Shown here piece by piece: positions 1-63,739 of a DNA stretch of 63,739 nucleotides. Source of the stretch: a virus. The stretch's first letter is position 1; every line of letters starts with the position of its first letter. The notes under the pieces were generated by a model. It ran no database searches, was not told the DNA's origin, and was given only the letters and a program-made list of their open reading frames with translations. The translations under genes were made by a program, and so were the position numbers. The stretch spans positions 1 through 63,739 of IMG/VR virus record IMGVR_UViG_3300047560_001667. One strand, written 5' to 3'.

Positions 1-127
1 CTTGCGATATGTTGAACAGCGGAGAGGTGGAATTATGACTTCACATATACTTGATGCGCTATATGCGTTTTTATTATTTATCATGGCAGGTTTTTACGGA
101 TATAAACGTGATTTGTTTAAATTTTTA
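1..127. repeat. Terminal direct repeat, left copy (circular-assembly overlap)
   Basis: Bases 1-127 are identical to 63613-63739. A 127-base overlap is a common assembler k-mer length, so this most likely marks a contig that closes into a circle. The copy carries the end of one gene and the start of the next, with reading frames continuous across the join. A real short terminal repeat cannot be excluded from sequence alone. Confidence 0.95.
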
Positions 128-193
128 ACAATGATGACCTTGGGATCAATACTTATGAATACAGTAGCGATAATGATGGAGATGAAGCTATGA
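35..193 (+). CDS. Small membrane protein (52 aa)
   Basis: The protein starts MTSHILDALY and has two hydrophobic stretches, about residues 6-19 (ALYAFLLFIMAGF) and 29-47, split by a charged turn (YGYKRD), so it probably spans the membrane twice. The ATG at 35 overlaps the stop of the preceding gene, seen intact at the right end (63228-63650), and lies just after a GGAGAGG ribosome site. I do not recognise a family. It belongs to the run of tiny genes that crosses the assembly junction. Confidence 0.6.
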   Translation: MTSHILDALYAFLLFIMAGFYGYKRDLFKFLTMMTLGSILMNTVAIMMEMKL

Positions 194-282
194 AAGGTAC
201 AGCAGTAATTCTTATGTTAATTATAGCAAACTGTCTTTTGTTTTTAGAGCAATCGACTTTCAAGAAAAATATGAAACTTTAA
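190..282 (+). CDS. Very small membrane or secreted peptide (30 aa)
   Basis: A 30-codon frame begins MKGTAVILMLIIANCLLF and ends in a basic tail (KKNMKL). It is one hydrophobic helix with a lysine near the N-terminus, so a membrane peptide or signal-like leader is likely. Its ATG overlaps the stop of the upstream gene (ATGA), which supports coupled translation. No family is recognised. Confidence 0.5.
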   Translation: MKGTAVILMLIIANCLLFLEQSTFKKNMKL

Positions 283-304
283 AAACACAATGTGGAGTAA
301 TTAA

Positions 305-475
305 ATGAGCCTTGAATCATATTTATATGAAGAAAAAATAAATAAATTAGTTGAGCTACTTGATGAAGTCTTAGACGCTTGGAGAATTGGTTCTTCAACA
401 TCAGAAGAAAACGACTTGTATGTGAAAGCAATCGATTATTTAAAAGGATTGAGAGATGAGCATTCCGAGATATGA
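305..475 (+). CDS. Small acidic helical protein (56 aa)
   Basis: The reading frame runs from an ATG after GTGGAGTAATTAA to a TGA at 473-475. The product is rich in Leu, Glu and Asp (KLVELLDEVLDAW) and predicted helical, with no membrane segment. The next gene starts inside its 3' end. No family is recognised; the compact packing supports a real gene. Confidence 0.55.
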   Translation: MSLESYLYEEKINKLVELLDEVLDAWRIGSSTSEENDLYVKAIDYLKGLRDEHSEI

Positions 476-611
476 AAAAACTAAAGTTAAAAATCGGCTA
501 AAAACTAGATTTCAAAGACAATTAGATAGTCCACTGTTCAAACTAGGTAATCGTCGTCCAGCTAATGTGGATTTTATTTTAAACAGATATGACTATAGAG
601 ATTACCAATGA
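456..611 (+). CDS. Small basic protein (51 aa)
   Basis: The start overlaps the previous gene by 20 bases, and the end overlaps the next start (ATGA at 608-611). The protein begins MSIPRYEKTKVKNRLKTRF, is Lys/Arg-rich at the N-terminus and ends DYRDYQ. The basic character could suit nucleic-acid contact, but no fold is recognised. Confidence 0.5.
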   Translation: MSIPRYEKTKVKNRLKTRFQRQLDSPLFKLGNRRPANVDFILNRYDYRDYQ

Positions 612-793
612 ATAAAAAACTAGCCCTACGGCTATTGAAACTATTGACAGCATTTGAATCGTATTCTTTTTCTATTTCTGAAAAGTTCATGCCTGATTAT
701 TTGCATGATGAACTCGTAACGCTTATGGATGATTTGGAAAGTATCGTACTCGATAAGCCAATTGAAAAAAATCCACACAAACATGATTTTTAA
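608..793 (+). CDS. Hypothetical protein (61 aa)
   Basis: Starts MNKKLALRLLKLLTAF with an ATGA overlap to the upstream gene. The N-terminal half is an amphipathic Leu/Lys helix and the C-terminal half is acidic. No family is recognised. It lies directly upstream of the dUTPase gene, with a short gap containing GAAGGAAAT as the ribosome site of that next gene. Confidence 0.6.
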   Translation: MNKKLALRLLKLLTAFESYSFSISEKFMPDYLHDELVTLMDDLESIVLDKPIEKNPHKHDF

Positions 794-809
794 TTAGAAG
801 GAAATCAAA

Positions 810-1247
810 ATGAAAATTGAAATTAAAAGATTAGATGACACAGCAGTTATCCCTGCTTACGCTACAGAAAAAAGCGCAGCGGTAGATTTGAGAGCTAACA
901 TCACCAAACCAATTAAACTTGATTTAGGTGAAACGGCAATGATCCCAACAGGTCTTGCTATCAATATCTATGACGGTGAAGTGGCGGCAATCATTCTCCC
1001 CCGCAGTGGACTTGGTCATAACTACGGGATTAAACTTGGAAATTCTGTAGGGTTAATTGACGCGGATTATCAATCCCAATTATTTGTGTCTATCAAGAAC
1101 ACGGGAAGTGGGTTATATCGTATTGAACCGCAAGACAGAATTGCTCAAATGATGTTTGTCCCAGTGATTATTGCAGAGTTTGTAGAAGTAGAAGAATTCG
1201 GAACGATAACTGGTCGTGGTGGCTTTGGCAGTACAGGTGTGAAATGA
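810..1247 (+). CDS. dut: dUTP diphosphatase (dUTPase)
   Basis: A trimeric dUTPase, which converts dUTP to dUMP and pyrophosphate, keeps uracil out of phage DNA and feeds dUMP to the downstream ThyX. At 145 aa it has the usual length. All five family motifs are visible: AAVDLRA (23-29), PRSGLG (64-69), GNSVGLIDADYQ (78-88, catalytic Asp about 84), RIAQM (110-114) and the P-loop-like TGRGGFGSTG (134-143) near the C-terminus. A GAAGGAAA ribosome site precedes the ATG, and the stop overlaps the next start. Confidence 0.97.
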   Translation: MKIEIKRLDDTAVIPAYATEKSAAVDLRANITKPIKLDLGETAMIPTGLAINIYDGEVAAIILPRSGLGHNYGIKLGNSVGLIDADYQSQLFVSIKNTGSGLYRIEPQDRIAQMMFVPVIIAEFVEVEEFGTITGRGGFGSTGVK

Positions 1248-1678
1248 GTTTATTAACAAACGAACAAATTGCAGAATTGATTGGTATTGTTAGTAACCAA
1301 TCGACAAGTAAAGATTTATATGATGAGTTTCACGAATGGAACAAAAAGCAAACAGGTGTACAAGTTAATGTCGATTGGCAAAACGCACCAAAATTTGCAG
1401 ATAAAGCCGTTTTAAGGTTGCATTGGGTTACTGGAGGTAAAGGTTCTGAATTGTGGACTGCTTCAGAGGACGCGATAACATTTGAAAGACCAAAACCAGT
1501 TATTACACCGCACCCACACGCAGAAATATTGGCTAAATATGCTGAAGTGGCAGCAAGAAGGATTGATCCTTGGGAAGAATTTTCGTATAGAGGTAAGTTT
1601 AATAATTGGAAAAGTTTAGGCTCAAATCCAAATTTTCATGTTGATTTTGAATATTGCCACATCGGAGAAACAAAATGA
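1244..1678 (+). CDS. Hypothetical phage protein (144 aa)
   Basis: The ATG overlaps the dUTPase stop (ATGA). The protein has a conserved-looking centre with many tryptophans (VDWQNAPKF, LRLHWV, ELWTASED) and a C-terminus rich in Trp and Phe (PWEEFSYRGKFNNW). I recognise no catalytic motif. It sits between dut and a run of genes leading to thyX. Confidence 0.7.
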   Translation: MSLLTNEQIAELIGIVSNQSTSKDLYDEFHEWNKKQTGVQVNVDWQNAPKFADKAVLRLHWVTGGKGSELWTASEDAITFERPKPVITPHPHAEILAKYAEVAARRIDPWEEFSYRGKFNNWKSLGSNPNFHVDFEYCHIGETK

Positions 1679-1881
1679 TAGCATCAACAGCTTATATACT
1701 AATTAGTACATTGACAATCAATTTTAAATCAACTGTTGTTCAATCAACAGCCACATTTGCAGACAAGGTATCATGTGAATCAGCGGCAACACGACAAGAT
1801 TTTGTTTATAAAGATATGCGCATCAATGGCAAATGGAATCTAACTTGCCACCCTTATCAGCTTAATGAGGTGAAGAAATGA
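1675..1881 (+). CDS. Small putatively exported protein (68 aa)
   Basis: The ATG at 1675 overlaps the previous stop and is preferred to an upstream non-ATG start because of the regular ATGA coupling here. It begins MIASTAYILISTLTINF, a hydrophobic stretch that could be a weak signal peptide or anchor, followed by a polar part with two cysteines (VSCESAA and LTCHP) that could form a disulfide. No family is recognised. Confidence 0.55.
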   Translation: MIASTAYILISTLTINFKSTVVQSTATFADKVSCESAATRQDFVYKDMRINGKWNLTCHPYQLNEVKK

Positions 1882-2168
1882 AAATTAAAGTAGATTCGGA
1901 TGAATTGTACCCCCTGTATCAACTATATGATTTCTGCGGTAAAGAAGTTGAGGTCACTGAAGAGTTTCATAAAGAATACACAGAGGTAATGGATAAGTTT
2001 TGGAATATGCAAAGAACACTAAGTGATTTATATCATGGAAAAGACGATGATAAATCTCCTTATGCTTTTTGTAATATGCCTGAGTCTACATACGATGAAG
2101 ACGAAAAAGGTACACTGACATTTAAAGTAAAAGACAGATATAACTTCTCGTGGGAGGACAAGGTATGA
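1878..2168 (+). CDS. Hypothetical acidic protein (96 aa)
   Basis: Starts MKIKVDSDELYPLYQLYDF, with an ATGA overlap to the upstream gene. The protein is acidic with several aromatic residues and no membrane segment. Its last bases contain the GGAGGA ribosome site of thyX and its TGA overlaps the thyX ATG, so the two are probably translationally coupled. Function unknown. Confidence 0.7.
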   Translation: MKIKVDSDELYPLYQLYDFCGKEVEVTEEFHKEYTEVMDKFWNMQRTLSDLYHGKDDDKSPYAFCNMPESTYDEDEKGTLTFKVKDRYNFSWEDKV

Positions 2169-2752
2169 AAGTAACCTTAGTGCAAAGCACACCCAACCCA
2201 GAAGAACATATCGGCTTACTTGCCGGTATCTGCTACGGTAAAACTGAATCATCCCCAGAGCAGTGTATCAAACGAGCTGAACACTGCGTGACTAAAGGGC
2301 ATTTATCTACACTGCGTTTTGCTCATGCGACATTTTTAGTTGAGGATATTAGCCGTATTTGTTCACACCAGTTTGTTCGCAGTAAGCATTTAGATTTCCT
2401 GCAACGTAGTCAACGGTATTGTAATGAAGGTGAAATTGAAAGTGTAATGCCAGACTCTATAATGAGTTCTAAATATCATATTGACGCATGGGAAATACAA
2501 AATCATTCTAAATGGTTATACGATAAGTTAATTGCTGATGGGTTTAAGAAAGAAGATGCACGATTCGTTTTACCACAAGGCACAATAACAGAGCTTCTTG
2601 TAGTGGGTAATTTCCAAGCGTGGTATGACTTTATCAAACTGCGTAGTGGCAAAGAAGCCCAATGGGAAATACGAGAAGTAGCACATGAAATAAATAAACA
2701 GCTACATGGTATTGCGCCAAATATTTTTAAGGAACTACCCGATGGAACTTAG
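2165..2752 (+). CDS. thyX: Flavin-dependent thymidylate synthase ThyX
   Basis: ThyX makes dTMP from dUMP using FAD, NADPH and methylenetetrahydrofolate. The ATG at 2165 is chosen because a GGAGGA site lies just upstream; the GTG at 2150 lies before that site. The protein is 195 aa. The signature region reads VRSKHLDFLQRSQRY (71-85), which aligns with RHR-x7-S except that RHR is RSK; the distal Ser (82) and the SQRY end are kept. A second family block, AQWEIR near the C-terminus, supports the call. Together with dut it forms a dTTP-supply pair. Confidence 0.93.
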   Translation: MKVTLVQSTPNPEEHIGLLAGICYGKTESSPEQCIKRAEHCVTKGHLSTLRFAHATFLVEDISRICSHQFVRSKHLDFLQRSQRYCNEGEIESVMPDSIMSSKYHIDAWEIQNHSKWLYDKLIADGFKKEDARFVLPQGTITELLVVGNFQAWYDFIKLRSGKEAQWEIREVAHEINKQLHGIAPNIFKELPDGT

Positions 2753-2963
2753 AGCATGTGAGATTTGCGGTGTTGATAAGCCTACCATATTATTTGCTAA
2801 AAACAGTTTAACGTGCAAAGTATGTACGCATAATGCTGGGACACAAGAATACTTGCAAAGACGAAAACGCAAAGATGAAAGCACGATGGATAATAGATTG
2901 TGTAAAAAATTTCTAAAACAACACACAGTAAAACCTACAGGCTGGGAGATGACATTATGTTAA
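2742..2963 (+). CDS. Small zinc-finger protein (73 aa)
   Basis: The ATG at 2742 follows AAGGAACT and overlaps the 3' end of thyX. Two CxxC pairs (ACEICG at 4-9 and TCKVC about 30 residues later) indicate a treble-clef or ribbon zinc site. A basic segment (LQRRKRKDE) follows, so nucleic-acid binding is plausible. No specific family is recognised. The stop overlaps the next ATG. Confidence 0.65.
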   Translation: MELRACEICGVDKPTILFAKNSLTCKVCTHNAGTQEYLQRRKRKDESTMDNRLCKKFLKQHTVKPTGWEMTLC

Positions 2964-3208
2964 AAGGTGACAGTGTACATACAGTGCAAGAAGATTTAGT
3001 TAACTCACCTTCGCACTATGCAAATGGTACAATAGAGTGTATCGATGCAATGGAATCTATGCTGACACGCGAAGAGTTCATTGGGTATCTGCGAGGTAAT
3101 GCGTTTAAGTATATGTGGCGCTTTCGCAATAAGGGTAATGCCGAGCAAGACTTAGCCAAAGCCGCTTGGTACACTAATCGATTAAATGCACTATTCAGTT
3201 CAAAATGA
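2957..3208 (+). CDS. DUF3310 family protein (T7 gp1.7-like nucleotide kinase domain)
   Basis: The core VNSPSHYANGTIECIDAMES followed by LRGNAFKYMWRFRNKG and DLAKAAWYTNRL is the typical DUF3310 pattern. T7 gp1.7, a dTMP/dGMP kinase, carries this domain, so a role in nucleotide supply is plausible but not shown. It lies three genes after dut/thyX, which suits that role. 83 aa; the ATG is followed by its own AAAAGG repeat of the local ribosome motif. Confidence 0.85.
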   Translation: MLKGDSVHTVQEDLVNSPSHYANGTIECIDAMESMLTREEFIGYLRGNAFKYMWRFRNKGNAEQDLAKAAWYTNRLNALFSSK

Positions 3209-3492
3209 TTACATGGTCTGACTTGGTGCTTCCACCAATTAATTTATGGTCGCTGCCAAGTCAGCCAACCTTAACGAGAAAGAGAAAGATGTCAACAGAA
3301 GAAGGGAATACAGACCTTGCAGCATTACATGAAGAGATGATTCGAGAAAAGTCCATAGCTGCAATTAGAAAAGAAGCTGCGAAAATAGACACTAGCAATC
3401 CTACTGGTCTTTGCTGGAACTGCGGTGAATACATAGGTTATACAAGGCGATGGTGCGATGCTGACTGTAGGGATGTATATGAAAACAACTAA
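3205..3492 (+). CDS. DksA/TraR-like zinc-finger protein with an N-terminal WSDLxLPPINLW segment
   Basis: The C-terminal part, GLCWNCGEYIGYTRRWCDAD, then CRD, has the CxxC...CxxxC spacing of DksA/TraR-type zinc fingers. The N-terminus, MITWSDLVLPPINLWSLPSQ, resembles a short peptide that I recall as a separate small gene in other phages. An internal ATG at 3289 (MSTEEG) has a good AGAAAGAGAAAG site, so the frame may give two products. The start at 3205 overlaps the upstream stop. Confidence 0.7.
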   Translation: MITWSDLVLPPINLWSLPSQPTLTRKRKMSTEEGNTDLAALHEEMIREKSIAAIRKEAAKIDTSNPTGLCWNCGEYIGYTRRWCDADCRDVYENN

Positions 3493-3640
3493 AGAAATTA
3501 AACCTCATATTAAAAAGATAGGTGATTTTTGGGTGTGCTATAGTCTATGGGATACCGTTCCTTGCACGGCTAAAAAGCCAGAGAAAGCCTACTATCGATG
3601 GTTAACTAAAAACGCATTACATTTAGAGAAGGATAAATAA
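3479..3640 (+). CDS. Hypothetical protein (53 aa)
   Basis: I chose the ATG at 3479 because TAGGGA lies just upstream; in-frame ATGs at 3458 and 3473 are possible. The product begins MKTTKEIKPHIKKIGDFW, is basic and contains two Cys (WVCYS, VPCT). No family is recognised. It overlaps the end of the zinc-finger gene in another frame. Confidence 0.55.
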   Translation: MKTTKEIKPHIKKIGDFWVCYSLWDTVPCTAKKPEKAYYRWLTKNALHLEKDK

Positions 3641-3641
3641 T

Positions 3642-3938
3642 ATGCCATATAAAGACCCAAATGATCGTGATTATAAACACGAGCATAAACTTGAAATGCA
3701 AAAACCTAAAGCTCGGTCACTACGCGCTGATCGTCAACGTGCAAGACGTGAGATGGATAAAGAAGGTATTGCTCGAAAAGGTAAAGACATTGACCACAAG
3801 AAACCACTTAGCAAAGGTGGGTCAAACAGTAAAAGTAATTTACGTTTAGTCGAACCTGAAACTAACCGTGCGTTCTCTCAAGCTAAAGGTAAAACTGTTA
3901 AAAACAAAAATCCAGGTAGTCGCAAAGTGAGTAAATAA
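3642..3938 (+). CDS. HNH endonuclease domain protein
   Basis: This short (98 aa), very basic protein carries KDIDHKKPLSKGGSNSKSNL then RLVEPETNR, the pattern of an HNH nuclease core (DH...N...N). Such phage HNH proteins nick or cut DNA, either as free homing endonucleases or in packaging. Here it sits near the end of the early operon, far from the terminase, so a terminase-associated role is less likely. The gap to the neighbours is 1-2 bases. Confidence 0.85.
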   Translation: MPYKDPNDRDYKHEHKLEMQKPKARSLRADRQRARREMDKEGIARKGKDIDHKKPLSKGGSNSKSNLRLVEPETNRAFSQAKGKTVKNKNPGSRKVSK

Positions 3939-3939
3939 T

Positions 3940-4800
3940 ATGGCGAATAAATTATTCATAAGTGATGGGAAGTTTTATGTCGTAGCTGCATCACAGAAAA
4001 TAGTTAAACTCCCCCATGATAATACTTTAGAGGTCGTCATCATTGATGCCGCACTTGAGTTTGTGGAAAAGGAAGGTATTAAATCACAATCATTAGCTGT
4101 CGTCATGGCGAACAGAATTGATGGGGATGTGTTCTCATTCACGGTAACTGAAGAATCTATCTTTGGGGATATTGTTCACAATGAGCAAAAGCTCAAAACG
4201 TATCTTGATAAATGCTATGCACATTCTTTACCTTTCTTTGGGCTTGTAACGCGACTTAACATTGTAGGTGAAGACATATCACCCTACATTGCGTTCTCGG
4301 CTGTACGCGCCTTAGATGAGCTTGAGTATCAGGCTGTGCTAAAACAGCGTAAAACGCAAGAATGCGTAGACGCAGTGGGCACTAGTATCTCTTCTATTCC
4401 CATAGGGATTGAGCATTTAAAAGATGGTGTAACTGAAGTTGATCGAGCGTCGTCATTTTTAAATGAAAGTATTTTCAACTTTGTCAAAGCGAACAAACAG
4501 CTCATCCTTATTTCAAATAAAAATAAACGTCATACCGTACTTGAGCAAACAGTAGTTAATGATGTTCCCGTTGCACGTTACGCCAAAGATACAGGTGTGT
4601 TCTATATTGCTATAGCGCAGTTCGATGCGTGGTGTAGAGCTAACGATATAGACCCTTCAGACGTAATCGAAGCGGCTAAAAAAGAAGTGGATGGAGTCAT
4701 TCGATTAGTTAAGCTTGACATGACTTCCGCCAATGGCGTAAAATGCCTGCAAATTGATTTTGACAAACTCTCCCTCGATGAGTCCGCTTTGTTGATTTAA
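3940..4800 (+). CDS. Hypothetical protein, last gene of the rightward arm (286 aa)
   Basis: I do not recognise this protein. It begins MANKLFISDGKFYVVAAS and has a mixed alpha/beta character. Its last third (YIAIAQFDAWCRANDIDPSD, then a run ending VKCLQIDFDKL) resembles the small accessory domains sometimes seen at the C-terminus of phage primase/helicase proteins, but the match is only by eye. It directly precedes the terminator that closes the rightward operon. Confidence 0.75.
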   Translation: MANKLFISDGKFYVVAASQKIVKLPHDNTLEVVIIDAALEFVEKEGIKSQSLAVVMANRIDGDVFSFTVTEESIFGDIVHNEQKLKTYLDKCYAHSLPFFGLVTRLNIVGEDISPYIAFSAVRALDELEYQAVLKQRKTQECVDAVGTSISSIPIGIEHLKDGVTEVDRASSFLNESIFNFVKANKQLILISNKNKRHTVLEQTVVNDVPVARYAKDTGVFYIAIAQFDAWCRANDIDPSDVIEAAKKEVDGVIRLVKLDMTSANGVKCLQIDFDKLSLDESALLI

Positions 4801-4838
4801 TTGTGCTTCATGTGTTACTCCTCTCTTAAAGACTTTAA

Positions 4839-4875
4839 CCCCACAGAATTAAACTGCCTGTGGGGTCTTTTTTTT
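4839..4875 (+). terminator. Rho-independent terminator ending the rightward arm
   Basis: CCCCACAG (4839-4846) pairs with CTGTGGGG (4858-4865) across an 11-base loop and is followed by a run of eight T. It lies between convergent genes ending at 4800 and 4878. The T run is on the plus strand only, so it acts mainly on rightward transcripts. Confidence 0.93.
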
Positions 4876-4877
4876 AT

Positions 4878-7800
4878 CTACTGCCCTGTGGCTTTTCTGT
4901 AATACAAGTCACCTTTTCTAGCTAAATCATTAATCTCAGCTTTAATCACTTCGATTCTATCCGCACGTTGCTGAGCTGTATATCTGCTATTTGGCGCATT
5001 TTTAATAGAGTTGATAATTTTATTCTTTTCAGTTATTTGTTTTTTAATTCTATTCAACTCAGTGGACGCTCGATACAATGCTTTATTGTTGTCATCACTC
5101 ATTAAGTCGTTGTACTCAGCGCTCTTACCATCTTTCTTAAACTTCTCAGCTTGAGCGTGTATTTCATCAGCACGTTTAGTTTCATTGTAAAAATCATTGA
5201 GGAAAACACTTTTATTTGGATTAGGGAACATATTCCCAAATAAATAACTACTAGATGTAATATCTTTAGCAGGTTTTTCAATGAGGTCAGGATTAAGCTC
5301 TTGAGCAAACTCATCTATACCCCACAGCCCTATACCTGCCACTGTCCCACCAACAGAACTGAAAATATGATCTATTTTCACAGGTGATAAGTTCATAACT
5401 TCAGGTAAATTCTTAGCAATCATATTAGCCAATTGCGATGAGCGTTGTTCACCTCTGTATTTAACAGGTACGGCTTGTTCAGCTGGCGTTTCAATACCAC
5501 GTCCACTATGGAAATCCATGTTCAGTTTTTGTTGTAATGGTTCTTTAAGCACAGCTGGGATAGGTACATAGGTTTCACCGATACCCGCAGGGAGCATACC
5601 TTTACCTAATTCACCAGCAGCTTTAAGGAGTTGATCGCCAGTGCGTGTTTCAAAACTCGCTTGCATTACCATTTCAGGTAGCCATTTTAAGAACGACAAC
5701 TCTTTTGGTAATGGTAAATTAACAAAGTCATCATCACCTGTAGGGATTGAAATCGAATTGTAATCAGATTGGTTTTGATACGCCTTGTTGTCTAAATAAT
5801 AGAATGACAATGCCCCTGCAAAGAACGCAGCTTGCGCGGCTTTTACTGCAACCTTTTTCTTAAACGCTTTGCGTTGAGATTTAGGTACACCAACACCCAT
5901 AACCGCTCTACGCATTTGCTCAAGACCGAAGATTTGAGATGCTAAGAATGGAATGGTGTATTTCAACTGCTGGAAAGTTTCAGATGTTCCACGCATAGCT
6001 GGTAAGAACGATTCACGCGCTTTAGCTATTGCATAAGAGTCAGCTTGTGAATCTGACATCTTCAATTCTTTCTTCGCTTTAGAATACGCCATTTCATAAA
6101 CATTCACTTTAGTGGCTGCGTCAATCATGCTATGCGCATAGGCACTTGCATTTTCAGCTTTCGCCTGTGCTTTTTTAAGTTTGTTTTGCTCAGTTAAACC
6201 TTTGCCAATATTCTTAACAAAGCCCGCATGAGTAGATGCGTAATTAGGGTCATGTACAACACCGACAATTCCATTACGAATTAACTTCTCTGTAATTTCT
6301 TTTTTGCGACCTTTCATAGGCGTACTTAGAAATTTCATAGTATCTAACGGGGATACCCATCCTAAGTCATTTGTCAAAGACGCTTGAAGTGGATTTCGAA
6401 TTGCCTCCGCTTTAAAGAATCCTGGTGTATTCGTAAAGAACATAGAGTTTAATCGAGCAAAGCTACGAGGTATTTTATACAAATTACCAAGCTCGTTATG
6501 TATCATGGTATATGCCGGAATCAATGACGGGTCATCGAGTTTATAGAATACGCGTTTACCATTTTCCATCACAGCCACATTACCGCGTTCAAATTTCTTA
6601 GACGGATCAACTTTATGCCCAGCACCTAAATTTGAAATTTGCTCTGTTGCGGCTTTCTTCGCCTCATTATCCATAACAGCAGTTGCACAACTCGCAAGGT
6701 GGTTCTTCATATTCTCCCATGCGTTGATAGTATGCTCAGAGCCTGTTCTTTCTCTGAATACTTTTGTCATGGTATTGCCAATTTTGATACCACCTTTCTT
6801 CTCAACACCTGTGTGTTCAAAGATTTCCTCATTAATCATAAAGTTTGGGATATAAAAATCATTTGTTTTCCATTCTCTATGTTGTTGAGCAGAGATTAAC
6901 CCAGACTTGTACATCTGATCGACAACTGAATGATTGATAGCTGTCCATGAGTTAATTGCATCTCGAAGTGCTGGATACTTAGCACACAGCGCGTCCGCTT
7001 GCGCGACTTCTTTATGGAGAAGCGAAGGGTCTTTTCTGTATTTTTCAGGTAGCTTCTTAGGATCACGTTTAGAAAGCGATTCTTTATCATAAACGTACAT
7101 CATATCTTGCACGGCTTTACGACCCCAATCCCCTACAGAATCCGCCATCTCTACCATAGTTTTTAAAGACACATTGCGAGTTCGACCTGTACTCACCATT
7201 TTTAAAGGCACTTCAACTGCTGATACAGTTCCATCTTCATTAACTTTAAACGCACCTGTATCAATAATGGCGTTTGCAATGTTATGCCCTTGCAGTTTTT
7301 GCGCTTGAAGCATATCTGCTCGAAGTTTACCTAAATGGTGATAACCGGGTAGATTCTCATCAAGAAACTTAGTTAACTTGTGCGAACCGTTAACCCAAGT
7401 ATTCATGAAATCATCAAACCGATTTTCCCATGTTTTATTTTCTTTTTCTTCCTTCTCTGGTCTTTGCATTGTATTGCCAGTTTCAGATAAGGCTTTGGCT
7501 TCATCGGGAATGCGAGAATAGCGATTCTCAGCTTTAGGCGTAGTTACCCCTAAAATTATCGCATCTTCTTTAGCAACACCTTGAGAGGTATATGGCGCAG
7601 TTTCTTTACGTTGTTCTGGTGTAAAGTCTTTGCGAGCTTCAACGTCCCTAGATTCTACTTCACCTGAAATTAGTTGATACACGCGGTGCTTAATTCCATC
7701 AGGAATCAACTTATTTAACTTTCTACTATGTTCTCTAATGTCACTTTCAGTTTCATTTTTTAACGATCTAAGTCTAGTTAACTGATTTTTAAGAGTAGAT

Positions 7801-10800
7801 AATTCAGCCTCTTGTTTATTAACAGCCTTTTTAATTGCGGAATAAGTGTCTACATACTCCATAGCCTCGGAATGAAGTCTATCATTTTCTTCATATATGG
7901 TATCTACATCACGTTTTATTTTATCTCTATTTGGATCATCCCATCGGTAAAGATTACGTTGCTCATTCAAAGTCGCTATGCGTTCGTTATTTTTTGCAAT
8001 AGCATCTTTAACGTATTGATATTTTTTTTCATTTTCATTTCGAGTTTTAAATTCAATAGATTTTATTTCCGATTCAACAGATTTCATTTTTGAATCAATA
8101 TTTTCTTTAATTTTGGATAACCTATCGTCAATCTTTTCTAATCTACTTAGTTCTTTATGGATAGCGTTTATTTCAGAAATACTTTCACGAGTATCAGCTA
8201 TACCTTTTTTATCCAATGATTTTATGAATCCAATCTTTTCATTATCTATCTGTTTCTCTAATGTGTTAAGTAAATTTTCATCATAGTTTTTAATAGTATT
8301 ATAGTTACCTCCTAGTGCAAAACCTTCCTTAGTTTGAACCCAATGTTGCAACTCATGAATCATAGTGCTTCTTGGATTTTGAGCATAAGGAGTAACAACT
8401 ATTTTATTTTTGTCTTCATTAAACCACCCTTGCTGACTTTTAGACCAATCAAGGAAAGGTGCTCTTATTTCAAAAGATATATCCTTAGCGTCAGGGTACA
8501 ATTTAAATAATTCGACACTATCAAATACATCTCCTACTTTTAAATCAGTTGTTTTAGGAATAGATTTAAAATCATTTTTAAAATCAGCGTTTCTATCATC
8601 AATTTCAAATCGCCATTTATTATCGTGACCTAAAAACCATCCCGTATCTTTGCGAATAGATTCAGAATCAACACCTTCTTTCTCCATTTTTATAGCGCGG
8701 TCTAGTGCTGACTTATCTGCGCCTTTAGCTTTTTGACCAACATAAGAGTACGCATTTCCATTTCTAGTGTTACGTTTCGCTGATCTCACTTGATGACGCA
8801 CTGCTTTCTCAGCAAGATGACGTAAATCATGCTCAGTCACTTTAAGATTAGTACCTAAATGCTGACGAGCAAAGTTGCGAATAGCTGACGTAATACGTTT
8901 GACAATAGGTAGATTAGGACTATGCTCAACTAAATACGCAATAACTTCCTCAGCCTTTAAATGATCTGGTATATCACTAGGTACTTTTTTGCGAGCTTCT
9001 TCAAACGGTTTGCCCGCTTGCGTTAGAGCCTGAGATTTAATGTTCTTCCAAACTTTAGAGCCAAGCATTTTCTCCATACCCGCATGTACACCAACCTCAT
9101 GTAAGAACACACCATGTAGGTTTTCTGGTGTAAGCTTGTTTGCCACAAAGTGAGCAACACCTTCAGGAGTAACCATCCCTTTAACAGTTTCTGGTGAGAT
9201 GACATCAGCAGGGAGCGTTTCATGCGTATCATGTATTACCGCTTTTCCGCTATCCACCATCTTGCGCATCTCAGGTGTCATGTGCTCTTTCAAAGACTCT
9301 ACAGTATGACCTGTATCATGCTCTGTCGGTGCAGTTTCTTCATAGACATGATTGTTGTCTTCAGTAGGGGGTGTTTCTTCTGATGTTGCAGGTTCTTCAG
9401 GGATTGTTTCTTCTTTAGCTACAGGTTTCTCAGCTTTTGGGCGAATCTCTTGTTCAGTATAAGGTACGCGCTCACTAGGTGCTTCTGGATTCCAATCGGG
9501 ACTTTCTTTTGCGTGTGTATCTAAAATAGGACCCATATCAGCTTGAGTGATTTCTTGAGCACCTGTTTTTGCATTAGAGTATTGGTCATACACTGCTTTT
9601 CGACCTTCAACGCCTAAATCTCTAAATTTAGGCAACTCACTTTCTTTAGACTTTTTAACATACGCATCATACGCTTTAGCCGCTGGGACGAGTTCAGGTT
9701 TTAAATCCTCGTAAGGATGCTCAGGTTTAGTGGCTTTCTTGTATAACGCTTCAGCTTGTTTAGTAGGGACAGGTTCGCCCGTTGTTAAGTGTGGGAAAGT
9801 ATGTTCGTCTTTAGCGGTAAGGGTACGCCACTCTTTCTTAGCCTCTTCAGAAATGTTCTCATAAGGGTGAGCTTCTTCACCAAAGGTGCTATGCCACGCT
9901 TCTTTTTCAGCTTGCAAAGGTTTTTGAGAAGGTCCTGCGATTTCATCAAACGCTTTGATAACTTTCTTAGTGGGTACAAGTATCTCTGGATTCTTCTTAT
10001 CTGGTGTTGATATTTTATTTAATTCACCAATCTTTTCAGAGAAGGTGTCTTTAGCTTCATCGGGTAAATTCTCCCAACTAGGCGAGTCTTCATCTGCGCG
10101 ACCAGTGTGCGCACGCATATCTTCCCAAACCGCAGCAGGATCAGCAATTTTATTCGGATGAAAAGGTGTTGTGCGCTCAGCTTCAGCTTGTTTAGCCGCT
10201 TGCTCTTGAGCTAAGTTCTCTCTAGCAGCAGTGGCTTCAGGTGTTGCGCCAATATCAGATACTCTTTGCTCTGCTTGCTCTTTGGCTATTTTCTCTGGGT
10301 TATGACCTACTGCGTGTAGTGCGCCAAACACAGGGGCTAAAGGTAAATTCTCTTTAAACCCTTCTGCTATATCACCTAGTGATTGTTGATCTTCACCAGT
10401 ACCTAGACGCATAGCCGCTTCACGTCCCGCCATAAAGGTAGGGACAGTCACCGCATTTGACGCTGTACCAGCCGCAAAGTCACGAAGTAAGTTTAACTTA
10501 GTGCGTTCATCAGGTAACTTATCTAATGCTGCTCTTGCTGCATCTTGCTCGGCTTGGTGAATAGCCGCTTGACCTTCAGCGGTATTAATCGTCCCATCAG
10601 CTGTACGCTTTGCAATCTCAGCTTCTCTAGCTAACGCAGCTTCTTTAGCAACCATCTCTTCAGCTGCTTTAGCAGTAACGCGACCTGTTGCTTTTTCAAC
10701 TAACTTAGCCGCACCTTTGCCAAGTAAACCTGTTCCAGGTACACCTGCTACATCTAACGCAGCTGTACCTAAACCTGTCGCCACTGCTCTTTCTGGTGAT

Positions 10801-11384
10801 AACTCAGGGTTGCGCTCACGCGCTTCGCCTGTGTTAGCAAGTGCTTGGGTTGCAGCTAGACCTAGACCACCTAATGTACCTACTGTGCCCATCGTACCCG
10901 CTACAGGTAATGCCGCCATCGCTGGCGCATAACCAGCCATACTACCTAAAGGTTCAGCTACATTTTTAGATAACCATGTAGGAATTGCCCCAGCTACACC
11001 GTTCTCAGCTTTTTTCTTTTCATATTCTTCTTGAGTAATATCTTCAGCAAAATGCTTCTTATTTCTTTTTGCTTCTTCAGCTTTGGCTTTCATCTCCTCA
11101 GCTGTTTTCTTCATACCAAAAAGCTCTGCACCAGTAGCCACACCTTCTTCTACTTTAGGGATAATATCCTCTAAGGCTGATTTGGCATGAGGGAGGAAGC
11201 CTGTACGCTCTTCGTGTACTTTTTCATTAAATTTAGGTAAAAGAAATTTAAGAATTTGGTCATCTGTAGCACCAGCACTCATAGCGGCAGGGAGATCAAA
11301 CCCAACCTTGTCGCTTAGAAAGCCCATGATTTGTTCGTCAGTTGCCCCTGCGTTTCTAGCAGATTCTATATCAAATGTCGCCAT
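4878..11384 (-). CDS. Giant large polyvalent protein, probable ejected internal virion protein (2168 aa)
   Basis: This is the last gene of the virion arm and the largest in the genome. The N-terminus holds two copies of an AGATD[ED]QIxxFL repeat. A long Glu/Lys/Pro-rich region follows, then a HEVGVHAG segment near residue 762 and IHELQHWVQTKEGFA near residue 1010. HELQH is an HExxH zinc-metallopeptidase signature of a kind common in phage large polyvalent proteins. A coiled-coil region (about 1050-1200) and a C-terminal half with a hydrophobic AAFFAGALSFYYL segment follow. Size, position after ejection-type genes and metallopeptidase-like motifs suggest a protein injected with the DNA, as T7 gp16 is. 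This is inference; no lytic transglycosylase motif is evident. Confidence 0.8.
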   Translation of the reverse strand: MATFDIESARNAGATDEQIMGFLSDKVGFDLPAAMSAGATDDQILKFLLPKFNEKVHEERTGFLPHAKSALEDIIPKVEEGVATGAELFGMKKTAEEMKAKAEEAKRNKKHFAEDITQEEYEKKKAENGVAGAIPTWLSKNVAEPLGSMAGYAPAMAALPVAGTMGTVGTLGGLGLAATQALANTGEARERNPELSPERAVATGLGTAALDVAGVPGTGLLGKGAAKLVEKATGRVTAKAAEEMVAKEAALAREAEIAKRTADGTINTAEGQAAIHQAEQDAARAALDKLPDERTKLNLLRDFAAGTASNAVTVPTFMAGREAAMRLGTGEDQQSLGDIAEGFKENLPLAPVFGALHAVGHNPEKIAKEQAEQRVSDIGATPEATAARENLAQEQAAKQAEAERTTPFHPNKIADPAAVWEDMRAHTGRADEDSPSWENLPDEAKDTFSEKIGELNKISTPDKKNPEILVPTKKVIKAFDEIAGPSQKPLQAEKEAWHSTFGEEAHPYENISEEAKKEWRTLTAKDEHTFPHLTTGEPVPTKQAEALYKKATKPEHPYEDLKPELVPAAKAYDAYVKKSKESELPKFRDLGVEGRKAVYDQYSNAKTGAQEITQADMGPILDTHAKESPDWNPEAPSERVPYTEQEIRPKAEKPVAKEETIPEEPATSEETPPTEDNNHVYEETAPTEHDTGHTVESLKEHMTPEMRKMVDSGKAVIHDTHETLPADVISPETVKGMVTPEGVAHFVANKLTPENLHGVFLHEVGVHAGMEKMLGSKVWKNIKSQALTQAGKPFEEARKKVPSDIPDHLKAEEVIAYLVEHSPNLPIVKRITSAIRNFARQHLGTNLKVTEHDLRHLAEKAVRHQVRSAKRNTRNGNAYSYVGQKAKGADKSALDRAIKMEKEGVDSESIRKDTGWFLGHDNKWRFEIDDRNADFKNDFKSIPKTTDLKVGDVFDSVELFKLYPDAKDISFEIRAPFLDWSKSQQGWFNEDKNKIVVTPYAQNPRSTMIHELQHWVQTKEGFALGGNYNTIKNYDENLLNTLEKQIDNEKIGFIKSLDKKGIADTRESISEINAIHKELSRLEKIDDRLSKIKENIDSKMKSVESEIKSIEFKTRNENEKKYQYVKDAIAKNNERIATLNEQRNLYRWDDPNRDKIKRDVDTIYEENDRLHSEAMEYVDTYSAIKKAVNKQEAELSTLKNQLTRLRSLKNETESDIREHSRKLNKLIPDGIKHRVYQLISGEVESRDVEARKDFTPEQRKETAPYTSQGVAKEDAIILGVTTPKAENRYSRIPDEAKALSETGNTMQRPEKEEKENKTWENRFDDFMNTWVNGSHKLTKFLDENLPGYHHLGKLRADMLQAQKLQGHNIANAIIDTGAFKVNEDGTVSAVEVPLKMVSTGRTRNVSLKTMVEMADSVGDWGRKAVQDMMYVYDKESLSKRDPKKLPEKYRKDPSLLHKEVAQADALCAKYPALRDAINSWTAINHSVVDQMYKSGLISAQQHREWKTNDFYIPNFMINEEIFEHTGVEKKGGIKIGNTMTKVFRERTGSEHTINAWENMKNHLASCATAVMDNEAKKAATEQISNLGAGHKVDPSKKFERGNVAVMENGKRVFYKLDDPSLIPAYTMIHNELGNLYKIPRSFARLNSMFFTNTPGFFKAEAIRNPLQASLTNDLGWVSPLDTMKFLSTPMKGRKKEITEKLIRNGIVGVVHDPNYASTHAGFVKNIGKGLTEQNKLKKAQAKAENASAYAHSMIDAATKVNVYEMAYSKAKKELKMSDSQADSYAIAKARESFLPAMRGTSETFQQLKYTIPFLASQIFGLEQMRRAVMGVGVPKSQRKAFKKKVAVKAAQAAFFAGALSFYYLDNKAYQNQSDYNSISIPTGDDDFVNLPLPKELSFLKWLPEMVMQASFETRTGDQLLKAAGELGKGMLPAGIGETYVPIPAVLKEPLQQKLNMDFHSGRGIETPAEQAVPVKYRGEQRSSQLANMIAKNLPEVMNLSPVKIDHIFSSVGGTVAGIGLWGIDEFAQELNPDLIEKPAKDITSSSYLFGNMFPNPNKSVFLNDFYNETKRADEIHAQAEKFKKDGKSAEYNDLMSDDNNKALYRASTELNRIKKQITEKNKIINSIKNAPNSRYTAQQRADRIEVIKAEINDLARKGDLYYRKATGQ

Positions 11385-11397
11385 GAGTAATCCTTAG

Positions 11398-13062
11398 TTA
11401 TTTAATGAATTGTTCCATTGGTCCGTTAAAACCAGTGCGCGGGGTGGTAGTTGGCATAGGCATCACAGGTAAATTATGATATTTTAGATATTCGTTTCTT
11501 CGATTAAAAGCCCATTGAGCAATTTGCTCTTCTGTTGGTTGCTCATCAGGCATTTTTTTCTCAAAAGATTTTCGATAATCCCGAAGATCTTTTTCAACAG
11601 CATTATCAATATTTTTTAATTTAACTTCATCAGCTTGTTGTTTTCTTAAAGCTAAAGCATTTTCAGCATTTGTTTGCTTAGCTCCACCATAATAATCAGC
11701 TTCAGCACCTTGTAACGCACCTTTATTCTTAGCTTCATATTTTTTCAATTCAAATTCAGCTGCATCTTTTTTATTTTCGTACTTGGCTTTTTGATTCTCT
11801 TTAGCTGTTAACAAATTCTCTTTCTTGTTAGCTTGAGCACTATCGTAGCCGTATTTCTTAATAGCCATTTGATGAGCATACTGAGCATCTTCGACTTCAT
11901 TGCGAAGATCAATGAGCTTATCTTCACTTTTACTAAGGTCTTTTTTAGCATCCATGTAACTCGCAAGTCCAGCCGTAGCCCCTGCACCAATGTTAGCTAA
12001 CGCATAAGGCGATGTGCCAGCCATCGTAGCCAAACCAGCTTGCATCAATGCCAGCCAAGGGGCTTTATCTTTCTCTTCAGATAATGACTTCTCTTTCGCA
12101 TTAAGTCGAGCTTCACGTCTAGCTGCATTAGGGTCTTCACCGAAATACTTTTGGAATCGTTCACCTTCATACTCTGGTGTAGTTTCTTCTGGTGTATTTG
12201 GCATTGGTGAGTCTTCTGGCGCAGCAGGGTACGCTAAGTTTGCAATACCACCTGTAGGAATAGGATCATCTTGCTGTGGGGCTGATTGGTTTGTAGATGA
12301 CCCTGCGCCAGATAACATGCTTTGTATTTTATCAGGTGAGTAATTTTGATTTTTCTCAACTTTAGTAATAACAGATAGAATCTTACTTCTTTCAGCAGGG
12401 TCACTTAAGTCAAAAATTTGATTGGGTTTTGTACCAAGCATTTTATGACCAATAGCCGCGTAAGCCTCTGGGTCATTATCCCCATCACCTTTAGGTGCCC
12501 ATCTATTAACAACACCTTCTAATGTATTAATACCATGTTTACGACCATATATTTCTAAGTTTTTATCCGCTGCATTAAGAGCATCAAGATGTGATCTGAA
12601 TTTTTGAAAACCTGTGTTTGCGCCAATTGGTCTAAGTCCTACTATGTTGTTATCAGTAGAAGGCGTTACTCCTGGTACATCTGAACCATCTTCATCATCT
12701 TCCCCTTTTTTAGATGAACCACCATTAGCAAACGCAATAATCCCACCATGCGCATAGTCACCTTCATCAATACCACTAGGGAGAGCATCAATCCCTTTAG
12801 CTTCTTCACGAGAAGGCACTAATATCTCTTCTCTGCTTTTGCGAGCAAGATGGTCAGACATGACTGCATGCTGCGCAGCGTTTAGAATTTGCTCAGCGAC
12901 AGGAGGTTTAGCTGCACCTTGTTGCATAGCGGCTTGTCGCTGCGCAGCTTGCTTCTGCACCATTGCTTTTTGCAACATTGGTACTACAACATAGTCAGGT
13001 ACACCATCTTGGCGAGCTTTAAGTAGCTGCTCAACTGAAAACATAGAAGGTGAATTCATCAT
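11398..13062 (-). CDS. Putative internal/ejection virion protein (554 aa)
   Basis: Low-complexity N-terminus (KAMVQKQAAQRQAAMQQG), a glycine motif YAHGGIIAFANGG near residue 105 and a long charged coiled coil in the C-terminal third (KENLLTAKENQKAKYENK). The middle (about 150-250) looks globular. The same GG-rich motif style occurs in the next two large upstream proteins, suggesting shared assembly or cleavage signals. Position next to the giant polyvalent protein suggests an injected or internal protein. No known enzyme domain seen. Confidence 0.65.
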   Translation of the reverse strand: MMNSPSMFSVEQLLKARQDGVPDYVVVPMLQKAMVQKQAAQRQAAMQQGAAKPPVAEQILNAAQHAVMSDHLARKSREEILVPSREEAKGIDALPSGIDEGDYAHGGIIAFANGGSSKKGEDDEDGSDVPGVTPSTDNNIVGLRPIGANTGFQKFRSHLDALNAADKNLEIYGRKHGINTLEGVVNRWAPKGDGDNDPEAYAAIGHKMLGTKPNQIFDLSDPAERSKILSVITKVEKNQNYSPDKIQSMLSGAGSSTNQSAPQQDDPIPTGGIANLAYPAAPEDSPMPNTPEETTPEYEGERFQKYFGEDPNAARREARLNAKEKSLSEEKDKAPWLALMQAGLATMAGTSPYALANIGAGATAGLASYMDAKKDLSKSEDKLIDLRNEVEDAQYAHQMAIKKYGYDSAQANKKENLLTAKENQKAKYENKKDAAEFELKKYEAKNKGALQGAEADYYGGAKQTNAENALALRKQQADEVKLKNIDNAVEKDLRDYRKSFEKKMPDEQPTEEQIAQWAFNRRNEYLKYHNLPVMPMPTTTPRTGFNGPMEQFIK

Positions 13063-13063
13063 C

Positions 13064-14593
13064 TTATTTCTCTCCTTTCATCGCGTTATACACAGCTAAG
13101 TCACCAATACCACCACTTTTCACTTTAGGCTCTTTAATAACACCACCTTTCTTTTTGTTAGCCATATATGCACCAACGCCTGTAGCAAGAGCACCGGTAA
13201 CCCCTGAAAGCGGACTAGGTGCTGGTGTAAACTGAGTCATATTACCTGTTTGCACCCCGTTAAGGATATTGGCGTAGTTACCTATAACTTGCCAAGGATA
13301 AGTCTGCTGATATGAGTTTGCTTGAATAGCGTTGTTAATAGCTTGTTGCCCCATCGCTTGCTGCTGTGTACCTAATTGATTTTGTGTGCTGATAATACCT
13401 TGTTGGTTCGCAAGCTCTTGTGTGCCTAAATTACCAAGTGTCCCTGCAGCTGTGTTAGCTAAGCCGTATCCACTTTGAGCCGTATTGACCCCTTGAAGTC
13501 CAGTATTCGCCCCTTGAATACCCGTAGCTTGACCTTGAATGCCCGTTTGAGCACCTTGCAACCCTAAGTTAGCACCAAACTGCATATTGGCATTAGCGTT
13601 ATTAAACGCCTCGGTATATCCTTTGCCAATAATATTAGCTTCATTCAATGCAAGACCTTGGTCAGTCAAGGCCTTTTGCACGGCTTGACGACTACCACCA
13701 TACGCGCCAGCTTGTGCAGCTTGTGAGTTATTTCTTTGCGTGGTGATGTCAGCTTCTTGGCGAGCTAAATCAAGCTGTGGTTGCAATGATTGATTTAGGA
13801 AAGGATTCATGTACGCGGCAACGGTATTGGGATTAGTCGCTGCGTTAGCGTATTCCTCTCCCGCACCAGCCGCTTTCGTTCCAATATCAGCGGCGGTATT
13901 ACCAAAACCTAATCCTGTAGCACCATAATTCAATCCTTGAGCCGCTGTGCCGATTGCACCTGTCCCTGCAATATTAGCTAAGTCAGATGCCGCTACCCCC
14001 TGCTCAGGCATTTGCAGTTGACTTGCGTAAGTGTTTGCTTGATTTTGAAGTTCTGTTTGTGGCGCAACATACTGATTAAAATCTACGTTACCCGATGCAT
14101 CAACACCATAGGGCTTCCAAGGTTGAATACCTGTAATATCAACTGTTTTCCCTGCGGCATTAGTCAAACTAGAAGGCATTCCTGTTGTGGTATTGTAGGT
14201 TGATGGGTCAGCAAAACCTGTTGCGTTTGCAAAGGTAGGTGCTTTGTATGTAGGATCAGCATAACCACCATCAGCGAAACCTTTAACTTCACCCCCTTCA
14301 GCATAACCTAAACCCATATTCGAGTTATCTTCCCCAACTCTATAAGGATTAGCATTATAATCCCTTGCTTTGGTTGTGAATGGGTTTATGGTGATAGGTG
14401 GGTTACGTTTGTCGTCAGCGGTTGTAAACGCTTGTTTAGTTGCTGCCCCTAATAACATTTGGTAATAAGGTGCAAGCTCTTTAGGGATATTGCGTTGCTG
14501 AACCGTTGTGTTCTGACCGCCTCCGCTTCCACCACCATAGAACGTAGGTACAATAAACGTAGAAAAGTATTTTTTAAAGCCTTTGATAATCAT
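13064..14593 (-). CDS. Putative internal/ejection virion protein, Gln/Ala/Gly-rich (509 aa)
   Basis: Begins MIIKGFKKYFSTFIVPTFYG, then NIPKELAPYYQMLLGAA. It carries the pattern AGAYGGSRQAVQKALTDQGL, which I associate with internal or tail-associated proteins of short-tailed phages, followed by helical Gln/Ala/Gly repeats (TGIQGANTGLQG type). YAEGGEVKGFADGG repeats the glycine motif of the neighbour. The C-terminus has a small hydrophobic stretch (GVTGALATGVGAYM). The start overlaps the stop of the GNAT-like gene. Confidence 0.65.
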   Translation of the reverse strand: MIIKGFKKYFSTFIVPTFYGGGSGGGQNTTVQQRNIPKELAPYYQMLLGAATKQAFTTADDKRNPPITINPFTTKARDYNANPYRVGEDNSNMGLGYAEGGEVKGFADGGYADPTYKAPTFANATGFADPSTYNTTTGMPSSLTNAAGKTVDITGIQPWKPYGVDASGNVDFNQYVAPQTELQNQANTYASQLQMPEQGVAASDLANIAGTGAIGTAAQGLNYGATGLGFGNTAADIGTKAAGAGEEYANAATNPNTVAAYMNPFLNQSLQPQLDLARQEADITTQRNNSQAAQAGAYGGSRQAVQKALTDQGLALNEANIIGKGYTEAFNNANANMQFGANLGLQGAQTGIQGQATGIQGANTGLQGVNTAQSGYGLANTAAGTLGNLGTQELANQQGIISTQNQLGTQQQAMGQQAINNAIQANSYQQTYPWQVIGNYANILNGVQTGNMTQFTPAPSPLSGVTGALATGVGAYMANKKKGGVIKEPKVKSGGIGDLAVYNAMKGEK

Positions 14594-15018
14594 ATTAGTG
14601 TTTCCAATAAAGTACTGCGAGGTTGAAAATTAAAGCGTTTCCAAAGGCGGATAATAGCTGGTCTACCGTAACCTTGTACCATAGTCGCGCCACGCATCTT
14701 AAATAATGTTGTTAGTTGGTCAAAGCTCTCTTGCGTAGCAATTAATCTACCCCCTATTGCGGTAATAAACGCCACTCGATGCAAAGGGTAGTTAATGTAG
14801 GTCACCGTAGCAGCACCTATCATCGTGTTGTTTTCATCCATCGCAACAAAAAGCTCCCACTCACCATTTGCTAGGTAGCTTTGCACATGATGCTGATTAT
14901 ACGTCATGTTGGGGGAATTCTCACCACTCCCTTCTTGCAAGCCATCAACAATAAACTTCCCAGCTAAAAGCCATGTTTGCTGCACGAATTCAATGGGCAC
15001 TGCATGGACGGTTATCAT
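14590..15018 (-). CDS. GNAT-fold protein, T7 gp13-like in position
   Basis: At 142 aa with MIGAATVTYINYPLHRVAFI in the centre and RLWKRFNFQPR at the end, it fits a GNAT acyltransferase fold (beta4-beta5 and the C-terminal helix). Phage GNAT-fold proteins of this size occur among internal virion genes; T7 gp13 is one. The acetyl-CoA loop is not clearly conserved, so it may be structural. It overlaps both neighbours by four bases. Confidence 0.7.
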   Translation of the reverse strand: MITVHAVPIEFVQQTWLLAGKFIVDGLQEGSGENSPNMTYNQHHVQSYLANGEWELFVAMDENNTMIGAATVTYINYPLHRVAFITAIGGRLIATQESFDQLTTLFKMRGATMVQGYGRPAIIRLWKRFNFQPRSTLLETLI

Positions 15019-17378
15019 TGTTTACTAGAATCTTGTGATGCCGACCACGCAATTTGGTCCGCTAAAGAAGGGTTACTTGCGGCTAATGAGTTATACCAAC
15101 TAGTATTAGACGTAATAGCGTTTCGAGTTTCAGGGGTGATATAATCGTTTGCTGTAAACGAAGGCGTAACAGGAGTAGTTGATAAACTCACTTGATTAGG
15201 ATTACTTAAATTAATAGGGGTAGACGTCTCTTGTGGAGGAGGTGTTGGCGCTCCCATTGATAAAGTAACATAATTAGGCTGAGCATTAATAGGTGAAGTT
15301 TGCACAGGTGGGCTATATGCACTTGCTATATTTAAAGGCTCATTAGCCATTGATAAATTAACATAATTAGGCTGAGCATTAATAGGTGTGGACGTTTCTT
15401 GCTGTATTGCATTAGGGATATTTAAAGGCTCATTAGCCATTGATAAATTAACATAATTAGGCTGAGCATTAATAGGTGTGGACGTTTCTTGCTGTATTGC
15501 ATTAGGGATATTTAACAAACTTACAATAGAAGGTGCTCCATTAGCCCCAGTTGCAGCAGTGTTCATATTATCCGTAGAGGTAAAATTTCCTATATTCGTA
15601 GCAATACCAGTATTAGGGGTATATGTTTTTACACTATTAGGATCTGTACGAGCCAAATCTGTATTAAGTGAATCTAAATAAGATTTGGCATTGGTCACAT
15701 TAGAACTCATAGCTGAATTATTAGCATTGGCATTTAAAAACGCTATTGTTCTGTCTTGTTCTGATTTAAGCCAGTTCACTCGATCAGCGGTATTAGCGTT
15801 ATATTGCCCTGCAACACTACTCGCATTTTGCAAACTAGACGCTGTAGTAGTAGGACTAGTATTCCCTGCAAGTGAATCAATTAAAGTAGAGTATTTTATC
15901 TGGTCTGCTAACCCAGGCGTGGTCGTTGCAACAGAATTGTAAAAACTTGGATTAGATGCAAGTGCTGCGCGTGTTTCAGGGGTAACGTAATTGTTAAAGT
16001 TGTATTTAGATAAAAGTGCTTTATTAGCCGCATCTGCTTGCTGTTTTGCTAACGCATCTGCTTGCTGTTTTGCTAACGCATCTGCTTGCTGTTTTGCTAA
16101 CGCATCTGCTTGCTGTTTTGCTAACGCATCTGCTTGCTGTTTTGCTAACGCATCTGCTTGCTGTTTTGCTAGCGCATCTACCGTCGCTTTATTAGCGATT
16201 TGATTTTGGTTATATGTAGGGGAAGAAGTAACCTGTGTATTTAAAGGTTGCAAGGTTCCACTTACATTCCCAAGCCCTAAAATACCCGCAGGGTTGCTCG
16301 TATCATACGTTAGCTTTGGTTTAGCTAAAGAATCTAGCCCCATACCTTGAGTCAAAGGGTCAGTTAAGTTTTTATACACTGCATTGTTTTCAGGTGTACC
16401 GTAGTTAGCACCAGTCACTTTATTGAGCATTGCATCAAGTAACCCCGAATAAGGTGAATTAGCTGTCGCAATACCTTGCTTTGGTGTGTGCCATGTTTTT
16501 AAAGACTTTATACCCCCTGTAGAGGTATTTCCAGTACCCCCTGATGACGTATCAGCAGAGGTACTTGTCGTTGTAGTTGTAGGTTTGTTTAACGCGTTAA
16601 CTTTCGCTACAAATCCAGCAGGGTTTGCTAAAAGGTCTTTTTTAGCCGCAGCAATAGTAGTGGGGTCAGCTGTCACATACGTAGACGCTGTGCTATTTAC
16701 TACTTTGTTTGCCAAACTATCTAATTTATTATTGAATTTAGTTATCGCCCCTAATGTTTTTGCATTAGCTACTTCTTGAAAATCAGCGTCTGAGAACAAT
16801 GGGGTGCCATCCGCATTTTTTAATCCTCCATAATTTGTTTTTAGCGTATCAACTGAGGTACCAGGTTGAACGTAAGCACTACTTCTTATCGAGTTAACTG
16901 CTGTAGCTAATTTAGTAGGGTTATATGGGTCAGCAATTGTACCTTGCGTAATCTTAGCGATTTCCGCTGCTTTTTGGGCGGTACCTAAATTTTTATCAGC
17001 ATTGAGGACACTGTCAATGTACTGAGTTGCATTTGTATTTCTAATTTTATTTAACGTATCATTAGCGGATTTTTGAGTTGCATTATCACCACTGATAATG
17101 TCAACATAAAAGCCATTGCCAAACGGATTGCCAGTCTCATCAAGAATACCTGGGTTATTGGCTTTAAGCCACTCTACCCCTAAGTCAATCGCTAGTTGTC
17201 TTGTTTGAGGTGTTTTAGCCTCTGTGTAATAAGATTGAATTTCTTTTAGTTTATCAGCATAACTATACAATTTAGGTAGTGTAGTACCCCATTTAGCATA
17301 AGATGTACCTGCTGTTTGCGTCCGCCATGCGTTAATAAATGCTTGGTCTTCTGGAGTTAAGTATGATGTTGTCGCCAT
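15015..17378 (-). CDS. Repeat-rich virion protein (787 aa)
   Basis: Starts MATTSYLTPEDQAFINAWRT after an AGGAGACAAAC ribosome site. The N-terminal 250 residues are helical and globular-looking. The centre has six copies of ALAKQQAD, a likely rigid helix. A 40-residue unit (YxTPETRxAxxSNxSxYNS...LADQI) occurs near residue 450 and again at the extreme C-terminus. Between them lie near-identical 30-residue repeats containing SxPINAQPNYVxLSM. Probably an elongated internal or tail-associated structural protein; no enzyme motif seen. Confidence 0.7.
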   Translation of the reverse strand: MATTSYLTPEDQAFINAWRTQTAGTSYAKWGTTLPKLYSYADKLKEIQSYYTEAKTPQTRQLAIDLGVEWLKANNPGILDETGNPFGNGFYVDIISGDNATQKSANDTLNKIRNTNATQYIDSVLNADKNLGTAQKAAEIAKITQGTIADPYNPTKLATAVNSIRSSAYVQPGTSVDTLKTNYGGLKNADGTPLFSDADFQEVANAKTLGAITKFNNKLDSLANKVVNSTASTYVTADPTTIAAAKKDLLANPAGFVAKVNALNKPTTTTTSTSADTSSGGTGNTSTGGIKSLKTWHTPKQGIATANSPYSGLLDAMLNKVTGANYGTPENNAVYKNLTDPLTQGMGLDSLAKPKLTYDTSNPAGILGLGNVSGTLQPLNTQVTSSPTYNQNQIANKATVDALAKQQADALAKQQADALAKQQADALAKQQADALAKQQADALAKQQADAANKALLSKYNFNNYVTPETRAALASNPSFYNSVATTTPGLADQIKYSTLIDSLAGNTSPTTTASSLQNASSVAGQYNANTADRVNWLKSEQDRTIAFLNANANNSAMSSNVTNAKSYLDSLNTDLARTDPNSVKTYTPNTGIATNIGNFTSTDNMNTAATGANGAPSIVSLLNIPNAIQQETSTPINAQPNYVNLSMANEPLNIPNAIQQETSTPINAQPNYVNLSMANEPLNIASAYSPPVQTSPINAQPNYVTLSMGAPTPPPQETSTPINLSNPNQVSLSTTPVTPSFTANDYITPETRNAITSNTSWYNSLAASNPSLADQIAWSASQDSSKQ
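15331..15510 (-). repeat. 90-bp tandem repeat, two copies
   Basis: Two essentially identical 90-base units start at 15331 and 15421 and encode the 30-residue unit with NIPNAIQQETSTPINAQPNY. A decayed third copy lies just to the left (higher residue number). Near identity at DNA level suggests a recent duplication and a site of length variation. Confidence 0.9.
16030..16179 (-). repeat. 24-bp tandem repeat, six copies
   Basis: Six back-to-back 24-base units encode ALAKQQAD. The unit is a multiple of three, so slippage would change length without breaking the frame. The encoded segment is probably a long helix. Confidence 0.93.
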
Positions 17379-17387
17379 GTTTGTCTC

Positions 17388-17462
17388 CTAAGCTGGCAGG
17401 TGTTTGTTAGCCTTGCGGAGATTTTCCGTGGCTGGAATTACTTGAAGATTTAATAGTTTCAT
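17388..17462 (-). CDS. Possible tiny coupled peptide (24 aa)
   Basis: A 24-codon frame (MKLLNLQVIPATENLRKANK, then HLPA) starts in an ATGA overlap with the stop of the upstream gene and ends in a TAG that is part of the next gene's TAGGAGAC ribosome site. The tight coupling on both sides argues for translation, but the length is too short to be sure. Confidence 0.35.
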   Translation of the reverse strand: MKLLNLQVIPATENLRKANKHLPA

Positions 17463-18952
17463 AGCGCATCCAAATGTCTAGCCGCTTTTGAATCCACTGC
17501 AAACTTACCTTTACCCATAGATTTTTTACGGTCATTTTGTACTCTGTCCATCATAGCATATAGCGCTTTAGCCCCTGCATCAGTAGACCCGTTACCAATT
17601 TCAGATACAATTCTTGCGGGCACCACAAATTCATTTGCCGCAAGTCGTGCGGGTTGTTTTCCTTCAATGGTTGCCGGTATGTCATCACTAACACCCGTAC
17701 CAGGACCTTTAAGCAGTCGTCCGCCATCAGAGTACCCTCCTAAATCAGAGATACCACCATGTGCCATCAGTTGCACAGAGTCGCCCATATACCCTTGGTT
17801 GTTTGCCACTTCGTTGCGGTTAGGGATATCAAGCGTTCCTGGACTCTGCATCTGTGGAGTTTGGTCGTAGTTATCTAAATCAGTGATCCCACCCGCTGCA
17901 AAAGAACCAAATGAATTGCCACGAGGGAGATAAGCGTTATAGGTATCAGGATTCCATCTGTATTTGGATTTGATTGGTGAAGATTCGGGCATACCATTAT
18001 TTGATGAGTCAGGTATCATATTACCTAGAGCCATATTAGCGCCCATACCAATAGCACCAGAAGTAATATTAGGATGCGCAGTAGCAAACTCACCAATACT
18101 GCCGCCCATTTCACCTAAACCACCAGCTGCAGCTCCGCCGATACCTCCAGATATAACACCTCTACCCATAGCTTTACCAACATCTTGACCTTGAGCACCA
18201 GCAAGTAGACCATTAATACCTGCACCATATACTGCGTTCTCAAGAGCTTGCCCACCGATTTTACTACCGACTTGACTCTCTATGCCTGCTTTATTTAAGA
18301 GCTGTTGCCCCCATCCAGCTGTGCTTTCTGGGGCTGTGTGTACGGTGGTAACACCTGCTTCTTTACCAGGAGCATTATATAATACATTACTGTTTACTGG
18401 AGCTTCAGATGTAACTTGTCCAGCCATCCCAGATGTCACTTCCCCTTGAGCAACTGGCGTATTTGCACCTAAACCTTGGGTAACCACCCCATTACCTTGA
18501 GATATAGGTTGAGGTAAAGCGGCGATACCTTGATTTGCTGTTTGTTGAGCACCTTCTTGAGCCAACTGCTCTGCGCTTTTTTGAGCTACTTGTTGGGTAG
18601 TTTGTTGGACCCCTTCTTGAGCTAATTGTTGAGTACCTTGTTGAGCTAATTGTTGAGCGCCTTCTTGCGCTAATTGTTGAGTACCTTGTTGAGCTGTCTG
18701 TTCAGCTGCTTTTTCCCCAACTTGTGCTGCTACATCACCACCTTCAAATGCAGGGCCTAATGCACCGATAGCCCCAGAAGCTAACCCAGAAATACCGCCA
18801 ATCATAGCCCCTTCACCTACGTCACCCCCAGTGATAGCAGACGTAGCGGCACCTAAACCAGCCCCAGCGGCGGCGGTAGCACCAGCCCCAGCAGCGGCAC
18901 CTAACAACCCTCCGCCCGCCGCAGCGGCAACCATACTTGCAATAAAACTCAT
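17459..18952 (-). CDS. Virion protein with glycine-zipper N-terminus and conserved GPGTG...NGSTDAG C-terminus (497 aa)
   Basis: The N-terminus is Ala/Gly-rich (AAAAGGGLLGAAAGAGATAA), like a membrane-inserting glycine zipper, and is followed by AQQGTQQLAQEG heptad-like repeats. The C-terminal 80 residues (GPGTGVSDDIPATIEGKQPA, then NEFVVPARIVSEIGNGSTDAG and MMDRVQ) form a block I recall from many aquatic phage structural proteins. FAAGGI and LMAHGGI recall the glycine motifs of the ejection genes downstream. A membrane-active ejection component is a reasonable inference. Confidence 0.7.
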   Translation of the reverse strand: MSFIASMVAAAAGGGLLGAAAGAGATAAAGAGLGAATSAITGGDVGEGAMIGGISGLASGAIGALGPAFEGGDVAAQVGEKAAEQTAQQGTQQLAQEGAQQLAQQGTQQLAQEGVQQTTQQVAQKSAEQLAQEGAQQTANQGIAALPQPISQGNGVVTQGLGANTPVAQGEVTSGMAGQVTSEAPVNSNVLYNAPGKEAGVTTVHTAPESTAGWGQQLLNKAGIESQVGSKIGGQALENAVYGAGINGLLAGAQGQDVGKAMGRGVISGGIGGAAAGGLGEMGGSIGEFATAHPNITSGAIGMGANMALGNMIPDSSNNGMPESSPIKSKYRWNPDTYNAYLPRGNSFGSFAAGGITDLDNYDQTPQMQSPGTLDIPNRNEVANNQGYMGDSVQLMAHGGISDLGGYSDGGRLLKGPGTGVSDDIPATIEGKQPARLAANEFVVPARIVSEIGNGSTDAGAKALYAMMDRVQNDRKKSMGKGKFAVDSKAARHLDAL

Positions 18953-19377
18953 AAACCTTCCCCAATTAACTGTTGTGATTTTAGCTCGTACTCTTCAAAA
19001 GAATCCGATACAAGCTCGTCTTCGATAGCCTCAATGCTATCAAGGTCAGTTCGATGAACTGTAATAAATGTGCAATCTGTTTCAGCGTAGCCTAAGCGTT
19101 TGATGCCAGGTTTATCGACTGTGATGTAAGGTGCGGTAACGACTGTAGACGTTTCGCCGTTTGTGATGCGAAGTGTACCCTGAGCTAGAATACCGATGCT
19201 TTCGTGGTTATGAATCTTACCTGTAAGCAAACAACCTTTAGGTATAAAAAGAGACCGACAATAAACACCGCTGAGATGATAATGCTGAGCGGGAGACTCT
19301 ACCTGTGGCATAGCCTTCATAAGGGCTTCTAATTCTAAGATTTTTGGCATATTGCCAAGGGTTGCTAAATCGCTCAC
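18949..19377 (-). CDS. Cupin-like protein A (142 aa)
   Basis: The middle (FIPKGCLLTGKIHNHESIGI, then LAQGTLRITNGE, then APYITVDKPGIKRLGY) matches a small cupin beta-barrel: the first motif has the G-x-H-x-H-like HNHE and the second the P...G pattern. One metal site is possible. It sits between the nozzle-side gene at 19405 and the glycine-zipper protein and overlaps the latter by four bases. Role unknown; structural or small-molecule binding. Confidence 0.75.
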   Translation of the reverse strand: MSDLATLGNMPKILELEALMKAMPQVESPAQHYHLSGVYCRSLFIPKGCLLTGKIHNHESIGILAQGTLRITNGETSTVVTAPYITVDKPGIKRLGYAETDCTFITVHRTDLDSIEAIEDELVSDSFEEYELKSQQLIGEGL

Positions 19378-19404
19378 GATACCTCCAAAGTTTAGCTAAT
19401 AATA

Positions 19405-20034
19405 TCATGAGTATAGTGCTGAAACAAACGTAGCTGTAAGGATGACAGGAGGTATTGCAGGGGAGAATGAATTAGCTGCTTCTGCTTTTAATATAACGTC
19501 CACATGGTCAGCTGCCCAGTAAAGCTCAAAGTAATCTCCAGCGTTCATTGGAAGTACAAAATTCCATGCTGCCACTAGCTCAGACGACCCTGAGCCTGTT
19601 AACTGAAGCTTAGTATTAGAGTCAGCAATATCCACTCCATTTACTCTAGGCCATACCCATGCAGTCATCGTACTACCAGCCGTCTTAGCCAGTTGCGCTG
19701 AGAATTGAAAGTTATAATACCCCGCCACACTTGTTACGATGTGAGATGTCGTTGTTCCAATAGCAACTTGGTTTGATACGGCTGTATTGTTAAACGGTAT
19801 AGCGTAAGCTGTATTTATAACAGGTATCGTCTGCTGCGTAGTTAAATAAAAACTACCGTTAGGAAAACGTAGCACAGCACCGCCAGCGGGACCAAGTAAA
19901 GACGCGAGTGTATTATCGAGTTGATTGAAATATAAACGTAGCACGTTATTTAATTGGTCAAGGTAGTTACGACTATACTGCACTTCAGCAAAAGGCAAAC
20001 TCGGCGCTTTAGGTGTCTGGGGTACATTACTCAT
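19405..20034 (-). CDS. Tail-associated protein with C1q/TNF-like jelly-roll C-terminus (209 aa)
   Basis: I use the ATG at 20034, which overlaps the nozzle gene stop (ATGA). Residues 1-60 are helical (YSRNYLDQLNNVLRLYFNQL). The rest is beta-rich with a pattern (GYYNFQFSAQL...WVWPRVNG...VLPMNAGDYFELYWAAD) typical of phage C1q/TNF-like trimeric jelly rolls used at tail tips or in receptor binding. Located right after the nozzle gene. Confidence 0.7.
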   Translation of the reverse strand: MSNVPQTPKAPSLPFAEVQYSRNYLDQLNNVLRLYFNQLDNTLASLLGPAGGAVLRFPNGSFYLTTQQTIPVINTAYAIPFNNTAVSNQVAIGTTTSHIVTSVAGYYNFQFSAQLAKTAGSTMTAWVWPRVNGVDIADSNTKLQLTGSGSSELVAAWNFVLPMNAGDYFELYWAADHVDVILKAEAANSFSPAIPPVILTATFVSALYS

Positions 20035-22127
20035 GATTTCTGCCCGTCCAGCTTGAAATCGAGCCTCATGGCACCCATCTGCCATGTATTACCTAACTGA
20101 TTACTCTCCATCTTAAACGCAAACTGTCTACCGCGTACTCGAATAAAGACTTGTCCTGTAAATTCTTCAATAGGTACCACAGCTGTTCTTGTAATCACTG
20201 CATTATCACTACCACCAACAGACGCTGGGTTTGTATAACCACTACCTGCGTTAACCAAAGGGTAAACCGTTAATGTGGCTGCTGGACTACTTGTTGTAGA
20301 GCCTCTGAAAGTTAAGTCCGGTAATATTCTACGAATAAATACAAAGTTATGCCCGTCATCAATATCAAACTCAGAGCTTGTAATATAAGCATGAATAGCA
20401 GTAGATACTGAAGTCTCATTATCGTCCAAACCATTTTCATGATTAACTAAGTTATTTGAGTAAGTAGCTGCAAGAGGATAATCTAAAATCCCAGAGTCAA
20501 GCCAAGCGGTGCGACCCATCGTACCGTAATACCATATATCTTCAGCGTAATTATAGATTGCGTATTTATCCACCACAGTGCTATCAGCAGAGCAGTAGAA
20601 CCACCAAACTTCGTTAAATCCTTCGTTGGTGCTAGCAAAGACTTGTTCTGATTGCTGCGCATTAAAGTCATTGAATATGTACTCTCGTAGGTCGCAATTT
20701 TGTGTTTGTACACGACCATCGTATTTGTAAAATTTATCTCGGCCCATCCAATAAGTAACGCCCGACGCGAGCGCTGCTGCGTTTTCCCCTACGATAGAGA
20801 TGTTATCGCCTAAAAGCTCCGCTTTCCATACTAGCGGGTAACCTAAATACTGCATAGAGTAGAGCGTAGAATCTGTCCAAACTAGAATCTCTTGACGTGA
20901 TTGAAGCGCAGTAATAATTTGAGACCCGCGAGTAAGAGGAAGTGACCCAGCCTGATTAGTAGTGGATGGTGTCCAATCAGCGGCATTTTCTTGGTCAGAC
21001 CAGCGTACTAACAGTGGGCTTTGAGTAGACACACCGTAATCATTACAACCAAAAGCAAATACAAAACGGAAAGTATCTGATACGGTAATATAGTTCTGAA
21101 TAGTAGGGACATCTGATGCACCATTAATAGTCGTTAAATTCACGGCTCGGCATGAGATAGACTGCGTGCCTGACTGCGTACCTGATGTGTTGATTAACGC
21201 TCCTGAAGGTGTGGTGGAAACATTAAACACGCCCGCAACATAATTGCGAACATAGTATGTTGTACCTGCATCGATGTTTGTAGGGAGTGAACCTGTCGTT
21301 TCAAAGACTATCGGTGCTCCCTCAGTGTAATGGTCTGTAGTAGCTATTTGTGCAGGGGATGCTATTGTGATGGTAGCTGCGGTACTATTAAGACCCCTAT
21401 CCGCATAGTAGTAATACATCGCACCTGTGCGAGGACCGAATACTAAATCCTGCCCGTAGTTACTCTGTGACCATACACGGAGCGAATCAGACGATGACTG
21501 ACCTGTACCCCAAGACCCACTACTCCAAGACCCTGCACCCCATCCGCTAGTAGGCGTTTGGTATTCTGGACCTGCTGATATTTGATAAACAGCACGGACC
21601 GTCCCACCATTTCCAATATCTAAACCACTTGCTGTCGCACTTGCTACAAAACTATATGAGTTAGCACTAATGTAAGTAATTTTATGTTCAGTGTTGAGAA
21701 CCGCAGCTGTGATGTTCCCGCCTAGGGACGTTGCGCCATTATAAGTAACATAATCCCCATTAGCACAACCGTGCGACGGGGCAGTTACGGTAATAACATT
21801 TGAACCATTAGTCGCTGCAAAAGGTGTTGTTAGATTATCCGCTGTACGAATAGGCGTAATATCATAATAATTACCCCCGCGAGAGATATAAAACTTAGAA
21901 TTCGTCCCAATACCTATAAGCGTTACTTGCCCTAGTGTTTCCCAAGCCCATAGTGAACGGCATACTCCTTCAAAAGTTGCATTAGAAATTCTATTCCAAC
22001 CACCTATTTTCTGAGGTGTACCCTGACGAAAACGAATTTTATCACAGTCATACCATCCGCCTTCTGTAAAATATCTCGAATTTTCGCGGTTAACACCTGA
22101 TTTCACTACGAGCTTTTTTAACGTCAT
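20031..22127 (-). CDS. Tail nozzle/hub protein (P22 gp10- or T7 gp12-like)
   Basis: A 698-aa beta-rich protein starting MTLKKLVVKSGVNRENSRYF after an in-frame Met, then EGGWYDCDKIRFRQGTPQKI and GGW. This N-terminal block is typical of podovirus nozzle or tail-stabilisation proteins, which cap the short tail. A repeated beta-propeller-like pattern (SLWAWETLGQVTLIG, LRVWSQSNYGQDL, LVWTDSTLYSMQYL) fits the P22 gp10 fold. I use the ATG at 22127, which has AGGACTAAG upstream, rather than the GTG three bases earlier. Confidence 0.8.
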   Translation of the reverse strand: MTLKKLVVKSGVNRENSRYFTEGGWYDCDKIRFRQGTPQKIGGWNRISNATFEGVCRSLWAWETLGQVTLIGIGTNSKFYISRGGNYYDITPIRTADNLTTPFAATNGSNVITVTAPSHGCANGDYVTYNGATSLGGNITAAVLNTEHKITYISANSYSFVASATASGLDIGNGGTVRAVYQISAGPEYQTPTSGWGAGSWSSGSWGTGQSSSDSLRVWSQSNYGQDLVFGPRTGAMYYYYADRGLNSTAATITIASPAQIATTDHYTEGAPIVFETTGSLPTNIDAGTTYYVRNYVAGVFNVSTTPSGALINTSGTQSGTQSISCRAVNLTTINGASDVPTIQNYITVSDTFRFVFAFGCNDYGVSTQSPLLVRWSDQENAADWTPSTTNQAGSLPLTRGSQIITALQSRQEILVWTDSTLYSMQYLGYPLVWKAELLGDNISIVGENAAALASGVTYWMGRDKFYKYDGRVQTQNCDLREYIFNDFNAQQSEQVFASTNEGFNEVWWFYCSADSTVVDKYAIYNYAEDIWYYGTMGRTAWLDSGILDYPLAATYSNNLVNHENGLDDNETSVSTAIHAYITSSEFDIDDGHNFVFIRRILPDLTFRGSTTSSPAATLTVYPLVNAGSGYTNPASVGGSDNAVITRTAVVPIEEFTGQVFIRVRGRQFAFKMESNQLGNTWQMGAMRLDFKLDGQKS

Positions 22128-22143
22128 CACTTAGTCCTGATTA

Positions 22144-22506
22144 TTATCCGTTCCAGCGTGCGATTTTACCATCACGAACATCAATATGTGTAAATGTTTT
22201 ATAGCGGCCAAGACCTTTGCAGTCATCATCAAAATGCTTCATAAGATACTCTTGCACGGCTACAGGGAGCATACCGTCTATTTGAATATCCGCTGCGTTG
22301 CCAAGCAGGTGCTGACTGTCTTTTGCACCTTTGACCTTGATATTGTAAGTTTTACATCTGTGACCGCTGACAATTTTAATAGGCCGCCCTGTAGCCGTGC
22401 GAATGCGCTCTAAGAGTTCAATGAGTTTTGGATTAACGTGCTTCTCACCACACCCGCAGTGGCACATGAATTCTTCTTCGCTAAAGTGCTCAGATAACTT
22501 AGCCAT
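22144..22506 (-). CDS. Endolysin, peptidase M15A (D,D-carboxypeptidase/endopeptidase fold)
   Basis: The 120-aa protein carries the M15A zinc site: SQHLLGNAAD (His66, Asp73) and FTHIDV (His107, Asp109), with VSGHRC upstream. Enzymes of this family cut peptidoglycan cross-links. The N-terminal MCHCGCGEKH cysteine-rich loop is also typical of phage M15 proteins. The length is that of a single-domain Gram-negative phage endolysin without signal peptide, so it needs a holin; a candidate lies one base upstream. Confidence 0.93.
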   Translation of the reverse strand: MAKLSEHFSEEEFMCHCGCGEKHVNPKLIELLERIRTATGRPIKIVSGHRCKTYNIKVKGAKDSQHLLGNAADIQIDGMLPVAVQEYLMKHFDDDCKGLGRYKTFTHIDVRDGKIARWNG

Positions 22507-22507
22507 C

Positions 22508-22696
22508 CTAATTACCTTCAGACGTAAACAACCCTACTATACCAAAAAGTACACCAGCCGCGGTCAACCCATCATGCACAGGACCTGCGTCAATATTCAT
22601 TCCCGCCATTGTTGCCAATGCCGCCACACTTGCGTGCGTTGACGGTTCTTTTAATCTTGCGTTTAAATAGTTCCACGCTTTAAAGATTTTGTTCAT
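22508..22696 (-). CDS. Putative holin (62 aa)
   Basis: The sequence ARLKEPSTHASVAALATMAG and the C-terminal hydrophobic stretch (GLTAAGVLFGIVGLF) with an acidic end match the small holins that carry an EPST-x-A motif after a short charged N-terminus. It lies directly upstream of the M15 endolysin with a one-base gap, as expected for a lysis cassette. Two membrane helices are likely. Confidence 0.75.
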   Translation of the reverse strand: MNKIFKAWNYLNARLKEPSTHASVAALATMAGMNIDAGPVHDGLTAAGVLFGIVGLFTSEGN

Positions 22697-23067
22697 TTAT
22701 CAATCCTCTTAATGTTTTCCCAATACCCTTCATTTCTACCACTGGCTGATTCTGGGTCGTGTTGTTCACCATAAGTATCTTCTATTACTTCACCATCTAA
22801 GTTTCTTAAAGCATAAACACAGTAATACACTGTGCCATCTTCAACTGCTGTAATTTTGTGTTGATGTTCTTTGCGAATAACAATAAAGGTTGGCGCAGTA
22901 AATTCTTTAGGCGCATGACCTTCAATTTCAACAGATACTTTGCCCGATACAAGCAGTGTCACATGGTCAAATTTATGCTCATGCCCACCGTGTGTTTCAC
23001 CGGCAAGCTCTAGGACGTTCTGCTTAACCCAGATATTGCCAAAGTAACCGAGCTCAAAAGTTTTCAT
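22693..23067 (-). CDS. Cupin-like protein B (124 aa)
   Basis: The ATG at 23067 overlaps the stop of the upstream gene. GGHEHKFDHVTLLVSGKVSV and HQHKITAVEDG are the two cupin motifs, with His residues (HEH, HQH) suited to bind a metal. Small cupins of this type are scattered in phage tail regions; function unknown. It lies between tail-fibre-like genes and the holin and overlaps the holin ATG. Confidence 0.75.
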   Translation of the reverse strand: MKTFELGYFGNIWVKQNVLELAGETHGGHEHKFDHVTLLVSGKVSVEIEGHAPKEFTAPTFIVIRKEHQHKITAVEDGTVYYCVYALRNLDGEVIEDTYGEQHDPESASGRNEGYWENIKRIDK

Positions 23068-23489
23068 GGTAATTGCACCACAGGCGTTTGCTCTTTCCAA
23101 GATACAGTTGGTTCGTCCCAGTAATAATGTTTATCATCTTGTGGATAAGGTACAGGTGGTTGCCATGACATAGTATCAATATCACCAACCCATGAAGAAT
23201 AAGGTTTTCTTAGATTAAATTCTTGTAGCTTATCTGCATTAAACTCAACTTCTGAAAGCACTTTTAAAACGCCAACAAGGTTTGTATCTGCATCATCATC
23301 ACACGTTCCCCAAATTAATGGCGGCTTACTGAGTGAGCCGTCAGGGTTCGATGCAATAGGAAAATCAGATTCATTTTGAAAGATAAACTGAAAACCTTTC
23401 ACGTTTGGGAGTGCCGGTCCTGTGCGCATTGGAGCTTCTGTGCAAAGAATACCCGTGTCTGCGTCGATGTTTGTTAGTTGTATGTACAT
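23064..23489 (-). CDS. Tail-fibre-region protein, possible fibre assembly factor (141 aa)
   Basis: Acidic protein with a C-terminus YYWDEPTVSWKEQTP, which resembles the end of fibre-assembly or DUF4376-type accessory proteins where predicted tail substrates carry W-D-x-x-x-x-x-W. The N-terminal part (ALPNVKGFQFIFQNESDFPI) looks globular. Position between fibres and lysis genes suits a fibre chaperone, but this is inference. Confidence 0.5.
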   Translation of the reverse strand: MYIQLTNIDADTGILCTEAPMRTGPALPNVKGFQFIFQNESDFPIASNPDGSLSKPPLIWGTCDDDADTNLVGVLKVLSEVEFNADKLQEFNLRKPYSSWVGDIDTMSWQPPVPYPQDDKHYYWDEPTVSWKEQTPVVQLP

Positions 23490-23531
23490 AAAAGCCTTTT
23501 AAATGATTAAATTATTAAAGGTTTAACGCTG

Positions 23532-24176
23532 TTACACAGCGATTCTCCGAACAGCTCTGACGCAGTAACTAGCGCTCTTAATGGTGTTGCCGTTCTGACC
23601 TCCAGTGCTGAAGGCCTGAAGCCATGCGTAGTAAGCACCGTTCTCAGTAGAAGACCAATAGAAGTTAGAGTCAAACGCATTTGTTTCCCCAGTTCTAAAG
23701 CCAATACCCGCACTCGTTTGAGCGGGTGAACCTGTAGTGTAATTAGTGCTAATCGGCTCTGGTGATACCGCATTGGCATTTGAACCCGATGTAGTAGCGT
23801 TAGCATTAGTAGTCGGTTTTAAGAAATAATACAGCACTTCTAGCTCGTTTTTAGCAGGTAGATACCAATCGCTATAACCCCCTATTGTTAAGCCTTCAGC
23901 AAATACAGCCGCCTGATATGATGCACCGAGTGCAGCTAATGACGCAGAGTTTGTTGGTCCATCAATAACAGACGTTATCCCCGTTGTTGCTCCGTAAACG
24001 CCCCATGTTCTACTTGAATTTTCACCAGATGCTTTAGGGGCGACAATTAAATAATACTGCGTACCAGAAACGTTAATCTTACCAGCGTAAAATCCGCCAC
24101 CAAACGCTTGCCCAATGGTCGTTGGGCCTGCGGGTGCATAAGTCCCGCCCGTTAACATTTGTTGAATCCCACTCAT
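23532..24176 (-). CDS. C-type-lectin-fold (DUF1566/Lcl-like) tail protein
   Basis: The start at 24176 overlaps the fibre-gene stop. The C-terminal half (YSDWYLPAKNELEVLYYFL ... FYWSSTEN...AWLQAFSTGGQNG...CVRAVRRI) has the Lcl/DUF1566 signature, a C-type lectin-like domain that displays a variable surface. The preceding gene is a fibre, so this is probably a receptor-binding tip. No reverse transcriptase or template repeat is present, so it is not a diversity-generating target here. Confidence 0.85.
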   Translation of the reverse strand: MSGIQQMLTGGTYAPAGPTTIGQAFGGGFYAGKINVSGTQYYLIVAPKASGENSSRTWGVYGATTGITSVIDGPTNSASLAALGASYQAAVFAEGLTIGGYSDWYLPAKNELEVLYYFLKPTTNANATTSGSNANAVSPEPISTNYTTGSPAQTSAGIGFRTGETNAFDSNFYWSSTENGAYYAWLQAFSTGGQNGNTIKSASYCVRAVRRIAV

Positions 24177-25303
24177 TAGGTCAACCCCGCACCAGAAATA
24201 ATCCAAGTTGTTGATGTTATCTTAAGTGCTGTCGCTGTGCCGTACTGCGCGAGTGAGCGTGTACCGGTTGTGCCTGTACCAGCTAAATACATCGTGTCAG
24301 TTGTGATTGCAATACTGACAACTTGAGATGTCATATTAACAAACGAAATTGCTGTGCCTATTGGGTATGCCACTGAGCTATTGGCAGGGATAGTAAATGT
24401 CCGAGCGTTAGCGTCAGTTGACGGATGAAAAATACATTTACCAGAATCAGCTAACACGGCTGTGTATGCTGTGCTTTGACTGTTTATAGGTATATTTCTA
24501 AAACCAATGGCATCAGTCCCATCAACCGTACAAGATGACAGCGTACCGCTTGATGGTGCACCTAAAGGTTGTCCAGTATTAAACGTAATATCACCCGTCA
24601 TCGTACCGCCAGTGGTAGACAGCTTACCATTAAAGGTATTCCAATCGGTACTAGTTAAATACCCACTAACCGAAGTTGTAGCAGCAGGCATACTGATTAC
24701 AGGAGTAGTACCCCCAGTTGATGCTACGGGGGAAGTGGCAGTTACTGAAGTTACACCAGACGCACTAGGTGTTTGCCAAGTTGCCGCTGTACCGCTAGTT
24801 GCTGTTAGAACTTGACCTATGGTTGGCGCTGTTGCGCTATTAACAACAACTGTTGTTGTTGCAGAATTAATCCCATTAGTGGTTGTGGACAATGTAGGTA
24901 CAATCTCAACAAAGTCTGAACCATCCCAAGCAACTATGGTTGTTTTACCAGCAGCAATTGTTACACCCGTAGTTGGGCCAGTAACGCCTTTAACAACAAC
25001 TGAGCCTGTAGCTTGGTTAATAACAACATAAACTTTACTTTGATTAGGCGCGAGAATTGAGCGAGTTGTAGCGCCGTTAGTTCCTGTAGGAATTAGCACA
25101 GCCGCTCTCGCTGTCCCAGAATCTGAACCGTCAATGGCCGTTAAAGTCCAGTCACTGGAAGTAACATCTGCTGTTTTAGAGCCTGCAATAGCCGTATCAA
25201 GAAGCGAGGTAATACTGTCATTAACTGTATCTCCCCAAGTACCTGTAAGCTCTCCTGTGACGGGAAGAGCCAATCCTAAAAGTGATGTATAAGCTGTTGT
25301 CAT
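24176..25303 (-). CDS. Tail fibre protein (375 aa)
   Basis: Ser/Thr/Gly/Val-rich beta-structured protein with N-terminal YTSLLGLALPVTGELTGTWG, seen at the start of many aquatic phage fibres, and TGGTMTGDITF-like repeats that typify phage fibre shafts. No enzymatic domain. It overlaps the lectin-like gene at its 3' end, and the two may act together at the host surface. Confidence 0.8.
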   Translation of the reverse strand: MTTAYTSLLGLALPVTGELTGTWGDTVNDSITSLLDTAIAGSKTADVTSSDWTLTAIDGSDSGTARAAVLIPTGTNGATTRSILAPNQSKVYVVINQATGSVVVKGVTGPTTGVTIAAGKTTIVAWDGSDFVEIVPTLSTTTNGINSATTTVVVNSATAPTIGQVLTATSGTAATWQTPSASGVTSVTATSPVASTGGTTPVISMPAATTSVSGYLTSTDWNTFNGKLSTTGGTMTGDITFNTGQPLGAPSSGTLSSCTVDGTDAIGFRNIPINSQSTAYTAVLADSGKCIFHPSTDANARTFTIPANSSVAYPIGTAISFVNMTSQVVSIAITTDTMYLAGTGTTGTRSLAQYGTATALKITSTTWIISGAGLT

Positions 25304-25307
25304 GTTT

Positions 25308-26234
25308 TTAACCTGATGTGATTATGGGTGTCCAATTTGGGTCTTGTGTTGTGGTAATTGTAGTCCAATTTGCTGTTTGTGTATCATCTATTTGCTCCCA
25401 TAAGTATCGCCCAGTAACAGAATCAATTGCATAAACAGTCTCATTTATTGTAATTGAAAATGTTCCGATTGAAGTTATTGCGTCAGATACACTGCCACTT
25501 TCATTTATAGACGCTAACAGCGATGCTAAGTTTGTTTGGGAATCACTTGCAAGTACACTTTCTAGTAAGGTAACAGATAAAGCTAATCCACCAATTTGTG
25601 CATCAGTAGCTGTAGCTGATTCTGTTAGGTTGCATCCAATGCCTACCGTAGTTGTTTGTGTATCAGTAGCTGTAGCAGATTCAATTAAAGCCCCTAAAAC
25701 TAACAACTCAGCGATTACGGATGAATTTGTAGTTACTGATTCTAACGCTTCTACGCTTATTGACAGTGTTGCAGTTTGAGCATCTAATAATGTAGCTGAC
25801 TCTGTTAAACTACTTGGTATTGATAAGGTACATAAAACGCTATCTACTAAAGTAATTGTCTCTGTAATTTGAGCTAAAGTAGATGAACTATTTACCTGAC
25901 TATCAATTGCAGTGACGCTTTCTGATATTACTGCTGAGTAAATTACGTACGCATTTTGACTGTCTAAAGCTGACGCGGTCTCTACAATTACGCTATAAGG
26001 TGTACCACCCCACGCATCTTGGCCCCAACCACCATACCCCCATGAACCAGGGTCAAGATTAATATATACTGATGCGTCTACACTTACACTCTCAGTTAAA
26101 CTGACTGAATAGCCAACACCAACTAATTGAACCTCTGTGGCTGAGGCATTCTCAGTTAAACTGACTGAATAGCTTTGCCCTGCTGTAGGTAGTGCAGCAA
26201 ACGGTGTATCAGCAAATGTAGAGAAGCCAAACAT
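25308..26234 (-). CDS. Repetitive tail surface protein (308 aa)
   Basis: Built from about a dozen repeats of roughly 20 residues with the core L[TL]ES[AV]xxxDxQ (for example LTESATATDAQ). The N-terminus MFGFSTFADTPFAALPT looks like an attachment segment, and the C-terminus has two short NWT-type motifs (ANWTTITTTQ, PNWTPIITSG). A regular beta-solenoid or fibre is likely. The low-complexity repeats suggest fast evolution. Confidence 0.7.
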   Translation of the reverse strand: MFGFSTFADTPFAALPTAGQSYSVSLTENASATEVQLVGVGYSVSLTESVSVDASVYINLDPGSWGYGGWGQDAWGGTPYSVIVETASALDSQNAYVIYSAVISESVTAIDSQVNSSSTLAQITETITLVDSVLCTLSIPSSLTESATLLDAQTATLSISVEALESVTTNSSVIAELLVLGALIESATATDTQTTTVGIGCNLTESATATDAQIGGLALSVTLLESVLASDSQTNLASLLASINESGSVSDAITSIGTFSITINETVYAIDSVTGRYLWEQIDDTQTANWTTITTTQDPNWTPIITSG

Positions 26235-26241
26235 ATTTTAA

Positions 26242-26655
26242 TTATGCAGTAGTAGATTGAGCGTTAACAATCACCAACGCTTCTGCAACTAAAGCATCTA
26301 GTTGGTCGGCAGGGATTTGAGCTTTTAAAGCATTTAAAACCGCTTTAGCTTTATTTTGCTCGGCTTTTTCAGTTCGTAACCTTAACGTTAAATCAACTCT
26401 ATATTGATACTTACTAATTAAATCAATTTGTTCGTCACTAAAAGATAAAGGTAAATCGTCTATTTTTGTATGATTATCTGGTTTTGTACCTACATACGGT
26501 GCAATATCGGAAGGAACATCACCTTGTGGGAGTGCCGTTAACATTTGAGTAAAGTTATCAATATTAATTTGATACCCATTTACTTCTCTTTCTCTATGCA
26601 CTACGTTATACGCGAGCATATTAATTTTGTCTTGGTCTGTTATTGTTAAATACAT
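26242..26655 (-). CDS. Small helical tail-region protein (137 aa)
   Basis: Begins MYLTITDQDKINMLAYNVVH, is helical and charged, and ends in an Ala-rich helix (QIPADQLDALVAEALVIV). It sits between the repetitive protein and the propeller protein and has the look of a fibre chaperone or fibre-bound helical adaptor. No family is recognised. Confidence 0.6.
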   Translation of the reverse strand: MYLTITDQDKINMLAYNVVHREREVNGYQINIDNFTQMLTALPQGDVPSDIAPYVGTKPDNHTKIDDLPLSFSDEQIDLISKYQYRVDLTLRLRTEKAEQNKAKAVLNALKAQIPADQLDALVAEALVIVNAQSTTA

Positions 26656-26668
26656 TTTATACCCCTAA

Positions 26669-27733
26669 TTATTTTGATGAAAAACTTACTTTAGATGTGT
26701 TGCTGCCTGTGGGAAGTGTAGTTGGGTTAGCATATTTAGTTCCATACCCTGCGCTCCAAGGATATACCGTTAAAGCAGTTGTCCCATCTGAAGCTACTGC
26801 TATGTCTGACCCTGTTGAATTAAAACTTACACCTGTTGCTGCTGTACTAACTACTGGTAGTACACTAGGGTTAGTATATTTTGTACCGTAACCAGAACTC
26901 CAAGGGTACGATATTACATATGGAGACGCAGTTGATGCGTAAGAAACTACCGTCCCTGTAGGATTAAATGCTGCGGAATTGATATTTCCTGTAGGTAATG
27001 TTGGAGGGTCAGCGTATTTAGTTCCAAACCCTACTCCACTTGTCCAAATATAAGCATTAACATAGGGTGTGCCATTTGTACCAACTGTTAATACATCACC
27101 TGCTGTGTTAATAGCTATCGCAAGACCTCTTGCGGAAAGCGCAGATGCGGGGTTAGCGTATTTTGTACCAAACCCAGAACTCCAAGCATAAGCAGCCATA
27201 TTTGGAGTAGTAGTATGACCAAGAAATATATCATTTCCATTGGGAGAAAAAGTAATGGCGTTCCCTGCACCGGCTGGCAATATAGAAGGGTCAGCATATT
27301 TTGTACCATATCCTGTAGTATTATTCCAAGGGAATGCACCGATAAAAGGTGTTGCTGTTTGCCCTATAGCAATGGTATTCCCTGCAGGGTTAAATACAGG
27401 TCCAGAAGAACTTGACCCTCCAGTAAACGATGGGTCAGTATATTTTGTTCCATACCCTAAAGAACTCCACTTATAACTGGTTATAAAAGGAGAACCATTC
27501 ATAGCAAACGAAACAACAGATGAGATAGGGTTAAATGAAACCCCTTTAGTACCTATAGTCATTGCGGTTGTTGGATTTGTAAACCTTACACCAAAACCTA
27601 CACCTGTTACCCAAGGATAAATATCTTGATATGGAGACGCAGCAGAACTCATTGCTATTGATGGTGGGTATTTTAAAGCACTAAACCCAAATCCTAGAGC
27701 ATTCATTAAACCTAAACTTGAAATTAAAGGCAT
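26669..27733 (-). CDS. Seven-repeat beta-propeller-like tail protein (354 aa)
   Basis: Seven repeats share the end pattern [YF]xW...GYGTKYxxP and the opening VxFNPxGxxxxxG. The repeats are about 45-48 residues long, and an opening hydrophobic leader (MPLISSLGLMNALGFG) and a closing VSFSS strand suggest ring closure. Blade-like spacing and the VxFNPTG/AYPW alternation recall WD40-like propellers, though no WD dipeptide occurs. A receptor- or glycan-binding tip is plausible. Confidence 0.75.
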   Translation of the reverse strand: MPLISSLGLMNALGFGFSALKYPPSIAMSSAASPYQDIYPWVTGVGFGVRFTNPTTAMTIGTKGVSFNPISSVVSFAMNGSPFITSYKWSSLGYGTKYTDPSFTGGSSSSGPVFNPAGNTIAIGQTATPFIGAFPWNNTTGYGTKYADPSILPAGAGNAITFSPNGNDIFLGHTTTPNMAAYAWSSGFGTKYANPASALSARGLAIAINTAGDVLTVGTNGTPYVNAYIWTSGVGFGTKYADPPTLPTGNINSAAFNPTGTVVSYASTASPYVISYPWSSGYGTKYTNPSVLPVVSTAATGVSFNSTGSDIAVASDGTTALTVYPWSAGYGTKYANPTTLPTGSNTSKVSFSSK

Positions 27734-27742
27734 AGATAATCT

Positions 27743-28717
27743 TTAAGCAAATTTAGTAACAGCAGCTAAGACAGTAAATGTCGCAGCAGCAGTTTTTATA
27801 ATAGCATAAGTATAAACATCAATAGCAGAAGTGTTACCGCTTGTCGGAGCTGTTCCACCTTGCCACTTAGTTGTTACGCCAGTTGTTGTTCCATCTACCT
27901 GTACTGCACTATTATAAAATGCTGTTGTTGCACCATTAGTTACCATGTGAGTGACTGTAATCGTTTGACCTACCGCCAATGCGGTATTAAGCGTTGTGCC
28001 TACTGAATGTCTTATGTTTAAAGTCCAGTTAGCGGAAGCATTAGACGTGTAATATAAAACGGATTGGGAGCTTGTATAGTATGCAATCGTTCCAGCGGCA
28101 GCAGTAGCTGATACAGTAGTTGTTTCAGCAGCATTAGCAAAAACAGCAGCTAATGCACTTGAAGTCCCATTAAAAGTTTGAGTGCCTGTAAAGGTGTTTG
28201 CTACGTTTGTTACTGGTAAGTTTGCGCCAGCTAAAGTTGTTGCTCCTGTACCACCAGATGCAATTGCCAATGTAGCACTTAAACCAGCCGCAGTCCCAGT
28301 CGTGTTTTGATTCCATGTGGGTACTGTGCCGCTTAAATTAGCATAGGTGTACCCAGTCGCATTTGTCAAAGTCCCACTAGACGGCGTCCCTAAAGGTCCA
28401 CCAGTGTACATCGCTCGCTCAGCAGGGTAAGTGACAAACACATCTTTAGTACCAGCAGTGAACGTAACTAGACTCCCTGCATTGCTAGATGCTAAAACAG
28501 TATCTCGGCTTAGTGTGTTTCCAGAGGTTGTGTAGGTACCAATTCCTACTTCCCAGTTAGCTCCTGTTTGGTCAGCGATGGTGTAATAAGTAGTATTTGT
28601 ATTACCGATTGCTGAAGAAAACGTCTGATACCCTGCCGCAGCACCAGCTAAAGTAATAGCGGTAGTGCCTGTGGATGTTGTAGTTTCCTTAACTCTATCC
28701 GCTAAAACTAAAGCCAT
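27743..28717 (-). CDS. Tail fibre protein (324 aa)
   Basis: N-terminus MALVLADRVKETTTSTGTTA then GAAAGYQTFSSAIGNTNTTY is a well-recurring beginning of aquatic phage fibres. The remainder is beta-rich with a GGTGATTLAGANLPVTN linker found in fibre shafts. The C-terminal 120 residues form a different, globular-looking domain. Probably a side fibre in a set with the genes on both sides. Confidence 0.75.
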   Translation of the reverse strand: MALVLADRVKETTTSTGTTAITLAGAAAGYQTFSSAIGNTNTTYYTIADQTGANWEVGIGTYTTSGNTLSRDTVLASSNAGSLVTFTAGTKDVFVTYPAERAMYTGGPLGTPSSGTLTNATGYTYANLSGTVPTWNQNTTGTAAGLSATLAIASGGTGATTLAGANLPVTNVANTFTGTQTFNGTSSALAAVFANAAETTTVSATAAAGTIAYYTSSQSVLYYTSNASANWTLNIRHSVGTTLNTALAVGQTITVTHMVTNGATTAFYNSAVQVDGTTTGVTTKWQGGTAPTSGNTSAIDVYTYAIIKTAAATFTVLAAVTKFA

Positions 28718-28726
28718 ACATCACCC

Positions 28727-29305
28727 CTAAACTGACGCTGTGTAAGTAACAAGTAATGAATCACCAGATACCACTGCACGGCTACCACCTGTAAAACTAC
28801 CAGCAGAATAAAGAATACCTGCACCACCATCAGTAGCACTGTTTCTTGCTTGAGTTGTACACATAAGCGCACCTAACACTGTACCTGAACCACTGATGGT
28901 AAACGTAGTAGCTGTTGTTGCTTTTGAGCCAGCCGATGCCGCACTCCAAGTTGGTGTTGCTCGGTTAGTAGAACTGCCTGAAATAGTGTAGTCTAAGTAT
29001 TCTAGCCAACCAGCGTGAGAAGCTAAAGTGTCTCCAGCTGCGTAAGCGCTAAACGAAGCGTTGTCAACAAGACCCATATACCAAGCCGCTGTATAAGCAG
29101 AACCAGCAAAATATTTATCTAGTAAATCATTTTTGCCAACAGTCACTACTAAGTTTTTAATAGTATCTTCCCACTTCACATTACCGTCAGCGTCAAGGCA
29201 TTTAACATCATAGTGACCTGTAATTTGAATTTGTTCGTCAGCTTCTCCACCTCTAATGAGGGTTACGCCTGTTGAGTCTTGCGCATCTACTTTTTCTGAG
29301 TGCAT
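28727..29305 (-). CDS. Structural protein near the head-tail junction (192 aa)
   Basis: Carries HYDVKCLDADGNVKWEDTIK, then NLVVTVGKNDLLDKYFAG and a Ser/Thr-rich C-terminal half ending LVTYTASV. I recall this layout in aquatic phage structural genes but cannot name a function. The gap of about 10 bases to each neighbour fits a structural operon. Confidence 0.65.
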   Translation of the reverse strand: MHSEKVDAQDSTGVTLIRGGEADEQIQITGHYDVKCLDADGNVKWEDTIKNLVVTVGKNDLLDKYFAGSAYTAAWYMGLVDNASFSAYAAGDTLASHAGWLEYLDYTISGSSTNRATPTWSAASAGSKATTATTFTISGSGTVLGALMCTTQARNSATDGGAGILYSAGSFTGGSRAVVSGDSLLVTYTASV

Positions 29306-29314
29306 ATTGTTTAC

Positions 29315-29731
29315 CTAATTAGAAGAGCGAATAATAGCTGAAGTGCTTGTGTTCGCTGGAAAAGTTATTGTAAAAGTTGAGGTTGTTATCTTATCGCTAC
29401 CAAAGTCCAGTACCGCAACAGAGCGATTAGCTTTAGAGCTATTATATATCAACGCGCCACGTACTGTGAAACTTGCTGAAGTCCACGAGATATTATCAAA
29501 GCTAATATACGCAACACCACTCGCTGAGCTAACTATAGGGTTAACTAAAGACTTACCGCCCGCTGTATAACCCGTACCTGAAATCTCACCTACATCTGTA
29601 TAAGCAGTGGTGTCTTGATTAAGCGTAGCGTTAGCTGTGTACAAAGCAATTTTAAACGTATCCGTAGTAAAGTCATGGATAGCTTCATAGAGCTCTTTTT
29701 TAAAGCTAGTTGTTTGGCCTTGTACTATCAT
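29315..29731 (-). CDS. Structural beta-rich protein (138 aa)
   Basis: Begins MIVQGQTTSFKKELYEAIHD, then FTTDTFKIALYTANATLNQD and a beta-rich end (ALIYNSSKANRSVAVLDF). This start is common in small virion proteins next to head-tail connectors. It overlaps the connector gene upstream by four bases. Precise role unknown. Confidence 0.65.
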   Translation of the reverse strand: MIVQGQTTSFKKELYEAIHDFTTDTFKIALYTANATLNQDTTAYTDVGEISGTGYTAGGKSLVNPIVSSASGVAYISFDNISWTSASFTVRGALIYNSSKANRSVAVLDFGSDKITTSTFTITFPANTSTSAIIRSSN

Positions 29732-30387
29732 CTAACAGGTATCCTTGCTTGACCGTTACGATACGCATCCCCTCTATCTTTACCTGTCGCAAGTGTATTG
29801 AGTAGATTCATTGCTTCTTCGTAGCGTTGACGATATTGAGTCATAATTTCGGTGTCCCCTTTGAGGAAAACGTAAGCTTCTAATATAGAGCCGTACAGCA
29901 ACGCGGAATCAAAATTATCGCCGAGCCATGTTACACCACCAGACTCTTCACTTGTAATAGATGGCGGATAGTAAAAGTAATGGAGCTCTGTGTTGTAATC
30001 TTGGTCTGGCGTAGGCCCTAAAATAAATGTCAGTTCATCGATATTATCTGAACGAGGACCAAATATTGCATAATACTTAGGTATGGCTGTGTCGCCGGGA
30101 TTTGGGTACGCTTCACGAATGAAGTTTACATCTTTATTTAAAAGATATGTGTAGTTATCATCTGCATCAATAACAGCTATAGAGTAAGCAGATAAAAAAT
30201 CTAAAGGGCATTGCAAGTATTTATTATTAGCGGTAATTACACCCGTGACGTTTTTGCGTAAATCTGGAAGCTGTATTGAATTGTAAATTCTTTGTTCAGA
30301 TTGTTCTATGAAGGTATTTAACTGCGCTGTTGTAAATGAATTTTCAACGTAATCGGAAATTGCAGTGCAAAGTTCTAAGTATGTCAT
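29728..30387 (-). CDS. Head-tail adaptor/connector-like protein (219 aa)
   Basis: Helical N-terminus (MTYLELCTAISDYVENSFTT, then FIEQSEQRIYNSIQLPDLRK) and a beta-rich middle with PKYYAIFG, then a helical C-terminus (YRQRYEEAMNLLN). This helix-bundle/beta layout is typical of podovirus adaptor proteins (P22 gp4/T7 gp11 type) which link portal and nozzle. Confidence in the family is moderate; a GIY-YIG gene is inserted directly upstream. Confidence 0.65.
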   Translation of the reverse strand: MTYLELCTAISDYVENSFTTAQLNTFIEQSEQRIYNSIQLPDLRKNVTGVITANNKYLQCPLDFLSAYSIAVIDADDNYTYLLNKDVNFIREAYPNPGDTAIPKYYAIFGPRSDNIDELTFILGPTPDQDYNTELHYFYYPPSITSEESGGVTWLGDNFDSALLYGSILEAYVFLKGDTEIMTQYRQRYEEAMNLLNTLATGKDRGDAYRNGQARIPVR

Positions 30388-31181
30388 ACCTTACCTCTAG
30401 CTCGATACAATGTTTTTATCTGTTTTGAATTAATATTAAGTATATCACACGCATCGTTGAATGAGAGGCCTTCAGCTATCAAAGCATCTACTTTTATAAT
30501 TACATCATTAATAGCTTTCTTTTTAACAGGAATTAACCCTACTTTAAGGCAGTATTTATAAAACGTAGTTGTTGTAATTTGTAAAGGTTTAACAACTTCA
30601 GATAATTTATCTCCGTATTTAAACGCATGATATGCATTTAAAATAGCAGTTAAAGTTTTATCAGATGTTTCCGCATGGTGTTTTATTAAAGCTTCGCTCA
30701 ATCTATTTCTAGTTAATTCAGAAGGTGTAACACCTAGTTGTCTATTTCTAGCTTTTAATTTAAAACTATCATCGTATTTTCTACCTGTACTACTTACAGA
30801 CAACTTTTCTCTATGCTCAGCGGATAAGGCTTTACCTTTATGTGTTTTAGACATCTTAGCTTTAAACTCATCAGAATGTTTCCACCCACCTCTAACTAAA
30901 CATTCATTAACGGTTCTAAGTATGTTATAAGACTGTAGTTTCATCAAAGACTGTTCATAAAAATATCTAGTATCTTTAGAACATATCAAAAGTAATTTAA
31001 ATACAAATGATGATTCTCCATACTTTTCCCATGCTTTTTGTAACACAAAAGAATGGTGGACACCTTTACGTAAAGTAGTTTTATGGGCTCGCCAACGATA
31101 AACATAGTTTTTTGTACTACCTATATACATTTTTCCATTATGTATATTTTCTATGGCGTATATATAAGCTAACTCGCTCAT
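30384..31181 (-). CDS. GIY-YIG homing endonuclease A (265 aa)
   Basis: N-terminal AYIYAIENIHNGKMYIGSTK is the GIY-YIG core (IYAI ... YIG), with the downstream Arg (YRWRAHK) and Glu (EQSLMKLQSYNILRTVNE) of the nuclease. A middle HSDEFKAKMSKTHKGKALS block resembles a NUMOD3 DNA-binding repeat, and the C-terminus has helical DNA-binding character. It lies inside the virion operon, overlapping the connector gene by four bases and separated from the upstream 45-aa gene by five bases: a freestanding homing gene. Confidence 0.92.
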   Translation of the reverse strand: MSELAYIYAIENIHNGKMYIGSTKNYVYRWRAHKTTLRKGVHHSFVLQKAWEKYGESSFVFKLLLICSKDTRYFYEQSLMKLQSYNILRTVNECLVRGGWKHSDEFKAKMSKTHKGKALSAEHREKLSVSSTGRKYDDSFKLKARNRQLGVTPSELTRNRLSEALIKHHAETSDKTLTAILNAYHAFKYGDKLSEVVKPLQITTTTFYKYCLKVGLIPVKKKAINDVIIKVDALIAEGLSFNDACDILNINSKQIKTLYRARGKV

Positions 31182-31186
31182 AATAA

Positions 31187-31324
31187 TTATGCCATCGGTC
31201 CGCGTGCGATTTTCCCTTTCGTAGCAGCACCATTACCACGAGTTTTAATACCAGATGTTTTAATACCTGTCTGTGGATAGCCTACTACTTTAGGAGTAGG
31301 TTCTGTTTTAATTTTACCTGTCAT
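31187..31324 (-). CDS. Tiny basic protein with ATKG motif (45 aa)
   Basis: A 45-codon frame, MTGKIKTEPTPKVVGYPQTG..., ends TRGNGAATKGKIARGPMA. The same Thr/Ser-Arg-x-x-G-x-ATKG motif closes two larger proteins 1.2-2.8 kb upstream. The frame fits exactly between the GIY-YIG gene and the zinc-ribbon gene. It is probably a real virion-associated peptide. Confidence 0.65.
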   Translation of the reverse strand: MTGKIKTEPTPKVVGYPQTGIKTSGIKTRGNGAATKGKIARGPMA

Positions 31325-31333
31325 GATGATTCT

Positions 31334-31741
31334 CTAAGTTGTGATTGTAACAGTGCCAACAGAAGCGATGGCAACAAGGTAATTAGGTGTAAGTACTGCA
31401 TCAAACTGTGAAGCGCCACCAACTGGTGCCCAACCCCACTGAAATACACGACTACCATCTGTGGGTACGCCGTTATCCGTTAAAGTTAATTGTAACCCAT
31501 TTAACCCTGCTTGGTAATAGCTTGTATCTGGTCTGGGGTTACGTAAAGCCTGTGGGTCAAAAATTGGATACATACCAACAAGTAACTGTGGTTGATCGTA
31601 ATCCCAACAAGACGGACAACATAAAATATTGGTTACTTTAGTCTTAATCGTTAGCTTTTTAAGTTCTTTAAGCTGATAGCGTTGTCCGCAACGATCGCAA
31701 AACGCATGACTCCACTTACCTGATGAGTATTTAACTGACAT
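31334..31741 (-). CDS. Zinc-ribbon structural protein (135 aa)
   Basis: The N-terminus holds CDRCGQRYQLKELKKL and CCPSCWDYDQ: two CxxC knuckles of a ribbon. The middle (YPIFDPQALRNPRPD) and beta-rich C-terminus look structural. I recall similar proteins in aquatic podoviruses between connector genes. It is separated by two bases from the connector-like protein upstream. Confidence 0.75.
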   Translation of the reverse strand: MSVKYSSGKWSHAFCDRCGQRYQLKELKKLTIKTKVTNILCCPSCWDYDQPQLLVGMYPIFDPQALRNPRPDTSYYQAGLNGLQLTLTDNGVPTDGSRVFQWGWAPVGGASQFDAVLTPNYLVAIASVGTVTITT

Positions 31742-31743
31742 AA

Positions 31744-32478
31744 CTAAACGTGCATAATCCGTGGAACAAAACGATTACTCGCTTTCTCCCTATCTTCAGA
31801 AAGAGCTAAGTCTAATTGCTGTTCGTAATCACCTTTTAGCATTTGAATGCGATTAGGGTCTACGCCAGGTAATTTCATACTAAGATAAAAGGCTAACCCT
31901 GCAACAAGTGCGTTGAGTAATCTGAACGGAATGTCTTGTGTATTAACCGCATTACCAGCGTCTTGGATTCTGCGCAATCGCCAGTAAATAAAATAGTAAT
32001 ACGGTGATTCTACTGTACCTTGATCGGGTGTAGGCCAGATATTAATCTGCGGATATTTAATTGTTGTGGACGTGCCGTCAGGATATGTTGCGCCTGTTTG
32101 ACGATTTACCCATACTTGAATCGGTCTACCATGTGCATTCTTATTTGGAATGGTTGAGTAGGTCGATTCAGAAATACGAGATATGTTAATGTCTACTTGA
32201 TTTTGACCTGTGCCTGTACGCACTACATGGTCAAGTAAATCAATTGTATCAACAGGTAAGTCATAAGCAATTTGATCGGGTACAAGTGGGATGACACCTT
32301 GCTCAATTGTCCATAAATTAATCCCCCTATTTGCCAATTCAATCGTTAGCAAATTGAGTGACCGTCTAGCCGTGCGTAAATCATATCCGCTGCGAAGCTC
32401 TTGACCACAGCGCTCATATGCTTCTTCCACCAGATCAGCTAAATCAAGGTTGAATGTACTTGTACCCGATGTCGTCAT
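31744..32478 (-). CDS. Head-tail connector/adaptor protein (244 aa)
   Basis: The N-terminus (LADLVEEAYERCGQELRSGY, then DLRTARRSLNLLTIEL) forms a helix bundle, and IYWRLRRIQDAGNAVNTQDI precedes a C-terminal helical part (RIQMLKGDYEQQLDLALSED). This is the usual layout of the podovirus adaptor that sits below the portal. The start overlaps the stop of the tiny gene upstream. Confidence 0.75.
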   Translation of the reverse strand: MTTSGTSTFNLDLADLVEEAYERCGQELRSGYDLRTARRSLNLLTIELANRGINLWTIEQGVIPLVPDQIAYDLPVDTIDLLDHVVRTGTGQNQVDINISRISESTYSTIPNKNAHGRPIQVWVNRQTGATYPDGTSTTIKYPQINIWPTPDQGTVESPYYYFIYWRLRRIQDAGNAVNTQDIPFRLLNALVAGLAFYLSMKLPGVDPNRIQMLKGDYEQQLDLALSEDREKASNRFVPRIMHV

Positions 32479-32546
32479 TTCTTTTTACCTTTTCGTCCAG
32501 GTATCTTTTTAGGGTTAATACATCCCATTCCGCGTGAAAACCTCAT
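32475..32546 (-). CDS. Very small basic protein (23 aa), RGMGCINPKK type
   Basis: A 23-codon frame encodes MRFSRGMGCINPKKIPGRKG and a KKK end. It overlaps both neighbours by four bases (ATGA on each side), so its position in the operon is exact. I recall RGMG-x-I-N-P-x-K-x-P peptides as tiny genes next to connector genes in aquatic phages. Too short for most gene callers. Confidence 0.65.
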   Translation of the reverse strand: MRFSRGMGCINPKKIPGRKGKKK

Positions 32547-33400
32547 AGGTATTTCCCACGCGTATGACCTTTAGTTGCACAACCATCCCCACGTTTAGAA
32601 GCTGATGTACGTGATACATTTCCGCCTGATGCAAACTTTCTAGCAGGTACTTTCTTAGCAGGTTTAGGTGGTCTACGTTTAGTCATACCGCCTTTTTTCA
32701 TACCGTCTACATTTTCAACAGCATCAAGCTTACCTTGCGTATTCATGTCTTCTGCTGTAGTAGCGTCTGAATCTAACGGCGCACGAGAAGCATTCCAATC
32801 TCTAAACTCTTTTAACGCCGATCTAGCACGGTCACCTTCAGTAGGACCTTTAGGTTTTGAAACCACTGTGGTTTGTTTTTTAACTACTGCAACAGGTTCA
32901 TCTTTTTTAGCAGGTTTAGATACCTCAGGTGTTTTTTGCGTACCATACATATCTTCTCTATTTGCTGCACGGGATTTAGCTGTGTCGATAGAACTATCTT
33001 GGCCTTGTTTAAATGCACCACGTTTAACCATCTCTGCAGATTCTTTATTAGATAAAGATGAATCTCCCAACTCTGAAGGTTCTAATGCACCTGTGACAAT
33101 TGGAAACGCTCTACCAGCCAACCTTGCTGCTCTACCTACTGTTTTTCCAATATCAACACCAGACTTCCCAGCTTTTACAGCTAATTCAGATGCGGGACGT
33201 TTAATAATATTATTACCGCCAGCAGTATCAACTTTAGGAGTATTAACTTTAACTGGATAATTCCCCCCTGCTTCAGCTGTTTCTACAGTACGAGTAAAGG
33301 GTCTAGGTTTAGATTTAAGCCGTCTGCTAGGTTCTCTATCTTCTGGTGCTGCAGCTGCTACTGAACTACCGCCACCTCTAAAACGTTTTACTTTTGCCAT
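32543..33400 (-). CDS. Basic head-associated protein with ATKG C-terminus (285 aa)
   Basis: Highly Lys/Arg/Pro-rich, little hydrophobic core and probably disordered. N-terminus MAKVKRFRGGGSSVAAAAPE; C-terminus SKRGDGCATKGHTRGKYL, shared with the neighbouring genes at 33410 and 31187. Basic disordered proteins in this place could neutralise packaged DNA or be injected with it. No enzyme motif. Confidence 0.65.
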   Translation of the reverse strand: MAKVKRFRGGGSSVAAAAPEDREPSRRLKSKPRPFTRTVETAEAGGNYPVKVNTPKVDTAGGNNIIKRPASELAVKAGKSGVDIGKTVGRAARLAGRAFPIVTGALEPSELGDSSLSNKESAEMVKRGAFKQGQDSSIDTAKSRAANREDMYGTQKTPEVSKPAKKDEPVAVVKKQTTVVSKPKGPTEGDRARSALKEFRDWNASRAPLDSDATTAEDMNTQGKLDAVENVDGMKKGGMTKRRPPKPAKKVPARKFASGGNVSRTSASKRGDGCATKGHTRGKYL

Positions 33401-33409
33401 GACAATCCC

Positions 33410-33955
33410 CTAAACAAATTTACCTTTAGTGTGACCTTTAGTTGCTACGCCGTCCGCACGGGTAACACCACCTTTAGCATAACGCTTAGCACCAGATTGA
33501 ATACCTTCAGATTTACCGCTATCACCTAAGTTTTTACCTTTAGATAAACCTGATTTCTGAATAGCGTGTTCACCAAACTTCTTATTACCTTGAGGAATTT
33601 TTTCCATTTTAGAAGGTTCCATGCGGGCTTCTTTAACGCTACCGCCTTTAGCCATACAGCATTTACCACCTTTCTTCATTTTCTTTTCCATCTCTTCACC
33701 TTTAGCGTATTCTTTAGGAGTGATTTTCCCAGACTTAATAGCTTTACCTTCTTTAAGCTCTTCGCTATAGGTTTCTTTACCTTTAAATAACTTTTTTAGA
33801 TTAGCCACATTACCACCTTCTTTAAATTTTTTACCTTTATCGGCTTGATTAAACTCTTTAGCCACACTAACTGGAATACCTACTTTCTTTGCAAAGCTGG
33901 GATTGTGAGCAGCGGCTGCCATGAAATTTCGTTGTTTCTTACTTACACTAGGCAT
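33410..33955 (-). CDS. Lysine-rich protein, DUF3008-like N-terminus, ATKG C-terminus (181 aa)
   Basis: Begins MPSVSKKQRNFMAAAAHNPS, then FAKKVGIPVSVAKEFNQADK, a small helical unit I associate with DUF3008-like phage proteins. The rest is lysine- and glycine-rich with KCCMAKGG, ending TRADGVATKGHTKGKFV. A DNA-binding or capsid-interior role is inferred from charge and position. It overlaps the DUF6321-like gene. Confidence 0.7.
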   Translation of the reverse strand: MPSVSKKQRNFMAAAAHNPSFAKKVGIPVSVAKEFNQADKGKKFKEGGNVANLKKLFKGKETYSEELKEGKAIKSGKITPKEYAKGEEMEKKMKKGGKCCMAKGGSVKEARMEPSKMEKIPQGNKKFGEHAIQKSGLSKGKNLGDSGKSEGIQSGAKRYAKGGVTRADGVATKGHTKGKFV

Positions 33956-34223
33956 GACAATTCCATCTTTTCAAAGAAGCTGCTTTGCGAGTTGGTTTAC
34001 CATTCTCATCCTTCATAGGACCTGGAACACCTGCCATACGCGCACAGAACGATTTACGTCTAGCTGCATCTTTTTTGGTTTTAGGATTTGGCGCTGGTGC
34101 TTTTAAATTAGAGCCCGTAGCCGCATTGTACTTTGCGCGACCTTTGGCTGTAAGACCTGCGCCTTTAGAGACTGGGAGTTTCTCACCCCTACCCACTGCT
34201 AATACTGGAGCTTTTTTCGCCAT
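33948..34223 (-). CDS. DUF6321-like basic phage protein (91 aa)
   Basis: From the ATG at 34223 it reads MAKKAPVLAVGRGEKLPVSK, then GAGLTAKGRAKYNAATGSNL and a C-terminal ARRKSFCARMAGVPGPMKDE. This is a strongly conserved small phage family in my memory (DUF6321). Very basic, function unknown; it lies in the basic head-protein cluster. Confidence 0.75.
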   Translation of the reverse strand: MAKKAPVLAVGRGEKLPVSKGAGLTAKGRAKYNAATGSNLKAPAPNPKTKKDAARRKSFCARMAGVPGPMKDENGKPTRKAASLKRWNCHA

Positions 34224-34224
34224 C

Positions 34225-34458
34225 TCACTTACCTGAAAAATGTTCAAATGCCCAGCCTAATACCGAGCCAATCGCTGCACCTAAACCGCCCATAACCATT
34301 AAAACTTGCCACCCCCCTTTAGCTTCCGCGAGGGTCTTGCTTATTTCGGCAATAGAGGTTTTAAGCTCCTCCATATCCTTAACCAACTTATCCATATCAG
34401 TCTGCAAGTGTTTAATCTCATTTTCATGAACCGCAAGTTTAATTTGGTCGTCCATCAT
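34225..34458 (-). CDS. XhlA-like coiled-coil membrane protein (77 aa)
   Basis: An N-terminal coiled coil (residues 8-47, with heptads such as IKHLQTDMDKLVKDMEELKT) is followed by a single membrane helix (VLMVMGGLGAAIGSVLGWAF). This is the layout of XhlA/haemolysin-type proteins associated with phage lysis. It is 11.5 kb from the holin/endolysin pair, so it could instead be a virion or head-membrane protein. Confidence 0.65.
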   Translation of the reverse strand: MMDDQIKLAVHENEIKHLQTDMDKLVKDMEELKTSIAEISKTLAEAKGGWQVLMVMGGLGAAIGSVLGWAFEHFSGK

Positions 34459-34461
34459 GGC

Positions 34462-34758
34462 TTACCCGTAGAAAATAGTGATTCCAGAAACAGACCCAAC
34501 ACTGAGTGTTAAATATATGCCGTTTTGGAATAAGATACCTTCATGCGGGATAGCCACATAAAACGAGTTAGGGTTTGAGTTAGACGGAATGTCCATCTGA
34601 CAAAGGATGTCACCTGTCGCACTGCCATCTCTAAACTCATAGGTAGCTGCTGTGCTAACAGCTGGAGCTACTGAAAACCCTTTTAGACGTACTCGACTAC
34701 CATAAAAACTACCAGCAGTGCTTCTATGCGCACTCTTGACATCATACTGCATTGCCAT
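34462..34758 (-). CDS. Small beta-sheet structural protein (98 aa)
   Basis: The ATG at 34758 follows AGGAGATTAGTT. The protein (MAMQYDVKSAHRSTAGSFYG...ATYEFRDGSATGDILCQMDI) is beta-rich and short, of a kind found as minor decoration proteins in aquatic phages. It lies between the XhlA-like gene and another decoration-like gene. No clear family. Confidence 0.65.
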   Translation of the reverse strand: MAMQYDVKSAHRSTAGSFYGSRVRLKGFSVAPAVSTAATYEFRDGSATGDILCQMDIPSNSNPNSFYVAIPHEGILFQNGIYLTLSVGSVSGITIFYG

Positions 34759-34807
34759 AACTAATCTCCTATTTAAAAAGGGGGAGATAAACTCCCCCAC
34801 AGACTAA

Positions 34808-35281
34808 TTACGCAGTTTGCGATGTTGGGTTGTAAGTACCGTCTGATAAATTCACCATGTACGATACAACAAGAATACCCGTCCCAGTAGTAAGCGAAGT
34901 ACCACCTACAGTGTAAGTAACAATCGCGTCAGTAGAACCTACGTTAGCTGCAAGTGCCGCTGCACCAGTAGTTGCAGCAAAAGATACTGCACCAGAACCT
35001 GCGGTGGTAATCGTAGACGCTGTTGAAATAGCTGTACCGCCAATAGACAATGTGATTGTCGCAGCTGATGAAAACGCCGCTGTAGTAATGAACTGCATAG
35101 CTGTAATCGTTGCGCCGGCTGGTAGAACAAACGCTTGTGAAGATGACGCGTCACCGTAAGCTACAGCTTTCTTTTGGGCAACAATAGTTGCGCCCATATT
35201 GTTGATAGTACCAGCAGTTGTGCCAGTAGTGTTAGGTACGGTCCCAAGTCTCCAAGGACCAAAGTGTGATGCTAAACCCAT
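34808..35281 (-). CDS. Structural, possibly decoration protein (157 aa)
   Basis: The ATG at 35281 has GGAGATTAAA upstream. Begins MGLASHFGPWRLGTVPNTTG and is then Ala/Ser/Thr/Val-rich and beta-structured with a repeated TxxTTAxS pattern. The GPWRLGT start is familiar from small virion proteins next to capsid genes. Probably a head surface or fibre-like protein. Confidence 0.65.
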   Translation of the reverse strand: MGLASHFGPWRLGTVPNTTGTTAGTINNMGATIVAQKKAVAYGDASSSQAFVLPAGATITAMQFITTAAFSSAATITLSIGGTAISTASTITTAGSGAVSFAATTGAAALAANVGSTDAIVTYTVGGTSLTTGTGILVVSYMVNLSDGTYNPTSQTA

Positions 35282-35393
35282 TTTAATCTCCAAATACACG
35301 TAAGATACGCAGTCTTGTGTAAAGCTTGCTAGGTCAATCTGCGCAAATAAAAAGTTCCTAGATATGGGCTGATATTACACCCTAATTGGTTGA

Positions 35394-36203
35394 TTAGGCA
35401 ACTATTTTATTAGCTCCTCTACCCATCTTTTTACGACCATCTTCAGTTGACCATTTCAGCTTCATCTCAATACTTTTCTTCTCGTTCCTAATAAGCGCTC
35501 CGCACTCTGCACAACCTGACCCTTTTCTAAATTGAGCCGCATATTGAGAGAACTCTCCGTGCGTAGGACATACACATCCTGTAATTCTATTTAACGCCCC
35601 CGTGTAAATGGCATTAGTAAAATCATACTTACTACGCACTTCTTCTGGAAACTTAGCTAGTACCTCATTTAAAGGGGTATGTTCTTGTGACCTGGCGTTA
35701 CGCTTCATAGTCTCTTGAGCTTTGCGTAATCCTTCTTCTGTATATACTCTAGGTGCTTTCTTAACACCTTTTTGAGTTTCACTTATTTTTTTACGAGTTT
35801 CATTACTTCTAGGGACATTATATAAACTAGAATGTTCCCCTTTAGGTACTTTTTGCGCGGCTTCTTTTAGTTTTATTAGCGCCTCAGCTGTGTGTTTTTT
35901 CCCTCGCATAGGTGCACTTGCATCGGTTGCCCAATTGTAACAGTACGGTTTTCCTGCGTGTTCGTCTAACCATTTTTGCTCTGTGATTAGTAAATCTTCT
36001 GAGCATTCAATAATCTCTACTACTTCAAATTTAAAACAATCTTCCCCATATTTATTCCATGCAGCTTGCATATGAGGACTTTGGTGTTTCCCTTTTTTTA
36101 AATTACGACGGTGCGTTTGAAACCTAACTCTACTATCTACGGTACTACCCACATAAAACTTACCATTAACTACATTTCTTATTTTGTAAATTACATTTTT
36201 CAT
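35394..36203 (-). CDS. GIY-YIG homing endonuclease B (269 aa)
   Basis: NVIYKIRNVVNGKFYVGSTV gives the GIY-YIG core (IYKI...FYVGS) with Arg (SRVRFQTHRR) and Glu (LLITEQKWLDEH) positions intact. A middle NUMOD3-like block (RGKKHTAEALIKLKEAAQ, then SNETRKKISETQKG) follows, and then a C-terminal zinc-knuckle-like part with CVCPTHGEF and GCAECG. It has its own promoter (36236-36263) between the capsid terminator and its start, and a GGAG ribosome site. It belongs to the same group as the enzyme at 30384. Confidence 0.92.
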   Translation of the reverse strand: MKNVIYKIRNVVNGKFYVGSTVDSRVRFQTHRRNLKKGKHQSPHMQAAWNKYGEDCFKFEVVEIIECSEDLLITEQKWLDEHAGKPYCYNWATDASAPMRGKKHTAEALIKLKEAAQKVPKGEHSSLYNVPRSNETRKKISETQKGVKKAPRVYTEEGLRKAQETMKRNARSQEHTPLNEVLAKFPEEVRSKYDFTNAIYTGALNRITGCVCPTHGEFSQYAAQFRKGSGCAECGALIRNEKKSIEMKLKWSTEDGRKKMGRGANKIVA

Positions 36204-36235
36204 TAGTATTATCTCCGATATAAATGTTAAGAGAG

Positions 36236-36263
36236 ATTATACATTATTTTGTGACGGTGTCAC
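36236..36263 (-). promoter_or_regulatory. Promoter of GIY-YIG gene B with overlapping dyad
   Basis: On the minus strand GTGACA (-35) is followed 16 bases later by a perfect TATAAT (-10). The -35 lies in a dyad, GTGAC-GGT-GTCAC on the plus strand (36251-36263). It is placed just downstream of the capsid gene terminator, so the mobile gene has separate expression. Confidence 0.75.
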
Positions 36264-36283
36264 GGTAATTTTATTTAAATAAT

Positions 36284-36309
36284 AAAAAAGGGTCTCCGAA
36301 GAGACCCTT
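36284..36309 (-). terminator. Rho-independent terminator after the major capsid gene
   Basis: On the minus strand a 9-bp stem (AAGGGTCTC/GAGACCCTT) closes a TTCG tetraloop with a C-G closing pair, followed by six T. This is a textbook strong terminator, placed right after the capsid gene, and should lower expression of the downstream structural genes relative to capsid. Confidence 0.95.
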
Positions 36310-36334
36310 AATGTACCTAAGTAGTTGATTTTAC

Positions 36335-37246
36335 TTAGTTTGAACCAGATGAACCGAAGACACCTAAGGGATCAGACCAGCCGAAGCTGTAGCGTTCTCT
36401 CGCTTTGTATCTCATGTTACCAGTATCAAAGTCCGAATCTGATGATGTCGCTAACGGCTGACGAACAAAATGCTTCATACCATTTGGTACATCAGTGGTT
36501 AAGAACCATGCGTTAGTGTCGGTCAAGAAGTGGTTAACCGAATAACCTTCAGGAATCGAACCGTTGTTTTTCAACGCATTGATGTCGTTATCGGTTGTAC
36601 CTACACGTTGTTCAGTTTCGAGCAAACGAGTTGCAACGAATTGAAGTGCAGGGGGAACAATCAATTTACGAGGTTTAGCAGCAATCAATAATCCACGTTC
36701 GTCAGTCCATGCAGCGATTTGGATAACAGCCGCTTCCAAAGAAGTTTCGTTCAAATCAGCAGGGGTTGAAGGGATATTTGAGTTTGTACCGCCAGATACC
36801 AATGAGTGTGATGCTGAGAACAATGATGAACCGTCACCACCAGTATAAGCTGCGTTGAAGCCGTTGTTTAAAACAGCCGCTGCTTTTACTTGTTTGGTGT
36901 ACGCCATTGCACGAGCCAATGCTTTTGTGTAACGAGCAGACAATGAGTCATACAAGTTATCTTCTACAGCTTCTTCAGTTAATGAGAAGCCAAGAGCGAT
37001 TGTTTCGTGATTGTAGCGTGCAGTCCATGCTTCTTGACCCGCTTCATATTGAATAGCAGAACCCTCTGGTTTAACAGCCGCTGCTGCAAATCCTGAAAGT
37101 TTTGTTTCTTCTTCAAATGAACGCTCAGATGATTCAATTTCATAAATCTCTTTGTGTTCTTCACCGTAGCGTGCGTACTCTAAACCGAATAACGCGTTAA
37201 GACCCGGTAATAACTCTTTTAATAGCTGTGCTCTTGAAATTGCCAT
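36335..37246 (-). CDS. Major capsid protein (HK97-fold, Mu gpT-like)
   Basis: 303 aa, with SGFAAAAVKPEGSAIQYEAG and a helical ETIALGFSLTEEAVEDNLYD segment, then SLFSASHSLVSGGTNSNIPS and RKLIVPPALQFVATRLLETE, the pattern of Mu-like gpT capsid subunits. The C-terminus ARERYSFGWSDPLGVFGSSG is typical. It is flanked by a scaffold-like and a decoration-like gene upstream and by a strong terminator downstream, consistent with high expression. Confidence 0.9.
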   Translation of the reverse strand: MAISRAQLLKELLPGLNALFGLEYARYGEEHKEIYEIESSERSFEEETKLSGFAAAAVKPEGSAIQYEAGQEAWTARYNHETIALGFSLTEEAVEDNLYDSLSARYTKALARAMAYTKQVKAAAVLNNGFNAAYTGGDGSSLFSASHSLVSGGTNSNIPSTPADLNETSLEAAVIQIAAWTDERGLLIAAKPRKLIVPPALQFVATRLLETEQRVGTTDNDINALKNNGSIPEGYSVNHFLTDTNAWFLTTDVPNGMKHFVRQPLATSSDSDFDTGNMRYKARERYSFGWSDPLGVFGSSGSN

Positions 37247-37258
37247 ATTCTAATCTCC

Positions 37259-38104
37259 TTATGCAGTAGCGGCAGCAGAGTAATAAGAGTGAATACCGAA
37301 ATCGATTTTCACTAATACTTCTGGGAATTGAGTAAATACAATCGTTGAACCAGATGGAATTTCAGATACGCTATTGGTAGCTAAAATCGCTTGGTTGATT
37401 GTAACTGAAGTAGTGCTAGATACAGACGCTACAAATGATCCTGTTTGTACCAATTGACCGTTAGGTGCAATGTACGCTACGTTCCAACCCGGACCGATAG
37501 CAGTTGTACTTGCTAACGCTGTTGTCAATGTAATGGTTGTTGTAGAAGAAGAACCAATTGCAGATACGCTAACAGATGTTTCGTCAACCACGTCAAGCAC
37601 ACGAAGTGCAGACGCTGTTGTTGCTGGAGTCGCTGCTTTTTGGACTACGCCATTTGCAGAGTTACCTGTGTTCACGCTACCAGCTAAGTTAGATGCGTCT
37701 ACATTTTGACCAATCAATGCAATGTTTGCACTGCCGATTGTAGAACCACCTTGCGAGGTTACAACAGCAGTTCTAAATACAGTATCAGGATCATCAGCAA
37801 CAATCGCCACTGCATCACCAGCTAAAGTACCTGCTGGCCAGTATTGGCTAAACAATTTTTGTTTAGTTGTTGGATTAGTGTAAGAACAACCGAGGAAAAT
37901 ACCACTAGTTGCACTTGTTGTCGCTGTAGTCACTGCACCGCGAGTTGCTAAACCACGCACGATAGTAACGAAATCACCGTAAAAGATGTTTGTGCCATAA
38001 CCATATTGGATTGGGAATTCACGAGTAGAACCCGCAAAGACTTGACCACCGATCAAATTGACCGGTTTTAATCCGTATGGGGCTTGTACTGTAGGATAAG
38101 CCAT
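37259..38104 (-). CDS. Head decoration/capsid-associated structural protein (281 aa)
   Basis: Begins MAYPTVQAPYGLKPVNLIGG, then QVFAGSTREFPIQYGYGTNI, a start shared with many aquatic phage virion proteins encoded next to the capsid gene. Beta- and Ser/Thr-rich thereafter. Position between scaffold-side genes and capsid suggests a decoration or capsid-cementing role; I cannot prove it. Confidence 0.75.
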   Translation of the reverse strand: MAYPTVQAPYGLKPVNLIGGQVFAGSTREFPIQYGYGTNIFYGDFVTIVRGLATRGAVTTATTSATSGIFLGCSYTNPTTKQKLFSQYWPAGTLAGDAVAIVADDPDTVFRTAVVTSQGGSTIGSANIALIGQNVDASNLAGSVNTGNSANGVVQKAATPATTASALRVLDVVDETSVSVSAIGSSSTTTITLTTALASTTAIGPGWNVAYIAPNGQLVQTGSFVASVSSTTSVTINQAILATNSVSEIPSGSTIVFTQFPEVLVKIDFGIHSYYSAAATA

Positions 38105-38126
38105 TTAAAACTCCTAGATTAAAAAA

Positions 38127-38585
38127 TTAAGATTGTTTCCCAAAGGTCACTTTAGAACTCCGTTCTTTAAAGATTGGCATTCTTGAATCGCTTTGGCGCA
38201 TCAAATTATTATCTACAGCTTCAGCTTGTTGGTTTGTGATATTAGCGTAGTACTGCGCACGCTGATCCATAAACTCAGCTGGAATCTTACAGAGTAATAA
38301 TCCGCCTACTTCAATATTGTCTTTATATCGACTATTGGGGTCGGCTAACAGTCTAAACTTTGGTTGTTCGCTAAGCGTAACAGGTTCCCATCCTTCTCTG
38401 AGTTTGCCGGCTAGGTTACTTGGGTCACTATTATTTAATGTTGCTATACGAATCCAACGGTATGCGAACCCAGCCTCTTTGTCAGGCTCTGGGAGCAGCT
38501 CTGGTGCCATCCACTGCTTGGGACGCTCAGTAAGCGCTCTGGTTTCTAGTTCACGAGTAGTTCTTGCATTTGTGTTATCTGCCAT
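38127..38585 (-). CDS. Capsid-region protein (152 aa)
   Basis: Contains FAYRWIRIATLNNSDPSNLA, then EGWEPVTLSEQP and VGGLLLCKIPAEFMDQRAQY. I recall this pattern in small head-region proteins of aquatic podoviruses; no function is known to me. It overlaps the scaffold gene stop by 11 bases. Confidence 0.7.
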   Translation of the reverse strand: MADNTNARTTRELETRALTERPKQWMAPELLPEPDKEAGFAYRWIRIATLNNSDPSNLAGKLREGWEPVTLSEQPKFRLLADPNSRYKDNIEVGGLLLCKIPAEFMDQRAQYYANITNQQAEAVDNNLMRQSDSRMPIFKERSSKVTFGKQS

Positions 38586-39525
38586 TTTGGTTCTCCAATT
38601 CTAAAGCTGCTTTCGCATATTGTTCAGGTGTTAAGCCAAATTTCTTTGCTAAGTTGACTTGACTTTGAGTTAACTTTATCTTTTTAGGTGATGTGCTTCT
38701 CGAAGCGGGTGCGACGACATTTGATGGTCTACCCCGATTGGATTGCCTACTACCCGAATCCCCAAAATATTCACTATCGCTAAATCTTTTACGCATCGTT
38801 TTGTCCAACGCGTTGTAATATTCTTTTGAGCCTACAGGGACACCTTCATCCACCAATTTGGCATGTAATCCTAAAGCTGCACTGGTCATTTCTTTGTCTT
38901 TACCAAACCAAGGATTTCTATCTTGCCAATCCAACGCCTTTTCGTCAGGCTGCGGAACTTGTTGGGCTACAGGTCGTTGTAGTCTCTCTTGCGCCTGTTG
39001 TACCTCATATTCAGGTGTTTGTAAAGACCCTGTACGCATATTGTGTGCTTGCACCAATTTTAAATTGGCAATCTGCATTTGCTCTTGCGCTTCTACAATA
39101 CCGTCAGCGTCACCCATTTCATAAGCTTCTTTATAGGCTCGCTTGGCTTCTTGTAGTTCTTTTTGTGCTAATTGCTGTACATTAGTAATGTATTCTTTCT
39201 CACCATTACCCAGTACTTGATTCACACGTTGGTTTTCTTGAAGTAGTCTTTGAGCTACTGCAACAGCTTCTCGGTGTTCACGTTGAGCCGCTTCTTTTTC
39301 TCTACGCTCATCATGATAAACCTTACGCATTTGTTTTAAGCGTTGCTTGGCTTTCTCATCATACGAATCTAGCTCGTCTTCTTCTAGCTCATCCACAATG
39401 TGTTTGGGCATAGGTTGACGACCACGATCTTCTTCTGGCGTATCGTCTTCAATTTCGATTTCAATATCATTATCGAAATCATCTTGTTCATCTGGGAATT
39501 TATATTCTGCTTGTTCAAATGTCAT
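38575..39525 (-). CDS. Scaffolding protein candidate (316 aa)
   Basis: Very acidic N-terminus (DEQDDFDNDIEIEIEDDTPE), a long coiled coil about residues 55-170 (KQRLKQMRKVYHDERREKEA type) and a basic C-terminus (SPKKIKLTQSQVNLAKKFG). Charge order acidic-coiled-basic and position just before the capsid proteins are typical of phage scaffolds, whose basic end binds the capsid. No protease domain is visible. Confidence 0.8.
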   Translation of the reverse strand: MTFEQAEYKFPDEQDDFDNDIEIEIEDDTPEEDRGRQPMPKHIVDELEEDELDSYDEKAKQRLKQMRKVYHDERREKEAAQREHREAVAVAQRLLQENQRVNQVLGNGEKEYITNVQQLAQKELQEAKRAYKEAYEMGDADGIVEAQEQMQIANLKLVQAHNMRTGSLQTPEYEVQQAQERLQRPVAQQVPQPDEKALDWQDRNPWFGKDKEMTSAALGLHAKLVDEGVPVGSKEYYNALDKTMRKRFSDSEYFGDSGSRQSNRGRPSNVVAPASRSTSPKKIKLTQSQVNLAKKFGLTPEQYAKAALELENQNGR

Positions 39526-39537
39526 AGTCTTGTCCTA

Positions 39538-39819
39538 TTAGTTGTTGTCTAATATACACCAATCATGAGCCAATAAATCGGAATGAGTTGGTACCCAAGG
39601 TTCAAAACCATCTTCAGTCACTACAGCTATAAAGCCATTTGAACAAAGGCGATCTTCATCCTCATGATTACTTGTCACACCCCATTGATTTGGTGCAATT
39701 TGTTTTAACCATTTTTCATTATTCCAAGATGCTCTTGAAACTTTATTAGCTTTTACATCAAGCCATGATATTGCAAGTGCAAAGCTACAATTAGTATTTA
39801 AGCCTGTTATTTTTATCAT
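39538..39819 (-). CDS. tad2: DUF2829 protein, candidate anti-Thoeris Tad2 homologue
   Basis: The 93-aa protein reads SFALAISWLDVKANKVSRAS then WN near the start and EPWVPTHSDLLAHDWCILD at the end. This F-x-x-A-I...V-x-R-x-x-W-N...W-x-P-x-x-x-D-L-L-A-x-D-W frame is the DUF2829 pattern. Characterised members are Tad2 proteins, which bind the Thoeris signal molecule (gcADPR) and block that defence. Family assignment is by eye. It lies between scaffold and GroES-like genes, an odd place for an anti-defence gene. Confidence 0.78.
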   Translation of the reverse strand: MIKITGLNTNCSFALAISWLDVKANKVSRASWNNEKWLKQIAPNQWGVTSNHEDEDRLCSNGFIAVVTEDGFEPWVPTHSDLLAHDWCILDNN

Positions 39820-39821
39820 AA

Positions 39822-40238
39822 TTATTTCCGACTAATTCCGCGAGGATCGAGTACAACCGCTTCTACCGAATCGTCATTAATTAATCGGAATTCTTTACCG
39901 TGAATGAGTAGACGTGAACCTGAGTTGGGTCGTACTAAAATAAAGTCACCTTGTTTACACCAAGGCCCACTTGGGAATTTATTTTCATCTTTATACGCTT
40001 CTGGACCTAATGCGATAACAAAAAGTACGGTTGTAAGCACTTCTTCATTACGCAAGGTTATATCCGCTTTCGCAATACCACTTTCGTATTCTTTATCAGC
40101 TTCGGGAATAGCGCATAGGAGTCTGTATCCTGATGGTATTGGGAGTTGAGTTGCTTTCTCTTCATTAGTAGCGTCTGTTTCGTAGCTACCAACAACTTGA
40201 GGGTTTTTTGGATTTGAACCAATTAAAATCTTTGACAT
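39822..40238 (-). CDS. GroES-like co-chaperonin
   Basis: 138 aa with PIPSGYRLLCAIPEADKEYE, then SGIAKADI, VIALGPEAYKDENKFPSGPW, CKQGDFILVRPNSGSRLLIH and FRLINDDSVEAVVLDPRGI. The order of beta strands and the GI-loop place match the GroES fold, longer than the 95-aa bacterial form as in T4 gp31. It likely helps host GroEL fold the capsid protein encoded just downstream. The long insert between strands is phage-typical. Confidence 0.85.
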   Translation of the reverse strand: MSKILIGSNPKNPQVVGSYETDATNEEKATQLPIPSGYRLLCAIPEADKEYESGIAKADITLRNEEVLTTVLFVIALGPEAYKDENKFPSGPWCKQGDFILVRPNSGSRLLIHGKEFRLINDDSVEAVVLDPRGISRK

Positions 40239-40312
40239 TTTGTTTCCTGTTTGTGGGAAGTTAAGTGCCGTCTTTCCGTGCTGTCATCGGGGTTTTTAGC
40301 TCCCCTCCCAAG

Positions 40313-40492
40313 CTAATCTTCTAATCTGTCTTTTGCATCAAGTAAATATCCGCGAGCCGTTTGAAGACCGCGAATCTCACCGCATAACTGCTTATAATCA
40401 TCAAATGATTCAAGACGCTCAGAACACACATGATCTTTCAATTGCTCGATTTTCTCATCAATATGCTTAATCACTACATCAAACGCGTCCAT
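40313..40492 (-). CDS. Small helical protein between portal and GroES-like gene (59 aa)
   Basis: Starts in an overlap with the portal stop (TAATG) and reads MDAFDVVIKHIDEKIEQLKD, then a second helix CGEIRGLQTARGYLLDAKDR. Short two-helix hairpins of this type are common as tiny genes next to portal in podoviruses. No known function. Confidence 0.7.
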   Translation of the reverse strand: MDAFDVVIKHIDEKIEQLKDHVCSERLESFDDYKQLCGEIRGLQTARGYLLDAKDRLED

Positions 40493-43293
40493 TATTCTTC
40501 ACCTTCTTGCGATTGAACCTCAGCCTGTCGTGCTTGCTTTTTCTGTTGAGCACGGGTAAGTTCAGCTTGATGGCCTTGATGCGCTACATCAAGTACTTTA
40601 TGATGAGTTTGATGTTGACGGTCTAACGCATTTTGATACGCTTGATGTGCAATTTCTTCTGCTTTTTCTGTCTGAGCGCGTTCACGCTCAAGCATACCTT
40701 GATAGGCTTGATGCGCAATATCCATTTCCGTCTCAGTCTTCTTAGCAGTAATCTGCGCAGCATCCTTTAGAGCTTGCACGGTCGTTTTACGTTGCTGATC
40801 TTGTTTCTTCATTGTCATATCAGCAGCATTTTTAAGCGCTTCTACTTGAAGTTTCTTATCATCATGCGCTTGTTTAGCTTTATCAAGAGACTGTTTAACA
40901 CCCAATTGCGCTGCATTTTTAAGTACATCAATTTGCGTATTCTTATCAGCCATTGCTGCTTGAGACGCTATGCGTTCACGCTCAACCTGTATCTGTTGCA
41001 TTTTTAGCTGTGCATCAGTTTGATCTTTTTGCGCTTTGCGTTGTTGCTCTTGCGCTTTAAGCTGAAGCTCTTGCATCTGCATTTGAATCAGAGGGTCTTG
41101 CGCTTGCTGCTGCGCTTTTTGCTGAGCTGCTTGCGCTGTGTTTTGCTGTAGTAGTTGCGTAGCTGCTTGCGCAAGCAATGGTGCTAACGCGGCTTCCACT
41201 TCTGGATTTTGCTTAATATCCTCACCATCTTGATCTTCTTGAGGTGGCATTTGCATACCTAGCTGTTGCTCAACATCTTTTCTATACTGGAATCCTAAAT
41301 GCTCAGCGACATGCGACATCACTGTTGCTTGAATTTGAGGTAGCAATGGATTTCCTTGTAGCGTAGCCATAATCTTAGGATCATGAATCATCGCCATGTG
41401 AACAGCAATATGCGCGTTGTGGTCTTGATTAAGAAATGCTTTGACAGGTTTGAGTCTTAGCATATTCTGATTCTCAGACACAGGATCAACAGGGAATTTA
41501 TCTTCCTCTAATGGAACAAGCTTTTGCGCATCCTTAATCCCCAAAGCGTCAAGCATCTGGCGGTGAAGAACGGGCAAGTTGTAAAGTTGAGGTGCCCCTT
41601 GCGCAAGTTGTAATACCGCTTGGTACTGTACGATTTTCTGAGCCATCGTAGACGCATTCGGGTCAGATACAGGGATAACATCTGTGGTCTCGTAATCAGA
41701 CTTTTTGGCTTTTCGACTTCCTTCTTCAGGCTCATAATTATAATCCTCCGGTGCGTAAGCGGCAATAATCCCTTTTAGGAGACCAAGCTCTTGCTTCATC
41801 GAATAATGCACACGAGCTTGCACGGCTGTGATGACTTTGAGTGTACGCTCTAAAATAGCAAGTGTTGTTCCTACAGGTGCTTGACCTGACATATCTGATA
41901 CTTGCAAATCAGCTGCGTTAGCAAAACGTCTACCTTCTTCTACAATTTGATTTAAAAGCGCCATCAATACTTGACTAGGCTCTTTATAAGGAAGAGGTAT
42001 CAAGTTATCTTTAATTGTACCGCTTGGTACATCAACATCGCGCCACTCTCCAGGGGAAATAGGTGTGTCATCACCTTTAATGCGCAAACCACGCGATTTA
42101 AAACCACCAGGTAGATTACTTAGTGTTCCCGCATCAACCAGTTGTCGAATAAGAGAAGTGCCGGACTTAGCAAATGCACCAATAAGATGAATAAGGCCAA
42201 AGCAATAAAAGCCAAACCCAGGGACATACCCATAATGAACAAAATGTTGTCGTTTGGTGTAGGTTTCATCATCTGGCTCCCAGTTACGTCTAATCGATAA
42301 AATCGCTTGGCTACCTTTTTCAATAGTCACTACATAAGGTAATGCAATACCTGTTTCTTCACCATCCTCATCTGTGTGCTCAAAACCAGGTAAGTCTAAA
42401 TCAACGTGCATCTCAAGAATTTTGTAGCGATCATCGGATGTCGCTCGAAAACCCATTTTCTCAGCAATCTTTTTCTCAACTTCATCAAGTGCGCCATCTG
42501 GTTCACCCAAATCAATATCACGATAAAATCCTGCTACTTGAAGTCTGCGCATTTCATTTTCAGTTTTACGCATTACATGTGTGACGCGCTCAGCTGTTTC
42601 TAAATTAGACGCACCATAAGGCACGACCATATCTTCAGCAGGGACAAATACAGATACTTGGCGGTTAAGACGTGGATCAAAATACACCTTTTTAAACGCA
42701 TTACCTGATAAGCCAAGACCCCAAAGCATACGCTCATGTTCTGGTCGATACTCTGTCATCACATCAAGAAGTTGATAGTTCATGTCTTCTTGTACGCGCT
42801 GAGCCGCATCTTTTTTGCTTTGTGTTTCTTTACCAATAATGCGTGTTTTCACCGGACCGGCTGATGGGAAAGTTGCCATCATCGTTTCAGCTTGGAACTT
42901 AACTAACGCTTCGCTAAGCAGTGGATGATGTACACCACACGCCCCATCCCAAGGTTCAGTACGCTCTTCAAGTTTCATTCCTAGAAGGTCTAAACCATCC
43001 GTATAGGTCATTATCCAATCTTTTCTTGACCCAATGTCATCATCAAAGTCTGACAAAAGCTCTGAAGCAATAGATGACAATTCACCATCATCTAAAAGTT
43101 CAGCTAAATTTTCGTCAAAGTCTTCGTCATCGGTAGCTTTTGGATTGAAGTCAATTTCGAGTCCGCCCATAGCGATATGAAGTGCATCTGGATCATCAAT
43201 TTCAATCTCAATATCTGGCGACTCATCTGACATTGCTCCAAGTAGTGAATCAAGACCCATCGGTGCTTGATATAAACTTTTATCTATACTCAT
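40492..43293 (-). CDS. Portal protein (P22-like, 933 aa)
   Basis: Core portal signature region with DWIMTYTDGLDLLGMKLEER, WDGACGVHHPLLSEALVKFQ and YGYVPGFGFYCFGLIHLIGA, and a long Gln/Lys/Ala coiled-coil C-terminus (about residues 700-933), matching the P22-type barrel that extends into the head. Portal dodecamers form the DNA channel and sense filling. It lies between TerL and the small gene at 40313, as usual. Confidence 0.9.
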   Translation of the reverse strand: MSIDKSLYQAPMGLDSLLGAMSDESPDIEIEIDDPDALHIAMGGLEIDFNPKATDDEDFDENLAELLDDGELSSIASELLSDFDDDIGSRKDWIMTYTDGLDLLGMKLEERTEPWDGACGVHHPLLSEALVKFQAETMMATFPSAGPVKTRIIGKETQSKKDAAQRVQEDMNYQLLDVMTEYRPEHERMLWGLGLSGNAFKKVYFDPRLNRQVSVFVPAEDMVVPYGASNLETAERVTHVMRKTENEMRRLQVAGFYRDIDLGEPDGALDEVEKKIAEKMGFRATSDDRYKILEMHVDLDLPGFEHTDEDGEETGIALPYVVTIEKGSQAILSIRRNWEPDDETYTKRQHFVHYGYVPGFGFYCFGLIHLIGAFAKSGTSLIRQLVDAGTLSNLPGGFKSRGLRIKGDDTPISPGEWRDVDVPSGTIKDNLIPLPYKEPSQVLMALLNQIVEEGRRFANAADLQVSDMSGQAPVGTTLAILERTLKVITAVQARVHYSMKQELGLLKGIIAAYAPEDYNYEPEEGSRKAKKSDYETTDVIPVSDPNASTMAQKIVQYQAVLQLAQGAPQLYNLPVLHRQMLDALGIKDAQKLVPLEEDKFPVDPVSENQNMLRLKPVKAFLNQDHNAHIAVHMAMIHDPKIMATLQGNPLLPQIQATVMSHVAEHLGFQYRKDVEQQLGMQMPPQEDQDGEDIKQNPEVEAALAPLLAQAATQLLQQNTAQAAQQKAQQQAQDPLIQMQMQELQLKAQEQQRKAQKDQTDAQLKMQQIQVERERIASQAAMADKNTQIDVLKNAAQLGVKQSLDKAKQAHDDKKLQVEALKNAADMTMKKQDQQRKTTVQALKDAAQITAKKTETEMDIAHQAYQGMLERERAQTEKAEEIAHQAYQNALDRQHQTHHKVLDVAHQGHQAELTRAQQKKQARQAEVQSQEGEE

Positions 43294-43319
43294 TTAGTTG
43301 TCTCTTAATAATGTGGTAA

Positions 43320-44828
43320 TCAATAATACTCTCGTTTGCGTCGATAGAATTTTTCTTCTTCAGGCTCATCGAGTATTGTACGCACAAAGTTACCATTTCG
43401 AAAGAAGATGAGTGCTTGACTCACAGTATCCACCAAGTCGTCGTGCATACCGGATGGAAACGCAGCAACATCATCCACAAGCTCATCAGCCCATCGGTAT
43501 TCTGGTGCCCAAACAAAACCGGATGAGAACACATCGGCAATACTATGTAGTCGTGAAATCTTATCGTTACCGCGTGCAGGGGTAAACTCATGCACAGGAA
43601 TACCCATTCGTCTAAGCTCTTGTATTAGCGACATCCCCGATGCACGTTTTTCCACAATCATCGTGTCTGGTGCCCACTCATCATAGGCTTCTTTCACCCA
43701 TTCTTTAAGCTCTGGAAACTCTACACGCTTTTTCACCGCATCAAGGAGCATAATATTAGGCTGACGTGTACCATCATCGTTGTCTGCATCGAACACACCC
43801 CATACAGTCAATGCTGAAAAGTCTGCTCGATTATGTTTTTCAAACGCGGTATCCCACGACATTAAAAGGTAATCCATCGGTGGTGGATTGGGTTTTTCCC
43901 ATCGCTTCCACCATTCACGTTTAATTATCGCCCCTTCTTCAGAAGTTGGATTTTGTAAATACTGAGCATTCCAAAAACGTGGGTCAACAGATAGGCGTGT
44001 TTTCTCTAATTCTTCAAGTGGCCAAAACTCTGGCCATAGGGGTTTGCCTGATGGGAGAATTGCCGGAAACTCGATAACTTCCCATTGGTCGCCATCTGGG
44101 GAGCTAATCATGTTATCAACGAGTCTACCTGTTAAATCTCGGCGCGACCACCGTGTCATAACCAAAATTATGGCGCCCCCCGGCTGAAGGCGTTGACGAG
44201 GACCGGTCATATAATAATCATATACCACATTGTGCGGCTCAGGATTTTGACTTTTCCCTTCTTGTTCACTTATTAGGTCATCGAGGATACATAAATCCGC
44301 TCCTTTCCCGGCAACGGCGCCACCAACACCCATAGCGATATACGTCCCATTCTTATCTGTATTCCATCTAGCCGCAGCGGTAGAGTCCCTGCGCAGGCGA
44401 GTTTCTGGAAAAATAGTATGATAATTATCTGAGTCAACTAAATTTCTAACTTTACGTCCAAACCCTTCAGCCATATCAGCAGTATGGGAGATTTGCATGA
44501 TTTGCTTATTTGGATACAGTCCTAAAAACCATGCTGGTAGTAAATACGATGCAAACTCAGATTTAGTATGACGAGGTGGCATATTGATAATTAACCGCTT
44601 GAGTTTACCTTGTGCTACGCGCTCAAAGGCTCGTGCCATTTTTGCATGGTGACGACCGGGAATAAACTCAGGCCACATACGTTCTACAAATTTAATAAAA
44701 TCTTTTTGAGCAGCGGCTCGTGTGTTGCGATGGTCAAGTTCAGTCAGTAATTCGAGCGCACGGATACGATCCGTTTCACTCATTTGATTGAGAATTTCAG
44801 CGGGAATAGGATTAGGCATTGATGACAT
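43320..44828 (-). CDS. terL: Terminase large subunit
   Basis: 502 aa. The ATPase half carries INMPPRHTKSEFASYLLPAW (Walker A variant RHTKSE near residue 86) and LCILDDLIS (Walker B near 180). The C-terminal nuclease has SWDTAF (near 321), VEKRASGMSLI and HDDLVDT (near 462) for metal binding. It cuts and packages DNA. The circular map fits headful packaging but does not prove it. Start overlaps terS by 17 bases in another frame. Confidence 0.96.
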   Translation of the reverse strand: MSSMPNPIPAEILNQMSETDRIRALELLTELDHRNTRAAAQKDFIKFVERMWPEFIPGRHHAKMARAFERVAQGKLKRLIINMPPRHTKSEFASYLLPAWFLGLYPNKQIMQISHTADMAEGFGRKVRNLVDSDNYHTIFPETRLRRDSTAAARWNTDKNGTYIAMGVGGAVAGKGADLCILDDLISEQEGKSQNPEPHNVVYDYYMTGPRQRLQPGGAIILVMTRWSRRDLTGRLVDNMISSPDGDQWEVIEFPAILPSGKPLWPEFWPLEELEKTRLSVDPRFWNAQYLQNPTSEEGAIIKREWWKRWEKPNPPPMDYLLMSWDTAFEKHNRADFSALTVWGVFDADNDDGTRQPNIMLLDAVKKRVEFPELKEWVKEAYDEWAPDTMIVEKRASGMSLIQELRRMGIPVHEFTPARGNDKISRLHSIADVFSSGFVWAPEYRWADELVDDVAAFPSGMHDDLVDTVSQALIFFRNGNFVRTILDEPEEEKFYRRKREYY

Positions 44829-45294
44829 TAAGCGAACTCATATATTTGTTCATCAACCCTTGCAGGTCTTTTTCAAGTTCATCCGTTGTTTTATTACCAA
44901 TATCAATACTGATTTTAGTTTCAAACAAGCCAACTTCAGCAATTTTACCAATCTTCTCTATTGCCCCTAAAGCCACACTCTCTTTTTCACTTTCTGCTAA
45001 ATCGAGCAGGCGTGAGATAGCATAGGTTCGCAGGCGTGCTGACTCATCAGCCATAGAAAAATCATATTGCGCTAATAAGCGTCTTGCTGCAATGGCCGCG
45101 CCAGGTGTAGTGGGTTTGCTTGGGGCAGACGGTGTTTGGAAGACAAACGCTCTAGCTTCTTTCTCATCTTCTTTTGTTGGGTTGATTTGAATTTTATTTG
45201 CATCAACAAATGACGGATCGCAGCAGGCGTTATTCCATAATTGTGGCAGAGGGAGTTTTGGTTCCCAGATAAAATTTAGGATGTTTGTGTCCAT
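44812..45294 (-). CDS. terS: Terminase small subunit candidate (160 aa)
   Basis: I use the ATG at 45294 (MDTNILNFIWEPKLPLPQLW), since the upstream part to 45417 overlaps DnaA-box DNA and lacks a ribosome site. A central helix-turn segment (ARRLLAQYDFSMADESARLR) and a C-terminal ESEKESVALGAIEKIGKIAE helix fit an oligomerising small terminase. Position next to terL at the start of the virion arm supports the call, but sequence identity to a named family is not evident. Confidence 0.7.
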   Translation of the reverse strand: MDTNILNFIWEPKLPLPQLWNNACCDPSFVDANKIQINPTKEDEKEARAFVFQTPSAPSKPTTPGAAIAARRLLAQYDFSMADESARLRTYAISRLLDLAESEKESVALGAIEKIGKIAEVGLFETKISIDIGNKTTDELEKDLQGLMNKYMSSLNVINA

Positions 45295-45379
45295 AGTTTT
45301 TATGTGTGAAGAATAAGTTAGGCAGATGTTAACACATTTGCTTTTAAAAATTATATAAAAAATTTTTAGAGGGTAAAAG

Positions 45380-45438
45380 TTATGCACAGGGGGTAGGTGT
45401 TTTAAAAAGTTATGCACAGGGTAAAAAAGTTATGCGTA
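45380..45438 (+). repeat. Two DnaA boxes plus one decayed copy
   Basis: TTATGCACA occurs at 45380-45388 and 45410-45418, and a decayed copy TTATGCGTA at 45430-45438. All three point the same way as the main array and are each followed by AGGG or AGG. They lie just upstream of terS, within 90 bases of its start codon. Confidence 0.85.
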
Positions 45439-45461
45439 GGGGGTATGGGTGTTGTTTTGAG

Positions 45462-45502
45462 TGTTAGGTATAAACTGACAACCTATAGGGATTTTTTATA
45501 AA
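45462..45502 (+). promoter_or_regulatory. Promoter-like site 1 (19-bp motif, TGTTAGGTATAAACTGACA)
   Basis: The motif ends in CTGACA (45475-45480), a near-consensus -35, and TATAAA follows 16 bases later (45497-45502). It would drive rightward transcription through the leftward terminator and into the DnaA-box array. Confidence 0.55.
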
Positions 45503-45640
45503 AATTTTAGAAAATGGCAAATTTTAGTTGTCGAATGAGGAAAATCGATAGTAAGAGCGCGACACGGAAGCTGAGGAAAAAGTGGGGGTGGGGGTCGATA
45601 TGTCGACATTTTTAGGATTGAAAGCCGTATGCCCGACACG

Positions 45641-45667
45641 AAAAAAGCCTAATAGAATCATAGGCTT
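45641..45667 (-). terminator. Leftward rho-independent terminator in the control region
   Basis: On the minus strand AAGCCTA pairs with TAGGCTT across a 9-base loop and is followed by a T run of 5-6. It faces leftward, 350 bases upstream of terS, so it would stop transcripts starting in the iteron region before they enter the virion operon. Confidence 0.75.
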
Positions 45668-45768
45668 ACAGGATTTTAGCATTAAAGCGATTCGATATAA
45701 CGACACGCTATAGAGTGGCAATGCTGCAAGGCTTACATGCTTACAGTCTTATAGATTGAGCTGTAGAG

Positions 45769-45912
45769 TTATGCACAGGCAAGTTATGCACAGGCAAGTT
45801 ATGCACAGGCAAGTTATGCACAGGCAAGTTATGCACAGGCAAGTTATGCACAGGCAAGTTATGCACAGGCAAGTTATGCACAGGCAAGTTATGCACAGGC
45901 AAGTTATGCACA
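45769..45912 (+). repeat. ori: DnaA-box iteron array (10 x 15 bp), candidate origin of replication
   Basis: TTATGCACAGGCAAG is repeated every 15 bases; starts are 45769, 45784, 45799 and so on to 45904. Each copy has TTATGCACA, a perfect match to the bacterial DnaA box TTATNCACA. The last copy is followed by a different sequence. All copies have the same direction. The array suggests DnaA-dependent initiation or DnaA capture. An open frame through it is an artefact of the 15-base period. Confidence 0.85.
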
Positions 45913-45950
45913 ATCTGCAACCATTGCGACCATGTTAAAAGATTTTAGCG

Positions 45951-45969
45951 TGTCAGTAAGTACTTGACA
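45951..45969 (+). promoter_or_regulatory. Promoter motif copy 2 (TGTCAGTAAGTACTTGACA)
   Basis: The 19-bp motif with TTGACA at 45964-45969 lies 40 bases after the iteron array. A convincing -10 is not visible at 16-18 bases; a weak TTAGCT occurs. It may act as an operator or as a second, weaker promoter next to copy 3. Confidence 0.5.
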
Positions 45970-46012
45970 TTATTAGCTTTTTAGCTTTTTAGCCATGTTA
46001 TTTTGTTTAAAA

Positions 46013-46053
46013 TGTTAGGTATTAGTTGACATGCGTTTAATTTGCTGTAAACT
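46013..46053 (+). promoter_or_regulatory. Promoter of the first rightward operon (motif copy 3)
   Basis: TGTTAGGTATTAGTTGACA (46013-46031) supplies TTGACA, and TAAACT follows 16 bases later (46048-46053). It would transcribe the leader with the two dyads and then the small genes from 46207. Confidence 0.7.
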
Positions 46054-46098
46054 TTGCCGCGTGGTTACGAATTTATAGAACGGTTAATTTTATGTTAA

Positions 46099-46170
46099 TG
46101 CACCAAAATGGTGCAAAGATTGTCGGATGTTAGTATTTTTCGTAATTACCCAACGCACCATTTTGGTGCA
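46099..46170 (+). promoter_or_regulatory. Paired dyads GCACCAAAATGGTGC and GCACCATTTTGGTGC in the leader
   Basis: TGCACCAAAATGGTGCA (46099-46115) and GCACCATTTTGGTGCA (46155-46170) are each palindromic and are reverse complements of each other. In RNA each can fold on its own, or the two can pair as one 16-bp stem. As DNA they are two copies of one operator, about 55 bases apart. They lie between the promoter and the first early gene. Confidence 0.7.
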
Positions 46171-46206
46171 TAAAAATATAAACTATTGAACTAAAAGGAT
46201 AAAACA

Positions 46207-46413
46207 ATGAATAAAATCAAAACTTATCTAATCAACGATGATGAACTATTCAATTATAAAATACAAGCGACAAGCTATAGACAAGCAATTGCAATTTTTA
46301 AAGACTTATTTAGTTTTTCAGGTCGTTTGCGATTGACTGCGCATTATGCGAACGTAAAAGAATATAAACTTGTATATTCCACTTACAAGTTTTCAATCAC
46401 TGAAATTTTATAA
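46207..46413 (+). CDS. Early small protein (68 aa)
   Basis: First gene of the rightward arm, with the local ribosome leader AAAAGGATAAAACA before ATG. The product, MNKIKTYLINDDELFNYKIQ..., is basic and has no known domain. Early genes in this spot are often host-takeover proteins, but nothing specific is visible. Confidence 0.65.
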   Translation: MNKIKTYLINDDELFNYKIQATSYRQAIAIFKDLFSFSGRLRLTAHYANVKEYKLVYSTYKFSITEIL

Positions 46414-46425
46414 AAGGTTAAAATC

Positions 46426-46641
46426 ATGAACAAAACAGAAAAAGCGGCAATTCTAAAAATCGCAAAATTCCATTTATCGGAATTATCGAAACTAGTCAGT
46501 AACAAAGAACCGGAACAATACAAAACGCGACAAGCTCACCGCGACATTTTGCAAGGTTTTAAATTTTACGGTTTTATTCAGGATTTTAATATCGATAAAG
46601 GCGTATTGATTAACACTGTATGGCACCGCAACAATTACTGA
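46426..46641 (+). CDS. Early small protein (71 aa)
   Basis: Starts MNKTEKAAILKIAKFHLSEL after AAAAGGTTAAAATC. Helical and charged, without a recognised domain. Its 3' end shares the 17-base string ACTGAAATTTTATAAAA with the 3' end of the previous gene, suggesting duplication of gene ends. Confidence 0.65.
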   Translation: MNKTEKAAILKIAKFHLSELSKLVSNKEPEQYKTRQAHRDILQGFKFYGFIQDFNIDKGVLINTVWHRNNY

Positions 46642-46687
46642 AATTTTATAAAAACACTATAACTCTATAATTTAAAAGGATAAAATC

Positions 46688-46960
46688 ATGATAGCAATAC
46701 ACACTAAATATTTGCCCGCTTCCAACGTACGCGGATCACGCATTAAAGCCTATACAGCGGGCGCAATGGGTTTTAAAGGTTTTGAAGCAACTATCCCATA
46801 CCCACATGAATTCGACGGCGTTGACTGCCATTTCGAAGCTGTGAAGGCATTGGTAATTAAGCACAAATTAGATTGGGATCTAACCGATATGCGATATGGT
46901 AACAGTGCTGACGGGCGCGGCTTTTCTTTCTGTTTTGACGCGTCGAAGGTGGCAAAATGA
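46688..46960 (+). CDS. Early small protein (90 aa)
   Basis: Starts MIAIHTKYLPASNVRGSRIK after AAAAGGATAAAATC. The sequence (YPHEFDGVDCHFEAVKALVI, then DLTDMRYGNSADGRGFSFCF) suggests a small alpha/beta fold. I have seen such short proteins in phage early regions but cannot assign a function. It overlaps the next gene (ATGA). Confidence 0.65.
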   Translation: MIAIHTKYLPASNVRGSRIKAYTAGAMGFKGFEATIPYPHEFDGVDCHFEAVKALVIKHKLDWDLTDMRYGNSADGRGFSFCFDASKVAK

Positions 46961-47115
46961 TTTACATACAGCGTAAAAGCGGTAAGTACTTAGAAACAGT
47001 GGACGCGTTTAGCACTATAAAAGAAGCGCGTACAATGATTAAAGAATACAGATTATCAGATAAAACCGCCGAATATTATCTAAGCCGTCGCGCTTGCAAG
47101 GCGTGGACAATGTAA
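46957..47115 (+). CDS. Early small protein (52 aa)
   Basis: A 52-codon frame starting MIYIQRKSGKYLETVDAFST in an ATGA overlap with the preceding gene. It reads through IKEARTMIKEYRLSDKTAEY to ACKAWTM. The KYLETVDAF...EA...MIKEYR...YYLSRRACKAW pattern is that of short phage proteins of unknown function. Confidence 0.65.
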   Translation: MIYIQRKSGKYLETVDAFSTIKEARTMIKEYRLSDKTAEYYLSRRACKAWTM

Positions 47116-47194
47116 AAATTCCAACGTGTAACGCCTTATTGATAGGGCGTTATGCGGTGTAATTTTGCACCGTTTAAAATAAAAGGTTAAAACA

Positions 47195-47413
47195 ATGAAA
47201 ACTATATATTTAGAATTTATCGACGCCCCTATGTGGTATCACACGCGCGGGCTAATGCAAACTGCAACGGGTTATGGTAAAAAACTAAACACTGGAAAAA
47301 AAGCAATTGTTGGCAATAAAACATATCGAGTTTATGCGTCGTGTTTCTCTAATGTAGCGTCGCTCTATATCATTATTAAAGGTGTAAAAATTTACGTTGA
47401 TCGTTGGGATTAA
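47195..47413 (+). CDS. Early small protein (72 aa)
   Basis: Starts MKTIYLEFIDAPMWYHTRGL after AAAAGGTTAAAACA. The protein ends VKIYVDRWD. No domain is recognised. A gap of 79 bases upstream holds two small hairpins, AACGCC...GGCGTT and CGGTG...CACCG, before its ribosome site. Confidence 0.65.
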   Translation: MKTIYLEFIDAPMWYHTRGLMQTATGYGKKLNTGKKAIVGNKTYRVYASCFSNVASLYIIIKGVKIYVDRWD

Positions 47414-47425
47414 AAGGTTAAAACA

Positions 47426-47671
47426 ATGAAAAAAATCACATTAAGCCGCGCATATCAAAACAATTTGCGTAATATTCGATTTAATACAAATTTAATTGCC
47501 GCGTCATGGTCAATATTTTATAAAGGTGAATACGCATGTGGCGCATCTTATAACGGTATGGGTATTATTAGCGTATGCTTTCCATGTGGCTTGCAAGTCT
47601 ATAGTAAGTCACTCACAAATATTAAAAGGTATATTCGTGCATACAAACAAAATAAATTAGAGGTGCTGTAA
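47426..47671 (+). CDS. Early small protein (81 aa)
   Basis: Starts MKKITLSRAYQNNLRNIRFN after AAAAGGTTAAAACA. Central FYKGEYACGASYNGMGIISV then CFPCGLQVYSKSL, with two Cys (CFPC). No family is recognised. It is the last gene before the terminator at 47704. Confidence 0.65.
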   Translation: MKKITLSRAYQNNLRNIRFNTNLIAASWSIFYKGEYACGASYNGMGIISVCFPCGLQVYSKSLTNIKRYIRAYKQNKLEVL

Positions 47672-47703
47672 TGATCGTACTCTTTCAATAACTAAATAGC
47701 CCT

Positions 47704-47731
47704 AAAGCCCTGTAGCAATATAGGGCTTTTT
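47704..47731 (+). terminator. Rho-independent terminator of the first early operon
   Basis: AAAGCCCT (47704-47711) pairs with AGGGCTTT (47722-47729) across a 10-base loop, followed by TTATT. It closes the operon of six small early genes. Confidence 0.85.
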
Positions 47732-47761
47732 ATTGTCTAAAATAAATCACTTTTAAACACG

Positions 47762-47827
47762 TTTTAAGCCTTGTTTACACGTTAACCGATACCAACGTAT
47801 TACCCAAACATCAAACAAGGCTTAAAA
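47762..47827. repeat. 15-bp perfect inverted repeat
   Basis: TTTTAAGCCTTGTTT (47762-47776) and AAACAAGGCTTAAAA (47813-47827) are exact reverse complements 36 bases apart. They lie in the gene-free stretch between the terminator and the promoter at 47920. No T run follows the right arm on either strand, so it is not a simple terminator. Confidence 0.85.
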
Positions 47828-47919
47828 GGCGTTTAAATGCAATCTAACGCTATAAAACATGACATCATCAAACTATAAAAAACAAGGTAAACCTATAGGA
47901 TCATTTTAAAACTACATAT

Positions 47920-47947
47920 TTTACTCACTTATCGAGTTTGCTATAGT
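47920..47947 (+). promoter_or_regulatory. Promoter upstream of the duplicated HNH gene
   Basis: TTTACT (-35) and TATAGT (-10) are spaced by 16 bases. The -10 lies in a perfect palindrome GCTATA-G-TATAGC, and the -35 overlaps one TTACTCAC element. It drives the gene at 47986. Confidence 0.6.
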
Positions 47948-47985
47948 ATAGCGTTCACATTCACGCTAACTAACACGGACAAAAT

Positions 47986-48819
47986 ATGGCAAAGAAAATA
48001 GACATGGGACTCAACGCGCTTAACGCAGCTCAACCCTACAAGTACAAGCACACGCGATTAGCACGCGAACCATCGCAGTGGTTAACACCTACGCAATTGC
48101 GAAAATTACTTATTTACGATCCTGACACGGGCGTTTTTGAGTATAGAGAAAAAACACGCGGGCGATATAGAACCCCATTCAAAGGCACGCCTGTAGTAAA
48201 GAAAGCGTATAAACAAGAGCTTGCACGGGATGGAACGACCGTCATTGTCGATGACTTAGACAAGTCCGTCATTGAAGGCCTGCGCTTTAAGTATAAAAAT
48301 CACAATTACTTATGCCATCAAATGGCGTGGGCAATAGTGAAGGGGGAGTGGCGGCCAATCTATCACATCAACGGCAACAAGCTAGACAATCGATGGTGTA
48401 ATCTAACAGACGATAAACGCCTAGTGGATACCATTAAATCGAACCTACACGCCCACCACATCAAGCGATCACTTGAGATTACACGCGAGCACATCAAAGA
48501 AGATATGCGTTTGCGCCAAGAGAAGTACACCAACTACATCACAGACGGTGATAAGCTCATGTACAACCCTGACACGGGCGAATTCGCTTGGAAGCCTAAA
48601 CCCCCACACCATATCCCCAGATGGTCACACGGCACGTTTAATAAAACGGACGGATCACGCTACGTCACATTCAAAGATGAAGAGAACAAAGCCTGCATCG
48701 TTCCATGTCATTATGCTGCATGGATATGTATGACAGGGAGATATCCTGTTGGTCGTATTTATCACGCAGATAAAAACAAATCCAATAACGCGTGGGAAAA
48801 TTTAATTCTACGCACGTAA
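47986..48819 (+). CDS. Tandem HNH-like protein (277 aa)
   Basis: Two halves repeat the same plan: YDPDTGVFEYREK...HQMAWAIVKGEWRP-IYHINGNKLDNRWCNL and YNPDTGEFAWKPK...HYAAWICMTGRYPVGRIYHADKNKSNNAWENL. This is an HNH_3-type fold with H...N...H positions. In both halves the usual DH of the nuclease is YH, so catalysis may be weak or lost. Typical HNH_3 proteins are homing nucleases. Its own promoter and isolation between terminator and repeats fit a mobile gene. Confidence 0.85.
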   Translation: MAKKIDMGLNALNAAQPYKYKHTRLAREPSQWLTPTQLRKLLIYDPDTGVFEYREKTRGRYRTPFKGTPVVKKAYKQELARDGTTVIVDDLDKSVIEGLRFKYKNHNYLCHQMAWAIVKGEWRPIYHINGNKLDNRWCNLTDDKRLVDTIKSNLHAHHIKRSLEITREHIKEDMRLRQEKYTNYITDGDKLMYNPDTGEFAWKPKPPHHIPRWSHGTFNKTDGSRYVTFKDEENKACIVPCHYAAWICMTGRYPVGRIYHADKNKSNNAWENLILRT

Positions 48820-48838
48820 AATAAAATCCTAACTTCCG

Positions 48839-48869
48839 CACTCACTGCGGTCATTTACGGCAGTGAGTG
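48839..48869. repeat. Inverted repeat after the HNH gene
   Basis: CACTCACTGC (48839-48848) and GCAGTGAGTG (48860-48869) are reverse complements with an 11-base loop; flanking CCG/CGG extend it with a bulge. There is no T run directly after, so it is an imperfect terminator at best between convergent genes. Confidence 0.7.
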
Positions 48870-48910
48870 ATGCGGCAGTGGTTGCACGGCTAAAATGATA
48901 CAAAGAAAAT

Positions 48911-49218
48911 TTGCTCACTACATTTACTCTTACTCACTAAAAACCCTTGTATTGCTCACTTAAGTAAACGTTTTTTTTTTTTCCTATATTTACCCTCTTT
49001 TTACCTATTTTTATCTATTTATACTATTTCTTATTTTTTATTATTTATTGTGAGATTAAGAGTAAATAATAGTATAAATATATAAAAATCAATAACTTAT
49101 AGATTACTCATAATAATTACTCACTATAAATGAGTAAAGAGTAATTTTTGATTTGTGAGTAAAGACCTTAAAAATGAAATGGTCTTTACTCACATTAGCA
49201 AAAAGCCCTTGTGAGTAA
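48911..49218. repeat. Cluster of [T]TACTCAC/GTGAGTAA octamers with T-rich tract
   Basis: TTACTCAC occurs at 48930, 49117 and 49186, the variants TTGCTCAC at 48911 and 48952 and TTACTCAT at 49104, and the inverted GTGAGTAA at 49155 and 49211 (ATGAGTAA at 49130). Two copies form a 13-bp stem, GTGAGTAAAGACC/GGTCTTTACTCAC (49155-49193). A run of 12 T and very AT-rich DNA lie among them. This about 400-base stretch holds no gene. Confidence 0.85.
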
Positions 49219-49222
49219 AAAA

Positions 49223-51715
49223 CTAGAAGGGAATGTCCATTTTTTCGACATACATTTTTTCAAATCTGTCAAGTATTTCTGCCTCATCAACCTCAGACTT
49301 GTGCCATATGACACTCTGAATGCGAACACCATTTATCATTTTACTGATGCGATTAGGGAATTTTTGATAACCAAGCTCAAGCATAATTCGTTTCAAAGTA
49401 TTGGTCATAGGTAATTTATCCCCTGCACCACCCCCTGCACCAAAAAGATCATCTTCATGCTTTTTACGCAGTAAACTCACATCAACGACACGATCATTGA
49501 TTAGATGACAGGAATGATGTGCAATAGCGTCACGCACCACTTCAAGATCATGCGATACACCATAATCAATCATCATGCCGCGTGATGCTGTCACAGGCGC
49601 ACGACCCCTGCAATTAAAACGCTCACTAATCTTACGACCACTGTTTAAATACCATGCGATAGCGTCAATGCGACGAAGTGTCTCGCTAAACAGCTCAGCG
49701 AAATACGCCTCAACCCCATGCGCTCCACCAAAATGCTTAAACAACTGCGCTTCAGTTTGAAAACGCGAATACAAGATACCGTACCTGCGATCATTACCCG
49801 TAATCGGTATCGCATCTTGGTGATTAGTTAAAAGAAAATAGGAACAGAAATTAGGAACAGTTCGATGATCCCTCCCCTTCTGCTCTATCTGTACAGTGTC
49901 GTTAGTGATAAACGGTTTCATCTTATCCATCACTTCCCATCTATTCGACCCTGCTACGCGTATCTCTTCAACCACATTGACTGTCGAGCCGTAAGCCCAA
50001 CCCGTGAAGCGTTCTTGAATAGTAGATGCGTCAACCTTGTTAACATTACTACCAAGACATTCCTCAAGTACCTTTACAAAATACGATTTACCACAACCGT
50101 CCACACCTTGCAAAAGTAACGCCCACTGCACACGCTCACCTTCATTTCTAACCACATGACAAAGCCAATCAAGCAATATCTCTTGCTCACTTTCATCGAC
50201 CAGTATGTGCTTGACGTGAGCCACAAATAAATCAATGACGCGTGCACCGTCTTCATCAATGCCCACTTCACCCGCCTCAACATCAGGTTCATACGGTGCA
50301 ACACCTTGACGTGTGTACGTATTCGCCATGGATTTACCATTCATTACAAATATAGACTCACCGCGAGGCCAATACATCATGTCAACCACTGTCTGCAAAC
50401 GCCAGTCTGTGAGAGCCATTGATGCAGCGGTACGCTCCGCCACCAAGCATTCACCCTCTCTATCATACTTGGCATTGAACGCCTCTTTGCGTATAGCATA
50501 TCCCAAATCTAAATTAGCAAACTCACAAGTACTTTCAACATACACCCAACCATCAAGCCAACTCGGAGCTTCAACGCAAGTAGTCAGCTCACGCTTACGA
50601 GGCATCAGCTCACGAGCAATGGCAGCCTTGGTAACACCAACAGCTTTCCCCCATGTATTGAATATCTCTTGCGCTATCTGCTGACGCTTAGTCTGAGGAA
50701 CAACGTGCAAAGGTAACTTAACAAGCTTTGACTTCAACTCTTCAAATTGAACATCCGTGTAAACACCACCTCCCGCATCGAGATCCGACATCACAGACTC
50801 AACCATCGCTGAGCCAATGTCAGCGCCACTGTCCTTGACCATTTTAATAACAGATGCGAAGGTAACGGGATTGCGCACCTGACGAATGGTGTTGTACTTA
50901 TACTTAATCTCACGTAACTGAGCATCAGTTTGTGTGGGGTTGAGCGCTGTCCAGTCGTAGACTTTGTGATAACCTTTATCACTACCTCGATACTGATGAC
51001 GCAGCCCCTGTAGCACTCGAAACCACTCATCATAGTCGAGCCCCTCTGCTGGGAAAGCAGCGAGATACGCATCAACCTCAGCATCGCTGATATCAAGTGG
51101 CTCATGAGCAACCGCCATCTCAAGTGCGTTATCAACGCTATCCTCAATAGCCATCAATCCCTGTGAGATTTCCTCAGCAGTAAAGAAGCTATCATCAGTC
51201 ACTTGAAAATCACCCAGTGAACTCTCGCTGAACGTGAACGCACCATCAAGCGTCTTAACACAAGGCTTGTACATGAACTGAGAAGGCGTGGAAGAGCAAT
51301 CATCAAAACCATATTGTGGATAACTCGCTATGAACTTCTCAGCTAACTTCTCATACTCATCACCGCTAATATCACGCGACAAAGGAATGACAATACGAAA
51401 GCGCATCACATCAGCTGTGCTACGCCATGTAGAGTACACAACGTAATTAAAATTAAAGAGTGACAAGTCAAACTCAAGGTCAGTTAAATCACCCTCATAC
51501 TCATCAACGTCAACAGTAAGTAAACTGCGAAACATAAGGTTATCATCATTGCGATAATCATTTTTAAACTGACCACCAACGAGCCACCCAAACTGCTCCT
51601 TATCACTGCCAACTTTAAGCGTGCTGAGTGTGTTAACAATAGTCTTCCATGAGACTGATTTATGAGCACACTCAGCAATACTTAAAATCCCTGCACTAAT
51701 GGTGTACTTACGCAT
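49223..51715 (-). CDS. Primase-polymerase/helicase (PrimPol plus D5-like/VapE-type ATPase)
   Basis: I use the ATG at 51715, just after a GGGGGTGAT ribosome site. The 830-aa protein has an N-terminal PrimPol-like domain (LTVDVDEYEGDLTDLEFD with catalytic acidic pair near 71, then TWRSTADVMRFRIVIPLSRD), a PriCT-like segment (EWFRVLQGLRHQYRGSDKG) and a C-terminal superfamily 3-type ATPase with LLQGVDGCGKSYFVKVLEEC (Walker A near 538), VEEIRVAG and LLTNHQDAIPITGNDRRYGI. It likely unwinds and primes DNA at the phage origin. It is minus-strand, opposite its plus-strand replication partners. Confidence 0.9.
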   Translation of the reverse strand: MRKYTISAGILSIAECAHKSVSWKTIVNTLSTLKVGSDKEQFGWLVGGQFKNDYRNDDNLMFRSLLTVDVDEYEGDLTDLEFDLSLFNFNYVVYSTWRSTADVMRFRIVIPLSRDISGDEYEKLAEKFIASYPQYGFDDCSSTPSQFMYKPCVKTLDGAFTFSESSLGDFQVTDDSFFTAEEISQGLMAIEDSVDNALEMAVAHEPLDISDAEVDAYLAAFPAEGLDYDEWFRVLQGLRHQYRGSDKGYHKVYDWTALNPTQTDAQLREIKYKYNTIRQVRNPVTFASVIKMVKDSGADIGSAMVESVMSDLDAGGGVYTDVQFEELKSKLVKLPLHVVPQTKRQQIAQEIFNTWGKAVGVTKAAIARELMPRKRELTTCVEAPSWLDGWVYVESTCEFANLDLGYAIRKEAFNAKYDREGECLVAERTAASMALTDWRLQTVVDMMYWPRGESIFVMNGKSMANTYTRQGVAPYEPDVEAGEVGIDEDGARVIDLFVAHVKHILVDESEQEILLDWLCHVVRNEGERVQWALLLQGVDGCGKSYFVKVLEECLGSNVNKVDASTIQERFTGWAYGSTVNVVEEIRVAGSNRWEVMDKMKPFITNDTVQIEQKGRDHRTVPNFCSYFLLTNHQDAIPITGNDRRYGILYSRFQTEAQLFKHFGGAHGVEAYFAELFSETLRRIDAIAWYLNSGRKISERFNCRGRAPVTASRGMMIDYGVSHDLEVVRDAIAHHSCHLINDRVVDVSLLRKKHEDDLFGAGGGAGDKLPMTNTLKRIMLELGYQKFPNRISKMINGVRIQSVIWHKSEVDEAEILDRFEKMYVEKMDIPF

Positions 51716-51899
51716 TATCACCCCCACTCAATCCTTGTTTAATCTTATTATATGTACCCACAGTGAGATTCGTCGCCCTACCGTGCTTAACATTCCAGAT
51801 GGTGACATAACTCACATCACACTGCTCACCTATCTGTCTAAGCGACTTATCATCGTAGGTCTTCAAGAGTTCTTGTAGCTCTTGCAAAAAATCATTCAT
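51708..51899 (-). CDS. Helix-turn-helix regulator (63 aa)
   Basis: The sequence KSLRQIGEQCDVSYVTIWNV followed by KHGRATNLTVGTYNKIKQGL is a helix-turn-helix (recognition helix around SYVTIWNVKHG). It overlaps the start of the primase-helicase by eight bases, so both are co-transcribed. A perfect dyad lies just upstream and may be its own operator. Confidence 0.85.
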   Translation of the reverse strand: MNDFLQELQELLKTYDDKSLRQIGEQCDVSYVTIWNVKHGRATNLTVGTYNKIKQGLSGGDNA

Positions 51900-51921
51900 A
51901 AAAAAAAATCCTTGCGTTTAT

Positions 51922-51939
51922 TGTTAAATGAGATTAACA
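51922..51939. promoter_or_regulatory. Dyad TGTTAA-N6-TTAACA between divergent genes
   Basis: TGTTAA (51922-51927) and TTAACA (51934-51939) are perfect inverted arms around ATGAGA. They lie 22 bases before the helix-turn-helix gene (minus) and 50 bases before the plus-strand gene at 51992. A plausible operator for the regulator; no exact second copy was seen. Confidence 0.65.
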
Positions 51940-51991
51940 TCATATCGCAGTTTAATTTTTAGTCAAACAATTTATTTTTAGGAGTTACAAA

Positions 51992-52237
51992 ATGAAATAT
52001 ATACAAATACTGACATTGGATAATGAATACTTCAGTATAAACTTAGACCAACAAAGCTACATTAAGATTTCAGGCGATGATGAAGTGTTGTTTTTTAGTA
52101 ACAACTATCAATTAGTATTTACAAGTACTGAAAAGATAAGAGATATAACTGCCATCCGTATTAGTCAAGATACGATGGATATGCTTCAAGACGCAATAAT
52201 AGATGCGGTAGATATAATCACTGATCCTGATTGTTAA
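51992..52237 (+). CDS. Hypothetical acidic protein (81 aa)
   Basis: Starts MKYIQILTLDNEYFSINLDQ after TTTAGGAGTT. The product is acidic and beta-rich in the first half (YIKISGDDEVLFFSNNYQLV), helical at the end. No family is recognised. It is convergent with the Cro-like gene and overlaps it by four bases. Confidence 0.65.
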   Translation: MKYIQILTLDNEYFSINLDQQSYIKISGDDEVLFFSNNYQLVFTSTEKIRDITAIRISQDTMDMLQDAIIDAVDIITDPDC

Positions 52238-52422
52238 CAAAGCTCAGTCGCTTTGAACTCCCCTGCTGTGATTTTCTCAATCTGTATAGCACGAGCAGGG
52301 GGGACAATGCCGCTGAGTATCCACGAGCTAACGGAGGCTCGTGTAACACCAAGCTCACGCGCCATAGCAGATTGATTCCCAAAGTAAGCGATAACAGCGG
52401 TGAGTTTGTTTTTATTTTTCAT
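52234..52422 (-). CDS. P22 Cro/YdaS-like transcription regulator (62 aa)
   Basis: AVIAYFGNQSAMARELGVTR, then ASVSSWILSGIVPPARAIQI and EKITAGEFKATEL match the P22 Cro/YdaS family: helix-turn-helix with GxVPPxRAIQIEKxTxGxF. This class binds operator DNA in early regions of lambdoid phages. In a phage with no visible integrase, a lone Cro-like protein would more likely time early transcription than hold lysogeny. Confidence 0.9.
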   Translation of the reverse strand: MKNKNKLTAVIAYFGNQSAMARELGVTRASVSSWILSGIVPPARAIQIEKITAGEFKATELC

Positions 52423-52434
52423 TAATATTTATCC

Positions 52435-52468
52435 TTGTCATTCAAAGTAAGTTAGGCTATGATTGACA
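52435..52468 (+). promoter_or_regulatory. Promoter of the middle/replication operon, with motif copy 4
   Basis: TTGTCA (52435-52440) with TATGAT (52458-52463) at 17-base spacing is a strong sigma70-like promoter. Overlapping it, AGTTAGGCTATGATTGACA (52450-52468) matches the 19-bp motif in 18 to 19 key positions except the first base. It faces the DUF2800/DUF2815 genes and lies upstream of the divergent Cro-like gene. Confidence 0.75.
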
Positions 52469-52498
52469 TTCTACTATAACAAAATTAAAAGGCAACAC

Positions 52499-52870
52499 AT
52501 GGCACGTACAATAATAAGCAAATACCTTGATCATAGTTTAACCAGAAAGCTATGCTTGAGTGGTACTCATCTTGATAAAGTATTAAACGAGTTAAACAAG
52601 TTAAAAACTGAGATGCTCATTGAGCATCAAAAATGTACAGCAGGGGCTGATCAAATACATATTAGGATTAGAATTCGACAAGGTGATGGTACTAGAAGTA
52701 CTGACGATCAAGATTGTTCATTGGCAAGTTTCTCATCACCTATTAAATCGGCTGACATAGAAGAAGTCACAGACTGGTATGCAATAATTGAATTGTATTC
52801 GATATGTCATATGGAAGGTGAAGATAACTATATAAGCTTAAAAGAAATAATTGAAATGGGTAAATCATGA
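52499..52870 (+). CDS. Hypothetical protein, first gene of the replication operon (123 aa)
   Basis: I use the ATG at 52499 after AAAAGGCAACAC; the earlier TTG at 52463 overlaps the promoter. The protein begins MARTIISKYLDHSLTRKLCL, has a helical first half and an acidic, beta-rich second half (TDWYAIIELYSICHMEGEDN). No domain is recognised. The stop overlaps the next ATG. Confidence 0.65.
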   Translation: MARTIISKYLDHSLTRKLCLSGTHLDKVLNELNKLKTEMLIEHQKCTAGADQIHIRIRIRQGDGTRSTDDQDCSLASFSSPIKSADIEEVTDWYAIIELYSICHMEGEDNYISLKEIIEMGKS

Positions 52871-53091
52871 AAACATATGAGCAGTGGCTTGACAACAAAC
52901 CCGATGACGAGGTGATGCGTAGTGCTTACGCTAACTACGTCAATGAAACAGTACGTAGTGGGTCAACGCGAACAGCGCCCATCATTAAACCACCACTCGA
53001 AGACCGAGTGGCATATTTAGAAAAAGAATTAAGAAAAACAATTGTCCAACTTGAAATACTTAAATTAAAATTTGCTGGAGAACTAAAATGA
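52867..53091 (+). CDS. Hypothetical protein (74 aa)
   Basis: Starts MKTYEQWLDNKPDDEVMRSA in an ATGA overlap. The C-terminal half is a coiled coil (EDRVAYLEKELRKTIVQLEI). No family recognised; it lies in the operon leading to the DUF2800 nuclease and may be an accessory of the recombination genes. Confidence 0.6.
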   Translation: MKTYEQWLDNKPDDEVMRSAYANYVNETVRSGSTRTAPIIKPPLEDRVAYLEKELRKTIVQLEILKLKFAGELK

Positions 53092-53486
53092 AACTAGAAA
53101 ATATGACCAACAAAGAACTTGCAAACTTCTTGCGAGCAATCTCAGCGTACACATCGAGCACTAGCTTTACAAAAGAAACCATTGACCTCATGGCTGATCT
53201 CCTTGATGCACTGGCTACCCCTGCTACCTCTACATCAGAAGTAACACCAGAAGCGCAAGAGTGCATCGACGCTAAAGAAGACCCAGCGCCTGAGCAACCA
53301 GCTGTGGAGCAAACACAAGTTATCAATAGACAAGATTTAAAAGACTTGTGCATGTCACTTGTGCGTGCTAACCCCGATATGAGACCCATCATTAAGAACA
53401 TCATTAGCGGGTATGGCGCAACGACTATTGATAAAGTCGTTGAAGCAGATTTACCTGCACTTAAATCTAAACTGGAGTCACTCTAA
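53088..53486 (+). CDS. Hypothetical replication-operon protein (132 aa)
   Basis: N-terminal MKLENMTNKELANFLRAISA, a Pro/Glu/Thr-rich linker in the middle, then QDLKDLCMSLVRANPDMRPI and GYGATTIDKVVEADLPALKS. The C-terminal block is a pattern I recall directly upstream of DUF2800 genes in many phages. Function unknown; overlaps both neighbours by one to four bases. Confidence 0.7.
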   Translation: MKLENMTNKELANFLRAISAYTSSTSFTKETIDLMADLLDALATPATSTSEVTPEAQECIDAKEDPAPEQPAVEQTQVINRQDLKDLCMSLVRANPDMRPIIKNIISGYGATTIDKVVEADLPALKSKLESL

Positions 53487-54592
53487 TGGCTGCCCATGCT
53501 GAGCTATCCGCGAGCGGTAGTGCAACGTGGCTCAACTGCGCAGGCTCAGTTGAAGCGCAGCGCCAGTATGCACGCACCAGCTCTCGCTTCGCTGATGAGG
53601 GTACAGCTGCACACTCTCTAGCCGATATTTGTTTAACTAAAGGCGTATCACCATTTGATTATGAGAATGTCTTAGATCCTGAGACAGGGATTACCATCAC
53701 ACATGAGATGTGCCTGCATGTGCAAACTTACTTAGACTACATCGCTGAGTTTTCTGGTGAGAAGTTTTTTGAGCAACGCGTAGACTACAGTGATTATGCA
53801 CCTGAAGGTTTTGGTACCGCTGACTGCATCATCATTGACGATACGACGCTGCATATCATTGATCTCAAGTACGGCAAAGGTATCAAGGTCTATGCTGATA
53901 GCACACAGTTATCTATCTATGCGCTCGGTGCTGTACATGAGTTCGGTTTTATCTACGATATTAAGACAATCAAAAAGCATATCGTGCAACCGCGTCTCGA
54001 TAACATCGATGAACACGAGATGACTATCGATGAACTATATCAATTCGGTGAAGAGGTGAAAGCAAAAGCTAAGCTCGCTATGCTACCCGATGCGCCGCGT
54101 ACACCTGGGGAGAAGCAATGCCAATGGTGTAGTCACAAAGCACGCTGCCCTGAGTTACTCAAACTAACGCAAGACACCTTGCTTGGTGACTTTGATAACT
54201 TGTCTCAGGTGAACACCTTATCCGATGAGCAGCTAAGCAATGCCCTCAGTAATGCAGCACTCATCAAGTCATGGCTCTCTGCTGTAGAAGATACCGTCAG
54301 AGCTAAGCTTGAGAACGGTGAAGCCTTTGATGGTTTTAAAATAGTTGAAGGTCGCAGCAGTCGTGAGTGGGCTGACCAGTCTATCGCTGAAGCGGTACTC
54401 TCTAAAGACTACGCTAACTACGAGCTGTATGAAACATCATTCATCTCTGTAGCTAAAGCTGAGAAGCTAGTGGGTAAGAAGAATATGGAAGAGCTTAATG
54501 CGATCATCATTAAAAAGTCTGGTAAGCCGACACTTGTACCGGCTTCAGATAAACGTCCTTCACTGGGTATCTGTGCAAACGACTTTGATTAA
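53486..54592 (+). CDS. DUF2800 family Cas4/RecB-like nuclease (368 aa)
   Basis: MAAHAELSASGSATWLNCAG and FADEGTAAHSLADICL are the N-terminal hallmarks of DUF2800. The PD-(D/E)XK core GTADCIIIDDTTLHIIDLKY then GKGIKVYADSTQL lies near residues 110-135, and a C-terminal cysteine cluster CQWCSHKARC near residue 210 would complete an iron-sulfur site as in Cas4. The usual partner DUF2815 follows, and the pair likely acts in recombination or replication of phage DNA. Confidence 0.92.
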   Translation: MAAHAELSASGSATWLNCAGSVEAQRQYARTSSRFADEGTAAHSLADICLTKGVSPFDYENVLDPETGITITHEMCLHVQTYLDYIAEFSGEKFFEQRVDYSDYAPEGFGTADCIIIDDTTLHIIDLKYGKGIKVYADSTQLSIYALGAVHEFGFIYDIKTIKKHIVQPRLDNIDEHEMTIDELYQFGEEVKAKAKLAMLPDAPRTPGEKQCQWCSHKARCPELLKLTQDTLLGDFDNLSQVNTLSDEQLSNALSNAALIKSWLSAVEDTVRAKLENGEAFDGFKIVEGRSSREWADQSIAEAVLSKDYANYELYETSFISVAKAEKLVGKKNMEELNAIIIKKSGKPTLVPASDKRPSLGICANDFD

Positions 54593-54601
54593 AAATAAAA
54601 G

Positions 54602-54657
54602 TTGACACCTCAAAAGTGTCAGCGTACAATTGACATCGGCAACTTAGCCAATACAAC
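54602..54657 (+). promoter_or_regulatory. Double promoter before DUF2815, with motif copy 5
   Basis: TTGACA (54602-54607) with TACAAT (54625-54630) at 17 bases is a near-consensus sigma70 promoter. The overlapping motif TGTCAGCGTACAATTGACA (54617-54635) supplies a second TTGACA (54630-54635) with TACAAC (54652-54657) 16 bases later. TGACAC...GTGTCA (54603-54621) adds a dyad at the first -35. It is the strongest promoter seen in the window and lies upstream of the structured RNA region. Confidence 0.85.
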
Positions 54658-54678
54658 TTAATTTAAAAGGATACAATC

Positions 54679-55194
54679 ATGAGTTCTAAATTAAAATTAC
54701 AAAATGTACGTTTGTCTTTTCCATCTTTGTTTAACAAAGCTGTGTTCAACGGCAACGTAACAAAATATGAAGCCACATTTTTAATGCCTAAAGGTTCACC
54801 TCAGCACAAACAAACGCAAGCAGCCATCGATGCGTTCATTGCTGAGAAGTTCCAAGGCAAAGCCCCTAAAGGTTTGAAGATCACCGCTTTTACTGACGGT
54901 GATGAAAAAGATTATGATGGTTATGAAAACCAAATGGCGTTAAAAGGTGGTAGCACTAAGCGTGTACTGCTTATCGACAAAGACAAAACACCATTGACCG
55001 AAGAAGATGGCCGCCTCTATGCAGGTTGTTATGTCAACGCTATCGTGGAGTTTTGGTATAGTGACCATCCATTAGGTGGTAAACAGATTCTAGGCAACTT
55101 ACTTGGCGTTCAGTTCGCTAAAGATGGCGAACCGTTTGGTGATAACACCGGAGCAAGTATCGATGACTTTGATGAGATCGATGACGAGTTCTAA
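54679..55194 (+). CDS. DUF2815 family single-stranded-DNA-binding-like protein (171 aa)
   Basis: SSKLKLQNVRLSFPSLFNKA and YEATFLMPKGSPQHKQTQAA, then GGKQILGNLLGVQFAKDGEP, are the DUF2815 pattern. The acidic tail (SIDDFDEIDDEF) resembles the C-terminal protein-docking tail of SSBs. The family always sits beside DUF2800, and a replication-linked SSB role is likely. It has a strong promoter and the AAAAGGATACAATC ribosome leader. Confidence 0.9.
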   Translation: MSSKLKLQNVRLSFPSLFNKAVFNGNVTKYEATFLMPKGSPQHKQTQAAIDAFIAEKFQGKAPKGLKITAFTDGDEKDYDGYENQMALKGGSTKRVLLIDKDKTPLTEEDGRLYAGCYVNAIVEFWYSDHPLGGKQILGNLLGVQFAKDGEPFGDNTGASIDDFDEIDDEF

Positions 55195-55204
55195 GTAATA
55201 CCTA

Positions 55205-55888
55205 TCTGCACCTCAGTAATGGGGTGCAGAGCTATCAGTGAAACATCCTGTATTTACTCTAGGGGCGTTTCTTGCTACAGACACACACTCAACCGCAGGG
55301 TGTTTCACTGATGGTTAACACCATAAAAGAGCAAACAGCATAGAAATATGCTCAATGGTTGTGCGGACGATGGGTGATATAGGACGCACTGACAGCTTGG
55401 AAAGACAAGCATTATCAAATACTATTTAATTGGGTGTAAAGCTCAGGGTTAATCGAAATGTCACTCGACGGAGTGAAAACTAGATTGCGATAATTTTAAT
55501 TAAACACCTAGATAGTGCGCATAACTAGGCAGTAATTAAAAGAATGCTAGAGCGTCCCATGTGATTGGGAAGGTCACCCGTGTGGGTCACCCAATTAAAT
55601 AGTATTTATGACAGCTTGGAAAGACAAGCACTATCAATGAGTAGGTTTGTGGGTGTCCTCACAGACCCAAAAAAGGTGTGAGCAGTCGTGTAATGATGTA
55701 GTTTCACGTTAAGTAACAGACTTACTCATTGATAGCTTGGAAAGACAAGCACTATGAATAAAAGCCGTTAGAAAAGGTGCATAAATACAAACAATTATGC
55801 TGGGCGTGAAGCGGCTTTTCTTGATAGTTCTAAGTAACATCTTTCTTTTAACCAAGACGATATATCAAGCGACTTAGTTCTATCATCA
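55205..55888 (+). ncRNA. Large structured RNA region with three repeated hairpins (candidate ornate ncRNA)
   Basis: No gene lies in this stretch, yet it is dense in paired arms. In order: TCTGCACC/GGTGCAGA (55205/55223); ATCAGTGAAACA/TGTTTCACTGAT (55234/55301); AGCATA-GAAA-TATGCT (55337-55352); hairpin unit 1 GCTTG-GAAAGA-CAAGC (55395-55410); a 19-bp arm pair AATACTATTTAATTGGGTG/CACCCAATTAAATAGTATT (55418/55588); unit 2 (55614-55629); CTATCAATGAGTA/TACTCATTGATAG (55631/55723); unit 3 (55735-55750); AAAAGCCG/CGGCTTTT (55760/55812); TGATAGTTCTAAGT/ACTTAGTTCTATCA (55822/55872). A terminator follows directly. The layout resembles an ornate large phage RNA. Shared transcription with DUF2815 is likely. 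Confidence 0.7.
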
Positions 55889-55889
55889 C

Positions 55890-55927
55890 AACCTCTATGC
55901 TTTCCTCTATGAGCATAGAGGTTTTTT
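55890..55927 (+). terminator. Strong terminator after the structured RNA region
   Basis: AACCTCTATGCT (55890-55901) and AGCATAGAGGTT (55912-55923) form a 12-bp perfect stem with a 10-base loop, running into six T. It lies 25 bases before the DNA polymerase ATG, so polymerase expression would need read-through or antitermination. Confidence 0.93.
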
Positions 55928-55952
55928 CACATCTATTATAAGGATACCCCTT

Positions 55953-57755
55953 ATGGCTATTATCATTGATACAGAATGCTACAAAAACTACTGGTTATTC
56001 GCCGCGCTCAACACAGAGACTAAACGTGTACGCCAAGTAGAAATTTACGACAACGCGTCTCTATCTGAAGACGATATTAAACTCATACGCGATACGATGA
56101 AGCGAGAAACAGTTAGCTTCAATGGTATCAAGTATGACCTACCTATGATTACCGCTGCGCTATCTGGCTATACGACCAAAGCACTACACAAACTCAGCAA
56201 TGAACTCATCTTATCTAATCTCCCTTCTTGGCACATTGTCCGTCAGCACGAGCTAAACGTAGCGGACTACACTCACATAGACTTAATTGAAATCGCTATC
56301 GGTCAAGGGAGTCTTAAAGTGTATGGGAGTAGACTGCATTGCAAAACCCTGCAAGATTTACCTATTGAACCCGATGAGATTATCTCCCCTGCTCAACGTG
56401 AGCAACTTAAAGTGTACTGTCGCAATGACCTTGAGTTAACGCAGCTGCTCTACACTACCCTGCTACCTCAAATTGAACTGCGCAAATCGATGAGTAAGCA
56501 ATACGGTATTGATCTTAATTCTAAGTCTGATGCGCAAATTGCTGAAGCACTCATCAAATCTGAGATGCAATCACTCTATAAGATACCTTTAGCTAAGTTC
56601 AAAGCGAAAAGCTACGATGCGCGGCACAGCTTCAACTATCGTGATCCAAAGATTATCAAGTTCAAATCAGCTGAGCTAAACGCTGTGTTTAAAAGATTAC
56701 TCACTGAGAAGTTCACCATTGCAGATAGCGGTACACTTGAATGTCCTAAATGGTTGAGTGAGCGTATCACTATAGGAACAACCGAGTATCAAATGGGTAT
56801 CGGTGGTATTCACTCCTGTGAAAAAGCACAGTACATCACAAGCAATGACGAGTACGCACTATCTGATTTTGATGTTGGCTCATTCTATCCGAGCATCATT
56901 ATGCAGCAACAGCTTTACCCAGATACATTAGGTAAAGACTTCTTAACTCTCTATAAGTCTATTATCAATCGCCGTATTGAAGCTAAACGCAATGGGGATA
57001 AAGTCACAGCGGACACACTTAAAATTTGTTTGAACGGGAGCTACGGCAAGTTCGGCAGTAAGTACAGTTTCCTATATTCACCTGAGCTGTTATTGCAGAC
57101 TACGATTACAGGTCAACTATCTTTGCTCATGCTAATCGAAACGCTTGAAGGTAATGGCATTAAAGTGGTGAGTGCGAATACCGATGGGATTGTTGTTTAT
57201 TATAAGTACACCGAGTTAGACAAAGTACATGATTTGCTTTGGGATTGGGAGCTTCAGACATCTTATCAACTTGAGCAAACAGATTACCAAGAAATAGCAT
57301 CAAGAGATGTGAACTCATACCTTGCCATTAAAACGGATGGTAGCTACAAAGGTAAAGGTATCTTCACCGCTGAGTCTATTGGTAAGAATCCTGATGGTCG
57401 CATTGTGTATGACGCAGTAACGCAGCGGGTTATCAATGGTACACCAATCCAGCAAACTATTTCCGAGTGTAAAGACATCACTAAGTTCATTAGCTGTCGA
57501 AGAGTTACAGGTGGTGCTGTGTTTGATGGTGAGTACTTAGGTAAAGCCATTCGTTTCTATCACAGCAATGACCCTGCTTTGCAAGATAAACAATTAGAGT
57601 ACAAGAAGAACGGAAACAAAGTCCCACTCTCACAAGCGTGTCGCCCTTGCATGGTACTGCCTGATACATTCCCTGTGGACGTGGATTTAAATTACTACAT
57701 TACAAAAGCAAACGAATTACTAGAGGATATTGGTTATGTTAGAAAAGCAAGTTGA
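55953..57755 (+). CDS. Family B DNA polymerase with proofreading exonuclease (600 aa)
   Basis: Exonuclease motifs: IIDTECYK (Exo I, residues 4-11), NGIKYDLPM (Exo II) and YCRNDLELT (Exo III). Polymerase motifs: DFDVGSFYPSI (motif A, near 305), KICLNGSYGKFG (motif B, near 358) and ANTDGI (motif C, near 408). Motif C is NTDG rather than the usual DTD. The compact 600 aa is short for family B. Many phages with DUF2800/DUF2815 use a family A enzyme instead. It follows the structured RNA and terminator. Confidence 0.93.
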   Translation: MAIIIDTECYKNYWLFAALNTETKRVRQVEIYDNASLSEDDIKLIRDTMKRETVSFNGIKYDLPMITAALSGYTTKALHKLSNELILSNLPSWHIVRQHELNVADYTHIDLIEIAIGQGSLKVYGSRLHCKTLQDLPIEPDEIISPAQREQLKVYCRNDLELTQLLYTTLLPQIELRKSMSKQYGIDLNSKSDAQIAEALIKSEMQSLYKIPLAKFKAKSYDARHSFNYRDPKIIKFKSAELNAVFKRLLTEKFTIADSGTLECPKWLSERITIGTTEYQMGIGGIHSCEKAQYITSNDEYALSDFDVGSFYPSIIMQQQLYPDTLGKDFLTLYKSIINRRIEAKRNGDKVTADTLKICLNGSYGKFGSKYSFLYSPELLLQTTITGQLSLLMLIETLEGNGIKVVSANTDGIVVYYKYTELDKVHDLLWDWELQTSYQLEQTDYQEIASRDVNSYLAIKTDGSYKGKGIFTAESIGKNPDGRIVYDAVTQRVINGTPIQQTISECKDITKFISCRRVTGGAVFDGEYLGKAIRFYHSNDPALQDKQLEYKKNGNKVPLSQACRPCMVLPDTFPVDVDLNYYITKANELLEDIGYVRKAS

Positions 57756-58020
57756 GAAATACTTATGTGACAAAGTCAAAGAGATTGGTGGTCTATGTGA
57801 AAAGTTCACATCACCAGGGAGACGAGCGGTACCTGACCGCCTCATCACTCTACCAGAAAATAACATTAGTTTTGTAGAACTCAAAGCACCAGGGAGAAAA
57901 GCAACCGCAGCTCAAGAGCGAGATCATGAGAAGCGCAGAGCTTTAGGGGTTAAAGTCTATGTGCTCAATTCAATCAAGCAAGTGGACGATTGGATTGAAG
58001 ACGTGACGAGGATTTACTGA
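57736..58020 (+). CDS. VRR-NUC domain nuclease (94 aa)
   Basis: I use the ATG at 57736, preceded by GAGGATATT; the TTG at 57730 is less likely. FTSPGRRAVPDRLITLPENN then FVELKAPGRKATAAQERDHE is the VRR-NUC signature (PD...ExK). These small nucleases resolve junctions or flaps and are almost always encoded next to a SNF2-like helicase, as here. It overlaps the end of the polymerase gene by 20 bases. Confidence 0.9.
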   Translation: MLEKQVEKYLCDKVKEIGGLCEKFTSPGRRAVPDRLITLPENNISFVELKAPGRKATAAQERDHEKRRALGVKVYVLNSIKQVDDWIEDVTRIY

Positions 58021-59351
58021 TGCTACATAAACATGATATGCATAAGTATCAGTTTCACACTGTTGACTTTATCAAAGAAAAGAAACGCGCCATGCTACTA
58101 CTAAGTATGGGTATGGGTAAGACGGTGTCTACCCTCACAGCAATTAGTGATTTGATAGATAGCTTCTGTGTAAACAAAGTTCTTATTGTCGCACCCCTGC
58201 GCGTAGCTAATAGTGTATGGAAACAAGAGGCTGCGCTGTGGTCACATCTTAAAGGTCTACGCTTTCAAATCGTGACTGGATCGCAGCAAACAAGACTCAA
58301 AGCCTTGCAGTTTGACGCGGATGTGTACGTCATCAATAGAGAAAACATCGAGTGGATTGTCACGCACTACGGTAAGAACTTTCCTTTCGATATGGTGGTA
58401 GTGGATGAGTCGAGTTCCCTAAAAAACGCAGGGAGTAAACGATTCAAAGCTATGAAGAAAGTACTTCCATTCGTTAACTACATGGTGCTGTTAACAGGTA
58501 CACCTTCACCTAATGGACTACTCGACTTATGGCCGCAGTGTTATCTCGTAGACTACGGTGTATCGCTGGGTAAAACCATGACAGTATTCAAGCATCGCTT
58601 CTTTGAAACAGATTATATGGGCTATAAGTTTACGCCTAGAGCTGGTGCACAGGAACAGATTGAAAAGTTAATGAGTAGCTACACGCTGTCTATGCAAGCG
58701 GAAGATTATCTTGAACTCCCTGAGCGTATCTATTTGTACGAAACAGTGTCGCTTAGCAAACCAGTCTTAACTGCATATAAAGAGTTTGAGAAGAATTTGT
58801 TCACTGAGATTGAAGGTCATGAGATTGAAGCGCTGAGCGCTGGGGTGCTTGCAAATAAACTTTTGCAATATGCTAACGGATCACAGTACACCGATGAGTT
58901 TCATAACTACGTTGTGACGCATGATGAAAAGCTGGATGCACTTGCTGAGTTAATTGAAACCAATGAGGGTGATAATATCCTTGTGGCATACAACTATAAG
59001 GCTGATCTTGAAAGGCTTCAGAAAAGGTTCGGCACTGGTATCCTTTTAGATGGTAAACAATCCACCATCGATAATTGGAACGCGAAAAAAATTAAATTGC
59101 TTTTTGCCCACCCCCAATCATTTGGTCATGGCATAAACATTCAACATGGAGGCTCAATGATTGTATGGTTTTCTTTAGTGTGGTCGCTTGAATATTATCA
59201 GCAGTTCAATGCTCGACTCCATCGGCAAGGGCAGACGATGCCGGTTAGGATTATTCATTTAGTGGCAGAGGGTACCATCGATGAGCGTGTAGTTAACGTG
59301 TTGAAAGATAAAGACATTTCGCAATCATCGCTTTTAAAAGCATTGCGGTAA
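58020..59351 (+). CDS. SNF2-like DEAD/DEAH helicase (443 aa)
   Basis: KRAMLLLSMGMGKTVSTLTA gives Walker A (GMGKT near 33); the Walker B box reads VVDESSSLKN (DESS for DEAH, near 128); GTPSPNGLLDLWPQ is motif III and NARLHRQGQTMPVRI is motif VI. Phage members of this family remodel DNA or RNA around forks. It starts in a TGATG overlap with the nuclease. It is the last gene before the promoter and nut-like leader at 59361. Confidence 0.92.
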   Translation: MLHKHDMHKYQFHTVDFIKEKKRAMLLLSMGMGKTVSTLTAISDLIDSFCVNKVLIVAPLRVANSVWKQEAALWSHLKGLRFQIVTGSQQTRLKALQFDADVYVINRENIEWIVTHYGKNFPFDMVVVDESSSLKNAGSKRFKAMKKVLPFVNYMVLLTGTPSPNGLLDLWPQCYLVDYGVSLGKTMTVFKHRFFETDYMGYKFTPRAGAQEQIEKLMSSYTLSMQAEDYLELPERIYLYETVSLSKPVLTAYKEFEKNLFTEIEGHEIEALSAGVLANKLLQYANGSQYTDEFHNYVVTHDEKLDALAELIETNEGDNILVAYNYKADLERLQKRFGTGILLDGKQSTIDNWNAKKIKLLFAHPQSFGHGINIQHGGSMIVWFSLVWSLEYYQQFNARLHRQGQTMPVRIIHLVAEGTIDERVVNVLKDKDISQSSLLKALR

Positions 59352-59360
59352 TGAAAATAG

Positions 59361-59402
59361 TGTCAGCCTATGGTTGACAATCATTGAATTTGATTTTAAA
59401 GT
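59361..59402 (+). promoter_or_regulatory. Promoter of the small-gene operon (motif copy 6)
   Basis: TGTCAGCCTATGGTTGACA (59361-59379) supplies TTGACA at 59374-59379 and TAAAGT follows 17 bases later (59397-59402). It begins ten bases after the helicase gene ends and drives the long run of small genes up to the terminator at 4.84 kb. Confidence 0.8.
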
Positions 59403-59423
59403 ATGCGCCAAGTTACACAAAAA

Positions 59424-59439
59424 GCTCTTTAACAATTTA
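59424..59439 (+). promoter_or_regulatory. boxA antitermination element GCTCTTTAACAATTTA
   Basis: This sequence is the same as the boxA region of enterobacterial rRNA leaders (GCTCTTTAACAATTTA), which binds NusB/NusE to make RNA polymerase terminator-resistant. It lies about 15 bases after the predicted transcription start of the last rightward operon. Confidence 0.8.
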
Positions 59440-59467
59440 GATACACAAAAGACAGTAAACATTAACC

Positions 59468-59485
59468 GCGCTGATACGTCAGCGC
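59468..59485 (+). promoter_or_regulatory. Leader hairpin (possible boxB analogue)
   Basis: GCGCTGA and TCAGCGC form a 7-bp perfect stem with a TACG loop, 28 bases after boxA and 10 bases before the ribosome site of the first gene. boxA followed by a hairpin is the layout of lambda nut sites, but the spacing here is longer. Confidence 0.65.
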
Positions 59486-59509
59486 AATTTAACCTAAAAG
59501 GATGAAACA

Positions 59510-59671
59510 ATGAAAGATTTCGATTATGACAATGACGCAAGCTGGGATGCAGACTATGACCCAGAAGACTATCCTACAGCACGTAGACCATATCACTGGT
59601 TAACACCAGAGCAAACACAATCACTAGTAGAAGAATCAAAATTAAAAAGCTATTTGGAGAAACATAAATGA
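59510..59671 (+). CDS. Small acidic protein (53 aa)
   Basis: A 53-codon frame starting MKDFDYDNDASWDADYDPED with an AAAAGGATGAAACA ribosome leader. It is very rich in Asp and Tyr at the N-terminus and then basic/helical. Highly acidic small phage proteins often mimic DNA, and this could be one, but nothing specific is shown. First gene of the final operon. Confidence 0.6.
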   Translation: MKDFDYDNDASWDADYDPEDYPTARRPYHWLTPEQTQSLVEESKLKSYLEKHK

Positions 59672-59829
59672 ACGACGTAATTCAATTATTAACATGGCTC
59701 GATGAGTCAAATGTAGCCTACATTGTGATGATATTGTGTTTTCTTGTGATGGCATGGCTACAAAACAAACTGCATAAGGAGAACATTCGTCTCCGTAAAG
59801 TATTATCTAAAGCTGTATTGGGAGACTAA
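59668..59829 (+). CDS. Small membrane protein (53 aa)
   Basis: Starts in an ATGA overlap (MNDVIQLLTWLDESNVAYIV) and has one membrane helix (YIVMILCFLVMAWL) followed by a basic cytoplasmic-type tail with a coiled-coil feel (HKENIRLRKVLSKAVLGD). Layout would suit an inner-membrane spanin-like or accessory protein. No family match. Confidence 0.6.
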   Translation: MNDVIQLLTWLDESNVAYIVMILCFLVMAWLQNKLHKENIRLRKVLSKAVLGD

Positions 59830-59830
59830 C

Positions 59831-60037
59831 ATGAGCGCAACACTTAGTGAAAAATATAGAAACAAAAAAATAATAAAAGGCATCCTATCTTCGTACGAAA
59901 AGCAACAAATGATTGAGGCTTTAGATAGCATGAATAAAGCAGTAGATACCATAGCCGATAAAGATGCTAGATGGGCATTAGATGAATTTAAAACGTGTAT
60001 GTGGATACTGACTAACAGATTTAAGGTGGAGAACTAA
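59831..60037 (+). CDS. Small helical protein (68 aa)
   Basis: Starts MSATLSEKYRNKKIIKGILS. Helical and charged, no recognised domain. Its ribosome site and first codons (GGGAGACTAAC ATG AGC GCA ACA) are nearly copied at the next gene, so the starts are duplicated. Function unknown. Confidence 0.6.
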   Translation: MSATLSEKYRNKKIIKGILSSYEKQQMIEALDSMNKAVDTIADKDARWALDEFKTCMWILTNRFKVEN

Positions 60038-60038
60038 C

Positions 60039-60287
60039 ATGAGCGCAACATTAGTATTAACACTTAGCTTTTTAACTATCGACACTAACATCGACAAGAA
60101 AGGGCGCACAACATCTCACGAAACGATTGCATACACCACGAGTGTAATTCCCTACGACAACATGACTGCTTGCACTAACGCTAAGGAGGAGTGGAACTTA
60201 GCGATAGGGGCTTATCAAATGAGCAAACGCCCAACAAGAATTATCACAGCAGTATGTAACGACTCAGCTATGGGGACAGTACAATGA
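60039..60287 (+). CDS. Hypothetical protein (82 aa)
   Basis: Starts MSATLVLTLSFLTIDTNIDK; the short hydrophobic N-terminus is too short for a clear membrane helix. Central GRTTSHETIAYTTSVIPYDN and ACTNAKEEWNLAIGAYQMSK suggest a small alpha/beta fold. It shares its first four residues and leader with the preceding gene. Overlaps the next ATG. Confidence 0.6.
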   Translation: MSATLVLTLSFLTIDTNIDKKGRTTSHETIAYTTSVIPYDNMTACTNAKEEWNLAIGAYQMSKRPTRIITAVCNDSAMGTVQ

Positions 60288-60595
60288 TTAAAAAAGAAAC
60301 GATAGGAGCTAAACCTTTTTACCTCCCAGGGGACATAGTTACAAGTATTCACGGAGACAAAGGTGTAATAGTAGAGGCACACGTTATTGTTAATGGTATG
60401 GAGTTTGAATGGAATGGTGATGAAGAAATCCCTGCTTTTGAGCACGGATCGAGACCTGCGTACGCTATAACATGGTTTGCCAATTCACAAGGTGGTACAG
60501 ATTGCACTGAGAATAAATGCGCATGGTGGGAATCCCATGAGTGGGCGGACGTAGAGCTTGGACTAGTGCATAAAATACAGAGGGGTGAGCAATGA
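60284..60595 (+). CDS. Hypothetical protein (103 aa)
   Basis: Starts MIKKETIGAKPFYLPGDIVT in an ATGA overlap. Beta-rich N-terminal half (GDKGVIVEAHVIVNGMEFEW) and a C-terminal DCTENKCAWWESHEWADVEL with Cys and Trp. It resembles small barrel-type phage proteins by pattern, but no family is certain. Confidence 0.6.
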   Translation: MIKKETIGAKPFYLPGDIVTSIHGDKGVIVEAHVIVNGMEFEWNGDEEIPAFEHGSRPAYAITWFANSQGGTDCTENKCAWWESHEWADVELGLVHKIQRGEQ

Positions 60596-60801
60596 CAGCC
60601 GTGACAATTAAGCAGTTCATAGAAAAGACAGGTATATCGCAACGTACTTTAAATCGTAGGCTCGGTATGCTTAACGCACATCCTGTTGGGACAACGATGC
60701 AACAGAGAACTTCCTTCCTGTGGTCGCTGGAGGATTTAGAAAAAGCCTTGTCACTTGTTGGTGTGTACACAGCCCCTCGTGGTAGACGTAGAAAGGGGTA
60801 G
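60592..60801 (+). CDS. Small winged-helix/MerR-like DNA-binding protein (69 aa)
   Basis: TAVTIKQFIEKTGISQRTLN then RRLGMLNAHPVGTTMQQRTS and FLWSLEDLEKAL is the pattern of a small helix-turn-helix (MerR/excisionase-like) domain with a basic tail (RGRRRKG). Possible local regulator or recombination directionality factor, though no integrase is present. Overlaps the previous stop. Confidence 0.65.
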   Translation: MTAVTIKQFIEKTGISQRTLNRRLGMLNAHPVGTTMQQRTSFLWSLEDLEKALSLVGVYTAPRGRRRKG

Positions 60802-60803
60802 CT

Positions 60804-61007
60804 ATGAAAGACGAATATAAAGGCTGGGTAGTAGCCGCTATTATGACGGTGTGTTTTATCATAGGGCAAGTAACAAGCTATGTGGACAACAAGCATAAGC
60901 ACACCATCATCAAGACTAACATCGGTGAGTTTATTCTACGGGACGGCAAACTATATGGGGTATATGAGATGAGTCGTGACACTCAAGGTAATATGGTGGT
61001 GAGATGA
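60804..61007 (+). CDS. Small membrane protein (67 aa)
   Basis: One N-terminal membrane helix (GWVVAAIMTVCFIIGQVTSY) followed by a polar segment (HKHTIIKTNIGEFILRDGKL, then YGVYEM). Single-span with a periplasmic or cytoplasmic tail. No family match. Overlaps the following ATG. Confidence 0.6.
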   Translation: MKDEYKGWVVAAIMTVCFIIGQVTSYVDNKHKHTIIKTNIGEFILRDGKLYGVYEMSRDTQGNMVVR

Positions 61008-61114
61008 ACGATGATAAAGAAGAAAGCATAGCTGACTTTGTTGAACATTCAGTGATGTGGATGGCTCTAGTTTTTAAAATCTTAATGTACCAATTATTTA
61101 AGTGGAAAATATGA
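61004..61114 (+). CDS. Very small membrane-associated protein (36 aa)
   Basis: MNDDKEESIADFVEHSVMWM, then ALVFKILMYQLFKWKI: acidic start, then one hydrophobic/aromatic helix with a basic end. ATGA overlap with the upstream gene. Probably a membrane peptide. Confidence 0.5.
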   Translation: MNDDKEESIADFVEHSVMWMALVFKILMYQLFKWKI

Positions 61115-61140
61115 ACATATAAAGCATATGGGAGATGAAA

Positions 61141-61290
61141 ATGACAAAAACTGAAGTGTATAAACGCCTAGAGATGGCACAAAAGAATAAAAAGGAATTG
61201 AAGAAAGTTAAACTTAAAATCCTCGCAGAAATACAGCAGCTCAAGCTTATGCTGCGAGCGATGGAGGAGCAGGAGGTATTAGATGGCTGA
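61141..61290 (+). CDS. Small coiled-coil protein (49 aa)
   Basis: MTKTEVYKRLEMAQKNKKEL, then KKVKLKILAEIQQLKLMLRA: a strongly basic, helical heptad run. A GGGAGATGAAA ribosome site precedes the ATG. May bind nucleic acid or a partner helix. No family. Confidence 0.55.
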   Translation: MTKTEVYKRLEMAQKNKKELKKVKLKILAEIQQLKLMLRAMEEQEVLDG

Positions 61291-61378
61291 GTTGATTTAC
61301 TGGACGGGTATTGTGGTGATGGTCGTCTGCTTTACGATTGAATACTATTCGAGAAATGATGACGATGACTATAGATAA
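61283..61378 (+). CDS. Very small membrane protein (31 aa)
   Basis: MAELIYWTGIVVMVVCFTIE, then YYSRNDDDDYR: one membrane helix and an acidic tail. Its ATG lies inside the end of the previous gene, after AGGAGGTATTAG. Single-pass peptide of unknown function. Confidence 0.5.
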   Translation: MAELIYWTGIVVMVVCFTIEYYSRNDDDDYR

Positions 61379-61529
61379 AGTGAGTAAGGTAGAACCAGTA
61401 AATTCTCTACCCAGTGCAACAAACTGCAAACATGAGCACTGGCGAGTCTATCAGTCACATGGTTATCGTGAGTGTGATAGATGCAAAGAGAAGCGACCTA
61501 TTTTTAATGTAGTGAAGCACCAGCGATGA
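61356..61529 (+). CDS. Small zinc-binding protein (57 aa)
   Basis: The ATG at 61356 is a guess among three close ATGs and follows no clear ribosome site. The sequence CKHEHWRVYQSHGYRECDRC has the Cys/His pattern CxH...CxxC of a zinc ribbon. Overlaps the previous gene by 23 bases. Confidence 0.5.
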   Translation: MMTMTIDKVSKVEPVNSLPSATNCKHEHWRVYQSHGYRECDRCKEKRPIFNVVKHQR

Positions 61530-61771
61530 ACATAAGTCAGATATTTATAGGGCTTAGCCCCTTTTTAAAAGACAGATTCACCAGCGAAGTATTTACACTT
61601 GGACTCATTCATGAGTTTAGTGAAGAGCGATTTCAAGCGCGATGTAGACAGCTTATACGCCAGCATAATGGTGAGAGTCGAAAGTTATATAAAGCACTAG
61701 TCAATCTAAATGCAAAAGAGCGGGCTAGATTTTTTGATGTGGTGAGTGGAGTGAGTGATGGAAGAACTTAA
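61526..61771 (+). CDS. Hypothetical basic protein (81 aa)
   Basis: MNISQIFIGLSPFLKDRFTS, then EERFQARCRQLIRQHNGESR: helical and basic. The C-terminus RARFFDVVSGVSDGRT. ATGA overlap with the previous gene. No family is recognised; nucleic-acid binding is possible. Confidence 0.6.
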   Translation: MNISQIFIGLSPFLKDRFTSEVFTLGLIHEFSEERFQARCRQLIRQHNGESRKLYKALVNLNAKERARFFDVVSGVSDGRT

Positions 61772-61997
61772 TGAGTTTCAACAGGTGCTTAAAACAATAT
61801 TAGAAAAGCAAAGATCTCCTTGGATAACACCACTGCTTCCTCATGAAAGGCAGATATATAAAATGATTTACCCTGACTTACTAAAAGCAGCTAAGGAACA
61901 ATTTAAAATAAATAGCGAAGCGTACATGAAAACACATTTAGAGGAGTTTAAAAATGACGGCACTTCCGATATGGTTGATGGGCGTACGGTTAACTGA
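61758..61997 (+). CDS. Hypothetical protein (79 aa)
   Basis: Uses the ATG at 61758 (GTG three bases earlier is possible). MEELNEFQQVLKTILEKQRS, then YKMIYPDLLKAAKEQFKINS: helical. Overlaps both neighbours in different frames. No known domain. Confidence 0.55.
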   Translation: MEELNEFQQVLKTILEKQRSPWITPLLPHERQIYKMIYPDLLKAAKEQFKINSEAYMKTHLEEFKNDGTSDMVDGRTVN

Positions 61998-62136
61998 CGA
62001 AGAAGTTAAAGAGATATGTGAGTCCATACCAAAATACACGCCTTTAGCAGAAGGTAAAAAACTATTTGCGTCTAGGATTCAAGATGTAATGTATGAAAAA
62101 GTTACTAAGGGGATAAAGAATGCCACACAAGATTGA
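61954..62136 (+). CDS. Hypothetical protein (60 aa)
   Basis: MTALPIWLMGVRLTDEEVKE starts 43 bases inside the end of the previous gene after GAGGAGTTTAAAA. Charged and helical with VKEICESIPKYTPLAEGKKL. No family. Confidence 0.55.
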   Translation: MTALPIWLMGVRLTDEEVKEICESIPKYTPLAEGKKLFASRIQDVMYEKVTKGIKNATQD

Positions 62137-62755
62137 ACAAAAGATTACAGGGTATAAAGTAGTAGACAAGGAATCCTTGACAGTTGAACTGCAACCACAA
62201 GAGGTCATGCACGAGCTACTACCAAGACCAGAGCACCTACAAGGGACAACGTATAAAATTAAGACACCTCAGTCTGAACACGCGCTGTATATCACGATTA
62301 ACGATATGGTTTTAAATGGTAATGAGCGTCATCCCTATGAGATGTTTATTAACAGTAAGAACATGGAGCACTTTCAGTGGGTGCTTGCATTGACTCGTTT
62401 AGTGTCTGCTGTGTGGCGCAAAGGTGGTGACTCTACTTTCCTTGTAGAAGAACTTAAAAATGTCTTTGACCCGAAGGGTGGCTACTATAAACGTGGTGGT
62501 GTCTATATGCCTTCGCTGGTGGCTGAGATAGGAACAGTTATCGAGCAGCATTTAATAGCAACTGGAGTTATTAAAGTTGAGGTGGATGAACACATGGAGA
62601 AATTCATCAAAGCAAAGCGCGAAGAAGTGATGGGAAGTGAAGAAACTGGATACCCTGCTAATGCCACCATGTGCGGTGAGTGTAATACGAAAGCTACAGT
62701 AATGATGGATAACTGCAAAGTATGCTTATGTTGCGGCAGCTCTAAATGCAATTGA
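62120..62755 (+). CDS. TSCPD-domain protein with NrdJ-like C-terminal zinc ribbon (211 aa)
   Basis: RPEHLQGTTYKIKTPQSEHA, then LYITINDMVLNGNERHPYEM, and VLALTRLVSAVWRKGGDST, then MPSLVAEIGTVIEQHLIA are the TSCPD domain found at the C-terminus of B12-dependent ribonucleotide reductase NrdJ. The tail CGECNTKATVMMDNCKVCLC then CGSSKCN is the reductase's zinc ribbon. No catalytic reductase is encoded in the window, so this is a detached NrdJ tail. It may regulate or complement the host enzyme. Confidence 0.85.
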   Translation: MPHKIEQKITGYKVVDKESLTVELQPQEVMHELLPRPEHLQGTTYKIKTPQSEHALYITINDMVLNGNERHPYEMFINSKNMEHFQWVLALTRLVSAVWRKGGDSTFLVEELKNVFDPKGGYYKRGGVYMPSLVAEIGTVIEQHLIATGVIKVEVDEHMEKFIKAKREEVMGSEETGYPANATMCGECNTKATVMMDNCKVCLCCGSSKCN

Positions 62756-62764
62756 GAGGTGACT

Positions 62765-62851
62765 ATGGCTGATTTTATATTAGGTATGATAGTTGGGATA
62801 GTTATTTTCTTCACTGGGCTTATGCTAGGTAAAAACTGGGGTGATTTATGA
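62765..62851 (+). CDS. Very small membrane protein (28 aa)
   Basis: MADFILGMIVGIVIFFTGLM, then LGKNWGDL: one membrane helix. GAGAGGTGACT precedes the ATG and the stop overlaps the next ATG. Single-pass peptide of unknown function. Confidence 0.5.
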   Translation: MADFILGMIVGIVIFFTGLMLGKNWGDL

Positions 62852-63060
62852 TTAGAGTAGCAACAGCGATTGTTTCAAAAACTATCTATGCTGGTAAATT
62901 GAATAAAAAAGGTACTGCTTTTCTTGCCAATAAAACTGACGTTACTAGTGATGTGCTAAAAGCAATTATAGAGTACGTTGGGACAGACAATACCCATATC
63001 GTTAAAGTTGGTGGTAAACCAATATATGAAATAGATGTAACTAAGATAGGTGATTTATGA
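62848..63060 (+). CDS. Hypothetical protein (70 aa)
   Basis: MIRVATAIVSKTIYAGKLNK, then TAFLANKTDVTSDVLKAIIE and YEIDVTKIGDL. Small alpha/beta character, no recognised family. ATGA overlaps on both sides. Confidence 0.6.
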   Translation: MIRVATAIVSKTIYAGKLNKKGTAFLANKTDVTSDVLKAIIEYVGTDNTHIVKVGGKPIYEIDVTKIGDL

Positions 63061-63224
63061 AAGATAGCAATAATTTTTTAATATTCTTAGCAGTATCGTT
63101 TTTTGTAATTTTGTTTATAGAGATGGGGATGATTGAATTTACTCACATAAAAGTAGATTGCATTAAAAACACGTCAAAAGAATGCTATTCCGTAGACCAA
63201 ATTTATAAACTATGTGGGGTGTGA
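63057..63224 (+). CDS. Small membrane protein with cysteines (55 aa)
   Basis: MKDSNNFLIFLAVSFFVILF forms one membrane helix; the rest has three Cys (VDCIKN, KECYS, LCGV) that could pair if outside. ATGA overlap with the previous gene. Unknown function. Confidence 0.55.
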   Translation: MKDSNNFLIFLAVSFFVILFIEMGMIEFTHIKVDCIKNTSKECYSVDQIYKLCGV

Positions 63225-63227
63225 GTT

Positions 63228-63650
63228 ATGAAAGACATTAAAAAAGAAATTGAAAATTTAAAAACACGCATTCAAGAGTTAGAAAATAAAATTGCTGAAC
63301 CTGTTAAGTGGTCGCCAGTTGGCGGGGATTGGTTTATTGACGATGAAGGAATTGTTTTTCACTCCCCTTCAACACAAGGTATGAAAGAATTTGGACATGA
63401 ACGCCCAATCAACGAACAAGCTGAACGCGCAGCAGTTGAGATGCGTAGGTTTAACAGATTGCTGGCATTGCGTGATGAGTTATGTGGGGATGCTGTAAGA
63501 CACGTTTATGAACTTAGCTTTGATACGGAAGATAAAAAATGGGTGGTATCGGATATTGGATGTTTTAAAGGTGTGTCAGTTGGTTTTGAATATGAAAATC
63601 ATGCCCAACGCGCTTGCGATATGTTGAACAGCGGAGAGGTGGAATTATGA
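63228..63650 (+). CDS. Phage protein with coiled-coil N-terminus (140 aa)
   Basis: KEIENLKTRIQELENKIAEP forms a coiled coil. Then KWSPVGGDWFIDDEGIVFHS, then EQAERAAVEMRRFNRLLALR is a pattern I recall from common small phage proteins. Function unknown. GGTGTGAGTT lies upstream and its stop overlaps the ATG of the junction gene. Confidence 0.75.
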   Translation: MKDIKKEIENLKTRIQELENKIAEPVKWSPVGGDWFIDDEGIVFHSPSTQGMKEFGHERPINEQAERAAVEMRRFNRLLALRDELCGDAVRHVYELSFDTEDKKWVVSDIGCFKGVSVGFEYENHAQRACDMLNSGEVEL

Positions 63651-63739
63651 CTTCACATATACTTGATGCGCTATATGCGTTTTTATTATTTATCATGGCA
63701 GGTTTTTACGGATATAAACGTGATTTGTTTAAATTTTTA
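63613..63739. repeat. Terminal direct repeat, right copy
   Basis: Identical to 1-127. It contains the end of the gene at 63228-63650 and the first 31 codons of the next gene. Confidence 0.95.
63647..63739 (+). CDS. Same membrane-protein gene as 35-193, cut by the window end
   Basis: The frame starts MTSHILDALY in an ATGA overlap and runs off the end. The intact copy is at 35-193, so this is the duplicated end of a circular assembly and should be counted once. Confidence 0.6.
   Translation, partial: MTSHILDALYAFLLFIMAGFYGYKRDLFKFL

Follow-up and report, generated by a model that had tools for sequence, protein, structure and literature searches.

The stretch between the genes for an ssDNA-binding protein and a DNA polymerase in the viral DNA analyzed here (63,739 nucleotides, referred to as the window) probably specifies a horizontally shuffled, polycistronic chain of structured small RNAs, the units of which are marked by a constant hairpin termed H. 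The array appears to be composed of a head hairpin, four cassettes (M0 to M3), a tail, and a terminator, with a copy of H opening M1, M2, and M3 and with M0 following the head hairpin. The initial annotation had proposed a giant structured non-coding RNA at this position. Its underlying observation of a strongly folding gap without a plausible gene and without an Rfam family was confirmed, and the covariation of the hairpin, of M1, and of a pseudoknot, together with the absence of a gene, supports a structured non-coding RNA. The idea of a single giant molecule found no support: the pieces behave as separate cassettes that a close relative may have or lack, and a generic phage hairpin joins them.

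The array locus and its cassettes

Positions refer to the window, and features lie on the + strand unless stated otherwise. The upstream neighbor of the array is the ssDNA-binding protein gene (DUF2815; Pfam Enc34_ssDNA-bd, 3.9e-29; 54679-55194), and its downstream neighbor is a family B-like DNA polymerase gene (55953-57755; weak match to Pfam DNA_pol_B_2; 48% to the DNA polymerase of a Pseudoalteromonas phage). We define here the cassette array of this locus by its position between both genes and by cassettes closed by CTATCA/TGATAG arms, and the window possesses both. A strong promoter had been proposed at 54602; the sigma-70-like pattern is real (TTGACA-17-TACAAT, 54602-54630, 11 of 12 positions matching), but it precedes the ssDNA-binding protein gene and thus does not belong solely to the RNA, and shuffled sequences contain as many promoter-like sites. 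The array would most likely be transcribed with the replication operon.

Among all gaps of at least 120 nt in the window, that at 55195-55952 has the strongest fold, with z scores against shuffled sequence of -13.4 on the + strand and -5.9 on the - strand. Since a DNA inverted repeat alone would not favor one strand so clearly, this asymmetry argues for a fold at the RNA level. The array stretch as RNA gave z = -11.4, far below shuffled sequence, and its predicted fold is a row of individual stems that no long-range helix encloses. No open reading frame of at least 40 amino acids was found on the + strand, and a single one of 48 amino acids on the - strand.

A 14-nt direct repeat, AGTTCTAAGTAAYA, identified in a repeat search, flanks the array (55187-55200 and 55826-55839). 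The predicted head hairpin (55205-55230) is kept as CTCTGCACC..GGTGCAGAG in L001 and L002, the nearest relatives of the window (88% and 85% in the neighboring protein). At the other end, the predicted tail stem TGATAGTTCTAAG/CTTAGTTCTATCA (55823-55885), also retained in these two relatives, can compete with the closing stem of M3; it is followed by the intrinsic terminator (55890-55927), which has the 12-nt arms already reported (55890-55923) and then T6.

The cassettes after each H are closed by arms such as ACTATCAA/TTGATAGT. M0 (55231-55315), delimited by its arms and fold, has the long closing stem CTATCAGTGAAACAtCCTG/CAGGGTGTTTCACTGATGG and is present in L001 and L002; the helix is 100% paired and contains one compensatory pair, a result that was reached by 163 of 500 shuffles. 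The arm pair noted earlier before the first H copy is present, but measures 17 nt (94%) instead of 12 bp, and the AGCATA-GAAA-TATGCT hairpin, also noted before this copy, lies at 55338-55353 in the spacer between M0 and H1.

M1 (55412-55608) contains internal helices within a perfect closing stem of 20 bp (55417-55436/55588-55607), reported earlier as 19 bp. It has a homologue in L114, located in the same gene neighborhood, with 85.3% nucleotide identity, whereas the adjoining polymerase gene shares only 57% nucleotide identity between the two (53% for the protein over its first part), which indicates horizontal movement of the M1 cassette. In the alignment of both M1 sequences, 8 of 59 pairs vary, of which 6, distributed over five different helices, changed on both sides; no pair is broken, and slid controls gave 0-1 compensatory changes. 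On the structure predicted from these two sequences, which are also the two compared, the compensatory changes in M1 are the strongest single evidence for selection on RNA structure. No further homologues of M1 and M3 were detected in IMG/VR beyond those in L114 and L001.

M2 (55631-55735), delimited by its arms and fold, is closed by CTATCAATGAGT/ACTCATTGATAG. The arm pair described between the second and third H copies exists, and was found as a 20-nt pair with 90% complementarity instead of the claimed 13 bp. M2 harbors a putative H-type pseudoknot (55652-55682) formed by GGT..ACC and CTCACA..TGTGAG with an A-rich loop, for which 17 homologues were found. These 17 distinct forms, selected for a paired second stem, are 100% paired, with a covariation score of 0.488 compared to 0.171 in shuffles, a value reached by none of 500 shuffles. 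Of 48 GTCCTC..A4 sites, 17 pair fully, compared to 3.2 (at most 7) with swapped letters. M3 (55751-55828), closed by ACTATGAATAAAAGCCG/CGGCTTTTCTTGATAGT, occurs in L001 behind a different 5' linker, and there is almost no variation between the two copies to compare. The arm pair AAAAGCCG/CGGCTTTT after the third H copy and the subsequent TGATAG/CTATCA pair were found as described.

Taken together, the compensatory changes seen in M1 as well as in the pseudoknot, and the preference of the fold for one strand, show selection on RNA structure. The initial annotation had taken the differing arms in equal places as fitting selection on structure; they differ because the cassettes are different elements, and not through drift of a single element under a retained fold.

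The leader hairpin H in the window and across phages

The three GCTTG-GAAAGA-CAAGC hairpins were located at 55395, 55614, and 55735, as previously claimed, and their near-identical flanks form part of 35-nt repeats that are 80-86% identical. The consensus in the window is TGAYAG-CTTG-GAAAGA-CAAG-CA, also written TGAYAG-CTTGGAAAGACAAG-CA. We define the phage H-hairpin leader element as TGAYAG-stem-GGAAAGAC-stem-CA with a complementary stem, and the window was found to possess three copies, recognized from sequence and repeats: H1 (55390-55411), a member of the covarying family with the form TGACAG-CTTGGAAAGACAAG-CA; H2 (55609-55630); and H3 (55730-55751), a TGATAG form whose 5' flank also closes M2.

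The exact H 17-mer was found in at least 119 stretches of viral contigs. In a second search, the 3' stem half was left free and the stem sequence of the window was excluded; the 3' half was fully complementary in 95 of 122 distinct contexts, as compared to about 2 expected by chance, and the stems observed include CCC/GGG, CCG/CGG, CCT/AGG, and CCA/TGG. Intergenic copies are strongly oriented, with 128 co-directional with the next gene and 26 opposite. Among 288 distinct hairpins, a tRNA on the same strand starts within 400 nt downstream in 53 cases, and none has a nearby tRNA on the opposite strand; in 24 cases the tRNA starts 4-7 nt after H, and tRNA distances upstream of H show no such peak. 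Other copies are located before start codons or terminators. The covariation, strand bias, and tRNA spacing show H to be an RNA-level element, which phages employ both in the array and as a 5' leader of tRNAs. These sequence comparisons thus establish H as a genuine element that covaries, is strand-specific, and also stands before phage tRNA genes.

A BLAST of the whole region against the INPHARED phages gave no match. Matches of the CTTG form of H in this collection are mostly due to chance, with the exception of Acinetobacter phage Alexa, and the CCGG form was found in long unannotated gaps of cultured phages; phages with H in such gaps include Acinetobacter phage Alexa, Enterobacteria phage mEp390, Stenotrophomonas phage Pokken, and Pseudomonas phage Medea1. 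In L011, a 322-kb contig, H occurs four or five times at 4129-4508, with three copies spaced 78 nt apart around a near-identical unit.

No enrichment was seen for a kissing partner of the H loop, as TCTTTC occurred within 500 nt in 34 of 313 cases, compared to 33-49 for permuted hexamers. The invariant loop GGAAAGAC is part of 23S rRNA 2054-2068, a TLR13 ligand region (PMC12887398), which is probably a coincidence because the flanks and the stem differ. Mimicry of CRISPR repeats was rejected, as the H repeats match no CRISPR family; a CRISPR-DR4 match at 55303-55346 remained below the Rfam threshold (14.8 versus 35 bits).

Cassette turnover and related modules

Close relatives differ in what lies between the constant ends of the locus. 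L001 and L002 keep the head, M0, the tail, and the terminator and differ in the middle; both are devoid of M1 and M2, with L002 holding M0 alone and L001 holding M0, another linker, and M3. Among 21 related contigs, distinct after removal of duplicates and near-identical up to the first H, the first slot was occupied by one of nine different RNA cassettes or by an HNH_3 endonuclease open reading frame, the latter behind the first H in L391 and L403. The H before one and the same cassette alternates between CTTG..CAAG and CCG..CGG in related contigs. Across loci, 21 cassette families with 54 distinct occurrences were identified, the same cassette being found with different linkers, and some relatives have the terminator alone at this locus. 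In L114, the M1 homologue is flanked by two cassettes that Rfam scores as tRNA (35.5 and 32.4 bits) and in which ARAGORN gave no clear anticodon. This comparative evidence shows that the cassettes are RNA folds conserved separately, each of which phages acquire, lose, or swap as a whole. The same locus is also carried by L257, a contig from a Methylococcaceae assembly (Lake Erken), a hint that the host of its group may belong to this family.

Related modules were detected elsewhere. The linker S2, consisting of AATGCGYAGGCTGATRCGC, a variable part, and GCCGGAGATCAGCACCGGC, with two hairpins bearing the complementary loops GCTGAT and ATCAGC, was found in numerous prophages as well as in lambdoid late leaders, for instance that of HK620, and HK620-like late leaders share this linker module with the arrays of the relatives. 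S2 modules from late leaders and prophages comprise L263-L351 and HK620 15560-16540. No Rfam match was obtained for the S2 and late-leader modules.

Another group consists of tRNA-like modules in 26 contigs (including L013, L022, L031, L063, L073, L088, L089, and L111), in which arbitrary sequence replaces the anticodon arm of a constant body (AGTCAGGTGGCGGAAT.. / ..CAGGTTCGAATCCTGTCCTGACT). Of these 35 distinct modules of 62-179 nt, 9 were called by ARAGORN and 14 have H at most 40 nt upstream; they look like naturally tRNA-scaffolded RNAs.

In the window, an HNH_3 endonuclease gene (47986-48819) is flanked on both sides by a gap with a strong fold (region 47672-49222): the gap at 47672-47985 has a fold z of -6, and that at 48820-49222 a z of -8.6 on the - strand, with TGTGAGTAAAGACC/GGTCTTTACTCACA arms and TGAGTAAA repeats. 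In L026, L064, L109, and L114 the polymerase gene is interrupted near residue 350 by approximately 800 nt, either an intein or an intron.

Known systems and explanations for the array

GOLLD and ROOL are single conserved large phage RNA molecules. The array resembles them as a large structured phage non-coding RNA tied to tRNA arrays, but differs in being composed of exchangeable cassettes, each with its own closing stem, without a conserved core or a covariance-model match; cmscan listed no GOLLD, ROOL, OLE, or HEARO at the gathering score in the window, nor at E up to 10 within 55150-56000. With phage tRNA arrays it shares the polycistronic arrangement of structured RNAs, the H hairpin 4-7 nt before tRNA genes, and, in related arrays, cassettes that score as tRNA. 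However, none of the cassettes of the window is a tRNA, and long closing stems take the place of 7-bp acceptor stems; neither ARAGORN nor Rfam RF00005 identified a tRNA in the window, whereas RF00005 matches do occur in the arrays of relatives. The late leader of lambdoid phages (from pR' to the holin gene; HK620, lambda) is likewise a structured untranslated stretch between a promoter and genes, but its position in the late lysis operon is different and the lambda leader is without H; for the lambda leader and the window array a likeness, and not homology, is claimed. Like integron gene-cassette arrays, exchangeable cassettes are found at constant junctions, but here the cassettes are RNAs, the junctions are strand-specific RNA hairpins, and no dedicated integrase is implied. 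The prophage Pas sRNAs (PMC13192938) were rejected as a match, as they are sRNAs with their own terminators. No matching description of a hairpin before phage tRNAs or of RNA-cassette arrays was found in the open-access literature. The nearest known kinds are phage tRNA arrays and GOLLD/ROOL, and a prior description outside the open-access literature is possible.

The main rival to a chain of small RNAs is a single giant ornate RNA of the GOLLD or ROOL kind, folded in one piece and perhaps multimeric, with the cassettes as peripheral domains. The size of about 700 nt, the phage origin, and the extensive structure are in its favor, as are the reports that ROOL and GOLLD are phage RNAs often located near tRNA islands and that, in GOLLD, the 5' half is less conserved and tRNAs may be contained in a linker (PMC12286853). 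We nevertheless regard it as unlikely, given the separate stems of the predicted fold, relatives in which the locus persists while the number of cassettes is one, two, or several, and arrays that share neither a common core nor a GOLLD/ROOL match. It is quite unlikely that the array acts as a structured leader through which the polymerase gene is regulated by transcriptional antitermination or attenuation, with H as a binding element for RNA polymerase or a factor. Its place upstream of the polymerase gene with a terminator at the end would fit, as would the similar modules in lambdoid late leaders, downstream of a Q-dependent promoter, and the strong fold of the lambda leader after tR' (44815-45186, z -7.0); yet cassettes are swapped wholesale or absent without a matching change in the neighboring genes, and H is found before tRNAs, start codons, and terminators as well.

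That the locus itself has no RNA function and is a hot spot of selfish or neutral insertions, namely HNH homing endonucleases and their remnants, is suggested by the HNH_3 frame in the slot of two contigs behind the same H, by the other HNH gene of the window phage, and by the interrupted polymerase gene of some relatives. This reading is very unlikely in view of the asymmetric folding of the two strands and of the compensatory changes, which are found both in M1 and in the pseudoknot. Least credible is a recombination platform at the DNA level, where cassettes would move at single-stranded recombination sites formed by the hairpins and inverted repeats, in the manner of integron attC sites. 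Shuffling at constant linkers and the direct repeat around the array are compatible with it, but H is strand-locked to neighboring genes and tRNA 5' ends, which recombination sites need not be, and ordinary homologous recombination at shared linkers suffices.

In the favored chain of H-marked small RNAs, H would mark the 5' end of each unit for independent folding and for excision or protection, much as happens in tRNA precursors; together with the closing stem, the constant H would form a scaffold presenting a variable inner RNA, and the units may act independently. Given the turnover and the tRNA-like members in relatives, one guess, which we consider doubtful, is that during infection the variable RNAs serve the phage as decoys or anti-defense RNAs, a role that would explain the cassette turnover. 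More broadly, and tentatively, phages of many hosts might share a scaffolded RNA effector system, in which a leader hairpin and a constant stem or tRNA body carry a fast-changing insert and units are traded like protein 'morons'; the array of the window, the aberrant tRNA-like modules, and the lambdoid S2 modules would then be its branches.

H provides a searchable signature for unannotated structured RNAs in phage genomes, including those of cultured phages. If the proposed explanation is true, a hypervariable, exchangeable RNA array would give phages a novel means of carrying non-coding RNA functions and of exchanging them with one another, and the rapid turnover in close relatives, a pattern to be expected from an arms race, points to candidate anti-defense RNAs.
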